DNA of 46,090 bases from a virus: the IMG/VR virus record IMGVR_UViG_3300010373_000065, positions 1-46,090 of that record; one strand, 5' to 3'. Under the pieces are notes generated by a model. The model searched no databases. It saw only the letters and a program-made list of their open reading frames with translations, and was not told where the DNA came from. The number at the start of each line of letters is the position of its first letter. The stretch's first letter is position 1. Both the position numbers and the translations under genes were made by a program. This document shows, in pieces, positions 1 to 46,090 of the stretch.

Positions 1-2
1 CC

Positions 3-734
3 GTGAGCGCCGACGAGCCGCTGGACCTAGATGCGATCCGTCTGCGCAACGCGACTGCCATCAGAAGCGCGGAGCACGGCGAGACCGGGGCGTACAGCAA
101 GGTCTATAGGTCCGCTCTCGACGTGCTCGCCCTCATCGTCGCCGTGCGCGAGCGGGACGCCGAGATCGCGCGGTTGCGGGATGAGTCGGCGTGGTGGTCT
201 GCTCCGGGTGCGGAGATTCGCCTAACCGCTGAGATAGGGCGACTGCGGGAGTTGCTGCGGCAATACGGCGAGCACCGCGCGCACTGCGACACCATGGGCG
301 GCACCAAGCCCTGCGTCTGCGGGCTCGACCAGGCGTTGCGCCAGACCGGCACCGAACCACCACAACCAGCGGAGGAAGACATGACGCACGTCACGCCGAA
401 CGTACCCATCGCCCCGATCACGCCCACGATTGGACGGATCGTCCACTACCGGCTCAGTGCGGCGGACGCAGAGGCAATCAACAGACGCCGCGAGCACACG
501 CAGGCGCATCTCGACGAGCACCGCGCGAACTCAAACGGCGTGCAAGTGCACATCGGCAATCACGTGGAGGAGGGTGATGTCTTCCCGATGGTCATCACGC
601 GCGTATGGCAGCCCGGCGAGTCGGAGGGCCACGTCAACGGACAGGTGATGCTCGATGGCAACGATTTGCTCTGGGTGACTTCGGTGAAGGTCGGCAGTGG
701 ACCCCGCACGTTCTCATGGCCCGAACGCGGATGA
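3..734 (+). CDS. Early-region phage protein, probable two-part fusion
   Basis: This 243-residue protein starts at a GTG two bases inside the window, so the true start may lie upstream. Residues 45-90 are charged and likely helical. Residues 95-107 hold three cysteines (CDTMGGTKPCVCG), a possible metal site. From about residue 127 a different domain follows (IGRIVHYRL ... VHIGNHVEEGDVFPMVITRVW ... FSWPER), which resembles small stand-alone phage proteins I have seen but cannot name. An in-frame ATG at 381, preceded by a GGAGG-like ribosome site, could start that second domain separately. The stop overlaps the next start (ATGA). Function unknown. Confidence 0.6.
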   Translation: MSADEPLDLDAIRLRNATAIRSAEHGETGAYSKVYRSALDVLALIVAVRERDAEIARLRDESAWWSAPGAEIRLTAEIGRLRELLRQYGEHRAHCDTMGGTKPCVCGLDQALRQTGTEPPQPAEEDMTHVTPNVPIAPITPTIGRIVHYRLSAADAEAINRRREHTQAHLDEHRANSNGVQVHIGNHVEEGDVFPMVITRVWQPGESEGHVNGQVMLDGNDLLWVTSVKVGSGPRTFSWPERG

Positions 735-1057
735 GCGACGTGACCCCGACCGTGATCCAGCGGCTGCGCGAGGTGCTTAGCGCCGAGCGCGTCGAACTTG
801 GCTCGCATGGACACCACGACTTCGATACGTGGGTCTGGATGACACAGCGCACGGACACGGCCATCGCCGCCGTCGAGCAGGAACTGGCCGCCAAGGACGC
901 CGAGATCGCCGAACTCAGGAAGCGGCCGACGCTGGAAGAAGCTGCGGCTGTGATCCGGGCGGCGTGGTGTCACGTGGCATTCGATCACAGCGATCCGTCG
1001 TTGCTAGCACTCGGCAGGCTCTACGCCGAGAAGGCGCGAGCCGAGGCCCCGAAGTGA
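731..1057 (+). CDS. Hypothetical early protein
   Basis: This is a 108-residue soluble protein of unknown function. I chose the ATG at 731 because it overlaps the upstream stop as ATGA; the longer open frame upstream is only a shadow of the first gene. The middle carries a charged helical stretch (AIAAVEQELAAKDAEIAELRKR) that could form a short coiled coil, similar in style to the first gene (VRERDAEIARLRDE). The stop overlaps the RusA-like gene as GTGA, so the two are probably translationally coupled. I recognise no catalytic motif. Confidence 0.6.
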   Translation: MSDVTPTVIQRLREVLSAERVELGSHGHHDFDTWVWMTQRTDTAIAAVEQELAAKDAEIAELRKRPTLEEAAAVIRAAWCHVAFDHSDPSLLALGRLYAEKARAEAPK

Positions 1058-1566
1058 GCATCGGACTCACCGACGAGCAGATCCGGCGCGGGCTCATCGC
1101 CCAGGGCGTGCCGCCCGAGAAGGCGAGCCGTGCGCTCGGTTCCGCTTTTCGCGCCAATCGCCAGCTGCAAAAGCAGGAACCGACGCTCGCCGCGGCGCCT
1201 TCCGGCCCGGTCACGCTCGTGCTGCCGTGGAGCTGCTTGGTCTCCGACAATCGCCACCGCGGGCCCGTGAGCTCGCGCGCCGACGCCGCGGCGTACAAGC
1301 TCGCCCGGACGCGCGCCCACGCCGACGCCGCCGAACAGTGGGGGCCGCGGGCGCCCTTCTCTGGACGGATCGCCCTGGTTGCACGTATCTTCCCGCCTAA
1401 CGCGCAACGCCGGGACGTCGGCAACTTCGCCAAGTGCGTGAAAGACGCGCTGTCCGGCGTGGCGTACGCGGACGACGTGCAGGTGGTCGACGAGCGGTGG
1501 ATCAAAGCGGCGATCGACGTGGACCGCCCGCGCGCTGAGATTCTGATCGAGGAGCTGGCGCCATGA
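1054..1566 (+). CDS. rusA: RusA-like Holliday junction resolvase
   Basis: This is a 170-residue protein starting at a GTG that overlaps the previous stop. The C-terminal 120 residues carry the RusA signature: a basic stretch, then RRDVGNFAKCVKDALSGVAY with aspartates 121 and 131, followed by the acidic AYADDVQV (Asp140, Asp141). RusA enzymes are homodimeric, metal-dependent nucleases that cut Holliday junctions; lambdoid phages carry them near the end of the early region to resolve branched DNA before packaging. The first 45 residues (LTDEQIRRGLIAQGVPPEKA) are extra relative to the roughly 120-residue classic form and look like a small helical domain. Its position shortly before the terminase genes is typical. 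Confidence 0.85.
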   Translation: MSIGLTDEQIRRGLIAQGVPPEKASRALGSAFRANRQLQKQEPTLAAAPSGPVTLVLPWSCLVSDNRHRGPVSSRADAAAYKLARTRAHADAAEQWGPRAPFSGRIALVARIFPPNAQRRDVGNFAKCVKDALSGVAYADDVQVVDERWIKAAIDVDRPRAEILIEELAP

Positions 1567-1760
1567 TGAGCGAGCGGGAGATCCTTCTCCGGCTCATGGA
1601 ACTTGAGAAGGAAATGGACGCGCAACTCAGGGAGGCGCATGAGCATGGTTTCCCCGTGTTGTTCTGGGACAAGAACTGTGTTGAGAGGGCAGTTCTCCGC
1701 CAAGTCGTCGGCCTCCCCGAAGTGCCCTACGGTCCAGCCGACTGCATGGCAGGATGGTGA
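1563..1760 (+). CDS. Hypothetical small protein
   Basis: This is a 65-residue protein whose ATG overlaps the RusA stop (ATGA). Its first half is a charged amphipathic helix (EREILLRLMELEKEMDAQLREA) that probably oligomerises or binds a partner. The rest (FPVLFWDKNCVERAVLRQVVGLPEVPYGP) is mixed. I see no metal, membrane or nucleotide motif. The tight coupling with the resolvase gene argues that it is real. Confidence 0.55.
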   Translation: MMSEREILLRLMELEKEMDAQLREAHEHGFPVLFWDKNCVERAVLRQVVGLPEVPYGPADCMAGW

Positions 1761-2071
1761 CGATGGGTAAGGGCTTCGACGCGCGCGACGCACAAATCAA
1801 GCGGCACAAGCGGCTGCTCGCCATCGTCGTGCGCAAGCCCGAGGATTACCGCCCGTACGGCGCCGTCGATCGCGACATGGGCGCCGGCGACTGCTCGATG
1901 GGCTGCAAGCACGCGCTCGCGTTGCCGGAGCCGTACGGCTCCGATTGGGTTGTGTGCACGAACGAGAAGTCGCATCGGAGCGGGCTGCTGACGTTCGAGC
2001 ATCAAGGCTGCCCGAAGTTCGAGGCTGGCGCGAACCGCTGGCAGGACGAGACGCCGGAGGGAGCATCATGA
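1754..2071 (+). CDS. Cysteine-containing phage protein, possible zinc ribbon
   Basis: This is a 105-residue protein. Residues 45-90 hold conserved-looking cysteines: CSMGCKH, then DWVVCTN, then LTFEHQGCPKFE. That spacing suggests a metal-stabilised fold, and the run GLLTFEHQGC is a pattern I associate with a small conserved bacterial and phage family without a known role. The N-terminus is basic (KRHKRLLAIVVRKPED). Three starts are possible within nine bases (ATG 1754, GTG 1757 which forms GTGA with the previous stop, ATG 1763). The stop forms ATGA with the next gene. Confidence 0.6.
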   Translation: MVTMGKGFDARDAQIKRHKRLLAIVVRKPEDYRPYGAVDRDMGAGDCSMGCKHALALPEPYGSDWVVCTNEKSHRSGLLTFEHQGCPKFEAGANRWQDETPEGAS

Positions 2072-2283
2072 CGACGCGCAAAGATGCTTATGTGTGCTAC
2101 GCGCTTGCCATCTTCGTGGTGCTCTGCGCGATCGTCGACGTCTGTGCGGCAATCGTCGCCCGGTCGGCCGCGTTGGGTGTCTACGCTGTCGTATTCGTTG
2201 CGTTAGGCTTCGGGTTCCGCGAGGTGGGGTCTGGGTTTCAGGATTTATCGGCGCACGAAAAGCAACCGCCGGAGTCACCATGA
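2068..2283 (+). CDS. Small two-span membrane protein
   Basis: This is a 71-residue protein starting at an ATG that overlaps the previous stop. Residues 8-29 (YVCYALAIFVVLCAIVDVCAAI) and 33-48 (SAALGVYAVVFVALGFGF) are strongly hydrophobic and likely form two membrane helices, with a short polar tail ending in HEKQPPESP. Small early membrane proteins of this kind in phages can affect host functions or superinfection, but nothing here identifies the role. The second helix contains an Ala-Leu-Gly written with the GTTAGGC motif discussed in the findings. Confidence 0.6.
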   Translation: MTTRKDAYVCYALAIFVVLCAIVDVCAAIVARSAALGVYAVVFVALGFGFREVGSGFQDLSAHEKQPPESP

Positions 2284-2579
2284 CGAACAAGGACAGCCGC
2301 GGCGCCGTAGAGATCACGATCAACGGGAACAAGCGTGCGTTGCCGGCGCGGCCGCAGCGCGTCGCGTGGATCGCTCGATGCCTTCGGTGCCGGCGGTGGT
2401 TCTACGCGGCGTTCGTGGAGGACAACGATGAAACTCGCGAGCAGATGACCAGCGCGAAGGCGCTGGATCCCAAAGCCGTGGCCAAGGTATCGACCCAGGA
2501 GGGACACCGCATCGTACTGACAGAGCCCATGTGCGAATGCAGAAAGCGGCACCTGCGCAAAGTGGAGGACGGTGAGTGA
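2280..2579 (+). CDS. Hypothetical protein with two CxxC-like pairs
   Basis: This is a 99-residue basic protein. I took the ATG at 2280, which overlaps the upstream stop (ATGA), over the longer upstream open frame. It has ARCLRCRRWFYAAF near residue 33 and EPMCECRKRH near the C-terminus, so four cysteines in two close pairs could bind one zinc ion. The positive charge (RGAVEITINGNKRALPARPQR) would suit nucleic acid binding. The function is unknown. The stop overlaps the next GTG. Confidence 0.55.
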   Translation: MTNKDSRGAVEITINGNKRALPARPQRVAWIARCLRCRRWFYAAFVEDNDETREQMTSAKALDPKAVAKVSTQEGHRIVLTEPMCECRKRHLRKVEDGE

Positions 2580-2803
2580 GCGACGCGACGGTTAGGCCAG
2601 CGCTGACGCCGGCGGAATATGCCGACCTGCTGGATAGTGCGAGCTACGCTGCTCGCTACGCATTTCTCAGGACGACGGCTGCAGCGCTGGACGATCTTAG
2701 AGAGATGATCAGCGCACACAATCTGACGGCCGCCGAGCGCATTTCCGCCGGCCAAACGATCGCTGCGCTCGCGACCCTACTTCGACCGTGGCAGGGACCA
2801 TGA
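2576..2803 (+). CDS. Hypothetical small protein
   Basis: This is a 75-residue, probably all-helical protein starting at a GTG within GAGTGA, overlapping the preceding stop. The sequence (LTPAEYADLLDSASYAARYAFLRTT ... MISAHNLTAAERISAGQTIAALATLLRPW) lacks cysteines and membrane spans. It belongs to a chain of short overlapping early genes. No family is recognised. Confidence 0.5.
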   Translation: MSDATVRPALTPAEYADLLDSASYAARYAFLRTTAAALDDLREMISAHNLTAAERISAGQTIAALATLLRPWQGP

Positions 2804-2946
2804 CGATCGTTCCTCGAATCGTGCTCCTGTGGCTGGCGCTCATCTGCTTCGTCCTCGCGGCGGTCGGCGTACCATTCCCGCGCGTCAACCTCACCGCGTT
2901 GGGCCTCGCCTTCTTTGTCGCGTCGCTGTTGTTCGTCCGTTCGTGA
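2800..2946 (+). CDS. Tiny two-span membrane protein
   Basis: This 48-residue open frame starts at an ATG that overlaps the previous stop (ATGA). Residues 6-23 (RIVLLWLALICFVLAAVG) and 32-46 (TALGLAFFVASLLFV) form two hydrophobic segments joined by a short loop (VPFPRVN). The hairpin-like membrane layout resembles other tiny phage membrane proteins. It is supported only by overlap, codon use and hydrophobic periodicity. Function unknown. Confidence 0.45.
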   Translation: MTIVPRIVLLWLALICFVLAAVGVPFPRVNLTALGLAFFVASLLFVRS

Positions 2947-2985
2947 TGGACCCGTTTCCCCCTCCGCCCGAAATAGGTGATCGCA

Positions 2986-3087
2986 ATGGCCAAACGACTT
3001 CCGGCAGCACTCAAGGAGCACCAGTTCAAGAAGGGCGGCGGCCGCGTCGGCACGACCAAAAAGACAGCGCCGCCGAAGAAGAAGTGA
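2986..3087 (+). CDS. Tiny lysine-rich protein
   Basis: This 33-residue protein is very basic (MAKRLPAALKEHQFKKGGGR then GTTKKTAPPKKK). It starts at an ATG with AGGTGA about 8 bases upstream and its stop overlaps the GTG start of the next gene. It may be a small nucleic-acid-binding or charge-neutralising peptide; this is inference from composition only. It resembles in style the three tiny basic genes at 9373-9959. Confidence 0.4.
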   Translation: MAKRLPAALKEHQFKKGGGRVGTTKKTAPPKKK

Positions 3088-3443
3088 GCGACGCGCGCCG
3101 CACCTTCGCCGATCTCGAGAACGAGCGTCGCCAGCAGCGCGCCTTCTCCACGCTCGCCAACAACACGATCCTCGATGCGCTCCACGAGGAGTTCGGCGTC
3201 GAGCGCACGCTCGGCTACGATGCCGTCGTGGCGGCAATCAAGGCGAAGTTCGGCGAGGATGCGCGGATGGTGATGATCCCGGCGCACATTCCCTACGACG
3301 CGCCGATCGAGGCAATGCTGAGCATGGGCTGCCTCGTCATTGAGACCGGGCCGCCTGAGTCGCCCGAGACCGTGTGGTCGCGCGAACTCCGGATCGATCC
3401 TGACGCGGCGCGCATCGCGCTCGCTGTGACACCGCCGACGTAA
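3084..3443 (+). CDS. Hypothetical early protein
   Basis: This is a 119-residue protein. I chose the GTG at 3084 (GTGA overlap with the tiny gene before it). The sequence has a helical N-terminus (SDARRTFADLENERRQQRAF), a middle part (ILDALHEEFGVERTLGYDAVVAAIKAKFGEDA) and a C-terminal half that could be a small alpha/beta fold (ARMVMIPAHIPYD ... MGCLVIETG). I recognise no family. Confidence 0.5.
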   Translation: MSDARRTFADLENERRQQRAFSTLANNTILDALHEEFGVERTLGYDAVVAAIKAKFGEDARMVMIPAHIPYDAPIEAMLSMGCLVIETGPPESPETVWSRELRIDPDAARIALAVTPPT

Positions 3444-3459
3444 CCACAGTCTCCATCCC

Positions 3460-3819
3460 GTGAGCGCGGTCCCGCTGCCCGTTCCCCTTCTCCCGGCGAC
3501 GAAGCCGATGTCGGCCACGACGCACCTCGCGTCGGGCGAGCGGTTTGTCCTCTGGACCAACGTTCACAAGATCCACTGCTGGCCACGCGAGCGAGGCGGA
3601 CACCGCATCAGCCGCGCGCTCTTCATCTTCGGCCAGGTCGGGCTCCAATGCACGGTCTGTGATCGGCGGCTCTACGTCGTGCACCATGTCGCGTCGAGCC
3701 AGCTCCTGACGGTCGCGGCGACGTACGACGAGCTGCTCGCCATCCAGCGGGAGCGCATGACGGAATTTGAGGCGCTACATTATCTCGGCGTAATCGCACC
3801 ACCCGGCGCGCGCGCGTAA
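3460..3819 (+). CDS. Hypothetical protein, last gene before packaging module
   Basis: This is a 119-residue protein starting at GTG 3460. It has scattered cysteines and histidines: HKIHCWPRERGGHR, then GLQCTVCDRRLYVVHH around residues 60-76, where the CxxC and two histidines could hold a zinc ion. The protein ends 110 bases before the next gene, and a hairpin lies in that gap, so this gene probably closes the early transcription unit. Function unknown. Confidence 0.5.
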   Translation: MSAVPLPVPLLPATKPMSATTHLASGERFVLWTNVHKIHCWPRERGGHRISRALFIFGQVGLQCTVCDRRLYVVHHVASSQLLTVAATYDELLAIQRERMTEFEALHYLGVIAPPGARA

Positions 3820-3860
3820 GGCACGTCCGCCGTACGACAATCCAAGTACCTCCGGCCTGT

Positions 3861-3898
3861 CGCCGGCTCGCTCCACTCCTGGGGCGCGCCGGCGTTTT
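3861..3898 (+). terminator. Possible terminator between early and late regions
   Basis: A 7-base stem (CGCCGGC at 3861-3867 pairing with GCCGGCG at 3888-3894) with a 20-base loop is followed directly by TTTT. The loop is long and the T-run short, so this is a modest candidate. It lies in the only gap of about 100 bases between the early gene end (3819) and the terminase operon (3929), where a terminator and a late promoter would be expected. Confidence 0.35.
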
Positions 3899-3928
3899 CG
3901 TTTCCCATTCCTCGAGCGCAATGCACCG

Positions 3929-4141
3929 ATGGCACCGCCAACCGAACCGAGCGAGCCCGTTAGCGGCTACACGGTGGCCGACGTGCTCGAGGACATGCTC
4001 GACGAACTCCGCTCGTTGACCAAGGGCGGCATGGCCGGGATGCGACCCGCGACAATCGCGCGCTACGAGGCGGCGACGGACGTGCTGCGTGCGCTCCGCG
4101 TGTCCAACGCGCGCCGCCCGGGGTGGACGCTGCCGCAATGA
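3929..4141 (+). CDS. Hypothetical protein preceding small terminase
   Basis: This is a 70-residue protein, first gene of the late block. It is probably helical (GYTVADVLEDMLDELRSL ... MRPATIARYEAATDVLRALR). Its stop overlaps the ATG of the small terminase (ATGA), so it is likely co-translated with the packaging enzymes. No domain is recognised. Confidence 0.5.
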   Translation: MAPPTEPSEPVSGYTVADVLEDMLDELRSLTKGGMAGMRPATIARYEAATDVLRALRVSNARRPGWTLPQ

Positions 4142-4746
4142 GCAGGCCGAGCAAGGCACCCGAGGCGCCGGAGACGGAGCCGCCCACCGAAAGCACGGCC
4201 GACCGCGTGCTCCCCGAGCTCGAGCCGCTCACCGACAAGGAGCTGCGGTTCTGCCTAGAATACCTGATCGATCTCAATAAGGCGGCCGCGGCGCGTCGTG
4301 CCGCCTACTCACGCGCGACAGCGAGGCAGATCGGCTACGCGCTCTACCGCAAGCCGAACGTGCGCGCCGAGATCGATCGGCTCATGGCCGAGCGCGCGCA
4401 ACGGACCGAGATCACGGCCGACCGCGTGCTCCGCGAGCTCGAACAGATCGCGTTCAGCGATCTCCGCGATTTCCGCGTCTCGGATGCCGGCAAGCTTGCC
4501 CTCCGCGAGGACGCCGACCCGCTGGCGAGCCGGGCGGTGCAAAGCATCAAACGCGTGCGCAGCGAGGGCGAGAACGGCCACGTGACCACCACGGTCGAGA
4601 TCCGCCTCTGGTCCAAGCCGGAAGCGGTGCGCCTCGCGATGCAACATCTCGGCATGCTGCGCCAGTTCGTCGACGTGCACGACAGGACGCTCGAGCAGCT
4701 GCTGCGCGACGTCGCGCCGGCGCCCAAGCCCGAGGGCGAGACGTGA
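4138..4746 (+). CDS. terS: Terminase small subunit
   Basis: This 202-residue protein matches the Terminase_2 / XtmA-type layout. After a disordered N-terminus, residues 29-90 carry the DNA-binding part: LTDKELRFCLEYLIDLNKAAAARRAAYS, then a helix-turn-helix-like ATARQIGYALYRKPNVRAEI. Next comes the family's typical ITADRVLRELEQIAFSDLRDF. Small terminases form rings that recognise the packaging site and hand DNA to the large subunit. I chose the ATG at 4138 because it overlaps the upstream stop; the alternative ATG at 4123 lies inside the previous gene. The stop overlaps the large-subunit GTG. No cos or pac site could be identified by eye. Confidence 0.85.
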   Translation: MSRPSKAPEAPETEPPTESTADRVLPELEPLTDKELRFCLEYLIDLNKAAAARRAAYSRATARQIGYALYRKPNVRAEIDRLMAERAQRTEITADRVLRELEQIAFSDLRDFRVSDAGKLALREDADPLASRAVQSIKRVRSEGENGHVTTTVEIRLWSKPEAVRLAMQHLGMLRQFVDVHDRTLEQLLRDVAPAPKPEGET

Positions 4747-6356
4747 CGACCGCCGTCCGTCCGACCACGCGGCGGGAGCCGGCGACCGCGATCGAGCACG
4801 CGATTGCGCACCTCAAGGGCTCGTTCCGCGAGTGGGCGCGCCGGTGCTACCACATCCGCACCAAGGCCCAACGGATCGAGCCGCTCGAACTCAACGCGGT
4901 GCAGCTCGCGGTCGAACGCGCCGAACGCGAGGAACTCACGCGGAAAGGCGAAGCGCGGCTCTTCATCCTCAAAGCGCGGCAGCCCGGCGTGACGACGTAC
5001 GAGCAGGCGAAATCGCTCCATCTGATCTGGGGCACGCCGTACACGGATGCGCTGACTTTGGCCGACGCGCGCGATCGCACCGACGAGATCTTCGAGGTGA
5101 CGCGCCGCGCGATCGAGCATTTCCCGCGCGCGCTCCGTCCGGTGTTAGGCGACGCGCAGACGCGCGAGATCACCTTCCCGGGCCTGGACACGCGCTTCCT
5201 CACCGACACGGCACGCGGCGAGCCGGGCCGCGGCCTGACGTTAGGCCGGCTGCATTGCTCCGAGTTCGCGTACTTCGAGGATCCGGAGGGCGCACTGGGC
5301 TCGGCCGGCCCGGCGCTCATTCCGCGCGGCTCGGTCGTCGTGCTCGAGACCACGGCCAGCGGCCACGGGAGCGCGGCGCACACGTTCTGGCAGCACGCCG
5401 CCGAGAAAGGCTACCGTCCGCTCTTTTTCCCGTGGTGGGAGTGCGACCCGGCTAATTATCGGCTGCCGCTCATGGAGCCGGACGAGTTAGGCCCGCTCTC
5501 GGATGACGAGCGGACGTTGGTTGCACGGCATGGCGTGGCGCTCGAACAGATCAAGTGGCGGCGCGCCAAGATCGCGGAGTACGGCCGCACGATCTTCCTC
5601 CAGGAGTATGCCGAGGACGACGAGAGTTGCTGGGCGTCGGTCGAAGGCTTGTTCTACGACCAAGCCACGGTGCGCGCACTGGCGCTCCGCGCCCCGACGC
5701 CGATCGAGACGCACATGAACGGCGCGCTCGCACTCTATGTCGGCACGGACGATCTCGGGCAACTAGATCTGCCGTTAGGCGAGCGCTTGGTCGGCGGGTG
5801 CGATACGGCCGAGGGCGGCGGCGGCGACCGGACGGCCTGGGTGATTCGGAGTTTTCCCTCCTGGCATCTGGTCGCGACGTACGAAGATGCGCACGTCGAT
5901 CCCGTCGAAGCCGCGAAGGTGATGGACACGTGGTCGCGTCGACTCGCCGGCGCGCGCCCGCTGCCTTTCTGGGTGATCGAGAAGAACATGCACGGCATCA
6001 CCGTGCTCAGGACGCTGCGCGACACGCTCGAATACCCGACGTGGTCGCTCTATCACCGGGCGCCGCTCGATGAGTCGGCCGAGCGCTACCACGATCGCAT
6101 CGGCTGGGTCACCACCGCTGAGAGCAAGCCGCTCATGCTCGACGCTGGCCGCGAGCTCCTCAAGGCGGCCGCGGCGCACCACGTCGATGTGCCGTCCGCC
6201 GCGGCGATTCGCGATGCGGCCCGGGTGCTGCGCGGCGTCGTGGGCACGGCGCAGCTCAAGGGGAAAGACGCGCTTGTCGCGGAGATGTTGGCGTGGTTAG
6301 GCCGAGACAGCGCGGCACAGAACGAGAGCGCCGGCGGCGCGATGGTCACACTCTAA
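4743..6356 (+). CDS. terL: Terminase large subunit
   Basis: This is the 537-residue packaging motor: an N-terminal ATPase that translocates DNA into the prohead and a C-terminal RNase H-like nuclease that cuts it. The ATPase shows a variant Walker A (KARQPGVTTYEQ, residues 77-88) as often seen in phage terminases, and a Walker B-like strand (RLHCSEFAYFED, 169-180). A TTASG coupling-type motif follows at 203-207. The nuclease domain shows GGCDTAEGGGGDRTA (Asp354) and VIEKNMHG (Glu413). Length is usual for the family. GTG start, overlapping the small subunit by GTGA. Confidence 0.92.
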   Translation: MTTAVRPTTRREPATAIEHAIAHLKGSFREWARRCYHIRTKAQRIEPLELNAVQLAVERAEREELTRKGEARLFILKARQPGVTTYEQAKSLHLIWGTPYTDALTLADARDRTDEIFEVTRRAIEHFPRALRPVLGDAQTREITFPGLDTRFLTDTARGEPGRGLTLGRLHCSEFAYFEDPEGALGSAGPALIPRGSVVVLETTASGHGSAAHTFWQHAAEKGYRPLFFPWWECDPANYRLPLMEPDELGPLSDDERTLVARHGVALEQIKWRRAKIAEYGRTIFLQEYAEDDESCWASVEGLFYDQATVRALALRAPTPIETHMNGALALYVGTDDLGQLDLPLGERLVGGCDTAEGGGGDRTAWVIRSFPSWHLVATYEDAHVDPVEAAKVMDTWSRRLAGARPLPFWVIEKNMHGITVLRTLRDTLEYPTWSLYHRAPLDESAERYHDRIGWVTTAESKPLMLDAGRELLKAAAAHHVDVPSAAAIRDAARVLRGVVGTAQLKGKDALVAEMLAWLGRDSAAQNESAGGAMVTL

Positions 6357-6372
6357 ACACGGGGCCGCACTC

Positions 6373-8163
6373 ATGGCCGACACCGCAAGCTCGACCTCCT
6401 ACGCCACCTCAAGCATCCAGCGCGCGAATCCCACGACGGCACCGCGCTCGTGGCTCGAATACGAGCATCCCGACTACACGCGGCTCAAGAATCAGTGGGA
6501 GTACGCCATGGACCACTACACGGGCGACATCCTGCTGACGCGGAAGCTTGAGTTCTACTTGAAGCAGCGGGCGCAGGCGGAGTCGAACCAGAGCTACCAG
6601 GAGCGCGCGGCACTCGCCGACTACACGAATCACTTCGCGGCGATCGTGGACTCCATTGTCGGCATGGCGATGTCCGTCGAGGCGAACGCGAATCGCGTCT
6701 TCGGCACGGACAAGCAGCCAGGGTTAGGCGATCCGACCGACTTGACGACGCCGATCGGGAAGCTCTACGTGCGGTGCGATGACGAAGGGAATTCGTACGA
6801 GACCGTGCTCCGGCTCCTCGGCATGTATTTCACCGTCGTGCACCGCAGCTGGGGACTGGTTGACGCCGGGCCGGACGATGAGACGCGGCTGCGCTTCCTC
6901 GATCCGCGGATGGTCACCAACTGGTGGGTGAACCCCAATACCGGACTCTTGGAGCAGGTGCTGCTCAAGGAAGAGTCCGACCAACGGAGCGACATCAGGA
7001 CGAATCCCGCGGGCAAGGCCGCGTCGTGCCGGTACGTGCTCTTCGGGCTCGCGGGTTGGACCCGCTGGTACACGAACAAGAAGGGCGAGCCGCTGCAGGT
7101 GAAGGGCGCCGCCGGCGAGGGGACGTACTCATACAAAAGCTTCGACGGCACGCCGGTGCTACCGATCTATCCGTGCCGGTTGTCGCTGCGCCGGATGGTG
7201 GGCTGGCTCCTGGCGAAGAAAGGCAACGCGATCTACAACGCGGAGTCGGCGCGCGATCACCTCATCCGGGTCGCGAACTTCCCGCGGCTCAACGTGTGGG
7301 GACCGCCGGAGCACTTCAACAAGATCGAGAAGGATCTGGCGAAGGGCATGAACATGCTGCACAACCTGCCCTCGCAATCGCACGCGCACGACTTCATCGC
7401 GCCCAAGCCGGACAACGCTTCGGTGGCGACCGATGTGCTCAAACGCAAGGTCGAAGAATTCTGGATCACCGCGTTCCGCGAGTACTCGGATGCGGCGCAG
7501 CAGCGGACCGCGACGGAAGTGCGGCAGGATCTCGCGATGGGCGTCGGCGCATTCCTGCAGCTCTTCAAGTCCGCGATGGATGACGCCGAGAACAACGCGC
7601 TCTGGCGGATCGCGCAGCGGGAGTTCCCGGACGAGCCGGCGCGCTGGTTCGTGCCGCGCGTCCGGCGCTCGGACGATTTCAATCCGATGAATCCGGAGAC
7701 GATCATCACGAACATCGTCCAACGCGCGTGGGGCACCAACATCCAGAAGTCGGTTCCGTTAGACGCCGATGCGCTCTACGCCGCAGCGAAGGAAGTCGCG
7801 CAGCACATGGGCCTCCCGATCGATTCGTACCGGCTCAAGGCGGCGATCCGCGTGCGCATGTTCCAGGACCAGCAACAGACGGGCGTCACGATGCCCGCGG
7901 ACGTGCGCGCCGATTACACGGTGGACTGCGCGATCGCCCAGGGTCGCGTGTCGGAAGGCGAGCAGATCCAGGTCGAGGACCAGCAGGGCGCCAAGTCCAA
8001 GATCCTCAAGGTCGACAAGCTGCGGCAGGACGCGTTGGCGTTGGCGCAGCAGGACGACCAGCGCACGGCGCTCGAAGCGCAGCACTCGGTGTTCCCGGCA
8101 GCGGAGAAGCAGATGGCTGGCATCAAGGACGACCACAACCAGAACGGCGTGGTGGGCGCCTAA
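6373..8163 (+). CDS. Portal protein
   Basis: This 596-residue protein follows the large terminase and has the size and composition of a siphovirus portal, the dodecameric ring through which DNA enters the capsid. The N-terminal third (HPDYTRLKNQWEYAMDHYTGD) and a middle region with ARDHLIRVANFPRLN and EYSDAAQQRTATEVRQDLAMG are consistent with the portal wing and stem. The C-terminus is acidic and glutamine-rich. It lies between terminase and a MuF-like gene, the standard place. The call rests on position, size and general pattern more than on one diagnostic motif. Confidence 0.85.
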   Translation: MADTASSTSYATSSIQRANPTTAPRSWLEYEHPDYTRLKNQWEYAMDHYTGDILLTRKLEFYLKQRAQAESNQSYQERAALADYTNHFAAIVDSIVGMAMSVEANANRVFGTDKQPGLGDPTDLTTPIGKLYVRCDDEGNSYETVLRLLGMYFTVVHRSWGLVDAGPDDETRLRFLDPRMVTNWWVNPNTGLLEQVLLKEESDQRSDIRTNPAGKAASCRYVLFGLAGWTRWYTNKKGEPLQVKGAAGEGTYSYKSFDGTPVLPIYPCRLSLRRMVGWLLAKKGNAIYNAESARDHLIRVANFPRLNVWGPPEHFNKIEKDLAKGMNMLHNLPSQSHAHDFIAPKPDNASVATDVLKRKVEEFWITAFREYSDAAQQRTATEVRQDLAMGVGAFLQLFKSAMDDAENNALWRIAQREFPDEPARWFVPRVRRSDDFNPMNPETIITNIVQRAWGTNIQKSVPLDADALYAAAKEVAQHMGLPIDSYRLKAAIRVRMFQDQQQTGVTMPADVRADYTVDCAIAQGRVSEGEQIQVEDQQGAKSKILKVDKLRQDALALAQQDDQRTALEAQHSVFPAAEKQMAGIKDDHNQNGVVGA

Positions 8164-8167
8164 CGCA

Positions 8168-8395
8168 ATGCAAAGCGGCCGACGCGAGTGTTACATCGAG
8201 TGGAGCGAGGACACCGAGGTCTCGTGGATTGAGATGCTCGCCGAGTTCAATGAGAAGGTGTGGCCTGCTTTCGAGCACGCTGGCTACACGAAGGACACGG
8301 CACTCCTGCTGTACTCCATCGTGCAGCTCAAGCAGGCCGTGAATGAGATCGCGGACGCGGTGATTCCGGACGACGAAGAGCAGGATCAGACATGA
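8168..8395 (+). CDS. Hypothetical small acidic protein
   Basis: This is a 75-residue acidic protein between portal and the minor head gene. I chose ATG 8168 because it lies directly after the portal stop; the longer upstream frame is a portal shadow. The sequence is tryptophan- and acid-rich (CYIEWSEDTEVSWIEMLAEF) with an amphipathic helix (ALLLYSIVQLKQAVNEIADAV) and ends DDEEQDQT. Overlaps the next gene by ATGA. Function unknown. Confidence 0.55.
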   Translation: MQSGRRECYIEWSEDTEVSWIEMLAEFNEKVWPAFEHAGYTKDTALLLYSIVQLKQAVNEIADAVIPDDEEQDQT

Positions 8396-8574
8396 GGCGC
8401 CTCTTCGCGGCCATCGGCCGGCGGTTCGTACACCGGCACACTCGGCGTGCGCCGCGTGGGTACGCCGGTCGGTGGTCGACGTCCGACTGTGACGGCACGA
8501 TCGGCGAGATCACGCATTACTACGATCTCGAGGCGCAGCGGTACTTCCCGATCCCGCCGGAGTGGGAGCGGTGA
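8392..8574 (+). CDS. Hypothetical small basic protein
   Basis: This is a 60-residue protein with an arginine/histidine-rich N-terminus (MRRLFAAIGRRFVHRHTRR) and a more ordinary C-terminus (GEITHYYDLEAQRYFPIPPEW). The start overlaps the previous stop (ATGA) and the stop overlaps the next GTG (GTGA). Tight coupling on both sides supports it as a gene. Function unknown. Confidence 0.5.
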   Translation: MRRLFAAIGRRFVHRHTRRAPRGYAGRWSTSDCDGTIGEITHYYDLEAQRYFPIPPEWER

Positions 8575-9344
8575 GCCGCCGCACGAAGGCCGCGCGCACC
8601 GCGGCCGACGTCATGGACGCGGTCGACGATGCGCTGATCGAGTTCGCGCGCCGCGCGGCCGTGCTCGCGCGGATCGGCACGCCGATCGACTGGACGCTGG
8701 CCGCGAGCCGGCTTGCCGACGAGCTCACGCAAGCGTTAGGCGGCGTCCGCGACATCGTCGGACTCGCCGGGCCAGCTGCCGATCTCTACGCCGCTCTCGG
8801 CGGCTTCGACTTGGCGAGCCGCGTGCGCATGTACGTGCGGCAGGCCGTGCGCACACTCCGGCAGCTCGACCAGCAGTCGGTGACACTGACCGACGTCGTG
8901 CGCACGGTGGGGACGCAACTCCGCTATCCGATGCTCCGCATCGCGGTCAGCGAAGCGAACAACGCGACGCGCGAGAACGCGATCTCGCGCGCCGTCCGCT
9001 CGCGCGACCAGCGGGCGATGCAGTGGTCGACCACGAGCGCGAACCCGTGCGCGATCTGCGTCTCGTACGCGGAGAGCGACATGTTCGGCCTCGGTCGCGG
9101 CATCTGGCCGCTCATCGCGCTGCCGGATCCGCCACACCCCTTCTGCGCGTGCCGGCTCTCGCCGGTGGCCATGAACGAGGAGTTCGAGCAGGTGAGCGCA
9201 CGCATCGCGGTGCCGTCCGGTCTTTCGAGTCCGGAAGCCGCCGCGGTGAGGCAGCGCGTCCGCGCATCGCTCAAAGCCAGCAAGCCCACGCAACGCACAC
9301 TGCAAACGCTCGTCGCGGCCGCCGATGCGTCGCGTGCCGCCTAA
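8571..9344 (+). CDS. MuF-like minor head protein (SPP1 gp7 type)
   Basis: This 257-residue protein starts at the GTG overlapping the previous stop. Its C-terminal half shows the MuF/SPP1-gp7 head morphogenesis pattern: LRIAVSEANNATRENA (residues 122-137), then WSTTSANPCAICVSYAE with Cys160 and Cys163, then the HPFCACRLSPV motif (His189, Cys192, Cys194), which probably binds a metal. Such proteins sit on the portal, a few copies per head, and may be delivered with DNA. The N-terminal half is helical. Position directly after the portal is typical. Confidence 0.8.
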   Translation: MSRRTKAARTAADVMDAVDDALIEFARRAAVLARIGTPIDWTLAASRLADELTQALGGVRDIVGLAGPAADLYAALGGFDLASRVRMYVRQAVRTLRQLDQQSVTLTDVVRTVGTQLRYPMLRIAVSEANNATRENAISRAVRSRDQRAMQWSTTSANPCAICVSYAESDMFGLGRGIWPLIALPDPPHPFCACRLSPVAMNEEFEQVSARIAVPSGLSSPEAAAVRQRVRASLKASKPTQRTLQTLVAAADASRAA

Positions 9345-9372
9345 CGCAGGTTCACACTGGGGAGGTATCGCG

Positions 9373-9522
9373 ATGGCCAAACGCACAGTGATCACACGCC
9401 CGACGACGTACACGAACGCGAGCAATCCGGCGACGCGCGTGCCGGTGTCGCCGCCCAGGAAGATCGCGCCGCCGCCGGGCAAGCGCATGCCGACAGGGCC
9501 GATCAAACGGCGGCCAGCATGA
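9373..9522 (+). CDS. Tiny basic proline-rich protein
   Basis: This is a 49-residue protein whose ATG has a near-ideal GGAGGT site at 9361-9366, which decides the start. It is basic and proline-rich, ending GPIKRRPA. Overlaps the next gene by ATGA. It is the first of three tiny, strongly basic genes between the minor head protein and scaffold. No family recognised; a DNA-condensing or head-internal role is only a guess. Confidence 0.5.
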   Translation: MAKRTVITRPTTYTNASNPATRVPVSPPRKIAPPPGKRMPTGPIKRRPA

Positions 9523-9731
9523 GGCCATTCACGATGCGGTGGGCGCGGCCGTCGCGGCGCAAGGACGACAGGCCACGCGCGCCACGTGCCGACTTCAGCG
9601 CGGCTCGTGGATCGCAGCTGATGATGCGCATCCAGCCATCGGCGAAGTCGGAGCGCGAGCAGCTCGCGGCGCGGCAGGCCCGCAATCAACGGAAGCGCGC
9701 GAGACAGCACTACCGCGCGCGCCGGCGCTGA
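9519..9731 (+). CDS. Small arginine-rich protein
   Basis: This is a 70-residue protein with very high arginine content (SEREQLAARQARNQRKRARQ followed by HYRARRR). It starts with ATGA overlap on the previous tiny gene. Composition implies binding to nucleic acid or another acidic surface. No cysteine, membrane span or known motif is visible. Confidence 0.45.
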   Translation: MRPFTMRWARPSRRKDDRPRAPRADFSAARGSQLMMRIQPSAKSEREQLAARQARNQRKRARQHYRARRR

Positions 9732-9788
9732 CGGGATGCAGCGTAAGGCCTGCGGCGCGCACGTTTTCTCACTCGAGGAGGCATCGCC

Positions 9789-9959
9789 ATGGCTGCACAT
9801 CCGAGGAAGTTCACGCCTATCCGGAAGTCCGGCAAAGGCTACCAAGTCATCGCGCGGTCGACCGGGAAACCGCTGAGCAAGAAGCCGCTGCCCAAGGCGC
9901 GCGCCCAAGCCCAACTCCGCGCGATCGAGTTCCGGAAGCACAATCCGGGGAAGAAGTAG
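9789..9959 (+). CDS. Small lysine-rich protein
   Basis: This is a 56-residue basic protein (RKFTPIRKSGKGYQVIARST ... KKPLPKARAQAQLRAIEFRK). It has a strong ribosome site (GAGGAGG about 10 bases upstream of the ATG), which argues for high expression. The pattern KARAQAQLRAIE is reminiscent of short basic peptides encoded near phage capsid genes, but I cannot name a family. Confidence 0.55.
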   Translation: MAAHPRKFTPIRKSGKGYQVIARSTGKPLSKKPLPKARAQAQLRAIEFRKHNPGKK

Positions 9960-9972
9960 CCCGGGGGAGGGC

Positions 9973-10000
9973 TTGCACGCGCGGCGGATGCCGTTGTATC
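9973..10000 (+). promoter_or_regulatory. Possible sigma-70-type promoter before scaffold
   Basis: TTGCAC at 9973-9978 and TGTATC at 9995-10000 are separated by 16 bases, a plausible -35/-10 pair. The site opens the 262-base non-coding stretch between the tiny basic gene (end 9959) and the scaffold gene (start 10222). It lies upstream of the strong hairpin at 10086-10126. The match is partial and in such G+C-rich DNA should be taken as a suggestion. Confidence 0.3.
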
Positions 10001-10085
10001 GTTGCACCAGATCTCAAGGCCCAACGCGTGACGCGGTCACTCGCCCGCGCGTCTGGCTCACAACAACGGCATTGGCTGGCCTGTC

Positions 10086-10126
10086 ACCGGCCCGGGTTTG
10101 CACTTCCACGTGCGAACCGGGCCGGT
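10086..10126 (+). terminator. Strong hairpin upstream of scaffold gene
   Basis: The 18-base arm at 10086-10103 (ACCGGCCCGGGTTTGCAC) pairs with 10110-10126 (GTGCGAACCGGGCCGGT), with one bulged G, one G-T wobble and a loop of about 6 bases. It is followed by TTTGTC rather than a clean T-run. It lies between the head-assembly genes and the scaffold/capsid pair. It could terminate or attenuate upstream transcription, or shield the 5' end of the scaffold/capsid message. Confidence 0.6.
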
Positions 10127-10221
10127 TTGTCATCCGAGCCACTGCCATCCCGCTCCGCTCGCGGCTCTCGAGCGTGCGCCCACCGTCCGGGCTAACGGAC
10201 GCGGTAGGAGACTCAACGCAC

Positions 10222-10935
10222 ATGGCGCTCTTCAAGGCGAAAGCCCTCGTCAACGGGGCTGAGACCGAGGTCGAACTCGACGACGAGAAGTTCCTGACGA
10301 CCGACGCGCACAACCAGCGGCTCACGCACACGGTGCAGGAGCGGCTGGCGCGCAAAGAAGCAGAGGTCGTCGCTCGGCTCGAGAAAGACGACGAGTTCTG
10401 GAAGAAGCTCGCGACGACGCGCGGCTTCGATCCGGAGAAGAAGGCCGAGTTAGACGGCGCCGCGGCGGAGCGACTGAAGCGCGAGATCATGACGGCCGAA
10501 GTCGAGCCGCTCAAAGAGAAGCTGACGGAGCGCGAGAAGTTCGCGGACGAGTTGTTAGGCAAGACCAAGCGCGCGGAGCTGCAGGCGGCATTCGCCCGGG
10601 TGGCGAAGTCTGGGTTAGTCGACCTCTTGGTCACGCGATACCAGCACGACCTGCACTACGACGCGAAGAGCGGGACGTTCGGGCTCAAGAACGCGCAGGG
10701 CGAATGGGTCTGGAGCACGAACACGAACGACGGGAAGACGCCGTACCGCGGGATCACGGAGCTCGTGGAGCAGTGGGCGAAGGATCCGGCGAACAAGGAG
10801 TTCCTCGCGACGCCAGCGAAGCAAGGCGGCGCGGGCGTGGGATCTGGTCCGGGCAATTCCGGCGGTGAGGATCTGTCCAGCCTCCCCCCGGCCGCACGGA
10901 TCGCACGGGCACGGCAGCTCGGATACAAGACGTAA
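10222..10935 (+). CDS. Scaffold protein
   Basis: This 237-residue protein precedes the major capsid gene. I chose ATG 10222, preceded by TAGGAG. The sequence is highly charged and mainly helical: residues 30-130 contain a long coiled-coil-like stretch (LTHTVQERLARKEAEVVARL, KREIMTAEVEPLKEKLTERE). It ends in a flexible glycine-rich linker and a short C-terminal helix (AARIARARQLGYK), the usual place where scaffolds bind capsid subunits. Scaffolds direct prohead assembly and then leave. No protease domain is visible, so capsid maturation protease, if any, is elsewhere. Confidence 0.8.
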   Translation: MALFKAKALVNGAETEVELDDEKFLTTDAHNQRLTHTVQERLARKEAEVVARLEKDDEFWKKLATTRGFDPEKKAELDGAAAERLKREIMTAEVEPLKEKLTEREKFADELLGKTKRAELQAAFARVAKSGLVDLLVTRYQHDLHYDAKSGTFGLKNAQGEWVWSTNTNDGKTPYRGITELVEQWAKDPANKEFLATPAKQGGAGVGSGPGNSGGEDLSSLPPAARIARARQLGYKT

Positions 10936-10995
10936 TCACGCTGCCAGGGCGATGATGCCCTCGGCGGCCTCCACCACACGCGGAGACAGCGACCG

Positions 10996-11922
10996 ATGGG
11001 ACTCACCCTGCTCGAATCCTCGAAACTCAACAGCGGCCAGGTCATCCGCAACGCGGTCATCGAGATGTTTGCCCGCTCGTCGGGCGTCCTCCGCGTCCTG
11101 CCGTTCAACGACATCCAGGGCAACGCGCTCCGGTACAACCGAGAAGAGGCGCTCCCGGGCATCGCGTTCCGCGGTGTGAACGAGTCGTACACCGAGTCGA
11201 CGGGCGTGATCAACCCGCTCATCGAAGTGCTCGCGATCGCCGGCGGCGACCTGGATGTCGATCGCTTCATCGTGCAGACGCAGGGCATGGATCAGCGCGC
11301 GACGCACGAGCAGATGAAGGTGAAGGCGCTGGCGCAGGAGTGGAGCCGCGTCTTCATCAAGGGCGACTCGGAAGCAGACCCGCGCCAGTTCGACGGGCTG
11401 CAGAAGCGCCTCACGGGCAGCCAGCTCATCGCCAACGGCAACACCTCGGGCGGTGATCCGCTCTCGCTCATCAATCTCGATGCGCTCATCGACTCGGTGG
11501 CCGACTGCTCGCACCTGCTGATGGCCAAGCAGATGCGGCGCCGCCTCACCGCCGCCGCGCGGAACACCACCGTCGGCGGATACATCACCTACGGCCAGGA
11601 CGAATTCGGCCGACGTGTCACGATGTACAACGACATCCCGATCATCGTGCCCTACGAGGACAACGGCGGCACGGAGTTCCTCGACTTCACCGAAGCGGGC
11701 CCCGGCGGCGGAACGACCTCGACGTCGATCTACGCCATGGGACTCGGCGACGGGCTCCTCAGCGGGATCCAGAACGGCGGCATGGACGTGCGCGACTTGG
11801 GCGAGCTGCAGGACAAGCCCAAGTACCGCACCCGCGTCGAGTGGTACGCGGGCTTGGCACTCGAGCACGGACGTGCGGCGAGCCGGCTCTGGGGCATCAA
11901 GGACGCGGCAGTCGTCGCGTAA
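10996..11922 (+). CDS. Major capsid protein
   Basis: This 308-residue protein has the expected HK97-fold coat protein size and place after the scaffold. It starts at ATG 10996, with a GGAGA element upstream. Recognisable parts are a helical N-terminal arm (SGQVIRNAVIEMFARSSGVL), an early hydrophobic strand (LRVLPFNDIQGNALRYNREE), a central domain with LLMAKQMRRRLTAAAR, and a C-terminal GGMDVRDLGELQDKPKYRTR then VEWYAGLALEHGRAASRLWG, typical of capsid proteins of the Bordetella phage Bbp17-like group. The cement-like gene that follows fits that group. The exact subfamily is inferred. Confidence 0.88.
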   Translation: MGLTLLESSKLNSGQVIRNAVIEMFARSSGVLRVLPFNDIQGNALRYNREEALPGIAFRGVNESYTESTGVINPLIEVLAIAGGDLDVDRFIVQTQGMDQRATHEQMKVKALAQEWSRVFIKGDSEADPRQFDGLQKRLTGSQLIANGNTSGGDPLSLINLDALIDSVADCSHLLMAKQMRRRLTAAARNTTVGGYITYGQDEFGRRVTMYNDIPIIVPYEDNGGTEFLDFTEAGPGGGTTSTSIYAMGLGDGLLSGIQNGGMDVRDLGELQDKPKYRTRVEWYAGLALEHGRAASRLWGIKDAAVVA

Positions 11923-11932
11923 GGCGTTCGGC

Positions 11933-11973
11933 CGGACCGGTTCGCGCCGAATCAGGCGGCGCGGGCCGGTCCG
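11933..11973 (+). terminator. Hairpin directly after major capsid gene
   Basis: A 17-base arm at 11933-11949 pairs with 11957-11973 around a 7-base loop (AATCAGG); every position pairs if two G-T wobbles are allowed. It begins 11 bases after the capsid stop. There is no T-run, so intrinsic termination is not assured. It may partly terminate transcription or protect the capsid message from 3' decay. Confidence 0.6.
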
Positions 11974-12051
11974 GGCAGCACACAACAGGAAACTCCGCCG
12001 ACGCTCCGTTAGGAGCGCCATGGGCCACCCGCGAGTGAGGAAATAGCGCGC

Positions 12052-12492
12052 ATGTCCACCCAGAACAAGCACTACATTTTCGACGCGAGCCTCCAGCTCA
12101 AGGACTCGAACGCCATCACCGCGTCCGCGGCGGGCCAGGTCGCCGGCTCCGATGAGATCCTCGACATCGGCACGGGCCGCGTCGATGCGGTCGCGATCGT
12201 CGACATCTCGGCGCTCGACATCACCACGGGCGACGAGACCTACGGCGTCGAGATCCAGGGCTCGTCCTCGGCCACGTTCGCGAGCGATGTGGTCGTGTAC
12301 GCCGAGAAGGTGTTCGGCGACAGCTCGGTCTCACACGACTCGGTCGACACCGTTCCGGGCCGCTACGAGATCCCGTTCACGAACAACCAGGAAGGCGTGC
12401 TCCGGCGCTACCTCCGGACGTTCACGCGGATCGCGGGCACCACGCCCTCGATCACGCACACGGTGCACGTCGCACCATCGCCTGGCGCGTAA
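12052..12492 (+). CDS. Capsid cement-like protein (Bbp16-type candidate)
   Basis: This 146-residue protein directly follows the capsid gene, with GAGGAAA upstream of its ATG. It is beta-rich: LQLKDSNAITASAAGQV, then DEILDIGTGRVDAVAIVDIS, then TYGVEIQGSSSATFASDVVV and a C-terminal RYLRTFTRIAG. This order resembles the Bbp16-type capsid cement proteins, which sit on the outside of the shell and stabilise it. Each is present in many copies, which fits the hairpin-bounded gene. Family assignment is from memory and moderate. Confidence 0.6.
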   Translation: MSTQNKHYIFDASLQLKDSNAITASAAGQVAGSDEILDIGTGRVDAVAIVDISALDITTGDETYGVEIQGSSSATFASDVVVYAEKVFGDSSVSHDSVDTVPGRYEIPFTNNQEGVLRRYLRTFTRIAGTTPSITHTVHVAPSPGA

Positions 12493-12509
12493 GGCAAGCA
12501 CGGCGCCGC

Positions 12510-12547
12510 ACTGCCGGTCCTCCCACTATGGGGCTCCGGCCGGCAGT
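12510..12547 (+). terminator. Hairpin after cement-like gene
   Basis: ACTGCCGG (12510-12517) pairs perfectly with CCGGCAGT (12540-12547), and an inner CCC/GGG pairing shortens the loop. It lies 17 bases after the stop of the cement-like gene, in a 122-base gap. No clear T-run follows. Same style as the hairpins around the capsid and tail tube genes. Confidence 0.5.
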
Positions 12548-12614
12548 TGCTGGCGCGTTGATCGGTTAGGCAGCGAACGGCGTCCACAGTCGGTAACCTC
12601 TGGCGGAGGGCTCC

Positions 12615-13022
12615 ATGGCGTTCACGCACACGACCGGCATCACGTACAAGTCGGACGCTGGCACGATCACCTCGACGACCGAGGTGTTCACCGGCGACGG
12701 CGAAGCCGATTACGACGGCATCATCCCCGCCGGCGCGGTCAACCTCGAGATCGACGTCCCGGTGACGGTGGCGAACATCCGCTCGATGGTGCTCTTCGCG
12801 GCGACACTCATGACGGTCAAGACGAACAGCACGTCCGTACCGGACGACACGCTCAACATCAACGCCGGCACGCAGATCGTGTGGAACACCAACCACTCGG
12901 AGCCGTGCCCGCTCACGGTCAACGTCGTGAAGTTCTACGTCTCCAACCCCGGCTCGGTCGCTGGCGCGTTCAAGTTCCGCGCGCTCGTCGATCTCACGCC
13001 GGTGGGCGGTGATCCCGCGTAA
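12615..13022 (+). CDS. Virion structural protein, unassigned
   Basis: This 135-residue, beta-rich protein has a strong ribosome site (GGAGGG, 6 bases from ATG). Sequence pieces such as TTGITYKSDAGTITSTTEVF, AVNLEIDVPVTVANIRSMVL and AFKFRALVDLTPV suggest a beta-sandwich. Placed between cement-like protein and connector genes, it could be a second decoration protein or a head fibre. The stop overlaps the next start (TAATG). No family recognised. Confidence 0.6.
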   Translation: MAFTHTTGITYKSDAGTITSTTEVFTGDGEADYDGIIPAGAVNLEIDVPVTVANIRSMVLFAATLMTVKTNSTSVPDDTLNINAGTQIVWNTNHSEPCPLTVNVVKFYVSNPGSVAGAFKFRALVDLTPVGGDPA

Positions 13023-13342
13023 TGGCTGAGCAGCTTCCAGCCAAGCGGGTGCTCAGCGTTCAGGGGCAGCGGGTGGTGACGAACCATCCGCTGCGCTGGA
13101 CGGTGCGGAACGTCGAGACCGGCGAGATCCGCGAGGCCTGGCCGGTCGACGCCCGCGAGATGGTCGCGTCCGGCGAGTGGGCGCACGTCGTGCCAAGCGA
13201 CGCGGCGCCCCAGGCGACTGAGGAAGAAGAAGCGCCGGACGTCGGACCGCGTGCCGACGCGGACGTCCGGAAAGCCAAGGCCGCGGAGAAGGAAGCGTTG
13301 AACCCCGAACCGAGGTCCAGGCGCCAGCGCGGCGGCGCCTAA
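13022..13342 (+). CDS. Hypothetical protein with disordered tail
   Basis: This 106-residue protein starts at the ATG in TAATG shared with the previous stop. The first 65 residues may be a small fold (RVLSVQGQRVVTNHPLRWTV, then NVETGEIREAWPVDAREMVA), followed by a highly charged, probably disordered tail (EEEEAPDVGPRADADVRKAK). Small genes of this type often lie between capsid and connector genes. Function unknown. Confidence 0.5.
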   Translation: MAEQLPAKRVLSVQGQRVVTNHPLRWTVRNVETGEIREAWPVDAREMVASGEWAHVVPSDAAPQATEEEEAPDVGPRADADVRKAKAAEKEALNPEPRSRRQRGGA

Positions 13343-13354
13343 CGCGCGCTGGCC

Positions 13355-13894
13355 GTGAACTCCTTCTTCGACGTCACCGATCCGGACGACCTGGCGCTCA
13401 TCCCCAAGCGGCTCCAGGACAATCTCGATCTGGCCGGCGCGGCCGAGACGGCCGAAGCTGACGCGATCGCCGCGTACACGTTCACCACGCGCGATCTGCC
13501 CGCGTACTCGGCGTATTACCGGCAGGGCGACGACGCGCAGACCTTCCCGTACGTGATGAGCGTGCCGTCGACGCTCCCGCCCTCGATGTCGCCGCTCTCG
13601 GTCAACGGCGCGACACGCATCGACGACTTCACGTTCGTTGGGCTCTTCGGCTTCGATCCCAATCCGGCGCTCTGCGATCCGGCGCTGGCCGATGGGCTTC
13701 GGCGCGCGATCGCGAAGGTGCTCCGCTGGCGGCTCGCGCAGTGGTCGACGGGCGCCAACGTGCAGCGCGAATGGGTGACAGGCTCCGGCGGCAAAGGCTA
13801 CGACTACGTGACGAACGCGCAGGCGACGTTCCCGGATGGTTGGGATTCAGAGCTCTCGCGCTGGGATGTGCGCCTCCACTACAACGGCGCGTGA
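13355..13894 (+). CDS. Putative head-tail connector protein
   Basis: This 179-residue protein starts at GTG 13355. Its place after capsid genes and before a tail-completion protein is where head-tail adaptors are encoded. It has a helical N-terminus (PKRLQDNLDLAGAAETAEAD) and a C-terminal part with LRRAIAKVLRWRLAQWSTGA and RWDVRLHYNGA. No diagnostic motif is visible, so the role is inferred from position. Confidence 0.5.
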   Translation: MNSFFDVTDPDDLALIPKRLQDNLDLAGAAETAEADAIAAYTFTTRDLPAYSAYYRQGDDAQTFPYVMSVPSTLPPSMSPLSVNGATRIDDFTFVGLFGFDPNPALCDPALADGLRRAIAKVLRWRLAQWSTGANVQREWVTGSGGKGYDYVTNAQATFPDGWDSELSRWDVRLHYNGA

Positions 13895-13897
13895 GCC

Positions 13898-14395
13898 ATG
13901 AGTCGCTCGGGTCGTGCGGTGGGCACCGCGGTGAATATCGGGCAGCTGCTCGACGCGCTCGATCGCGCCTCGGCGCGCGCGCAGGACGTGCGCCCGTTCT
14001 TTCAGCAAGTCGTCGAGCCCGATACGACGGCGCTCCTGCTCGCGCAGTTCACGTCGGAAGGTGCGCGGTTAGGCAGCCGGTGGGCACCGCTCGCGGCGTC
14101 GACGCTCGCCCAGAAGGCGCGTCATGGTGCCGACGGGCACATTTTGCAGGACACGCGCGAGATGATGAACGCGTTCACAAACCCGCGGCATCCCGACGCG
14201 GTCGCGATCGTGCAGCGGCTCCGCTACATCCGCTCGGTGCAGGGCCGTGCGAAATCGATCGCCGAGTTTCATCGCACCGGTACGAGCCGGATGCCGGCGC
14301 GCCCCGTGTTAGGCGACGGGATCCCGCGGCCCACGGTCATGATGTGGAGCTCGGAACTGCTCGCGTGGGTCAAAGACGGGAGCTTCCCCGCATGA
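13898..14395 (+). CDS. Virion morphogenesis / tail completion protein (Mu gpG-like)
   Basis: This 165-residue protein shows the phage virion morphogenesis family pattern: FTSEGARLGSRWAPLAASTL (residues 51-70), ILQDTREMMNAFTNP, then a C-terminal RMPARPVLGDGI. In Mu and P2-type phages these proteins complete the tail or head-tail joint. Here it lies three bases after the connector gene and overlaps the following gene (ATGA). Two of its Leu-Gly dipeptides are written TTA-GGC. Confidence 0.7.
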   Translation: MSRSGRAVGTAVNIGQLLDALDRASARAQDVRPFFQQVVEPDTTALLLAQFTSEGARLGSRWAPLAASTLAQKARHGADGHILQDTREMMNAFTNPRHPDAVAIVQRLRYIRSVQGRAKSIAEFHRTGTSRMPARPVLGDGIPRPTVMMWSSELLAWVKDGSFPA

Positions 14396-14991
14396 TCCAC
14401 ATGGCGTGCGCCCGCTACTGGGCCGACTTCCTCACGACCGACATGGGCGGCGGCGTCTGGCGCGTGAACCAGGAGCTCGCTGCGGTGCCGCGCTTCGGCG
14501 TCGATGATCCGGTGCCGGACGTGGCGCTCGTGGCGCATCCGTACACGCCGAACGACATCGCGAGCCTCCGCGTCGCGCAGAACGAAGCGCCGCAGAACGT
14601 CCCTGCCCTCTACATCCAGGGCGAGGGCCCGATCCCCGCCGAGGGCGAGGTCGCACCGGGCCAGCCCCGCGACTGCATTCCGGTGCTCATTACCAAGTAC
14701 ATCGTGAACAAGAGCGACCTCTCGCTCTCGCAGCAGTGGGCGGCGTACACGATGAAGGCGCTCGAGCGGTGCGCGTACAAGTTCTTCGCGGACGACGATG
14801 TCGGCGAGACCGCGCGCGGCTACAGCCACGAGTCGGGCATCGCGATCCTCTCCTGCGGCTACCGCGACAACGACTACTCGCCCACGTACCGCGTCGGCAT
14901 CGCCTACGGCCCGTGGTCTGAGGACATTGGGCTGGCGGCCGCCACGCAGGTGTTCACGCTCGTGCTCTACGTTCGCGATCAGAATCCCTAA
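14392..14991 (+). CDS. Putative tail terminator / minor tail protein
   Basis: This 199-residue protein starts at ATG 14392 (ATGA overlap). It contains VPALYIQGEGPIPAEGEVAP, then VLITKYIVNKSDLSLSQQWA, a tyrosine-rich stretch and a C-terminal TQVFTLVLYVRDQNP, suggestive of an alpha/beta fold. Its position between the gpG-like protein and the tail tube gene is where siphoviruses encode the tail terminator ring. The role is positional inference only. Confidence 0.45.
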   Translation: MIHMACARYWADFLTTDMGGGVWRVNQELAAVPRFGVDDPVPDVALVAHPYTPNDIASLRVAQNEAPQNVPALYIQGEGPIPAEGEVAPGQPRDCIPVLITKYIVNKSDLSLSQQWAAYTMKALERCAYKFFADDDVGETARGYSHESGIAILSCGYRDNDYSPTYRVGIAYGPWSEDIGLAAATQVFTLVLYVRDQNP

Positions 14992-15019
14992 CGCCTAACG
15001 ATCCCGCGAGGACTGACCG

Positions 15020-15388
15020 ATGGCACTCACCGTAGACGGCATCCGGATCCCGGCGCACGTGCAGGCGCAAGGCAACGACGCGACCGAAGCGTACGTGCGC
15101 GACTTGAAGGCGCGGGTCGGCATCCCGCATCCGGCGCCGCCGCTCGAGACGGGCGAAGGCGCACCGCCCCGCGCGGCCCAGTTAGCGGCGCGCGCCGAAC
15201 AGTGGGCGCCCAAACTCGCGCAGATCGCGGAGCTCCAGGCGAAAGAACAAGCCGAGGCGGAAGCCACGGTGACGGCCAAGCCGCGAGAGAATCCGCCGCC
15301 GGTCGCGCGCGCGCAGCACCGCGCGCAGGCCACGCCCAAACCGGCCGAGCCGCCCGCGGCACCGGCAGCAGAGACGCCCGCGAAGTAG
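15020..15388 (+). CDS. Hypothetical alanine/proline-rich protein
   Basis: This 122-residue protein starts at ATG 15020 with a CGAGGA element upstream. The first 40 residues look structured (LTVDGIRIPAHVQAQGNDAT); the remaining part is alanine-, proline- and glutamate-rich with a short helix (LAQIAELQAKEQAEAEATV) and is probably disordered. It sits just before the tail tube gene. Function unknown. Confidence 0.5.
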   Translation: MALTVDGIRIPAHVQAQGNDATEAYVRDLKARVGIPHPAPPLETGEGAPPRAAQLAARAEQWAPKLAQIAELQAKEQAEAEATVTAKPRENPPPVARAQHRAQATPKPAEPPAAPAAETPAK

Positions 15389-15450
15389 GTCGCACGGATC
15401 GCACGCCTAACGACGTCCACGCATTGCACTTTCTTTAGGAGACCGGAGCA

Positions 15451-16467
15451 ATGACGCTCGTTGCCAAGACCACAGGGAAATGGGGCTTCCAAGCGAAGCC
15501 CGAAGCGACCTACGGCACGGCCGTGGCGCTCACGCCGGCGACGGATGGCATCCGGCTCTCGAGCGCGCCGAGCTGCAAGGTCACCGACGCGTACGACGGG
15601 AAGCGCGACGGCAAGTCGCCCGGCTCCTACGCGATGCTGCCGCTCGTGGGCTCCGAGGGCCGGACCGCCGAGTGCGATATCGTGATGGAAGCCGCCGGCG
15701 CCGGCGCCGCGTACTCGTCGACCGTGCTGCCCAACGCGCACAAGATCCTCATCTGCAACGGCTGGAAAGCCGTGGTGGACACCACCGCGGGCGCAGAGAC
15801 CGTGACGTACACGCCGGGCGATGATGCGGACTTCCTCTCGATCTGCGCGGAAGCGTACGAGTACGGCGAACTGTACGCGATCCAGGGCATCCTGGGCGAA
15901 GGGATCGAGCTCGATTGCACGCTGCCCAAAATCGCGTCGCTCAAGTCGAAACTCAAAGGGATCATGGCCGCCTTCGAGTCAGACGCCGCGATCCCGGCGG
16001 ACCTCGTGTACAACTCGACGATCGGCCCAAAGGCGACGGCGATGAATCTGACGCTCGCCGACTTCGCGCCGGTGCGCGTGCAGGAATTCAAGCTCACGCA
16101 GAAGACGGGGCTGACCGACCGCTTCTACGACAACGTGAATGCGCGCCACGGCGGCTACTTCTTCGGCGAGGAAGTGGATTTCGCCTTCGAGTGCACGATC
16201 GAGCTGCCGGCCTTGGCCATCGGCTCACCGTTCCACACGGCGACCACGTTCAACCCGCGCGCCTTGAAGGAGCTCGGGACGTCGTTCGCGGTCGCGCTGC
16301 AGGTGGGCGGCACGCAGTACAAGCAGTTCCAGCTGTCGGCGCCGGCGGCGCAGATCGTTGACGATCCGCGCGAGAAGAAGGGCGCGGTGGCGACGCTCAA
16401 GCTCTCGCTCGCCTTCCGGCCCACCACCGAAGTCGCGCACGACGAAGTCACGCTGCTCTACAACTAA
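15451..16467 (+). CDS. Major tail tube protein
   Basis: This 338-residue protein starts at ATG 15451 behind TAGGAG. The N-terminus GKWGFQAKPEATYGTAVALT is the typical opening of siphovirus tail tube proteins. It is beta-rich, with EGRTAECDIVMEAAGAGAAY and a C-terminal GAVATLKLSLAFRPTTEVAH. These proteins stack as hexamers around the DNA channel. Supporting context: it comes just before the frameshifting tail assembly chaperone and the tape measure gene, and a strong hairpin follows it, as expected for a highly expressed structural gene. Confidence 0.8.
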   Translation: MTLVAKTTGKWGFQAKPEATYGTAVALTPATDGIRLSSAPSCKVTDAYDGKRDGKSPGSYAMLPLVGSEGRTAECDIVMEAAGAGAAYSSTVLPNAHKILICNGWKAVVDTTAGAETVTYTPGDDADFLSICAEAYEYGELYAIQGILGEGIELDCTLPKIASLKSKLKGIMAAFESDAAIPADLVYNSTIGPKATAMNLTLADFAPVRVQEFKLTQKTGLTDRFYDNVNARHGGYFFGEEVDFAFECTIELPALAIGSPFHTATTFNPRALKELGTSFAVALQVGGTQYKQFQLSAPAAQIVDDPREKKGAVATLKLSLAFRPTTEVAHDEVTLLYN

Positions 16468-16473
16468 CGGACA

Positions 16474-16517
16474 CAGGCCCGCGTCCGACGCCGCCCAAGC
16501 GTCGGGCGCGTGGCCTG
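16474..16517 (+). terminator. Strong terminator-like hairpin after tail tube gene
   Basis: The arm 16474-16491 (CAGGCCCGCGTCCGACGC) pairs with 16499-16517 around a 7-base loop, with one mismatch and one bulge. It is followed by ACCTTTCTCCTTCTC, a pyrimidine-rich tail. It starts seven bases after the tube stop and precedes the low-copy chaperone and tape measure genes, so partial termination would set the expression drop expected there. Confidence 0.6.
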
Positions 16518-16548
16518 ACCTTTCTCCTTCTCAGGGCACGCCACACCC

Positions 16549-16956
16549 ATGCTGCAAGACGCTGACGCAATGCTGGCGGAGCTCGACGCGCCGCAGCTCA
16601 AAGTGAACGGCGAGGTGTTCTCGGGGCGCCATCTCTCCTTCGAGCAGCAGGTGCGGCTCCTGAGCACGATGGAGAAACTGGGCGACGCCGAAAAGCACAG
16701 CAACTTCGGCGCGATGTCGGCGCAGATGCGGAAGGTGCTCGACCAGATCTTCCCGCCGCCGCCGCGGCGCTGGTTCCAGCGACGCGCGCCGACGGTGGCC
16801 GATCGTGTGCTCGCGCTGCCCGTGGACGTGAGCGCCCAGATCGTCCTGGGTTTTCTGAAGTCCCTTCACAGCGCGCCGCTCGGCTCGAACGCGAACGAGA
16901 AGCAGCCGAGCGCGGAGGGACCGACACCGGGCGCCGCTGGGAGTGGCACGAGCTAA
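16549..16956 (+). CDS. Tail assembly chaperone, unshifted (gpG-like)
   Basis: This 135-residue protein lies between tube and tape measure genes, the fixed place of the siphovirus tail assembly chaperone (lambda gpG). It begins with a helical acidic part (QDADAMLAELDAPQLKVNGE) and has FEQQVRLLSTMEKLGDAEKH. A canonical -1 slippery heptamer GGGTTTT occurs in the correct phase at 16848-16854, codons 101-102. In this frame the protein continues for another 33 residues with a disordered tail. The chaperone holds the tape measure protein during tail assembly and is absent from the finished virion. Confidence 0.75.
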   Translation: MLQDADAMLAELDAPQLKVNGEVFSGRHLSFEQQVRLLSTMEKLGDAEKHSNFGAMSAQMRKVLDQIFPPPPRRWFQRRAPTVADRVLALPVDVSAQIVLGFLKSLHSAPLGSNANEKQPSAEGPTPGAAGSGTS

Positions 16957-17273
16957 CGATCGCGATCGAGCCGCAGCATCTGCGGCAGTGGGAGTTCATC
17001 CGCGTCTTCGGGATGGACGCCTACCGGAACGCCCTCTACCCGACCAGCGATCACGTCGTTCCCGCCGCGTGGTTCGATCTCGCGATGGATGCATTGCCAC
17101 ACTTGGAAGCGCGGCAGGGGCGCACGATGCTCCACGCGTGGCAGTTGGCCTACGCGAGCTGCCGGAGCAAGGAGCCGTCGATCAAAAACGCGATCGACGA
17201 CCTCTTCGAGCAAGCGGCCGGCACGATCATGGTGCGCAAGCGGCTCCGCGTCGACGCGGACGAGATGATGTGA
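16549..17273 (+). CDS. Tail assembly chaperone, -1 frameshift fusion (gpGT-like)
   Basis: Ribosomes that slip back one base at GGGTTTT (16848-16854) leave the first frame after codon 102 and read the second frame from 16854 to the stop ending at 17273, giving about 241 residues. The second frame is open throughout and encodes SEVPSQRAARLERE, then RRWEWHELTIAIEPQHLRQW and a helical end (FDLAMDALPHLEARQGRTML). It has no good start of its own: ATG 17013 would cut off the plausible beginning. The fusion in lambda binds both tape measure and tube protein. The site and frames are seen directly; the slippage itself is inferred from the family. Confidence 0.75.
16848..16854 (+). promoter_or_regulatory. 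Programmed -1 ribosomal slippery site
   Basis: The heptamer G-GGT-TTT fits the X-XXY-YYZ rule exactly with the zero frame set by ATG 16549. Slipping turns GGT-TTT into GGG-TTT and enters the frame that stays open to 17273. It is located about three quarters of the way along the chaperone frame, as in lambda, where the equivalent is GGGAAAG. Confidence 0.8.
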
Positions 17274-17306
17274 TGCGGAGCACTCTGACGCGACGGAGCG
17301 TGCGCA

Positions 17307-20300
17307 ATGGCGACTGATGGGCTAAGCCAGATCGTCGTCGAGGCGGTCGATAACGCCTCGGGGCCGTTCCGCGCGATCGCTGACGCGGCGCGCGACATGG
17401 CGGCGCGCATCGGTGCGTCGATGGACCAAGTCGACGCGCGCGTGCAGGGCCTCCATTTCGACGATGCCGCCAACCGGTGGCGCGACACGGCCGGGCAGTT
17501 CGCCTCGCACACGTCGCTCATCACCCAGGCGCTCGACAAAGCGAAGCAAGTCGGTGAAAGCGCGTTCGCCGCCCTCTCGAGCGCGGCGCAGAAAGCGGGC
17601 GGATTCCTCTCGAGCGTTGTCGGCAAGATCACGGGGCGGACGACGACCGCGGCACCGACGGCATCCACAGCGGCGCGCGCAGGCGGCAGCACGCTGGCAT
17701 TGAGCGCCGAAGCCGTCGAATCGGCGGTCGCCTTCCGGAAGCTGCGCGAAGAGATCGACGTCACGGACAAGGACGCGGTCAAAGCGTTTCAGCAGGCCGC
17801 AGCGGCCGAGCGCGCGTGGATCAAAGAACTGCCGCCGGGTGTGCAGGGCGTCAGGCAACTCGAGAACGAGCTCACCGCGATCGAACGGAAGGTCGCGGGC
17901 GGCAGCTCGCACCCGATCGCGGCGTTCTTCCGCGGGTTAGGCTCGATAATTAACGGCGTCTGGGGTGGCGTCAAAAAACTCGGCAGCGCGATCTCGAGCA
18001 TCTGGACGTCGGTGGCCTCGCTCCCCGGCTTGGTTGCGTTAGGCGGACTCGGGGGCATCGGGAAGTGGCTCTACGACGCGAACAGCGAGTTCCAGCGCCT
18101 CACGATCAACCTGACCACGTTGCTCGGCAGCGCGACGACCGCGAAAGACGCGATCGCGTCGCTCATCGACATCGAAACGAAGATGCCGTTCACCCTCCAG
18201 GACATCACGGAGGGCTACGTTCGGCTCTTGGGGTTGGGGCTCTCGCCCACCAAGCGCGAGATGCAGGCCTTCGCCAACGTGTCGGTGCTGGCCAAGAGCA
18301 CGATCGACGAGCTGGCGTTGGCGATCCGCTCGGCCGACGCCGGCATGATGCGGCCGCTCAAGAATCAACTGTCGACGTTAGGCGTCCAGATCTCCAACCT
18401 GGACAAGACGACCAAGACGTTCAAGGCCACGTTCCACGGCACCACGACCACGGTGCACGCGGACGCGGAGAGCATCGCGGGTTACATCACGCACATCGGC
18501 GAGGCCTTCCCGAACGCCGCGCAGGACCAGATGAAGACGCTGTCCGGCGAGGTCACCAACCTCAAGACGGCGCTCTTCAAGCTGGCGGTGGCGATCGGCG
18601 AGTCGGGCGTGAACACCGCGTTCGGCGCGATGATCCAGAAGTGCATCGACTGGGTCAACAAACTGTCGCAGAACCAGCCCAAGATCGCTGAGTTCCTGCA
18701 GTACGCGATCGACTCGATTCGCATCTTCGTCGACGCGGTGACGGACGCGTGGGAACGGACAAAGCTCCTCGTGTCGCAAGCCGAGCAGTTCGTGAACAGC
18801 GTGAAGAATCCGCTCAGCGTGCACGTGCCGGGCACGGAGGCGCACGCCCGCGACGAGCAGCTCTCGGGTAGCATCAGCGGGCAGCAAAAAGTCGTCGACG
18901 CGATGGACAGGCTCGTCGATGCCGACGTGAAGTTGCGCGCGGCGGACGAGGCGGCGAACAAGATCGCGGCCGACCGCGTCGACTATCTCCTCGCGCACCC
19001 TGAGGACAAGAGTCCGCAAGCGCAGGCCGATCGCGCGACGTATCACCTGGGCTCGAGCAAGGAGCTGCCGACCAATCCGAATCCCGCACTGCCGAACCCG
19101 GACGCCGAGGATCCGGAGAAGGCCGCGCGGATGCAGAAGGATCTGGATGGCGAGATCGCGGCGCTCGAGAAGATTCGGGCCTTACAGCAAGGCGAACTCA
19201 AAGACGCGACGGACCTGCAGCGCCAGCAGGCGACACTCGTGCTCGAGGACACGCAGCTCAAGCTGCAGGAGGCCGTCGCGCGCGAGGCGCTCACGAAAGC
19301 GTCGCTCGCCTCGGCCGCCGGGCCATTGTCGCCGGCGAACATGGCCCGCCAGTTCGCGGCGGAGCAAGCGCTCGCCGTGATCGAGGATCGGCGCGCCGCG
19401 ATCCACACGAAGATGGGCGAGATCGACAAGGAGCTGGCGCCCATCCGCGCGGAATTCGGCAAGCGCGAGCTCGATCGACTCGCGGAGATCAAGACGGCGA
19501 CCGAGCAGCAGCTGGCAACCGAAGAGAAACTGCTCGCCGTCGCGAAGCCGGGCTCCGCCGAGCAGATCAAAGCGTACGAGGAAATCGCGAAGCTCAAAGA
19601 GCGACTCATCAAGCTCAATGAGATCCTCACCGCGCAGGCGCGGCAGGATCGCGCGATGCAGGCGACGATCAACTTCGCGAGCGCGGCCGCGCTGGTGAAC
19701 ATCCCCGGGATGGGCGCGCTCCTGCCGCGCGGCGCGAGCGTCACCACGAAGCAGTCGCAGCAGCACGACCTGTCTGGGGCAGCGACGGGGCTGCAGCGCA
19801 TCCAGGACGGGCTCCGGAAGACGGCCACCGAGCTCATGTCGGTGCACACGAGCATCCAGGACATCTCGAAGGAATTGTCCGGCGCGTTCGCCGAGGGCTT
19901 TGTCAAGTCCTTCGAGGCGTTAGGCAAGGGGTCCAAGGACGCCGCCAAGGCCTTCAGCGACGCGATGCGGGGCGCGATCGCGCAAGTCGCGGAATCCTAC
20001 GCGAAGCTCTGGATCGGGAAGTCCATCGCCGAGATTGCCGAAGCGATCGCGGACCCCGCGATGGCCGGGCAGCATCTGGCCGCCGCGGCCGAGTACATGC
20101 TGGCGGCAGCGGCCATGGCCACGTTAGGCGGCGCGATCTCGGGCGCCGGCGGGGGCGGTGGGGGTGGCGGCGGCGGTGCGAGCGGGAGCCAGCAACAGAG
20201 GGCGAGTAATGCCGCGATGGCGGCGCTCACCGGCAGCGCCGTGGTCATCTGGGAGGGCGACAAGTTCGACCCGCGCGATCCGACGCAGCTCGCGAACTAC

Positions 20301-20372
20301 AATCGCATGCGCGAAGAGGTGGGCGACCGGCGCATGATCATCCGCACGCGCCGAGGCTCGCGTCGTGGGTAG
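17307..20372 (+). CDS. Tail tape measure protein
   Basis: This 1021-residue protein follows the chaperone gene and is the longest gene before the tail tip, as expected. It has helical N-terminal (IVVEAVDNASGPFRAIADAA) and C-terminal regions, a hydrophobic stretch at about residues 210-256 (SIWTSVASLPGLVALGGLGG), long charged coiled-coil parts at about 590-790, and a glycine run near residue 950. By the usual rule of 0.15 nm per residue it would set a tail of about 150 nm. It lines the tube and is ejected with DNA. Its last codons overlap the next gene's GTG by eight bases. Confidence 0.9.
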   Translation: MATDGLSQIVVEAVDNASGPFRAIADAARDMAARIGASMDQVDARVQGLHFDDAANRWRDTAGQFASHTSLITQALDKAKQVGESAFAALSSAAQKAGGFLSSVVGKITGRTTTAAPTASTAARAGGSTLALSAEAVESAVAFRKLREEIDVTDKDAVKAFQQAAAAERAWIKELPPGVQGVRQLENELTAIERKVAGGSSHPIAAFFRGLGSIINGVWGGVKKLGSAISSIWTSVASLPGLVALGGLGGIGKWLYDANSEFQRLTINLTTLLGSATTAKDAIASLIDIETKMPFTLQDITEGYVRLLGLGLSPTKREMQAFANVSVLAKSTIDELALAIRSADAGMMRPLKNQLSTLGVQISNLDKTTKTFKATFHGTTTTVHADAESIAGYITHIGEAFPNAAQDQMKTLSGEVTNLKTALFKLAVAIGESGVNTAFGAMIQKCIDWVNKLSQNQPKIAEFLQYAIDSIRIFVDAVTDAWERTKLLVSQAEQFVNSVKNPLSVHVPGTEAHARDEQLSGSISGQQKVVDAMDRLVDADVKLRAADEAANKIAADRVDYLLAHPEDKSPQAQADRATYHLGSSKELPTNPNPALPNPDAEDPEKAARMQKDLDGEIAALEKIRALQQGELKDATDLQRQQATLVLEDTQLKLQEAVAREALTKASLASAAGPLSPANMARQFAAEQALAVIEDRRAAIHTKMGEIDKELAPIRAEFGKRELDRLAEIKTATEQQLATEEKLLAVAKPGSAEQIKAYEEIAKLKERLIKLNEILTAQARQDRAMQATINFASAAALVNIPGMGALLPRGASVTTKQSQQHDLSGAATGLQRIQDGLRKTATELMSVHTSIQDISKELSGAFAEGFVKSFEALGKGSKDAAKAFSDAMRGAIAQVAESYAKLWIGKSIAEIAEAIADPAMAGQHLAAAAEYMLAAAAMATLGGAISGAGGGGGGGGGGASGSQQQRASNAAMAALTGSAVVIWEGDKFDPRDPTQLANYNRMREEVGDRRMIIRTRRGSRRG

Positions 20373-21402
20373 AGGCATCAACCGGAGCAAGATCGCGCGC
20401 ATCGACTGGACCGCCACCACAAGCGATCCCACGCTCGTCTTGGAGCCGTTCGAGGCGTTCAACAATCAGCCCTCCGGTTCCGGCACGGACGCCAACGGAC
20501 AAACGCCGCTCGTCGACAGCTGGCCCACGACCGCCATCAATGGCGGCACGGGCGGGTTCATGGACATCGCGCAGTTCGACATCGTCGGCGCGGGCGTCGG
20601 GAGCGCGTTCTCCCCGGGCGCCAAGTACGACGGCGCGCAAGCGGTGCGACTCGATTTCGACGCCGGCATGGCGGCCGGGCCCAACCCGACCGCGTACATC
20701 AGCCACACGTTCACGGGCCTCCCGGTGTCGACGGCGGTCGTGGTGACGTGCCGGTGCGGCGTCGGCTTTCACAACGGGCTCGCCTCAACGCCGATCGGCA
20801 TGCAGATCGGCGCGGACGCCGCATACATCCCGGCGTTCGGCGCGTGGTACCTGCTCTCGCTCAACGCCGTGACGGATGCGAGCGGGCAGCTCACGGTGCG
20901 CCTGGGCGTGTTCGACTGGACGATCACGGGCACCTCGCTCGAGCGCTTCGCCTTCTGGGACTCGCTCGTGATCAGCCTCGCCACGCCCGGACCCGCACCG
21001 AGCGGCGGCCTCCGGTTTTACTGTGATGTCGGCGAGAGCTACCCGCAGCCGCGGCGCAACAGCACGATGCTCGACGGACCCGTCGGTCGCTTGCGTGCGC
21101 TCGCCGGGATCGATGAGCTCTTCAAGTGCACGGCACGCCGCATCCCCGCGGTCGGTGGCACCCAGGACGATGGGAACGCGATCACCGGGTGGGACGACGC
21201 CGACGGCTGGCAACAGTTCCTCATCGCCGCGCGCGACCAGCAGCAGATGACGTTCTATCCCGACGCTACGGACCTCGGCACGAGCTACCCGGTCGTGCTC
21301 GTCGAGCCGATCGACGCCGGGCCGCCGGAGAAGGACGGGCAGAAGCGGTATAAGCAGACGCTCACGCTGCGCTCGTTAGGCGGCCCGGTCCTCGGCTACT
21401 GA
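20365..21402 (+). CDS. Distal tail protein
   Basis: This 345-residue protein starts at GTG 20365 inside the tape measure stop. The N-terminal two thirds are beta-rich and could be a jelly-roll (AVRLDFDAGMAAGPNPTAYI, LTVRLGVFDWTITGTSLERF). The C-terminal 125 residues (TARRIPAVGG ... GWDDADGWQQFLIAARDQQQ ... MTFYPDA) are related to the first part of the next protein, so the two share a domain. Position after the tape measure fits a baseplate-hub adaptor (Dit-like). Stop and next start form TGATG. Confidence 0.6.
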   Translation: MGRGINRSKIARIDWTATTSDPTLVLEPFEAFNNQPSGSGTDANGQTPLVDSWPTTAINGGTGGFMDIAQFDIVGAGVGSAFSPGAKYDGAQAVRLDFDAGMAAGPNPTAYISHTFTGLPVSTAVVVTCRCGVGFHNGLASTPIGMQIGADAAYIPAFGAWYLLSLNAVTDASGQLTVRLGVFDWTITGTSLERFAFWDSLVISLATPGPAPSGGLRFYCDVGESYPQPRRNSTMLDGPVGRLRALAGIDELFKCTARRIPAVGGTQDDGNAITGWDDADGWQQFLIAARDQQQMTFYPDATDLGTSYPVVLVEPIDAGPPEKDGQKRYKQTLTLRSLGGPVLGY

Positions 21403-24400
21403 TGTCGACGCTCCTCCCGCCGGGCCCGATTCCCTCGGGCGCCTCGCTCGGCACGCAGCCCAAGATTATCTGGTTCCCGAGCGGTGTCGCTGCGCCCCTC
21501 GTGGTCCGTTATCCGCTCGATGAGGCGGCCGCCTATCCGCGCATGTCGAAAGGCTCCGACGTGCAGCAGATCCGGAGCGGCGCCACGGACGCGTGGACGG
21601 AAGACACCGAGTGGTGCCTCTCGGGGTCGATCCGCTACATCCCGGCGACGGATGAAAGGAACGGGTTAGGCGCGACGATCGCGACCGGCTGGGACGGATC
21701 AAGCGGGTGGCGCGCGTTCCTCGAGTACTGCTGGCAGGGCGGCACGTTCCTCTTCTTTCCGGACGGTGCGAGCCCGAGCTATTTCGTGGCGGAACTCATG
21801 GAGCCGGCGATGGGAGACTTCGCCGGCAATCCGCCGACTGCGGAAGCCGACTATTCCCGCGCGCTGAAGATTGTCATCCGCCGCGCAGACGGGGTGCCGA
21901 TCTCGGGGTACACGCCGGCCTACCGCGCCCGCGTGTACAAGCCCAAGAGCCAGAACGACAGCACCGAGTCCGAGCTCTTGGTACCGGCGAGCGGTGCGCC
22001 ACACTCGGACGTGTTCGCCGTGTCGACGCTGCCCGAGTTCACCGACACGGGCGTCACGTACAAGCCCTACCTCGACACGGTCTCGGGCGAGCGTGGCGGC
22101 ATCGACCTCTTGGCCAAGGCGACGGACAAGGGCACGTGGAACCTCGAGTTCCTGGACAAGCGGACCGGCACGTCCAACCTCGAGCGGTGGCTGACGGCGT
22201 TCCTGGCCGGGACGGACGGGGTCATTCAGCTAGGCGGCTGCCGCTGCGAGATCGATCGCTCGCTGGACGGTGGTGCCACGTGGAACAGTTTCGCCACGGG
22301 CCGCGTGCGGAACCCGGCGCTCTCAGGCGTCCAGCGCTACACGACGCAGGTGCGCGATCTCCAGGACGACATGGAGGCGGACCTCTTTGTCGGGCCCCCG
22401 CACGCGTCGATCACCTACGCCTCGCTCGCGCCCTACTGTCCGTTAGGCTTGCTCACGCCCTTTGGCGGCTTCCCCGTGGTCGCGCCGATCGATGGGATCG
22501 TGCGCGCCGGCGTGCAGGGCTTCACCAAGATCATCGAGTGCAACGGCCGCCGAAACCCGCAGAGCACGCTCGTCCAGTCGCTGCTCAATCAGATTGTCCA
22601 AGTGCGGCTGGACGCCGGTGCCACCGCGGGCGTCTCCACGGACAACTTCGCGGTGCGCTTCGATTTCGAGGGCGACGCGATCACCCTCAATGTCAACGGC
22701 AAGCAGTACGCGCTCCGCTCGGTCTGGAGCGCGCTTCCGGATAAACACGAGACGAGCAATGTGTTCCGGTGCTGCGCCGTCTACGGCGTCGTGTTAGGCG
22801 TCGACGGCTCGGAGTCGCCGTGGGATGCCGATCTGCCGGCGGCCGGCGGGGCGATCGGCGGCATCACGATCACGCCAGCCGGCGGGCCGACCGACGATCA
22901 GCCGATGTTTGTGAGCGATGTCCATCCGGTGCAGCTCTGGAAGGACATCATGGACGGCAAGTTCGGCTACCTCGACGCGACGACCGGGGCGCCGCTCACG
23001 GCAATCAAGTACGACGCGGCCGCGTTCGCGGCGCTCATCGCCGACACGACCATCCCGAACGGCAACTGGGTGATCAAGCAGCTCGTCGCGTCGGACGGAT
23101 CCGGCGACGATGCGTCGGTCTCGACCTGGCTCGTCGACAATATCTGCTCGCAGTTTGCGTTAGGCTTCCGCCTGGCCGAGGACGGGAGTGTCGTGCCGCT
23201 CGACCTGCGTCTGTCCGCCTCCGCCGCGGCGACGATCGAACTCACCGATGACGATCTCGTGAGCGATCCGAGCGCCGTCGAATGGGAGCAGGCGGACAAC
23301 GACGCGATTACGCGCATGACCGCCACGTGGTACGCCGACCAGCAGTTGAACATCGCGCAAGCCACCCATGCGAGCGCTGCGGTCACTCCGCCGACCGTGT
23401 CTGCCGGCGGCGCCGTGTCCGGCGGCGGACCGGACGTGCCCGGTGGCTTGATCGACGAGCAGCAGGTGCCCGAGGTGCTCATCAACAACACCGGGCGCGC
23501 GCGCGATTTGGGCGATCACTCGCAGACACTCGACGCCACCGCGTACCACGGCTTCGTGCACCTGGACGGCAGCGTGTCCAACGTGTCGGAGGTGGTGGGC
23601 AACCTGGCCGAGCTGCTCGATGAGTCGCTCGCCCCGTTCCAGGCCGGCGCGCAGTATCTCACGCTCTGGTGTCTCCCGACCACGCGCGCCATCTCGGTCA
23701 CGGAAGGCACGTGGTTCACGGCGACCATTACGAAGCAGCCCAACAGCGCGAGCAACACGCGCGGCGGCTCGCGCCTGGTCCTCTGCTTGAAGCGAACAGA
23801 GGACCACGACACCGGAGCCGTGTACCTCCGCTGCATCGACGCGGGCGGCTCCGGAACAGCACTCAACGCGCCGACGCTCGCGAGCCCCACGGCTGGCGTG
23901 GATCCGCGCTTCGACGGCGACATCGCGGTCACGCTCAACGCAGCGAACGATCCCGCGTCCGTCTACTGGAACGCGCAGCCGGCTGGCACGGCGGTGCGGC
24001 CGGCCGACAGCGATCCGGGCTGGCGGTTAGCCGATCGCCTCACGACGTCGCGCACGCTCTCCGTCACGAATCTGCCCTCGGGCTCGCGCATTTTCTGGCG
24101 GGCGCGGAGCGTCTCGGGCGTCGACGGCGCCGGCGGCCTCCCCTCGCCGTGGGTCTATCCGCCGCCCACCGAATACCTGGATACCACGGCGCTCACGGCG
24201 CCGACGGGACTCAACGCATCCAGCATCACGTCGAGCTCGGTGCTCCTCCTCTGGTTCAATACCGAAGGCGATTGCGCGATCGAAGTGCTCAACGTCGCCG
24301 GCGCGGGGCCACCGACTGGCGCCGACATCGTCGACTCGGCGTTCCCGGGCAGCATCATCGACTGGCTCCGGGGGCTCGCGTCCGGGAGCTACACGGCCGG

Positions 24401-26420
24401 CGTCCGCTATCGCGATCCCTACGGCGGCGTGAGCCCGATCGACACGGTGAGCTACACGCTCACCGGATCGCCGGAGCAAGCGCCGGATATGGCCGGGTTA
24501 GGCATAGTGAGCGGCACCGCGACCGCCGGCGCGCCGAATGGCTCCGGCGGCAGCGGGATCGGCAGCGCGGTCGGGATCCCGCTCACTCTCTTCGGCACCG
24601 ATCTCAATTACCAGTTCGAAATCCACCGCGCGTTCGATGATGGGTCGGGGAATCCCGATCTCACGACCGAGTTCGCCCTGACCGACGCCGCCAATCCGAT
24701 CGACTCGGGGTCGGCCGTCCTGTACGTCGATGCGACGCAGAACGATGGCGCGCGGCGGCATTACCGCGCGCGGCAGATCGCACCGGGCGCGACGCCTGGG
24801 AACTGGACGTGTTGGCGCGACGCGCTCCCCATGCAGCTCCCGATCGGACTCACGGCGCTCGCCGCGCAGCTCCCGACCTACGGCGAAGGGAAAACGCAAA
24901 CCGCGACGGTGGGGACGCTCGCACTCACCGTGGACGATCCGCAGTGCCGCGTGACGCAAGTGCGGATGAAGAGCAAGTCCGGCAACAACGCCGAGTCCGC
25001 GTTCGCGGTCGTCACGCTTTCGGGCGGCGTCTATACCGATACGGTCGCGTTAGTCGAAGGGCTCCCGTCGACGATCACGTACGAGGTCACGGGGTACGAC
25101 GCGTCCGGCGCGTTAGGCGTGATCGCGACGCATGTCGTCACGTTCGGCGTCTCGAATGTGCCGGCGCTCCCGGTGCTCTCGGCGTACGTGACGACGGGCG
25201 GGTCGCTCGTGGTGACCGCGCAAGGCGACATCCTCACCGACCACTTCAAGGTGGCGGCCTCGACGTCGGCCGCGCCCACAGATACGACGGTGCGCGCGGC
25301 GAGCCCGACGACGGCAGGCGATCGCGTGATCACGCTCTCGGGCGTGCTCACCGGGCTCACGCAGGGGCAAACCGTCTTTATCGGCGCGTTCGCGTACGCG
25401 GCGGACGGCACCGAGTCGGCCGCCCAGGGGACGCTCACGCTCATCGTCGGCTCGCCGAACGCAGCGCCAGCGGGTGCGGAATATCTGACGCTGGCGACGG
25501 ATGCGACGCTCACGAGCGAGCGCGTGTTCAACCCGGACACGACGAACGACCTCGCGGTAACGGACCACGGCGCCGGGGCCAATTACGATCTCGCGCTGAA
25601 AGCGACCGGCGTCGCGGCAGCCACCTACGGCGACGCGACGCACGTGCCGCAGATCGCCGTGGACGCCAAGGGGCGCATCACCGCCGCGTCGAACGTTGCG
25701 GTCTCTGGGGGCGGCGGCGGGAACATCACCTTCGATCTCATCCAGCAGTTCGGCGACGGGCTCAACGTGCCCGCCGTGGGCGAGATCCGCGAGATGCGCG
25801 TCGACGTCGCCTGCACCATTCAGGTCGCCGACATCTTCGCGGACCAGTCCGGCTCCGCCGTCGTCGACGTCCAAACCTCGAGCGACGGTATCACGTTCGC
25901 GTCGATCGCGGCATCCGCCAAGCCGACGCTCGCGAGCCAGCAGGAGCACTCCGATGGGAGCCTGGTGGGCTGGACCACATCGCTCGCGGCCGGCACCTAC
26001 GTCCGCTTCGTGCTCAACAGCGTGGCCACCTGCCAGGCGGTCACCGTCGCGCTCAAGGTCACGGGCCCCGCCGGCGCGGTCAACGTCGGCTGCTCGGTGG
26101 GGGACGGCGTCTCCGGCCTCACGAGCGGCTACCTAGTTGACGTGCGCGTCTCGACAGCGTGTGTCATCACGGTCGCGGACATCTACGCCGACGCCTCGGG
26201 GAGCGCCGTGGTCGATGTGCAGACCTCGACGGACGGCATCACCTACAGCTCCATCTGTGGCGGCAACCCCCCGACGCTAGCGAGCCAGCAGGAACACGCG
26301 GACGCCACGCTCACCGGCTGGACGACGAGCCTCGCCGCCGGCAGTTACGTGCGCTTCATCCTTTCCTCGGTGACGACGTGCAAACTGGTCGGCGTCACCT
26401 TGGTCTGCACGAGGAGTTAG
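21402..26420 (+). CDS. Large tail-tip / receptor-binding protein
   Basis: This 1672-residue protein is the biggest in the window and fits a tail hub or central fibre. Residues about 30-170 repeat the C-terminal domain of the upstream protein (RYIPATDERNGLGATIATGW, FFPDGASPSYFVAELMEP). The middle is hub-like. Two fibronectin-III-like stretches lie near 818-905 and 930-1015 (TAPTGLNASSITSSSVLLLW). Near 1409-1431 is a motif common in tail fibres (VPQIAVDAKGRITAASN). The C-terminus is a tandem duplication of about 110 residues with a 116-codon period. It should contact the host surface. ATG in TGATG; the stop lies inside a GTTAGGC motif. Confidence 0.75.
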   Translation: MSTLLPPGPIPSGASLGTQPKIIWFPSGVAAPLVVRYPLDEAAAYPRMSKGSDVQQIRSGATDAWTEDTEWCLSGSIRYIPATDERNGLGATIATGWDGSSGWRAFLEYCWQGGTFLFFPDGASPSYFVAELMEPAMGDFAGNPPTAEADYSRALKIVIRRADGVPISGYTPAYRARVYKPKSQNDSTESELLVPASGAPHSDVFAVSTLPEFTDTGVTYKPYLDTVSGERGGIDLLAKATDKGTWNLEFLDKRTGTSNLERWLTAFLAGTDGVIQLGGCRCEIDRSLDGGATWNSFATGRVRNPALSGVQRYTTQVRDLQDDMEADLFVGPPHASITYASLAPYCPLGLLTPFGGFPVVAPIDGIVRAGVQGFTKIIECNGRRNPQSTLVQSLLNQIVQVRLDAGATAGVSTDNFAVRFDFEGDAITLNVNGKQYALRSVWSALPDKHETSNVFRCCAVYGVVLGVDGSESPWDADLPAAGGAIGGITITPAGGPTDDQPMFVSDVHPVQLWKDIMDGKFGYLDATTGAPLTAIKYDAAAFAALIADTTIPNGNWVIKQLVASDGSGDDASVSTWLVDNICSQFALGFRLAEDGSVVPLDLRLSASAAATIELTDDDLVSDPSAVEWEQADNDAITRMTATWYADQQLNIAQATHASAAVTPPTVSAGGAVSGGGPDVPGGLIDEQQVPEVLINNTGRARDLGDHSQTLDATAYHGFVHLDGSVSNVSEVVGNLAELLDESLAPFQAGAQYLTLWCLPTTRAISVTEGTWFTATITKQPNSASNTRGGSRLVLCLKRTEDHDTGAVYLRCIDAGGSGTALNAPTLASPTAGVDPRFDGDIAVTLNAANDPASVYWNAQPAGTAVRPADSDPGWRLADRLTTSRTLSVTNLPSGSRIFWRARSVSGVDGAGGLPSPWVYPPPTEYLDTTALTAPTGLNASSITSSSVLLLWFNTEGDCAIEVLNVAGAGPPTGADIVDSAFPGSIIDWLRGLASGSYTAGVRYRDPYGGVSPIDTVSYTLTGSPEQAPDMAGLGIVSGTATAGAPNGSGGSGIGSAVGIPLTLFGTDLNYQFEIHRAFDDGSGNPDLTTEFALTDAANPIDSGSAVLYVDATQNDGARRHYRARQIAPGATPGNWTCWRDALPMQLPIGLTALAAQLPTYGEGKTQTATVGTLALTVDDPQCRVTQVRMKSKSGNNAESAFAVVTLSGGVYTDTVALVEGLPSTITYEVTGYDASGALGVIATHVVTFGVSNVPALPVLSAYVTTGGSLVVTAQGDILTDHFKVAASTSAAPTDTTVRAASPTTAGDRVITLSGVLTGLTQGQTVFIGAFAYAADGTESAAQGTLTLIVGSPNAAPAGAEYLTLATDATLTSERVFNPDTTNDLAVTDHGAGANYDLALKATGVAAATYGDATHVPQIAVDAKGRITAASNVAVSGGGGGNITFDLIQQFGDGLNVPAVGEIREMRVDVACTIQVADIFADQSGSAVVDVQTSSDGITFASIAASAKPTLASQQEHSDGSLVGWTTSLAAGTYVRFVLNSVATCQAVTVALKVTGPAGAVNVGCSVGDGVSGLTSGYLVDVRVSTACVITVADIYADASGSAVVDVQTSTDGITYSSICGGNPPTLASQQEHADATLTGWTTSLAAGSYVRFILSSVTTCKLVGVTLVCTRS

Positions 26421-26423
26421 GCG

Positions 26424-28802
26424 ATGGGCATCCGGTGCGACTCGTGCGGCGCCTACTATCGGGCCACCCAGTTAGGCGATCGCTACGCCGACATCTCGCT
26501 CGCCACCGCGATCGGCATCAGCCCCACGGGCGGCGCCGGCGGTCGGGCGTGCTTCGATCTCTCGACAGGCATCTGCGCCGTGGGCGACGCAACGCCGACG
26601 AGCAACCCGACGACGATGTCCGCTGGGTGCCGCTTCAAGCTCCCGGCGCTCCCGTCGACGAATCCGTTCACGCTCATCGCCTTCTGGGAATCGGGCGGCA
26701 TCACTACGCATCTCTCGATGCGCGTGAACACCAGCGGCAATCTCGAAGTGGGCCGCGGGCTCTCGGGCAACGTCGTCGGCACCGGCGCCCAGACGATCCA
26801 GGCCAACCGCTGGTACTACGCCGAGCTCACCATGGCGATCAGCGCGACGTTAGGCAGCGTCCGCGCCATCCTCTGGGACGATGCCGGCATTCGCTACGAC
26901 GAGATCGCGCTCGCGAGCCAGAACACGCGGAACGGCGGCACCTCGGGGGTCGTGAGCCGCGTCTATTTTGGGCCGCAACTCGTGCCGGGCGGCTTCGGCG
27001 CGAGCGCCTTCCTCATGGATCTCTACCAGGTGACGAGCGGGAACACGTGGGCCACCGGACTCTTGGGCCCGGTGCGCGTCGTCGCGCTCCAGCCCGCCGC
27101 GGACGGCAATTACATCGGTTCCGTGATCGCCGGCTCCTCCCCCGCCGCCACCCGCTGGCAGAGCGTCCAGGATATTCCGTCCGACGAGGACGTAACCAAG
27201 GTCACGAACGTCATCTCCGCAGCGACCAAGGACACGTATGGCCTCCCAACGGTTACCGCGGAGGACACGATCTGGTTCGTGCAGCCGGTGCTGCGCGCCA
27301 AACTCAGTGCGACGAGCGGCGTCGTCGTCTCGTTAGTCGATCGCTCGAGCGGAACCGACTCGACCATCGGGAGCGGCTTGATCGTCAACACAACGAGCTA
27401 CAAGTATTGGCTGGCGGGGGGCAGCGACACGGACGCTGCGCACGCGAGTGTCCCCTGGACGCGGAAGACCCTTTCGGCGGCGGAGTTCGGATGGTCCGTT
27501 GGCTCGAGCACCCTCACCTTCTCCGTGACCCAGCTCATCGTGGAGGCCGTGCTGAGCGATGTCCCCTATCAAACAGGGCTCATCCTCGCCGACGGCTTCG
27601 ACGACATCACGACCGGGACCAGCGCGCCATCGAACGAGTTCGTCGATGGCGGTGTGAGCGGACAGTTCGCGCCCACCGGCGGTGTCAACGGGAAGGTGTG
27701 CAGCAACAGCCAGCAGGCGGCGCCGGGCGTTGCGTACAACGTGCAGCCTCGGTTCCGCGTGATGATGGGCTTCAAGTTTAGGTACGGGCAGAACCCGAAT
27801 CAGAACTGGCTCCCGCTCTGCGGCCTCTCGCAAGTCGTGTCGAGCAGCGTGGAGAAGCCGCAGCTCTGGATCGGCATCGGCACGACGGGGAAGATCGAAG
27901 TGCGACGCGGCGTGCTCGCGACCGACACGCTGCTCGACAACTCCCAGAACGCGCCGACCGTTGCCACGTGGCATCAGGTCTTCGTGGATCTCACGATCGA
28001 TGCGGCCGCCGGCGCGGTCCTGATCAAGATCGACGGCACCACAATCCTCAATCTCACGGGGCTCAACACAGTCGCTGGCGCCGGCACGACTAACGGACGC
28101 ATCGATCGGGTCTCGCTGGGGAGCGGCGCACTAGGCGCCACGAGCGGCAACCCGTGGAGCACGGTCCAGACGTTCGGCGTGTCGTTCGACGACTGGTTCG
28201 TGCTCGACCCGGCCGGCGGCCACGTTGTCGATGATCCCGGGTTCTGCACCGTCGAGGCGATCATGCCGGCCGGCGCCGGCGCGCGCTCCGACTCGACGAT
28301 CGCCGGGAGCGTGCCGGCTGCCACGCGGTGGGCGGGCGTCGATGAGATCCCGCCCGATGATGGGACGACGTTCAACAACTTCACGGCGGCGCTCCAGGAA
28401 GATCTCTACACGGTCGGGCCGTTGAGCGGCGTCTACACGGTATTCGGCATCGCGCTCCGGCTCCGCGCCGCGGTGAGCGCCCTGCCGGCGGCGTCGGGCG
28501 CGTCGGCGCTCTACGCGGTGGCACGGTTAGGCGCAGGGGGCAGCGACGTCATCGCGGCGTACTCGCCCAAGTCGCTCACCTCGACCGGCATGTCCGGCTC
28601 CTCGCCCAAGGCGTTCGACGCGGACCCGAGTGGCAATCCGTGGGCGTACGTCACGCTGCCGAGCCTCCAGGTCGGCGTCCGTCGCACGGACGCGTTCGCG
28701 GCCAACGACGAGCTCACCACGCTCGCCGTCCAGGTGCTCCGCTCGGACGCGGTGCGGAGCCCGCCGGGCGCGATTGCCGCACGCGCGTGGGTGCTCTCGT
28801 GA
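26424..28802 (+). CDS. Tail fibre-like protein with duplicated lectin-type unit
   Basis: This 792-residue protein starts three bases after the previous stop. It consists of two related units of about 390 residues. Each begins with a concanavalin/LamG-like domain (SAGCRFKLPALPSTNPFTLI ... NRWYYAELTMAIS, and MMGFKFRYGQNPN ... TWHQVFVDLTID) and continues with a second domain marked by GPVRVVALQPAADGN ... SPAATRWQSVQDIP versus CTVEAIMPAGAGA ... VPAATRWAGVDEIP. LamG-like folds bind sugars, so a receptor-binding role is likely. The N-terminus holds a CxxC pair (RCDSCGAYY). Confidence 0.7.
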   Translation: MGIRCDSCGAYYRATQLGDRYADISLATAIGISPTGGAGGRACFDLSTGICAVGDATPTSNPTTMSAGCRFKLPALPSTNPFTLIAFWESGGITTHLSMRVNTSGNLEVGRGLSGNVVGTGAQTIQANRWYYAELTMAISATLGSVRAILWDDAGIRYDEIALASQNTRNGGTSGVVSRVYFGPQLVPGGFGASAFLMDLYQVTSGNTWATGLLGPVRVVALQPAADGNYIGSVIAGSSPAATRWQSVQDIPSDEDVTKVTNVISAATKDTYGLPTVTAEDTIWFVQPVLRAKLSATSGVVVSLVDRSSGTDSTIGSGLIVNTTSYKYWLAGGSDTDAAHASVPWTRKTLSAAEFGWSVGSSTLTFSVTQLIVEAVLSDVPYQTGLILADGFDDITTGTSAPSNEFVDGGVSGQFAPTGGVNGKVCSNSQQAAPGVAYNVQPRFRVMMGFKFRYGQNPNQNWLPLCGLSQVVSSSVEKPQLWIGIGTTGKIEVRRGVLATDTLLDNSQNAPTVATWHQVFVDLTIDAAAGAVLIKIDGTTILNLTGLNTVAGAGTTNGRIDRVSLGSGALGATSGNPWSTVQTFGVSFDDWFVLDPAGGHVVDDPGFCTVEAIMPAGAGARSDSTIAGSVPAATRWAGVDEIPPDDGTTFNNFTAALQEDLYTVGPLSGVYTVFGIALRLRAAVSALPAASGASALYAVARLGAGGSDVIAAYSPKSLTSTGMSGSSPKAFDADPSGNPWAYVTLPSLQVGVRRTDAFAANDELTTLAVQVLRSDAVRSPPGAIAARAWVLS

Positions 28803-28885
28803 GGGGTCGTGTGAACGCGTGCCGTTCGCGACGCGCTGCGCGTCTTGGGGAGGTAGCTCGACCGACAATCCGACCCGCCGCCTTG

Positions 28886-28925
28886 CCGCGGCCTTGCGTG
28901 CTCCGACGAGCGCGTCGGGCCGCGG
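28886..28925 (+). terminator. Nested hairpin between tail and lysis modules
   Basis: CCGCGGCC (28886-28893) pairs with GGCCGCGG (28918-28925), and inside it CCGACG (28903-28908) can pair with CGTCGG (28913-28918). TCGTGTTTCC follows. It sits in the 144-base gap after the tail fibre gene. It is a plausible terminator for the structural operon; the T-run is weak. Confidence 0.45.
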
Positions 28926-28946
28926 TCGTGTTTCCGGAGCTCGCGC

Positions 28947-29237
28947 GTGGATCACAGCCTCTTCACCGTCCTAGGCATCGTGCTTTCCTCGGTCATCTCG
29001 ATCCTCGGGACGCTCGCGGCCAAGCAGCGGAAGGAAGGACGCGACGAGCAGCTGCTCATCGACCTCGCGAAGAAGGTCGCCGTCCTCGAGGCGAAGGACG
29101 AGAAGCGGACCGTCGATCTCAATCGCGTCGGGCAGATTGTGCGCGAGATGCGCGTCGTGTTAGGCATCGCGGGGCAGACCGGTGAGGTGCCGCGCTTTGT
29201 GCCCCGCGACTCCGGCGAAGGCCCGGTGGTCCCGTGA
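28947..29237 (+). CDS. Membrane-anchored coiled-coil protein (XhlA-like candidate)
   Basis: This 96-residue protein starts at GTG 28947. Residues 5-25 are hydrophobic (LFTVLGIVLSSVISILGTLA) and are followed by a charged, probably coiled-coil segment (DLAKKVAVLEAKDEKRTVDL). This single-span plus coiled-coil layout is common for holin-associated proteins such as XhlA, and the gene opens the lysis block. The role is inferred. Overlaps the next GTG by GTGA. Confidence 0.5.
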   Translation: MDHSLFTVLGIVLSSVISILGTLAAKQRKEGRDEQLLIDLAKKVAVLEAKDEKRTVDLNRVGQIVREMRVVLGIAGQTGEVPRFVPRDSGEGPVVP

Positions 29238-29548
29238 GCCGCTGGCAGTGGCTCAACCCGCTCTTCCTGTTCGACTTCCTCGACTCGAACGGGCGGCCCG
29301 ATCACCAAAAAATTATGGCGGCCGCGGTCGTCGCCGGCGTGTTCTGGTGCCAGGCCACCGGCAAGCCGCTCGACACGACGACCGTCATTGCGTTAGGCGC
29401 GATCGGGTTCGGGCCGCGCCTCTTCGGCATGTTCCTGCGCGCTGGGAAGTGGAACACGTCGACCGAGGCCAAGGTCAATGTCGATGCCGCCGCGATTGCG
29501 GCGATCGTGGCGCGCCGCAAGGACAGCGACGTCGAGCCGGCGCCGTGA
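29234..29548 (+). CDS. Small membrane protein, holin candidate
   Basis: This 104-residue protein starts at a GTG overlapping the previous stop. It has a hydrophobic N-terminal stretch (WLNPLFLFDFLD) and two moderately hydrophobic segments (IMAAAVVAGVFWCQATG, TTVIALGAIGFGPRLFGMFL), followed by an alanine-rich tail. Being next to the endolysin, it could form or help form the lysis hole. The helices are weakly hydrophobic, so this is only a candidate. Confidence 0.5.
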   Translation: MSRWQWLNPLFLFDFLDSNGRPDHQKIMAAAVVAGVFWCQATGKPLDTTTVIALGAIGFGPRLFGMFLRAGKWNTSTEAKVNVDAAAIAAIVARRKDSDVEPAP

Positions 29549-30168
29549 CCACGCCCGTCATCTCGGTCATCGACGCGTTTGTGGGCGGCTGCTCGCTCTT
29601 GGAGAACGTCGAGGAAGTGCCGCCCAACTCGAACACGGGCCCAATCGTGAGCCTGATCCAGGCGAGCACCGGGTCCAAGGCCGGCGACCCGTGGTGCGCG
29701 TCGGACATGTCGTACGTCGGCGGCAAGCTGTTCGCGGCGCGGTGGCCGCTGCCCCACACGGCGAGCTGCAATGATCTCGCGCTCTACGCGATCCGGCACG
29801 ACGTTCTTGCCTGCGTGGGCCGCGTCTACGATGACATCCAAGCGCACGGCCTCATCGACGCGAGTGGGCACCGCGTTCTCGAGCCCAACGCGTTAGGCGC
29901 CCGGGCTGCGGTCGTGCTCCCGCCTGAGCGCGGCGATCTCTGTCTCCTCTACAGCATGAGCGCCCACCACTTCCACCATGCCGGCTGCGTGCGCGACGTG
30001 ATCGCGCAGGGCACCGCATGGCGGAGTTGGGAGGGCAACACCACCAAGCCGGGGCAGAAAGGCGACCAGCGCGAAGGCTGGGGCCACTTTGCGAAGCAGC
30101 ATGAGATGACGGAGCCGTGGGGCTTCGTCCGTTGGGCCACTCTTCTTGAACGGAGCGAAACGCCATGA
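29545..30168 (+). CDS. CHAP-like endolysin
   Basis: This 207-residue protein starts at GTG 29545, overlapping the upstream stop. It has the order of a CHAP/NlpC-type cysteine peptidase or amidase: NTGPIVSLIQASTGSKAGDP then WCASDMSY with the likely nucleophile Cys51; PERGDLCLLYS; HHFHHAGCVRDV with likely catalytic His145; and SWEGNTTK (Glu163, Asn165). Such enzymes cut peptidoglycan peptides at the end of infection. There is no signal peptide or separate wall-binding domain, so it should need a holin. Next gene overlaps by ATGA. Confidence 0.75.
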   Translation: MTTPVISVIDAFVGGCSLLENVEEVPPNSNTGPIVSLIQASTGSKAGDPWCASDMSYVGGKLFAARWPLPHTASCNDLALYAIRHDVLACVGRVYDDIQAHGLIDASGHRVLEPNALGARAAVVLPPERGDLCLLYSMSAHHFHHAGCVRDVIAQGTAWRSWEGNTTKPGQKGDQREGWGHFAKQHEMTEPWGFVRWATLLERSETP

Positions 30169-30299
30169 GCGGGACCCTGCACCTCATCGAAGCACTCGTC
30201 GTCGGCGCCATTGCCGGCGCGATCATCCTCGTCTTTGCCCTGCGCAACAACCCGCGCATCGCCGCCTGGCTCGGCATCAAGCTCCCCGTCGCCAAGTAG
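30165..30299 (+). CDS. Tiny single-span membrane protein
   Basis: This 44-residue protein overlaps the endolysin stop (ATGA). Residues 7-26 (LIEALVVGAIAGAIILVFAL) form one membrane helix, followed by a short basic tail (RNNPRIAAWLGIKLPVAK). Located inside the lysis block, it may be a small holin or antiholin. The evidence is size, hydrophobicity and position. Confidence 0.5.
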   Translation: MSGTLHLIEALVVGAIAGAIILVFALRNNPRIAAWLGIKLPVAK

Positions 30300-30302
30300 C
30301 TC

Positions 30303-30785
30303 GTGCTGCGTCGCGTTGGTCTCGCGCTCGCCGCGCTCTCGCTGGCCGGCGCCGTGCTCGTGTTCTTAGGCGCGAGCGGCCCGTCGGCGGCGCTCGTGGC
30401 GCGCGCCAACGCGGTGCCGGATCATGCTGCGCGCGCGAGCGGCCCGGTGGTCAGGCCCAATAGCGACGTCGCGCGCGAGCTCGAGGCCGCGTACCACGGC
30501 GGCGTTCCGGAGCGCGGCTACTGCGCGACGGTGATCGTGGCGTGCGCCTTCCAGGACACAACGCTCTTCGTCACGCACGTCGACTCGGCACCCTCGAGCC
30601 CGAGCAGCATCGCCGGCAAGCCGGGCGTGGCGTTCACCTGCACGACCCGGTGGACGCTCCACACGCATCCGTTGGGCGCCTGCTTCGTCTCGCTCTCGGA
30701 CATTGTGCAGGCCAACCGCGAGCACCGGGACGGCGCCATCGTGCAGTGCGGGCCGCGCGACTTTCGCGCGTGGATCGTCCGGTGA
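30303..30785 (+). CDS. Secreted or anchored protein with JAMM (MPN+) metalloprotease signature
   Basis: This 160-residue protein starts at GTG 30303. Residues 5-25 (VGLALAALSLAGAVLVFLGA) form a signal peptide or membrane anchor. In the mature part, HTHPLGACFVSLSD (120-133) fits the JAMM signature H-x-H-x7-S-x2-D exactly, with Glu70 upstream as a candidate fourth residue. JAMM proteins are zinc peptidases or isopeptidases; in lambda-type phages one is fused to NlpC/P60 in a tail protein. Here the domain stands alone and exported, between endolysin and spanin-like genes. It may act on the envelope. The motif is visible; activity is inferred. Confidence 0.6.
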   Translation: MLRRVGLALAALSLAGAVLVFLGASGPSAALVARANAVPDHAARASGPVVRPNSDVARELEAAYHGGVPERGYCATVIVACAFQDTTLFVTHVDSAPSSPSSIAGKPGVAFTCTTRWTLHTHPLGACFVSLSDIVQANREHRDGAIVQCGPRDFRAWIVR

Positions 30786-31468
30786 CGTCGCCTCCGCCGC
30801 CGACCGGCGGCCTCTCGCAGACCGAGGCGCTCGATTTCTACAAGACGCTGCGCGACGCCTCAGATGCCGCGCTCTCACGCGCACATGTCATCCGGACACT
30901 GATCGACGCCGCGCTCATCGCGCTCGTCGCGCTGGCCGGCTGGCGTGCGTACGTGTGGCATGTCAAGGACACGGCGCAGCTGGAAGCGCGCGTGCAGGCC
31001 AACCAGGCGGCGAAGGATTCCGCGATCGTGAGTCGCGACTCGGCCGACGCGCGCGCCGAACGCTGGGAGCAACGCGCGGAGGTCGCCGCCGCGAGGGTGC
31101 GCGTCGACACGCAGCTGATCGCGGGCGCACTCCACACGGTGCCGGCGCCGATGCTCGTCCCGGTGACGTCATCCACCGGCATCGTCTCCGAGGTGCCGAT
31201 GGTCCCGGCGGAGACGGTCGATACGCTCGGCGCGCGCTGCACGCGGCTCGAGCACGATTGCACGCAGGCGCTCGCGGCGAAAGATTCGGCGCTCTCGGCC
31301 AAAGATTCGGCGCTCGCCGAGGGGCGGATCGCGATGGCGCACGGGGACTCGCTCACCGCGCTCGCGCTCAAGAAGGCATCGGACGCCGAGCGCGCCAACT
31401 TCTTCTCCAAGATCCTCTACGGCGCCGGCGGCGCCCTCCTCGGGCGCGCGACGTGCTCGGTGCACTGA
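30782..31468 (+). CDS. Spanin-like inner-membrane protein (Rz-like)
   Basis: This 228-residue protein starts at GTG 30782 (GTGA overlap). A membrane helix lies at residues 39-58 (TLIDAALIALVALAGWRAYV), followed by a long periplasmic-type coiled coil (TAQLEARVQANQAAKDSAIV; later repeated KDSAL units at about 165-180). The last 20 residues are again hydrophobic (FFSKILYGAGGALLGRA). This layout matches an i-spanin, which links to the outer membrane at lysis. No clear partner lipoprotein (o-spanin) is seen in or beside the gene. Confidence 0.55.
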   Translation: MTSPPPPTGGLSQTEALDFYKTLRDASDAALSRAHVIRTLIDAALIALVALAGWRAYVWHVKDTAQLEARVQANQAAKDSAIVSRDSADARAERWEQRAEVAAARVRVDTQLIAGALHTVPAPMLVPVTSSTGIVSEVPMVPAETVDTLGARCTRLEHDCTQALAAKDSALSAKDSALAEGRIAMAHGDSLTALALKKASDAERANFFSKILYGAGGALLGRATCSVH

Positions 31469-31662
31469 CGGGTCGCTGCAGCGACTGCCTGCACCCGCTG
31501 GACGAGCACAGCGTGATCCTGACGGTCGACCCAAGCGGGCATGTGCGCGAGCGGGTTCGCGTCTGCCGCGCGCTCGTCAATGGGCACGTGTGCGCGTGCG
31601 CGACGCCGCTCTCAGGACTCCGCCGTCCGCTTCAGGCGGACGGTCAGGAGCTCGAGTGCTGA
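31453..31662 (+). CDS. Small cysteine-rich (zinc-finger-like) protein
   Basis: This 69-residue protein starts at GTG 31453, inside the end of the spanin-like gene. Cysteines are arranged as GRCSDCLHP, then VRVCRALVNGHVCACATP, which would suit one zinc ion, and a last cysteine ends the protein. Its 3' end overlaps the opposing ribbon-helix-helix gene by 86 bases. It is the last rightward late gene. Function unknown. Confidence 0.5.
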   Translation: MLGALTGRCSDCLHPLDEHSVILTVDPSGHVRERVRVCRALVNGHVCACATPLSGLRRPLQADGQELEC

Positions 31663-31822
31663 GCGTGTGCACGGCGGTGAGTTCGCGGCGAATCAGGTGC
31701 CGGATCCACGCGGACACGGTCCGGTGCTCGCGTGCCGCCGCGTCGGCGACGCGAGCTTTCACGTCGGCGCGCAGGCGCACCTGCACGACGCTCCGACGAC
31801 CGGTGTTGGCGATCCGGCTCAT
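31577..31822 (-). CDS. Ribbon-helix-helix DNA-binding protein
   Basis: This 81-residue protein shows a CopG/Arc-type ribbon-helix-helix: a strand (SVVQVRLRADV, residues 11-21) followed by two helices (VKARVADAAAREHRTVSAWI, RHLIRREL). Such proteins bind operator DNA as dimers and often act as antitoxins or autoregulators. It is the last gene of the leftward lysogeny operon and starts by ATGA overlap with the membrane protein before it. The C-terminal 30 residues are low-complexity and lie in the overlap with the converging gene. No toxin is recognised next to it. Confidence 0.6.
   Translation of the reverse strand: MSRIANTGRRSVVQVRLRADVKARVADAAAREHRTVSAWIRHLIRRELTAVHTLSTRAPDRPPEADGGVLRAASRTRTRAH
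31623..31643. terminator. Hairpin in the overlap of two converging genes
   Basis: CCGTCCGC (31623-31630) and GCGGACGG (31636-31643) form a perfect 8-base stem with a 5-base loop. It lies inside the coding ends of both the rightward zinc-finger-like gene and the leftward ribbon-helix-helix gene, where the two transcription units meet. It is a candidate bidirectional terminator, though T-runs are absent on both sides. Confidence 0.45.
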
Positions 31823-32448
31823 CGTGCGCGCGTCGCCACGCCGCGGGCTGACGCCCAGCGCCAGGTGACGATAACCAAACCAACCCAGACGATCGCAAGC
31901 ACTGGCGCTTCCGGCGTCGGCTCTTCAGGCCGCGAGAATATTGAGAGCAGCGAGGATGCGCACGACGCGAGCGTAAAGAGAATCGCCGCGCCCCAGAGCA
32001 GCAGAACCTGCGCGCCGTGCCGCTCGGCGAGCCACCGCTGAACGCGAGGACGGCCGAGCGCAAACCATAGCGCCGCGAGCAGCGCGAGCGCCGCCAGATC
32101 GATGGCGACGTTCGCTGCATCCACGAGCTTCTCTCTACGAGTGCGCGCCGGCACTTCGCCACGCGCGATCGCGGCCGCGGTTGATTCCTCCGCGGCTTCA
32201 GCTTGCACAACATCGCGCTCCGCCTTTGCCTGCGCGCTTTCCGCCTGGACGGCGGCCGCTCGCGCTCGGAGTTGCGCCGCACGAGTTGCCGAGTCGGCCG
32301 AGAGCGGTGGCCCATTGCCACCGATAGCTTGGCCATGGGGCGCAGGCGAAGCGACGACGACTAGCGCCGCGGCGAGGATGGCCATCCTGATCGCGCGGTG
32401 CAACAGACAGCTATGTGCACGGCGCGTTGAGGATACGCGCTCACGCAC
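31819..32448 (-). CDS. Membrane protein with coiled coil, lysogeny operon
   Basis: This 209-residue protein has an N-terminal signal-like helix (AILAAALVVVASPAPHGQA, about 23-41), a charged alanine-rich coiled-coil section (AAAVQAESAQAKAERDVVQA), and three hydrophobic spans near 113-130, 147-167 and 182-198. The GTG at 32448 overlaps the upstream lipoprotein gene; the internal ATG at 32385 would give a cleaner signal peptide. Co-transcription with the repressor suggests expression in the lysogen, where such envelope proteins often block superinfection. This role is inferred. Confidence 0.55.
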   Translation of the reverse strand: MRERVSSTRRAHSCLLHRAIRMAILAAALVVVASPAPHGQAIGGNGPPLSADSATRAAQLRARAAAVQAESAQAKAERDVVQAEAAEESTAAAIARGEVPARTRREKLVDAANVAIDLAALALLAALWFALGRPRVQRWLAERHGAQVLLLWGAAILFTLASCASSLLSIFSRPEEPTPEAPVLAIVWVGLVIVTWRWASARGVATRAR

Positions 32449-32941
32449 CCTTGGCAGTTCCCTCCGCGCGCGACTTCACGAGCGCCTCGAACTCTGGTTC
32501 CCACACCCCGCGCGTGGTGCATCCATTGGTCGCGTTAGGCCGCGACCACAACACTGTGACGCGAACCGTTGCGTTCGTGCTGTCGCCACGGACCAGCACG
32601 TTATACGCAGCCCTTGTCGCGCCGAATCTGACGGCAATGTCGCCGCCGCAATCCGCCCACTTTTCTCCGTCCTGGAGACCGACGTCCATCGGCTCAGTCG
32701 CGATGAAGCCGCTCGCTCGCTCCATGTTGCGAATCGGGATGTTCCGCTCCGCGAATATGTCTACGACAGCGTCCCACGTCTTGCCGACAGATGCGTTGAT
32801 CGGTGTCGCCGCTCGTTGCGGCGCCGGTGCCGGTGCGACCGCGCACGCAGCAGAACAAAGCGCGATCGCTGCTCCTACCGTCCAGCGCACACACCGCGCT
32901 GCCAGCGGCATCGGGTCCGTCGTCGGATGATGCGCGTCCAT
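32441..32941 (-). CDS. Probable lipoprotein, lysogeny operon
   Basis: This protein of up to 166 residues has a signal peptide ending in ALCSAAC (Cys33), which resembles a lipobox although the -3 residue is Ser, not Leu. Starting at Met11 (MPLAARCVRWTVGAAIALCS) would give a more usual signal length. The mature part has a helix-strand pattern (VGKTWDAVVDIFAERNIPIR then NMERASGFIATEPM) similar to BamC/NlpB-like repeats. Two distal cysteines (ADCGG, TNGCTT) may form a disulfide. Placed 18 bases after the ImmA-like gene, it is probably expressed in lysogens. Confidence 0.55.
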   Translation of the reverse strand: MDAHHPTTDPMPLAARCVRWTVGAAIALCSAACAVAPAPAPQRAATPINASVGKTWDAVVDIFAERNIPIRNMERASGFIATEPMDVGLQDGEKWADCGGDIAVRFGATRAAYNVLVRGDSTNATVRVTVLWSRPNATNGCTTRGVWEPEFEALVKSRAEGTAKGA

Positions 32942-32959
32942 GTTGGCTCGCCTCTCTCG

Positions 32960-33349
32960 TTAGGTCGTTTGGGCGGTGCCCGGCCGCTCGCCAAGCACGC
33001 GCTGTGCGAAGAACTCCGCGTCATCTTCGCGTGGATCGTTAGGCCAATTCGTGTCCATGTGGTAGACGAGTCGCTCGCCGGCGTCGCTGGTGCGGTGCAG
33101 CCACAGGTGGCCGAGTTCGTGCGCGGCGAAGTATGTGTGTCGTCGCGGCGGCAATCCCGAATTCACCAGGATCATCCACGCGCCGTCGAATGCGACAAGC
33201 TTTGCCGGCCGCGTAAGTGAGACGGCCGCGAGCACGATGCCTTCGCGATCCGTGATCGCGCGCAGCGCGTCCCAGGTGAGGGGATGGGCGAGCTCCGGGT
33301 GAACTTCGCGCTTTGCGGCGATCACCGCGTCGATCGACTCGATTTGCAT
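32960..33349 (-). CDS. ImmA/IrrE-like metallopeptidase
   Basis: This 129-residue protein starts at the ATG in TAATG shared with the repressor stop. It carries the zinc motif HELGH (residues 77-81), preceded by RRHTYFAA, with EDDAEFFAQ (109-117) as the likely region of the third ligand. ImmA-type peptidases cleave the phage or element repressor after DNA damage and so trigger induction. Being encoded directly after a helix-turn-helix repressor is the classic arrangement (as in ICEBs1 immR-immA and many phages). The domain is compact and complete for the family. Confidence 0.8.
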   Translation of the reverse strand: MQIESIDAVIAAKREVHPELAHPLTWDALRAITDREGIVLAAVSLTRPAKLVAFDGAWMILVNSGLPPRRHTYFAAHELGHLWLHRTSDAGERLVYHMDTNWPNDPREDDAEFFAQRVLGERPGTAQTT

Positions 33350-33855
33350 TACACTTTCCTCCCGCGTCGCCGAAGAACCACACGAATGCCCTCCGCGACG
33401 CCCTGCATTTCCGTTAGGACTTCCTCTCCCGACATCTCGCGCTCGACCCCGCCGGCATACATCGCGTACGCCTCTTCGCTCGTTAGGAGCCGTCGAGCCG
33501 CGTCGATCTCCTCCTCGCTTGCGCCGCCAGTCGCGAGCTCGAGCAGGAAGGAATGCATCCACACACGGGCGCGCTGCGGCAGGCCGGTCGGCACGGAGTA
33601 CTCCGCGGGTCGTTCCCGCACGGTGTCCGGAGCCGTGGGCGCGTCCGCGGTACCATAGCGGAGCCATCCCACGGTCGTGCCGAGAAGCGGCGCGATCGCC
33701 CGCAGGTGCCGGTCTTTCGGCTGCTGCCGATTCCGCCGCCACTGGCTCACCGTGCTCTCGCTAACATCTGCAGCCGCAGCGAGTTCGCGGTTCGTGACCG
33801 CAGTCGCGTCCTGTCGCTCCCGGATACGATCTCCGGGAGTCGGCGAGCCGGGCAT
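33349..33855 (-). CDS. Phage repressor (XRE-type helix-turn-helix)
   Basis: This 168-residue protein has an N-terminal XRE helix-turn-helix: IRERQDATAVTNRELAAAAD (11-30), VSESTVSQWRRNRQQP (31-46), then the usual HLRAIAPLLGTTVGWLRYG. The C-terminal half (EYSVPTGLPQRARVWMHSFL ... ASEEEIDAARRLL) has no LexA-type peptidase motif, which fits removal by the neighbouring ImmA-like protease rather than RecA-aided self-cleavage. I chose ATG 33855 because translation beyond it runs into the operator region; the upstream extension has no domain character. It should maintain lysogeny by binding the palindromes at 33872-33947. Confidence 0.8.
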   Translation of the reverse strand: MPGSPTPGDRIRERQDATAVTNRELAAAADVSESTVSQWRRNRQQPKDRHLRAIAPLLGTTVGWLRYGTADAPTAPDTVRERPAEYSVPTGLPQRARVWMHSFLLELATGGASEEEIDAARRLLTSEEAYAMYAGGVEREMSGEEVLTEMQGVAEGIRVVLRRRGRKV

Positions 33856-33964
33856 AGCCCCCCTTCCGTTTGACACCTTGGCGTGTGTCGCAATGACACT
33901 CTTGACATGTTTGGCGTTCGCCGCCAAATTGCGCCGTGTAATTACACCGTTAACGCGAGACACT
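33856..33964. promoter_or_regulatory. Divergent promoter/operator region of the lysogeny switch
   Basis: This 109-base gap separates leftward repressor and rightward Cro/Ner-like genes and is noticeably A+T-richer than its surroundings. It holds several palindromes: GACAC/GTGTC at 33872-33889, TGTC/GACA at 33886-33898, TTTGGCG-5-CGCCAAA at 33910-33928, and the perfect GTGTAATTACAC at 33936-33947. A -35-like TTGACA lies at 33902-33907 and TGTAAT at 33937-33942, but their spacing is too long to be one promoter. The palindromes are the best candidates for repressor and Cro operators. Confidence 0.65.
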
Positions 33965-34192
33965 ATGCCGCTCACTCCGTTGGATCGCAAGGTCGCTCTG
34001 CTTCGCGCTGGGGTTCGCATGTCGGACATCGCGCGCCGGGTCGAGCCGCCGGTATCGGCGAATCACGTCTCGAAGGTCGTGGCGGGCGAGCGGCGGAGCC
34101 CACGGATCGAGGCGGCGATTGCCGAAGCGATCGGGCTGCCGATCGCGAAGGTCTTTCCGCCCGCTCCGCCACATCGTCGCCCTGCCGCCTAA
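33965..34192 (+). CDS. Cro/Ner-like regulator
   Basis: This 75-residue protein is divergent from the repressor. It holds a helix-turn-helix of Ner/Nlp style: VALLRAGVRMSDIARRVEPP then VSANHVSKVVAGERRSPRIE and AIAEAIGLPIAKVFPP. Such proteins bind the shared operators to favour lytic growth. It has a short proline-rich tail. It is the first rightward early gene. Start at ATG 33965, which lies 17 bases after the GTGTAATTACAC palindrome, so its leader would be very short or the operator overlaps its ribosome site. Confidence 0.75.
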   Translation: MPLTPLDRKVALLRAGVRMSDIARRVEPPVSANHVSKVVAGERRSPRIEAAIAEAIGLPIAKVFPPAPPHRRPAA

Positions 34193-34236
34193 CCGCGGCG
34201 CACCATCCACCCTCAACACGCACCTGGATTCATCCC

Positions 34237-34632
34237 ATGAACGAGTCCCGAATCATTAAAATCGACCGCCGGTGTGATCGCGCCGGGCCGGGCTTTCGCT
34301 CGACGCGCGAATATCAGCGGCATGTCGAGTCGGAGTGCGCGTTTCATCTCGTGCGCGCGACCGACGTCGCGCCCGGCTCCAAGACGTGGCGCGAGAAGCG
34401 CTTCCGCTCGGGCCAGCGCGTGCCGTTCCGCACGGAGATCGAAGCGTTCCAGTCACTGCTCACGCGCTCTGCGGAGGACGGCGGCATCGAGCACGTCGAA
34501 CGCGCGGCCGATGAGGTGTGGGACGCGGTCGTGCAGCTGACGCGGCTTGTCTCGCGCCTCGTGACCGACGCCCGCATCCGCGCCGCGACGCGCGTGGTCG
34601 CCGCACAGAGCGACACCGGGAGGGCCGCCTAA
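34237..34632 (+). CDS. Hypothetical early protein
   Basis: This 131-residue basic protein starts at ATG 34237; the longer frame upstream overlaps the Cro-like gene. It has RRCDRAGPGFRSTREYQRHV near the start and a helical C-terminus (VWDAVVQLTRLVSRLVTDAR). One HVESECAFH stretch has a histidine/cysteine cluster but not enough for a clear zinc finger. Its stop lies in a GCCTAAC motif. Function unknown. Confidence 0.5.
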   Translation: MNESRIIKIDRRCDRAGPGFRSTREYQRHVESECAFHLVRATDVAPGSKTWREKRFRSGQRVPFRTEIEAFQSLLTRSAEDGGIEHVERAADEVWDAVVQLTRLVSRLVTDARIRAATRVVAAQSDTGRAA

Positions 34633-34634
34633 CC

Positions 34635-34859
34635 ATGAATCCCACGATCGCCATCATCGTCCGGGCGTTCGGCATGGCCGGCGCCATCGCTGTCGTCTAC
34701 GGGCTCGTCGCGGCGTACATGGCCGTGACCGACCGGCGCCGCGACGCGCAGGAGCGCGACCGCAAGGGCGAAGCGGACTTCCAGCGCACGGTGCGCACGG
34801 ACCCGCGTCAGTCGCGCCGGGACCGCAACTGGCCGCCGCGCGGCGGGATGGCCGCGTGA
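34635..34859 (+). CDS. Small membrane protein
   Basis: This 74-residue protein starts two bases after the previous stop. Residues 3-29 (PTIAIIVRAFGMAGAIAVVY, GLVAAYM) form one membrane helix, followed by a strongly basic, arginine-rich cytoplasmic-type tail (TDRRRDAQERDRKGEADFQR). First of three consecutive small membrane proteins. Overlaps the next gene by GTGA. Function unknown. Confidence 0.55.
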   Translation: MNPTIAIIVRAFGMAGAIAVVYGLVAAYMAVTDRRRDAQERDRKGEADFQRTVRTDPRQSRRDRNWPPRGGMAA

Positions 34860-35008
34860 GAGCGTTCCTCTGGTCCGCGCTCGTGATCGCCGGCGTGTTC
34901 GGCGTGCTGTGGCTGCTCGTGCGCCTGGGCGTGCTCGTGACGCGCTACGTCGAGCGCCGGCCGCCGGTTAAGCGGCCGACCGTTCGGAACCCGAGGCTCT
35001 GGCAATGA
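34856..35008 (+). CDS. Small membrane protein
   Basis: This 50-residue protein starts at a GTG that overlaps the previous stop. Residues 4-29 (FLWSALVIAGVFGVLWLLVR, LGVLVT) are a membrane helix; the tail is basic (RYVERRPPVKRPTVRNPRLW). Second of three coupled tiny membrane genes; its stop overlaps the next ATG (ATGATG). No family recognised. Confidence 0.5.
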   Translation: MRAFLWSALVIAGVFGVLWLLVRLGVLVTRYVERRPPVKRPTVRNPRLWQ

Positions 35009-35118
35009 TGAGCGCGTGGAACGCGGCGATGCCGTGGCTCGATGCCGTGCCGCCTGTGTGGTTCGTACTCGGCGCCGCGGCGCTCTACGCCGCGCTCTCC
35101 ATGCGGCGAGCGCGTTAG
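35005..35118 (+). CDS. Tiny single-span membrane protein
   Basis: This 37-residue protein overlaps the previous stop. Residues 15-32 (VPPVWFVLGAAALYAALS) form a membrane helix with a short basic end (MRRAR). The stop codon TAG is part of a GTTAGGC motif at 35115-35121. Third of the cluster of small membrane genes. Function unknown. Confidence 0.45.
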   Translation: MMSAWNAAMPWLDAVPPVWFVLGAAALYAALSMRRAR

Positions 35119-35133
35119 GCAGGAAAGCACAAC

Positions 35134-35159
35134 GGGCCAGCGCGGCAAGGCGCTGACCC
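35134..35159 (+). repeat. Inverted repeat in a 110-base non-coding gap
   Basis: GGGCCAGCGC (35134-35143) can pair with GCGCTGACCC (35150-35159), with one mismatch and a 6-base loop. It lies between the small membrane genes and the next early gene. There is no T-run after it, so an attenuator, processing site or chance structure are all possible. Confidence 0.35.
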
Positions 35160-35228
35160 GAAGACAGCGACCGGCGAACCGACACCGGCCCGCTGGCAAC
35201 GTACCTGGTCGGAGTGAGGCGAAGCAAG

Positions 35229-35408
35229 ATGACGTGGACACTGAGGTACCGCGGGTTCGATCGGCAGTGGCGCACCGCCACGGTGGATGCGGCGACGCGG
35301 GATGAGGCACGGGACAAGCTGTCCGCGCAGGGCTACGCGTGCGTGTTTTCGTTCGCGTCGCGCGACGTCCGCCTCGAGGCGAGCGAAGAGGAGGCGCTGC
35401 AGCAATGA
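35229..35408 (+). CDS. Hypothetical small early protein
   Basis: This 59-residue protein is likely a small alpha/beta fold (MTWTLRYRGFDRQWRTATVD then AATRDEARDKLSAQGYACVF). I prefer ATG 35229 with the GGAGTGAGG purine-rich site 10-18 bases upstream; an in-frame GTG at 35214 lies inside that site. The stop overlaps the next gene (ATGA). Function unknown. Confidence 0.5.
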   Translation: MTWTLRYRGFDRQWRTATVDAATRDEARDKLSAQGYACVFSFASRDVRLEASEEEALQQ

Positions 35409-35716
35409 GCTACGATACCGCAGTCGATCCGAACGCGCTCTGGTGGGGCGATGAGAAGCTCCGGGCCGAGGATGGCGCGTTCGCGACGCAGATCGCCGAG
35501 GGGATCCACGAGCAGCTCGTCGAGCGCGAGCAGGACACGGTGGACAGCGACGACGGCGCGCGCACGTTCCGCGTGGTAGTCGCGGTGACGCTGGTGCCGA
35601 TCGAGCAGTGCCCCGAGTGCCACGGCACGGGCTCGATCGGCGTGGTGGTCCGGTTAGGCGGCGTGGGCGAAGAGGACGTGCGGTGCCCCAAGTGCAACGG
35701 CGAGGGCCGCATATGA
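35405..35716 (+). CDS. Protein with DnaJ-type zinc-finger cysteines
   Basis: This 103-residue protein ends with two CxxCxGxG-like repeats: [11 protein letters not shown] (about residues 70-80) and [10 protein letters not shown] at the very C-terminus, joined by a beta-like linker. This is the pattern of the DnaJ central zinc finger, which binds two zinc ions with four such repeats; here only two exist, enough for one ion. The N-terminus is acidic ([20 protein letters not shown]). Possibly an adaptor for host chaperone or nucleic acid. Overlaps the pentapeptide gene by ATGA. Confidence 0.6.
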
Positions 35717-36474
35717 GCGCGCCATTCACGCCGATCGCGGCCGAGGCGCTCGCGGCCATCATCGAGAAGCACGGCATGTGGCTCCGCGGCGAGGAAGGCG
35801 GCGCGCGCGCGAACCTGAGCCGCGCGTACCTGAGCCGCGCGAACCTGAGCGGCGCGGACCTGAGCCGCGCGTACCTGAGCCGCGCGTACCTGAGCCGCGC
35901 GAACCTGAGCGGCGCGGACCTGAGCCGCGCGGACCTGAGCGGCGCGTACCTGAGCGGCGCGAACCTGAGCCGCGCGTACCTGAGCCGCGCGAACCTGAGC
36001 GGCGCGTACCTGAGCGGCGCGGACCTGAGCCGCGCGAACCTGAGCGGCGCGAACCTGAGCGGCGCGTACCTGAGCGGCGCGTACCTGAGCGGCGCGTACC
36101 TGAGCGGCGCGTACCTGAGCGGCGCGGACCTGAGCGAGTTCTACGCCAGGCTCGAGACCGCGCGGTTAGGCGAAGAATATACCTTCGGTGAGTACTGGCG
36201 GCAGTTCGTGCCGGCGCTGCTCACCGCAGGCGGCCGTGCGCTCGACGAGATCGCGAATCCGACGGTGTGGGGCTGCCACACGTGGAGCAACTGCCCGATG
36301 GCGGAGGCGTTCGGCGTCCACGATATCGACCAGGTGCCGATCCTCCACCGGCCAGCGGCCCGGCAATTCGTGTCGCTGTTCGATGCGAAGCTCATTCCGC
36401 TGGACCGCGTGAACCCGAGCGCGGCGCAAGCCACCGACGCGGCCTGCGCGGTCCCGGCGAAGGAGGATGCATGA
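35713..36474 (+). CDS. Pentapeptide-repeat protein
   Basis: This 253-residue protein starts at ATG 35713. After a 34-residue leader ([20 protein letters not shown]) come 21 consecutive LS[R/G]A[Y/N/D] pentapeptides (residues 35-139), which should fold as a right-handed quadrilateral beta-helix. A C-terminal domain of about 110 residues follows ([44 protein letters not shown]). Some pentapeptide proteins mimic DNA and bind gyrase, but this array lacks strong negative charge, so that role is uncertain. The repeat DNA is almost perfectly uniform; see the separate repeat entry. Confidence 0.8.
35815..36129 (+). repeat. 21-unit 15-bp coding tandem repeat
   Basis: Each unit reads CTG-AGC-[C/G]GC-GCG-[T/A/G]AC. 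Only two of 15 bases vary, and both are first codon positions that change the residue; all synonymous sites are identical in all 21 units. The last four units before the end are identical. Such a uniform array points to recent expansion by slippage or ongoing homogenisation. Confidence 0.9.
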
Positions 36475-36716
36475 TCACCGACATCGACAACAGGGCGCAG
36501 CGGGAGCACGATGCCATCCACGAGCGCATGCAGCAGCTCGGTCTGGCGTATGGCGCTCCGAATGAACAGGCGCACAACATCGCCGTCGCGACGGTCGTTC
36601 TCGAGCGGGCGATCAACCGGCTCGCCGTTCACGTCGAGCGGATTGCGGACATGTTCGAGCACGTCATCGATCGAGAGCGCGCGAGCGTGCGCGTCGACCA
36701 CGAGGCTGGACGATGA
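36471..36716 (+). CDS. Hypothetical helical protein
   Basis: This 81-residue, probably all-helical protein starts at ATG 36471 with AGGAGG nine bases upstream, the previous stop overlapping (ATGA). Sequence: [20 protein letters not shown] and [20 protein letters not shown]. No cysteine pairs or membrane spans. It directly precedes the Gp157-like gene. Function unknown. Confidence 0.55.
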
Positions 36717-37282
36717 GCGCCGCGATGAAGCCCCGGCCCACGCTGTCGCTGTACGAGCGCGCGCAGAATCTGGCCGCGATCGATGGCCGCATCGCGTGGT
36801 GGCACGAGACGCATCCCGAAGCGTTAGGCGTGACGCCGGACGCGCTCGCGGACGAGTTCGAGGCCGCGCTCCTCGCGTTCCAGTCCAAGGGCGAGGGCTA
36901 CGCCAGCTATATCCGCTACACCGACACCGCGGTCCTCAACTGCCAGCGCGAGATCGAACGGTTGCAGGACTTGAGCGCGAAGCTCGCGGCGCGTGCCGCG
37001 AAACGCCGCGCCGAACTGCAGGCGTGGATGGAGGACCGTGGCGTCGACGAGATCCCGTCCGATCTGTTCGAGAAGATCGCGCTCGAACTCAACCCGCCGC
37101 ACGCGGTGATCGCCGACGGGCTCCAGCCGACCGACGTGCCGCAGCAGTTCCAGCGCGTGACGCCGCCTAAGCCCGCGTCGATCGACTTCGACAAGAAGGC
37201 GATTGTCGCGGCCGCGGCGAGGGGGGAAGCGCTGCCAACCGGGCTGTCCGTGGCGCGGACAACCAAGCTGGTGATCAAGTAA
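36713..37282 (+). CDS. Siphovirus Gp157-like protein
   Basis: This 189-residue protein has the Gp157 pattern: an N-terminal helical region, a central coiled coil (NCQREIERLQDLSAKLAARA, KRRAELQAWMEDRG), then a C-terminal beta part (EIPSDLFEKIALELNPPHAV, DVPQQFQRVTPPKPASIDFD) ending in GLSVARTTKLVIK. Gp157 proteins are common next to single-strand annealing recombinases in siphoviruses, as here with Bet 500 bases downstream. Their exact task is not established; related genes have been linked to phage resistance in streptococci. ATGA overlap with the preceding gene. Confidence 0.75.
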   Translation: MSAAMKPRPTLSLYERAQNLAAIDGRIAWWHETHPEALGVTPDALADEFEAALLAFQSKGEGYASYIRYTDTAVLNCQREIERLQDLSAKLAARAAKRRAELQAWMEDRGVDEIPSDLFEKIALELNPPHAVIADGLQPTDVPQQFQRVTPPKPASIDFDKKAIVAAAARGEALPTGLSVARTTKLVIK

Positions 37283-37542
37283 TGCCTAAGCGCGACAAGG
37301 GACACCATGTGCGCGGCGGGTTCTCGCGCATCGCGCACCGATCGCACGTGAGTGGCCGGCGATTCCTCGCCGGCAGCCGGAAGAGCGAGCTGCAGGACAA
37401 GCTCGCCGCCGACGCCGTGCGTCTCCATCGGACGCTCGTCCAGCGCGACGGCGAATCCGCGCGCGACTTCGTACGCCGCGTCGCCCGCAGCAATCCAACT
37501 TTCAGCCAGCGCGTCGCGAAGGCGCGCGGAGGCGCGAGATGA
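37282..37542 (+). CDS. Small basic protein
   Basis: This 86-residue basic protein starts at the ATG in TAATG at the Gp157 stop. It is rich in arginine and histidine (KRDKGHHVRGGFSRIAHRSH, VRRVARSNPTFSQRVAKARG). It may bind nucleic acid. Overlaps the next gene by ATGA. No family recognised. Confidence 0.5.
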   Translation: MPKRDKGHHVRGGFSRIAHRSHVSGRRFLAGSRKSELQDKLAADAVRLHRTLVQRDGESARDFVRRVARSNPTFSQRVAKARGGAR

Positions 37543-37793
37543 AAGCCGAATCGCGGCCGCCGCAGCCGCCTGGACCAGGACCGTGGACGTGGCACGATGC
37601 CGACTGGGGACACGAATGCGAATCATGCCACTGCGTCCCGATCATGCCGGACACTGGCATGTGCGCTGCCTGCACGTTCGGCGAGGCGCAAGCACAGACT
37701 GACCTTATTGTCGACGGTGGCTATTGGCGTGGGCCGAAGCTGCCTAACAAGAGACCCAAGCGTGCGCGCAAGGCGCGCGGAGCCAAGCAATGA
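37539..37793 (+). CDS. Small zinc-ribbon-like protein
   Basis: This 84-residue protein has HECESCHC and, 12 residues later, MCAACTF, so two CxxC-type pairs likely bind zinc. A basic tail ([13 protein letters not shown]) ends the protein. It overlaps both neighbours by four bases (ATGA), and precedes Bet. It could be a DNA-binding accessory factor for recombination; this is inference. Confidence 0.55.
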
Positions 37794-39199
37794 GCACCGC
37801 ACTCAAGATTCACGACCCGTCGCAGGTTGCCACGGCGAGCGAGCAGCCGGCGCCGATGGTGAGCCGCGACCAGGTCGAGCTCCTCAAGCGCACGATCTGC
37901 AAGGGCGCGACCGACGACGAGCTTGCGCTCTTCGTGAACGTTGCCAACCGGCTCCGGCTCGATCCGTTTGCGCGGCAGATCCACGCGGTGAAGCGGTGGG
38001 ACAGTCGCGAGCGGCGCGAAGTGATGCAGATCCAGATCGCGATCGACGGCTTCCGGCTCGTCGCCCAACGCTCCGACGGCTACCGCGGGCAGACCGGTCC
38101 CTTCTGGTGCGGTCCCGACGGCGCATGGAAGGACGTGTGGCTCACGGACGAGTTCCCGGTGGCGTCCAAGGTCGGCGTGCTGCGCGAGGGATTCGCGGAG
38201 CCGCTCTGGGGCGTGGCACGATGGAAGAGCTACGCGCAGATGACCGACGAGAAGGACGCCCGCGGCATCAAGACCGGCGTCAAGGTTCCGAATCGGATGT
38301 GGGCGCAGATGCCCGACGTCATGCTCGCCAAGTGTGCCGAAGCGTTGGCGCTCCGGAAAGCGTTTCCGCAAGAGCTCTCGGGATTCTACACGCCGGACGA
38401 GATGGGCCAGGCGTCGAACGATACACCCGCGTCCGAATCGGCGTCTAACGCGCGGCTCGATGCGGGCGCCGACAGTGCGACGGAAGAGCAGCGCACCGAA
38501 CTCAACGCGCTCTCCGAGAATCTGATTGTCTTCACGCCGCTGCAGTGCGACACCCTCGCCGATGCCGCGGCGTCGGCAGCGACGACGTTCAAGCAGGCGG
38601 CACGGCTCATCTTGAAGGCGCACGCAACGATCGACGCGCACGACGCGAAGACGCGCGTGACCACGATCGAGAAGCCATCGCAGGGAGCGCCGGAGGGAAA
38701 CGCACCAGCGGCCACGGATTCAACGCCATCGTCTGCGCCCGTGGCCGCTGCACGCCAGTCCGCATCCCCGACACCGAGCGCGCCCGCGAAGGCTACGGGC
38801 TCGTCGGCGTCGACCCCTTCGGCGAGCACGACGACTAACGTCGTGCGACGCCCCGGCGAGGAGGCGCCGGTCGAGGCCTGGCGCGCGTACGCACGCTACC
38901 TGCTCACGCATCCCGCGCTCGGGCAGCTCGTGCCGACCATGGACGTCGACCGCCTCGATCTCAAGAAGCTCCAGAGCGAGATCAGCGTGCTCGAGGCCGT
39001 GGTCGCCGGGAAGAACACGGAAGCGCGCCGGAGCGAGCAGGGACGGAAAGGCCACGCCGCCATGCAGGCGAACAAAGCGAAGCGCGCCGCAGCGGAGGCG
39101 CAGAGCAGCGACGACGACGAGGACCCGTTAGGCGGCAACGATGACGACCGCGACGACTTGCTCAACGATGGCCTCGACGCCATGGGCAATCCGCGCTGA
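37790..39199 (+). CDS. bet: Bet-family single-strand annealing recombinase
   Basis: This 469-residue protein matches the phage Bet (Red-beta) pattern over residues 22-205: [100 protein letters not shown], then [11 protein letters not shown]. Bet proteins anneal complementary single strands during phage recombination. A long alanine/serine/proline-rich linker and a C-terminal charged part ([20 protein letters not shown]; ending [20 protein letters not shown]) make it much longer than the usual 260-300 residues. Acidic tails of this sort often contact SSB. No partner exonuclease is visible nearby. Confidence 0.88.
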
Positions 39200-39208
39200 C
39201 GCGACCCC

Positions 39209-41011
39209 ATGACTAACGCAAAGCTCCATATCGCACCCGGCCTCACGCTGCCCGTCGACGCGGTCACGCAGACGTTTGCCTTCCTCGCCAAGCGCGGCGC
39301 CGGCAAGACGTACACCGCCTCGGTCGTGGCTGAGGAGATGCTCAAGGCGCAGCTGCAGATCTGCGTCGTCGATCCGACCGATGTGTGGTGGGGACTGCGC
39401 TCGAGCGCCGACGGCAAAGCTCCAGGCTTTCCGATCATCGTCATGGGTGGCGAGCATGGCGACGTGCCGCTCGAGGAAACCGCCGGCGAGACCGTCGCGC
39501 GGTTCCTGGTCGAGGAGGGCGTACCGGTGGTGCTGTCGCTCAAGCATCTCCGTAAAGGTGCGCAGGTGCGGTTCATGACCGCGTTCGCCGAGGCGCTCTA
39601 CCACTACAACCGGAGCCCGCTCCACATCTTCTGGGACGAGTGCGACGCGCACATGCCGCAGAGGCCGTTCAAGGAGCAGCAGCGGTTGCTCGGCGCCGGC
39701 GAGGACATCGTGCGCCGCGGCCGCGCGAACGGGCTCGGCGTGTCGCTCATCTCGCAGCGCGCCGCGGTGGTCAACAAGGATGTCCTAACGCAGACCGAAG
39801 TGCTCGTGGTGCTGCGTACGACGGGACCGCAGGACATCGATGCGGTGCAGGCGTGGGTCAAGCAGCATGACGTTTACGACCAAGCGTCCGAGATGTTGGC
39901 GTCGCTGCCGTCGCTGCCGATCGGGGAGGCGTGGTTCTGGTCGCCCGGGTGGCTCGATCTCTTCAAGCGCGTCTCGGTTCGGGAACGCACCACCTTCAAC
40001 AGCTCGCGCACGCCGACGGTCGGCGAGCGCATCATCAAGCCCAAGGCTGTCGCCGAGGTCGATCTCACGCGCCTGGCGCAGCGGATCGCCGCGACGATCG
40101 AGAAGGCGAAGGCCGAGGATCCGAAGGAGCTCAAGAAGCGCATCGCGCAGCTCGAGGCCGAGGCGCGGAAGAAACCGGCACCGGCACCGGCGGCCGCGGT
40201 GGAGGATCCGAAAACGTTTGAGCGGCGCGTCGAGCGCGCGCTCGCACCGATTCTCAAAGAAGCCGAAGCGCGCGATCGCCAGTTGCGTGGGCTCGTGGAT
40301 CGGTTGGGCACGACGATGAACCGCATGGTGACGCTCGCCGGTGAGGGCGCGGCCGCGGCCAACGCCGTGCACGAATTCCTCGCGACGCCGGTGGCGTCGA
40401 ATGGTCATGGAAGTGCGAACGCGGGGCGCCTGCTCGGCGCCGAAGAGCACCGCGGGAATCCTCAGTCCGCGCGCCGTCTCAGTCGGGCACTCCCCGAACG
40501 GCGTCCTGAGGCCACGCACGCGGAGGCAGGTCGGAGAGACGATCACCCCAGCCCCTTGCCGCGCGGCGAGCACGCCATCCTGACCGCGGTCGCGCAGCAT
40601 CCAGATGGCGTCACGCGCGAGCAGCTCACCGTGCTCACCGGCTACAAGCGCTCGAGCCGCGACACCTATCTCCAACGGTTAGGCGCGGCGGGTCTCGTCA
40701 CAGTCAACGCGGACGGTACGATCAGCGCAACGCCGGCGGGGCTCGATCGGTTAGGCACGGACTTCGAGCCGTTGCCGACGGGCGATGAGCTGCGCGCGTA
40801 CTGGCTCAATCGGTTGCCGCTCGGCGAACAGACGATCCTTCGCGCGCTCACCGAGGCGTATCCCCATGGGATCGACCGCGGCGAGCTCTCGGCCCGCACC
40901 AACTACAAGCGTTCGTCGCGCGACACGTATCTGCAGCGGCTCGGTGCACGAAAGCTCGTCACCGTGGATGCGGATTCGTCCGTGCGCGCGAGCGACATCC
41001 TCTTCGACTGA
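39209..41011 (+). CDS. HerA/FtsK-like ATPase with two C-terminal winged helices
   Basis: This 600-residue protein opens with a P-loop ATPase: Walker A LAKRGAGKTYT (26-36), Walker B PLHIFWDECD (137-146), and GLGVSLISQRAAVVNKDVLT (175-194) as in HerA sensor regions. A charged coiled coil follows (about 290-390). The C-terminus has two related winged-helix units near 453-497 and 537-584, each containing YKRSSRDTYLQRLGA. HerA-type motors move along DNA and usually work with a nuclease (NurA or others). Located right after Bet, it may feed DNA ends to recombination or act in replication. The function is inferred. Confidence 0.75.
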   Translation: MTNAKLHIAPGLTLPVDAVTQTFAFLAKRGAGKTYTASVVAEEMLKAQLQICVVDPTDVWWGLRSSADGKAPGFPIIVMGGEHGDVPLEETAGETVARFLVEEGVPVVLSLKHLRKGAQVRFMTAFAEALYHYNRSPLHIFWDECDAHMPQRPFKEQQRLLGAGEDIVRRGRANGLGVSLISQRAAVVNKDVLTQTEVLVVLRTTGPQDIDAVQAWVKQHDVYDQASEMLASLPSLPIGEAWFWSPGWLDLFKRVSVRERTTFNSSRTPTVGERIIKPKAVAEVDLTRLAQRIAATIEKAKAEDPKELKKRIAQLEAEARKKPAPAPAAAVEDPKTFERRVERALAPILKEAEARDRQLRGLVDRLGTTMNRMVTLAGEGAAAANAVHEFLATPVASNGHGSANAGRLLGAEEHRGNPQSARRLSRALPERRPEATHAEAGRRDDHPSPLPRGEHAILTAVAQHPDGVTREQLTVLTGYKRSSRDTYLQRLGAAGLVTVNADGTISATPAGLDRLGTDFEPLPTGDELRAYWLNRLPLGEQTILRALTEAYPHGIDRGELSARTNYKRSSRDTYLQRLGARKLVTVDADSSVRASDILFD

Positions 41012-41163
41012 TGATGATCATGACTAAGCCGCCGTCGTTGACGTTGAGCGGGAGACGGCCGTCGCCGGGCACACGGGCCTTGCCGGCACCACGGGTAGGA
41101 ACGACTCGCGACCGTGGGTCTCGATCGACGGCCCCCGTGCCGTCGCCGGCGGCACTCGTATGA
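41011..41163 (+). CDS. Small coupled open frame
   Basis: This 50-residue frame starts in TGATG with the ATPase stop and ends in ATGA with the next gene, so it is linked to both. The sequence is basic and low-complexity (LTLSGRRPSPGTRALPAPRV, RDRGSRSTAPVPSPAA), without predicted structure. It may be translated mainly to couple its neighbours. Support is only positional. Confidence 0.35.
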   Translation: MMIMTKPPSLTLSGRRPSPGTRALPAPRVGTTRDRGSRSTAPVPSPAALV

Positions 41164-41429
41164 GGACAGCAGTGGAGGGCATCATGCCACGATCATCGCG
41201 ACGCGCGCACGCGATCGCGCTCGTCCCGCCCGCGCCGCGCGACCGCGGTCGCTTCATGTCCATCGCCATGGTGAACGAGACATACTATCATGGCGAGAGG
41301 ACGACGCGGTGGATCCGGCGCCGGTTCGCGCCGGAGTACAAGATCACGCAGGGCCGGAACGCCTACTGGTGGGAGCGGGACTGCGAAGCGTGGCTCGACG
41401 GCCAACGCCAGATGGAGAAGGGCGCGTGA
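41160..41429 (+). CDS. Excisionase-like small DNA-binding protein
   Basis: This frame of up to 89 residues lies directly before the integrase and overlaps it by GTGA. Residues 33-80 (MSIAMVNETYYHGERTTRWI, RRRFAPEYKITQGRNAYWWE, RDCEAWLDG) look like a small winged helix that reads as a MerR/excisionase-type domain. The functional start may be internal (MPRSSRR at 41184, or 41256). Excisionases steer the integrase towards excision; the call depends on the position and the fold impression. Confidence 0.5.
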   Translation: MRTAVEGIMPRSSRRAHAIALVPPAPRDRGRFMSIAMVNETYYHGERTTRWIRRRFAPEYKITQGRNAYWWERDCEAWLDGQRQMEKGA

Positions 41430-42484
41430 TCTATTCGCCGAAGCGCGGCAACCCGCAGCTGCAACGCACCTTCGCCGGACTCCCGACGATCCGCCGCGCC
41501 GTGCCGGCCGACGCGTACGCTGCCGTCAACGCGGCGCTCGACGCGCTCTATGATGATGAGCAGTTGGATGCGCTGCGCGCCTTCCAGGCGGGCGACATCT
41601 CGGTGGCGGAGATCCTCGCGGCCAAACGCAAAGGCCGGCTCGATGACCTGTATCTCCTGGAACGCGTCAAGCTCGATCGCCCGCTCTGGGAGTCGCTCGC
41701 GAGCGCCGTCCAGCAGTTAGGCCACGCGCCCGGCACGCGCGAACGGTATCACTGGTCGATCGAGAAACTCAAGACGGTGACGCGCCTCGGGGCCAGCGCG
41801 AAGGTGCGCGGGCTCTTGCGAGTCAATTGGCGCGAGCTCGATCGGGCGTGGACGTCGAGCGACGCCGACTGGATGCGGATGCGGCAGATGGTGGGCGCGG
41901 CGCTCACGGTGTTGTTAGGCGATACATACCACCCGTGGCGCCGGCAGGTCATGAAAGCGATTCCGCGGCGGAAGGAAAAGCCGCGGGTGGTCGAGCTCTC
42001 GGTGCGCGAGTTCTGGGCGCTGGTCAAGGCACTGCCCGACCAGGCGAAGCCCGGCGTGGTGACGCTGGCCGCGACCGGCTTCCGGTTAGGCGAGTACCTC
42101 TCGTGTGAGAAGCGCCACCTACATCCGGCGACGTTGTCCGTGACCAACCCGAGAGGCAAGACGGGGGCCGACGTCGTCTACGTGGCCGAGCGGTTGTGGC
42201 CGTGGATCGCTGCGGCGATCCCGGCGCCGATCCAGGCGCGGTGGCTCCGGATTCACTTCCACCGAGCGCGCACAAAGATCAAGCGACCAGACCTGACGTT
42301 GCACGATCTCCGGCACGTGTACGGCCAGCTCGCCGCGGACGCGGGCGTAGCGCAATCGAAGATTCAGGCGGCGATGCGGCACGAGACGCCGGCGATGACG
42401 GCGCGGTATCTGACGCGCGTCGCCAAACGGGAAGTCGCGGACGCGGTTGGCCGCGGCCTAACGAAGCGACGGAAGCGCGCCTAA
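41426..42484 (+). CDS. int: Tyrosine-type integrase
   Basis: This 352-residue protein starts at GTG 41426 (GTGA overlap). Its C-terminal catalytic domain carries all core residues of tyrosine recombinases: Arg220 in LAATGFRLGEYLSCEKR, HDLRH with His293 and Arg296, His319 in AAMRHETPAM, and the nucleophile Tyr328 in ARYLTR. Lys245 in NPRGKTGAD is the probable beta-hairpin lysine. The N-terminal part contains a SAM-like core-binding domain (YHWSIEKLKTVTRLGASAKV). It should join attP, 100 bases downstream, to a tRNA gene in the host. Small N-terminal arm-binding domain plausible at 1-75. Confidence 0.92.
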   Translation: MIYSPKRGNPQLQRTFAGLPTIRRAVPADAYAAVNAALDALYDDEQLDALRAFQAGDISVAEILAAKRKGRLDDLYLLERVKLDRPLWESLASAVQQLGHAPGTRERYHWSIEKLKTVTRLGASAKVRGLLRVNWRELDRAWTSSDADWMRMRQMVGAALTVLLGDTYHPWRRQVMKAIPRRKEKPRVVELSVREFWALVKALPDQAKPGVVTLAATGFRLGEYLSCEKRHLHPATLSVTNPRGKTGADVVYVAERLWPWIAAAIPAPIQARWLRIHFHRARTKIKRPDLTLHDLRHVYGQLAADAGVAQSKIQAAMRHETPAMTARYLTRVAKREVADAVGRGLTKRRKRA

Positions 42485-42511
42485 AGGGCGCCGGGCGAGA
42501 CAGGAGTCGGA

Positions 42512-42531
42512 CATCTGACTTGGCATCTGAC
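42512..42531 (+). repeat. Left pair of putative integrase arm-type sites
   Basis: CATCTGAC occurs at 42512-42519 and again at 42524-42531, a 12-base spacing in the same orientation. The same octamer recurs on the other side of the core at 42736, again with a partner 12 bases before it. Arm-type sites bind the integrase N-terminal domain in other phages. Confidence 0.6.
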
Positions 42532-42584
42532 ACGACGCGGTGTCGCGTTAGGCCGAAGGGGGCTAAGTGCTTGGGACTCAACGA

Positions 42585-42629
42585 TGGTCGCGCAGGGACT
42601 CGAACCCCGGACCTCTGGTATGTGAGACC
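42585..42629 (-). other. attP core: 3' half of a tRNA (probably Val, anticodon CAC)
   Basis: Read on the minus strand, this 45-base block fits tRNA positions 29-73: anticodon loop CTCACAT, 3' anticodon stem ACCAG, variable loop AGGTC, T-arm CGGGG-TTCGAGT-CCCTG, acceptor strand CGCGACC and discriminator A. CCA is not encoded. The 5' half needed for a D-arm and an intact anticodon stem is missing upstream, so it is not a working tRNA. Phages with tyrosine integrases often carry the 3' end of the target tRNA so that integration restores the gene. Anticodon identity is read from the loop only. Confidence 0.75.
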
Positions 42630-42723
42630 GTCCAGCCGGCGGTTCGTCACGACCCGCGCCCGTGCATCGGGGCGCCTTCGGGGAGCCCGCGCACCCGGTT
42701 CAACCCACCGGAGCAGCGTCGGG

Positions 42724-42743
42724 CATCTGCGGCGGCATCTGAC
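42724..42743 (+). repeat. Right pair of putative integrase arm-type sites
   Basis: CATCTG(C) at 42724 and CATCTGAC at 42736-42743 are spaced 12 bases apart, exactly as in the left pair, and in the same orientation. The first copy is imperfect in its last two bases. They lie about 95 bases beyond the core. Confidence 0.5.
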
Positions 42744-42811
42744 ATTAGGGGCCGCGCATCCCATCGGCTGACGGTTAGGCAGGCGCTCATCATTGCCCGG
42801 TGGGCGCTCCC

Positions 42812-43099
42812 GTGAGCCGCGATTGGGCGGCCATCCGCGAGGCGTGGGAGCACCGGGGACACCGGTCGATCGCGCAGCTCGCGCTCCAGTTCGGCGTCAA
42901 CGAGTCGACGCTCCGGTATCGCGCGGCGCGCGACCGCTGGGCCAAGCCCACGCGCAACCTCCGGCTGACCGGCGCTGGATTCCCGACCGGCACCGTCCGC
43001 GCGCGCTGCCACGACTGCGGCGCCGTCTACCAAGCCACGCTCACCCGTGACGGCGCGAGCCCGCACTGCGCGCCGATTCCTCTCGCACGCGAGGCCTAA
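42812..43099 (+). CDS. Helix-turn-helix protein with zinc ribbon
   Basis: This 95-residue protein (GTG 42812; GTG 42800 is also possible) has an N-terminal helix-turn-helix: AIREAWEHRGHRSIAQLALQ then FGVNESTLRYRAARDRW, similar to the DNA-binding part of some small terminases. The C-terminal half has RARCHDCGAVYQATLTRDGA and a following SPHC, a zinc-ribbon-like set of cysteines. It is probably a regulator or DNA-binding accessory protein. Stop lies in GCCTAAC. Confidence 0.55.
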   Translation: MSRDWAAIREAWEHRGHRSIAQLALQFGVNESTLRYRAARDRWAKPTRNLRLTGAGFPTGTVRARCHDCGAVYQATLTRDGASPHCAPIPLAREA

Positions 43100-43101
43100 C
43101 C

Positions 43102-43569
43102 ATGAAGTTCTCGAAGATCAAAGCCACCGGTAAGAAAGTGGTCCTCATCTGGACCACGAGCGAGCACGGCGTCGAGACCGAGCATCACGTCACGTCCGAC
43201 GAGGAGCCCAAGCCCGAGTTCCCCAAGGCGCTCGACGCGTTCGTGCCGTTCGTCATGGAACTGTTAGGCCTGGGCGACAACTCGACCTTCCGGAACGATC
43301 TCCACGTGACCGGGCTCTCGATCGACGTGGGCGAGGACGAGCGCCGCGGCTTGGTGATCACCTGCCGGAAGGAGCTCGCGCGGACCAACGGGCCGCTCAT
43401 TTTCAACCTGCCGCACATCCGGGAGCCGAAAGCGGACGGCACGGAAGCGCCGATCGCGGGCATCTGGCTCGTGGGGATGGACAAGGCGCTGCAGAAGGTG
43501 CAGGTCCAGGCGCAGAAGTTCCTGGACGGCGAGCGGTCGCAGACGACGCTGGAACTGCAGCATGCCTAA
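43102..43569 (+). CDS. Hypothetical protein, early region
   Basis: This 155-residue protein starts at ATG 43102. It is a mixed alpha/beta protein (FSKIKATGKKVVLIWTTSEH; FRNDLHVTGLSIDVGEDERR; GLVITCRKELARTNGPLIFN; and a C-terminal helical DKALQKVQVQAQKFLDGERS). I have the impression of a widespread phage family of unknown function, but cannot name it. Overlaps the next gene by eight bases. Confidence 0.55.
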   Translation: MKFSKIKATGKKVVLIWTTSEHGVETEHHVTSDEEPKPEFPKALDAFVPFVMELLGLGDNSTFRNDLHVTGLSIDVGEDERRGLVITCRKELARTNGPLIFNLPHIREPKADGTEAPIAGIWLVGMDKALQKVQVQAQKFLDGERSQTTLELQHA

Positions 43570-44209
43570 CGGGACGGCAGAGTTGCTTTCCGCGTGCCGC
43601 GTGCCGGACTCCGTACACTCCGGCAATTTTGGGGGCGTGTGGGAGATTCGGCGCCACGAAGTACCTGTGCAGTTGCGGCGTTTCGCCGGCATGGAAGACG
43701 GTGAGCAGCGCCGGTTTACGGCGCTTCACCGATGGACGGCAGAGACGCTTAGCGATCAGTGGGGCGAGATCGTGATGGAGGACACGCCGCGCGAGCTGCG
43801 CCGACATCTTCCGATCTTGCTGGCAGCAGAGCGGCGCGTTCTCGTGAGCGGTCTTGGCCTCGGCTGCGTCGTCCGCGGATTGCTTGCCGTTCGCCGCGTC
43901 ACGCACATCGACGTCATCGAGATCGACGCCTCGATCCTCGCGCACGTCGGGAAAGAGTTCATCGGCAATCCGCGCATCGCACTCCATCACGGTGACGCGC
44001 TGACCGTGGCGTGGCCAGGTGGTTCGCATTGGGAATTCGCGTGGCACGATGTCTGGTCCGAAGAGCGCCATCTCGCTGTTGTGCACGCCGAACTTCTCGC
44101 GCGCTACTCGCAGTGGTGCGATCGCCAGGGCGCATGGCAGCTGCCGCGCGCAGTGCGTGACAAGTGGCCGCGCGGCCTGTTAGGCGCCCGCCGCAGGACC
44201 GCCGCATGA
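43562..44209 (+). CDS. SAM-dependent methyltransferase-like protein
   Basis: This 215-residue protein has a Rossmann methyltransferase core similar to spermidine-synthase-like enzymes: motif I VLVSGLGLGCVVRGLL (93-108), motif II HIDVIEIDASILAHVG (115-130) with the acidic ribose-binding residue, motif III RIALHHGDALT (138-148), and FAWHDVW (159-165). The DNA methylase signature (DPPY/NPPY) is absent, so the substrate is probably not DNA base nitrogen, or the enzyme is divergent. The N-terminus (SGNFGGVWEIRRHEVPVQLR) resembles similar phage proteins. Overlaps the nucleotidyltransferase gene by ATGA. Confidence 0.65.
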   Translation: MPNGTAELLSACRVPDSVHSGNFGGVWEIRRHEVPVQLRRFAGMEDGEQRRFTALHRWTAETLSDQWGEIVMEDTPRELRRHLPILLAAERRVLVSGLGLGCVVRGLLAVRRVTHIDVIEIDASILAHVGKEFIGNPRIALHHGDALTVAWPGGSHWEFAWHDVWSEERHLAVVHAELLARYSQWCDRQGAWQLPRAVRDKWPRGLLGARRRTAA

Positions 44210-44772
44210 GCGTCACGCTACGCCGGATGCCGCGCGCTGAGGCCCTCGCGATCGCCGAACGCGTGCTCGCCACGCTCGCGCCCGTCATCGCCCGCGGCGT
44301 CATCGTCGGCTCGCTCCGCCGCGAACGACCCGACGTCGGCGACATCGAACTGCTAGTCGAGCCGCGCTCCGAGCCCGCGCTGTTAGGCGGTCCCGTCTAC
44401 GAGGTCGAGGCCATCCGCCGCCGCGTCGAGCTCGACGTGGGCCACATCCGCGTCGGCGGCTCCCGGCACATGCGGGCCGCGCTCTGTGACGATCCGGCGA
44501 TCGCGATCGAGCTGTTTCTGGCGCATCCACCGGCGCACTGGGGAAGCCTGCTCGCGATTCGGACCGGGCCGCAGGAGTTAGGCGCGCTCGCGATGCGCCG
44601 GCTCATCCATCGGGGCTACGTGCACCGGGACGGGCACGTGGTGCGGGAATTGGATTGCGTGATCGTGCCGACGGAGACGGAAGAGCAGTTCTTCGCGCTC
44701 GCGGACCTGCCGTGCGTGCTGCCCAACCGGCGCGATCGGCTCGCGGCCGAGTACGGAGCGATCCGGCGATGA
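44206..44772 (+). CDS. PolX-type nucleotidyltransferase
   Basis: This 188-residue protein has the polymerase-beta/PolX palm signature VIVGSLRRERPDVGDIELLV (33-52), with Gly35-Ser36 and acidic residues Asp46 and Glu48; IELFLAHPP (101-109) supplies the likely third carboxylate. HWGSLLAIRTGPQEL and a C-terminal TETEEQFFALADLPCVLPNR match the end of the PolX palm and thumb. It lacks fingers and 8-kDa domains, so it is a minimal enzyme. It could add nucleotides in repair or act as a transferase. ATGA overlap with the methyltransferase gene suggests joint expression. Confidence 0.75.
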   Translation: MSVTLRRMPRAEALAIAERVLATLAPVIARGVIVGSLRRERPDVGDIELLVEPRSEPALLGGPVYEVEAIRRRVELDVGHIRVGGSRHMRAALCDDPAIAIELFLAHPPAHWGSLLAIRTGPQELGALAMRRLIHRGYVHRDGHVVRELDCVIVPTETEEQFFALADLPCVLPNRRDRLAAEYGAIRR

Positions 44773-44791
44773 CTCTAACTGGATACTACGA

Positions 44792-45079
44792 ATGAAGAAC
44801 CGGCTGACGGACCTCAACGACGTGCTGTTCGCGCAGCTCGAGCGGCTGTCCGATGAAACGCTGACCGCTGAGCAGATCACGCACGAGGTGGCGCGCGCGG
44901 ACGCCATTGTCGATGTCGCCGACCAGATCGTCGGCAACGCGCGCTTGCAGCTCGAGGCCTGCAAGATGGTCGTCGAATATGGCGATCGGGTCGCTAGCTA
45001 TCTGCCGATGATTACAACCGGACCCCGCGCTGCGGAGATTCCAATGATCGCGCCCAACGGGAAGAAGGCGACCGCGTGA
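44792..45079 (+). CDS. Conserved phage protein, helical
   Basis: This 95-residue protein starts at ATG 44792. It has the sequence LNDVLFAQLERLSDETLTAE, then HEVARADAIVDVADQIVGNA and RLQLEACKMVVEYG, a pattern that I have seen in many phage early regions without function. It is mostly helical. Its stop overlaps the HNH endonuclease start (GTGA). Confidence 0.6.
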   Translation: MKNRLTDLNDVLFAQLERLSDETLTAEQITHEVARADAIVDVADQIVGNARLQLEACKMVVEYGDRVASYLPMITTGPRAAEIPMIAPNGKKATA

Positions 45080-46056
45080 GACAGCGCCGGATTCGCTATT
45101 CTGCGGACGAACTCGCGTTCGTCTCGGAGCGGCGGACCATGCGACGGCGGGCGCTGCACGCGCTCTTCGTCGCCGCGTTCGGGAGGCACGACGTTACCGT
45201 CGACCACCTGAAATCGCTGTGCACGCGAAGTGGTTGGCTGGTTGGTCGCCGCCCCTGGAGGCCAGAGGACGATGCGCAGCTACGTGCGCTGTATCCCGAC
45301 AGGAGCACGGCCGACGTCGCACGCGAGTTAGGCCGGTCGGTGAGCAGCGTCTATGGTCGGGCCCAGCAGTTCGGCCTCTGCAAGAGCGCGGCCTATCTCG
45401 AGAGTCCCGCCGCGTGCCGTCTCCGCCGCGGTGACAACGTCGGCGCCGCGTACCGGTTCGCGAAGGGGCACGCTCCCGCGAACAAGGGGAAGCGGATGCC
45501 GTTCCACCCGAACAGCGCGGCACACCGATTCAAGCCTGGACAGCGACCGCCCAACGCAACGCCCGTCGGACACGAGCGCGTGGACGAGGACGGCTACGTC
45601 TGGATCAAAGTCGATGAGCCGAATCCGCACACGGGCTACCGTGGCCACTACGTGTTTAAGCATAAACGGCGATGGGAGGACGCGCACGGCCCGGTGCCTA
45701 GCGGGTACGCACTCAAGTGTCTGGATGGGAACAAACAGAATACGGATCCGTCGAACTGGGAGCTGATCCATCGCGCCGTGTTGCCGCGCCTCAACGGACG
45801 TTGGCGCGATTATGACCGGGCGCCCGCCGAGTTGCGGCCGACAATCCTGGCGCTGGCCAAGCTCGAGCAGGCCGTCGCCACGAAGCAACCGCGCACTGCG
45901 CGACGTCGCCGGCGGCAGCATCGGTGCGTCACGTGCCCCACGATGCTCACCGGCAGGGTACGCAAGTGCGGTCTCTGTAAGGCAAGCGACGACCGGGCGG
46001 TGGCTGCGCGCCGAGGTGCCGAGTCCGGTATTCTCAACGAGGAGCACGTCGCGTGA
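45076..46056 (+). CDS. HNH endonuclease with SANT-like domain
   Basis: This 326-residue protein starts at GTG 45076. Residues 60-100 (WRPEDDAQLRALYPDRSTAD then VARELGRSVSSVYGRAQQFG) form a SANT/Myb-like helix-turn-helix. Residues 165-240 carry a phage HNH module: ERVDEDGYVWIKVDEPNPHT, HYVFKHKRRWEDAHGPVPSG and YALKCLDGNKQNTDPSNWEL. The first histidine of the classical HH pair is replaced (LKCLDGN), as in a known variant family. A four-cysteine knuckle (CVTCPTM ... CGLC) lies near the C-terminus. It may be a homing enzyme or a DNA metabolism nuclease. Confidence 0.8.
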   Translation: MRQRRIRYSADELAFVSERRTMRRRALHALFVAAFGRHDVTVDHLKSLCTRSGWLVGRRPWRPEDDAQLRALYPDRSTADVARELGRSVSSVYGRAQQFGLCKSAAYLESPAACRLRRGDNVGAAYRFAKGHAPANKGKRMPFHPNSAAHRFKPGQRPPNATPVGHERVDEDGYVWIKVDEPNPHTGYRGHYVFKHKRRWEDAHGPVPSGYALKCLDGNKQNTDPSNWELIHRAVLPRLNGRWRDYDRAPAELRPTILALAKLEQAVATKQPRTARRRRRQHRCVTCPTMLTGRVRKCGLCKASDDRAVAARRGAESGILNEEHVA

Positions 46057-46090
46057 CGCCCGACGCCTTCGGTCGCGCGATCGCGGTGTA
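46053..46090 (+). CDS. Start of an additional gene, cut by window end
   Basis: A GTG at 46053 overlaps the HNH stop (GTGA) and opens a frame of 12 codons (MTPDAFGRAIAV) to the window edge. If the window is a circular genome, the frame would continue into the first bases of the window and end near base 109, giving an overlap with the first gene; I cannot confirm this. Function unknown. Confidence 0.4.
   Translation, partial: MTPDAFGRAIAV

Follow-up and report, generated by a model that had tools for sequence, protein, structure and literature searches.

A candidate exported JAMM-type protein in the lysis block of a phage genome

Does a phage lysis block encode a stand-alone, exported protein of the JAMM type, and what might such a protein do at lysis? 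The question is raised by a gene at 30303..30785 (+ strand) in a stretch of viral DNA of 46,090 nucleotides (IMG/VR record IMGVR_UViG_3300010373_000065, positions 1 to 46,090), which is here called the window. An ORF with a GTG start was found at exactly these positions, and codes for 160 amino acids. Residues 120-133 (30660..30701, +) read HTHPLGACFVSLSD, an exact fit to H-x-H-x7-S-x2-D, the zinc-binding signature of the deubiquitinase-type JAMM peptidases, and are preceded by a hydrophobic segment at residues 5-23 (Kyte-Doolittle 2.38). In both respects the first-pass annotation was correct. The protein is predicted to be exported or anchored via this N-terminal hydrophobic helix, and its candidate metal-site residues are E70, H120, H122, S130 and D133. 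There are five cysteines (74, 81, 113, 127 and 149), not four as had been annotated.

Across the six reading frames, H.H.{7}S..D matches the window only at this site. The chance expectation is about 0.018 for the 9,659 amino acids of the main genes, and that for the stricter H[ST]HP.{6}S..D is 0.00013, although neither value is a strict probability, because many other motifs were open to notice. The extended patterns HTHPxGxCxxSxxD and HTHPxxxCxPSxxD were scanned against 2.9 million viral contigs. If the protein's own family and a single group of very short ORFs are set aside, the scans returned six JAB-type proteins, of which two scored above the cut-off of Pfam Prok-JAB, two more matched it weakly, and one forms the C-terminal portion of a MuF-like head protein. 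A broader pattern, W-x-[LF]-HTHP, added only chance-level matches, all of them outside convincing genes. The extended HTHPxxxC-type signature is thus characteristic of JABs, since all convincing genes of the viral collection that carry it were JAB proteins. In IMGVR_UViG_2728369302_000003, a MuF-like head protein carries a JAB-type HTHPNDVCAPSFED domain at its C-terminus.

JAMM sites also require an upstream glutamate. Here this is most likely E70, which lies 50 residues before H120 and is conserved in the homologue described below; MAFFT places it not exactly on the glutamate of the JABs.

A search for relatives of the gene among phages, plasmids, genome contigs and viral contigs found one complete homologue and one partial copy at a contig end, so that the family has only two known members. 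The complete homologue (84% identity) is on IMGVR_UViG_3300005458_000074 (IMG/VR), referred to below as the homologue's contig. The partial copy is on a third contig, which carries the endolysin and terminates just within the counterpart of the gene. Loss of the motif in close homologues had been named as grounds for giving up the JAMM assignment; in the complete homologue E70, H120, H122, S130 and D133 are all retained and the signature is identical, as are four of the five cysteines, C81 being lost. The two genes differ at 22, 13 and 48 first, second and third codon positions, respectively, and dN/dS is about 0.26 across the whole gene. Because of these two results, the ORF is, on its pattern of substitutions, a real and selected gene. 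Constraint is strongest around the signature: over residues 115-160 there are 10 synonymous codon changes and 1 non-synonymous change (dN 0.02, dS 0.36, dN/dS about 0.05). These comparisons support a JAMM-like metal site that is strongly constrained.

Profile searches against Pfam, NCBIfam, PHROGs and the PDB gave no match to the protein. When it was compared with ten viral JABs by hhalign, the match was confined to the motif, and shuffled sequences that keep the motif scored equally (median 30.4 against 29.9). Two AlphaFold models were made, one of the full-length protein, based on two sequences, and one of the domain together with the ten JABs, which supplied 10 of the 12 alignment rows. Both are poor (confidence 52.8 for the unguided and 49.2 for the JAB-guided model). 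In the unguided model the elements follow the order helix, strand, strand (HxH), helix from S130-D133, strand, strand, and Foldseek found with it no JAMM fold and no usable match. With the JAB-guided model Foldseek returned JAMM/MPN structures almost exclusively (AMSH/Sst2, Rpn11, PfJAMM1, RadC), with a top E value of 0.046 or weaker. This result is a check of compatibility, not independent proof, because the alignment is rich in JABs and the procedure partly circular. Because both models are poor, the MPN fold is put forward by inference only.

The poor models leave room for the view that the motif is coincidental and the fold another one, such as a degenerate domain of cupin type, in which an HTHPLG stretch also occurs. 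When the C-terminal 53 amino acids were compared with plasmids, the best non-significant matches included cupins (E 5-8), and two of these align over 48 columns with an hhalign score above that of the JABs. However, these two were chosen as the best chance-level matches from 7.3 Gb. The cupin pattern HxHx3-4(E/Q) with its second-motif histidine was looked for and not found, as there is no Glu/Gln ligand at the expected place and the second-motif histidine is absent because the protein ends before that position. Cupins are also all-beta, yet the unguided model, poor as it is, has a helix at 131-140, and S130 and D133 match JAMM exactly. A chance motif in another fold therefore seems decidedly improbable. 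In our judgement, which was not computed, the protein quite probably has a JAMM-type metal site.

The gene is the fifth of six co-directional genes on the + strand. The first (28947..29237) codes for a holin-like protein of 96 amino acids with one N-terminal TM segment, the PHROG holin match having an E value of only 0.043. It is followed by a partly hydrophobic protein of 104 amino acids (29234..29548), which overlaps each neighbour by 4 bp and has no segment above the TM threshold used, and by a putative CHAP-like endolysin of 207 amino acids without TM segment (29545..30168). Along 95% of its length the endolysin aligns, at 31% identity, with a region of MW202627.1 in which one gene bears the annotation ‘chap domain’. 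Next comes a single-TM protein of 44 amino acids (30165..30299; phrog_11666, unknown function, E 4e-5). The sixth gene (30782..31468) codes for an i-spanin-like protein of 228 amino acids, with a short N-terminal part, a TM segment at about 36-58 and a long, charged, coiled-coil-like region; its Rz-like PHROG match has an E value of only 0.54. The functional names in this block rest on weak PHROG matches, on the MW202627.1 match of the endolysin, and on topology. All junctions are 4-bp overlaps, including that between the stop of the JAMM-like gene and the start of the i-spanin-like gene, except for a gap of 3 nt between the stop of the 44-aa membrane ORF and the JAMM-like gene. The earlier placement of the gene between endolysin and spanin-like genes holds with one correction: the 44-aa ORF intervenes on the endolysin side.

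The block as a whole (28930-31470) is 88.8% identical in DNA sequence to the homologue's contig. The one complete homologue thus lies in the same conserved block with endolysin and i-spanin-like genes. Most other window genes that were tested have no counterpart in this 19-kb contig. The exceptions are a 194-aa piece of the large tail protein (41%), a small ORF on the minus strand (31577-31822), and the stretch 34208-35004. Since the contig is only a fragment, genes absent from it may lie elsewhere. Apart from the block, that contig has little in common with the window, and the comparison, with two complete examples only, therefore supports membership of the gene in a lysis module that is passed on as a whole.

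Outside the block, the shared stretch at 34208-35004 is 85% identical to the homologue's contig, and a pentapeptide-repeat protein is encoded at 35608-36474 (+; Pfam Pentapeptide, E 4e-42). Genes of temperate type at 32960-34029 (-) and 41114-42484 (+) comprise an M78/ImmA-like peptidase, a CI-type HTH repressor and an integrase-type match below the cut-off. By its gene content the phage is probably temperate. The window contains the hexamer TTAGGC 68 times (e.g., at 29393, 29893 and 30366) against 4.7 expected, and the hexamer is also abundant in the homologue's contig. In the main genes of this genome (67.5% G+C), 33 of the 39 TTA codons are followed by GGC (Leu-Gly). The pattern is one of context-dependent codon choice.

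If the protein is an exported enzyme of the JAMM type, made together with endolysin and i-spanin-like protein, its simplest role would be to cleave peptide or isopeptide bonds of the envelope at lysis. Export would depend on the signal or anchor helix at its N-terminus, and it would be produced alongside these two proteins. By analogy with canonical JAMM enzymes, H120, H122 and D133 would be the zinc ligands, E70 would serve as general base/acid, and S130 would support the oxyanion. By analogy with the isopeptide bonds cut by other JAMM enzymes, the target would most likely be a bond of peptide or isopeptide type, either within the wall or within an envelope protein linked to it; alternatively, a lysis protein in need of processing might be cut. 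What we infer here is the MPN fold, the binding of zinc, the export and, most of all, the substrate. We tentatively favour a small exported JAMM/MPN-type metallopeptidase that acts outside the cytoplasm at lysis, and give this reading slightly less than an even chance. The suggestion of a new lysis or envelope-processing enzyme agrees with the constrained JAMM-like site (10 against 1 changes), the predicted export and the linkage to the lysis module (88.8% for the block), and finds no echo in the profile databases.

The metal site might also belong to a passenger of the late operon, with the host envelope or competitors as its target (e.g., in the manner of Tox-JAB-1/2) or with a part in the processing of a virion or envelope protein. 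The probably temperate nature of the phage (repressor-type HTH, M78/ImmA-like peptidase, integrase-type match) would suit such a passenger, as would the occurrence of secreted JABs as modules of polymorphic toxins, among which Tox-JAB-2 is also listed in caudoviruses (PMC3482391). Retention of the gene within a co-inherited six-gene block with near-overlapping junctions argues against this, as does the failure of profile searches to find DUF4329 or a toxin-delivery domain in the protein, and we regard a passenger as rather unlikely.

It had also been suggested that the protein replaces an o-spanin. The sequence gives this role no support, because the window copy has no N-terminal lipobox; in the homologue there is no more than a weak, non-conserved TVAC. 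A look along the + strand of the block found no lipobox protein and hence no o-spanin lipoprotein. The sole good lipobox candidate nearby is a predicted lipoprotein (32441-32941, lipobox ALCSAAC), encoded on the opposite strand in the interval from the block to the repressor region.

MPN domains without activity are widespread in general, and with no o-spanin lipoprotein seen on the + strand a partner is missing from the block. Both points would fit an inactive, JAMM-derived protein that binds or regulates the endolysin or the i-spanin-like protein in the periplasm. Every candidate catalytic residue is retained, however, within the most constrained region of the protein, which makes loss of activity distinctly improbable. 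An active enzyme acting at lysis is tentatively preferred. That it represents a new class of lysis protein, an envelope-exported JAMM isopeptidase that cuts isopeptide-type links, be they wall cross-links or lipoprotein-wall links, and helps to release or rupture the outer envelope without an o-spanin, is an unlikely, more far-reaching version of this reading. A stand-alone exported JAMM-type protein in a mobile lysis cassette would add metallo-isopeptidase chemistry to phage lysis, and would provide a simple test of whether some phages breach the outer envelope enzymatically instead of by a two-part spanin.

How does the protein compare with known JABs? In lambdoid phages a JAB domain is fused to NlpC/P60 in TAPK, accompanied by the Ub-like TAPI (PMC1779556). 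The first-pass annotation took such fusions to be the main form in phages. That view needs correction: single-domain JABs of tail type were the commonest kind among the phage JABs found in this analysis, and in Achromobacter phage JWF such a gene (24477-24803) lies in the tail module, between a separate NlpC/P60 gene and a tail component gene. The single-domain phage JABs (Prok-JAB, PF14464; e.g., that of JWF) share with the protein described here the HTHP..S..D residues, an upstream glutamate, a similar domain size and the stand-alone form, and some also carry the Gly and Cys of its signature. Unlike it, they start directly with the domain, without an export helix, and their sequence similarity to it is limited to the motif. 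The JWF gene, the only one whose surroundings were inspected, has tail genes as neighbours, whereas the gene in the window lies in a lysis block. Lambda-type TAPK (PMC1779556) has the phage JAB signature in common with our protein, near whose gene a papain-like (CHAP-like) enzyme is encoded; the latter protein, by contrast, is separate, predicted to be exported and part of a lysis block, with no adjacent Ub-like TAPI partner identified.

The prokaryotic JABs identified earlier, in bacteria and phages, are described as intracellular, with toxin versions in secreted polymorphic toxins as the exception (PMC3482391). Tox-JAB-1 and Tox-JAB-2 (DUF4329; PMC3482391) combine E, H[ST]H, S and D residues with exit from the cytoplasm, as is predicted here; the phage protein differs in lacking toxin-delivery domains, a DUF4329 match and an identified immunity gene, and in its place in a lysis module. 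AfJAMM, PfJAMM1, AMSH/Sst2 and Rpn11 have the same HxHx7SxxD, and JAMM enzymes are the best fold matches of the JAB-guided model, but these enzymes are cytoplasmic, act on ubiquitin-like proteins, and do not match at the sequence level. In the open-licence literature we found no account of a lysis cassette that includes a JAMM protein. The stand-alone form as such is not new, for single-domain phage JABs already show it, including at least one from a tail module. What appears to be new, judged from sequence, is the predicted export, the placement in a lysis module, and the distance in sequence from all described JABs.
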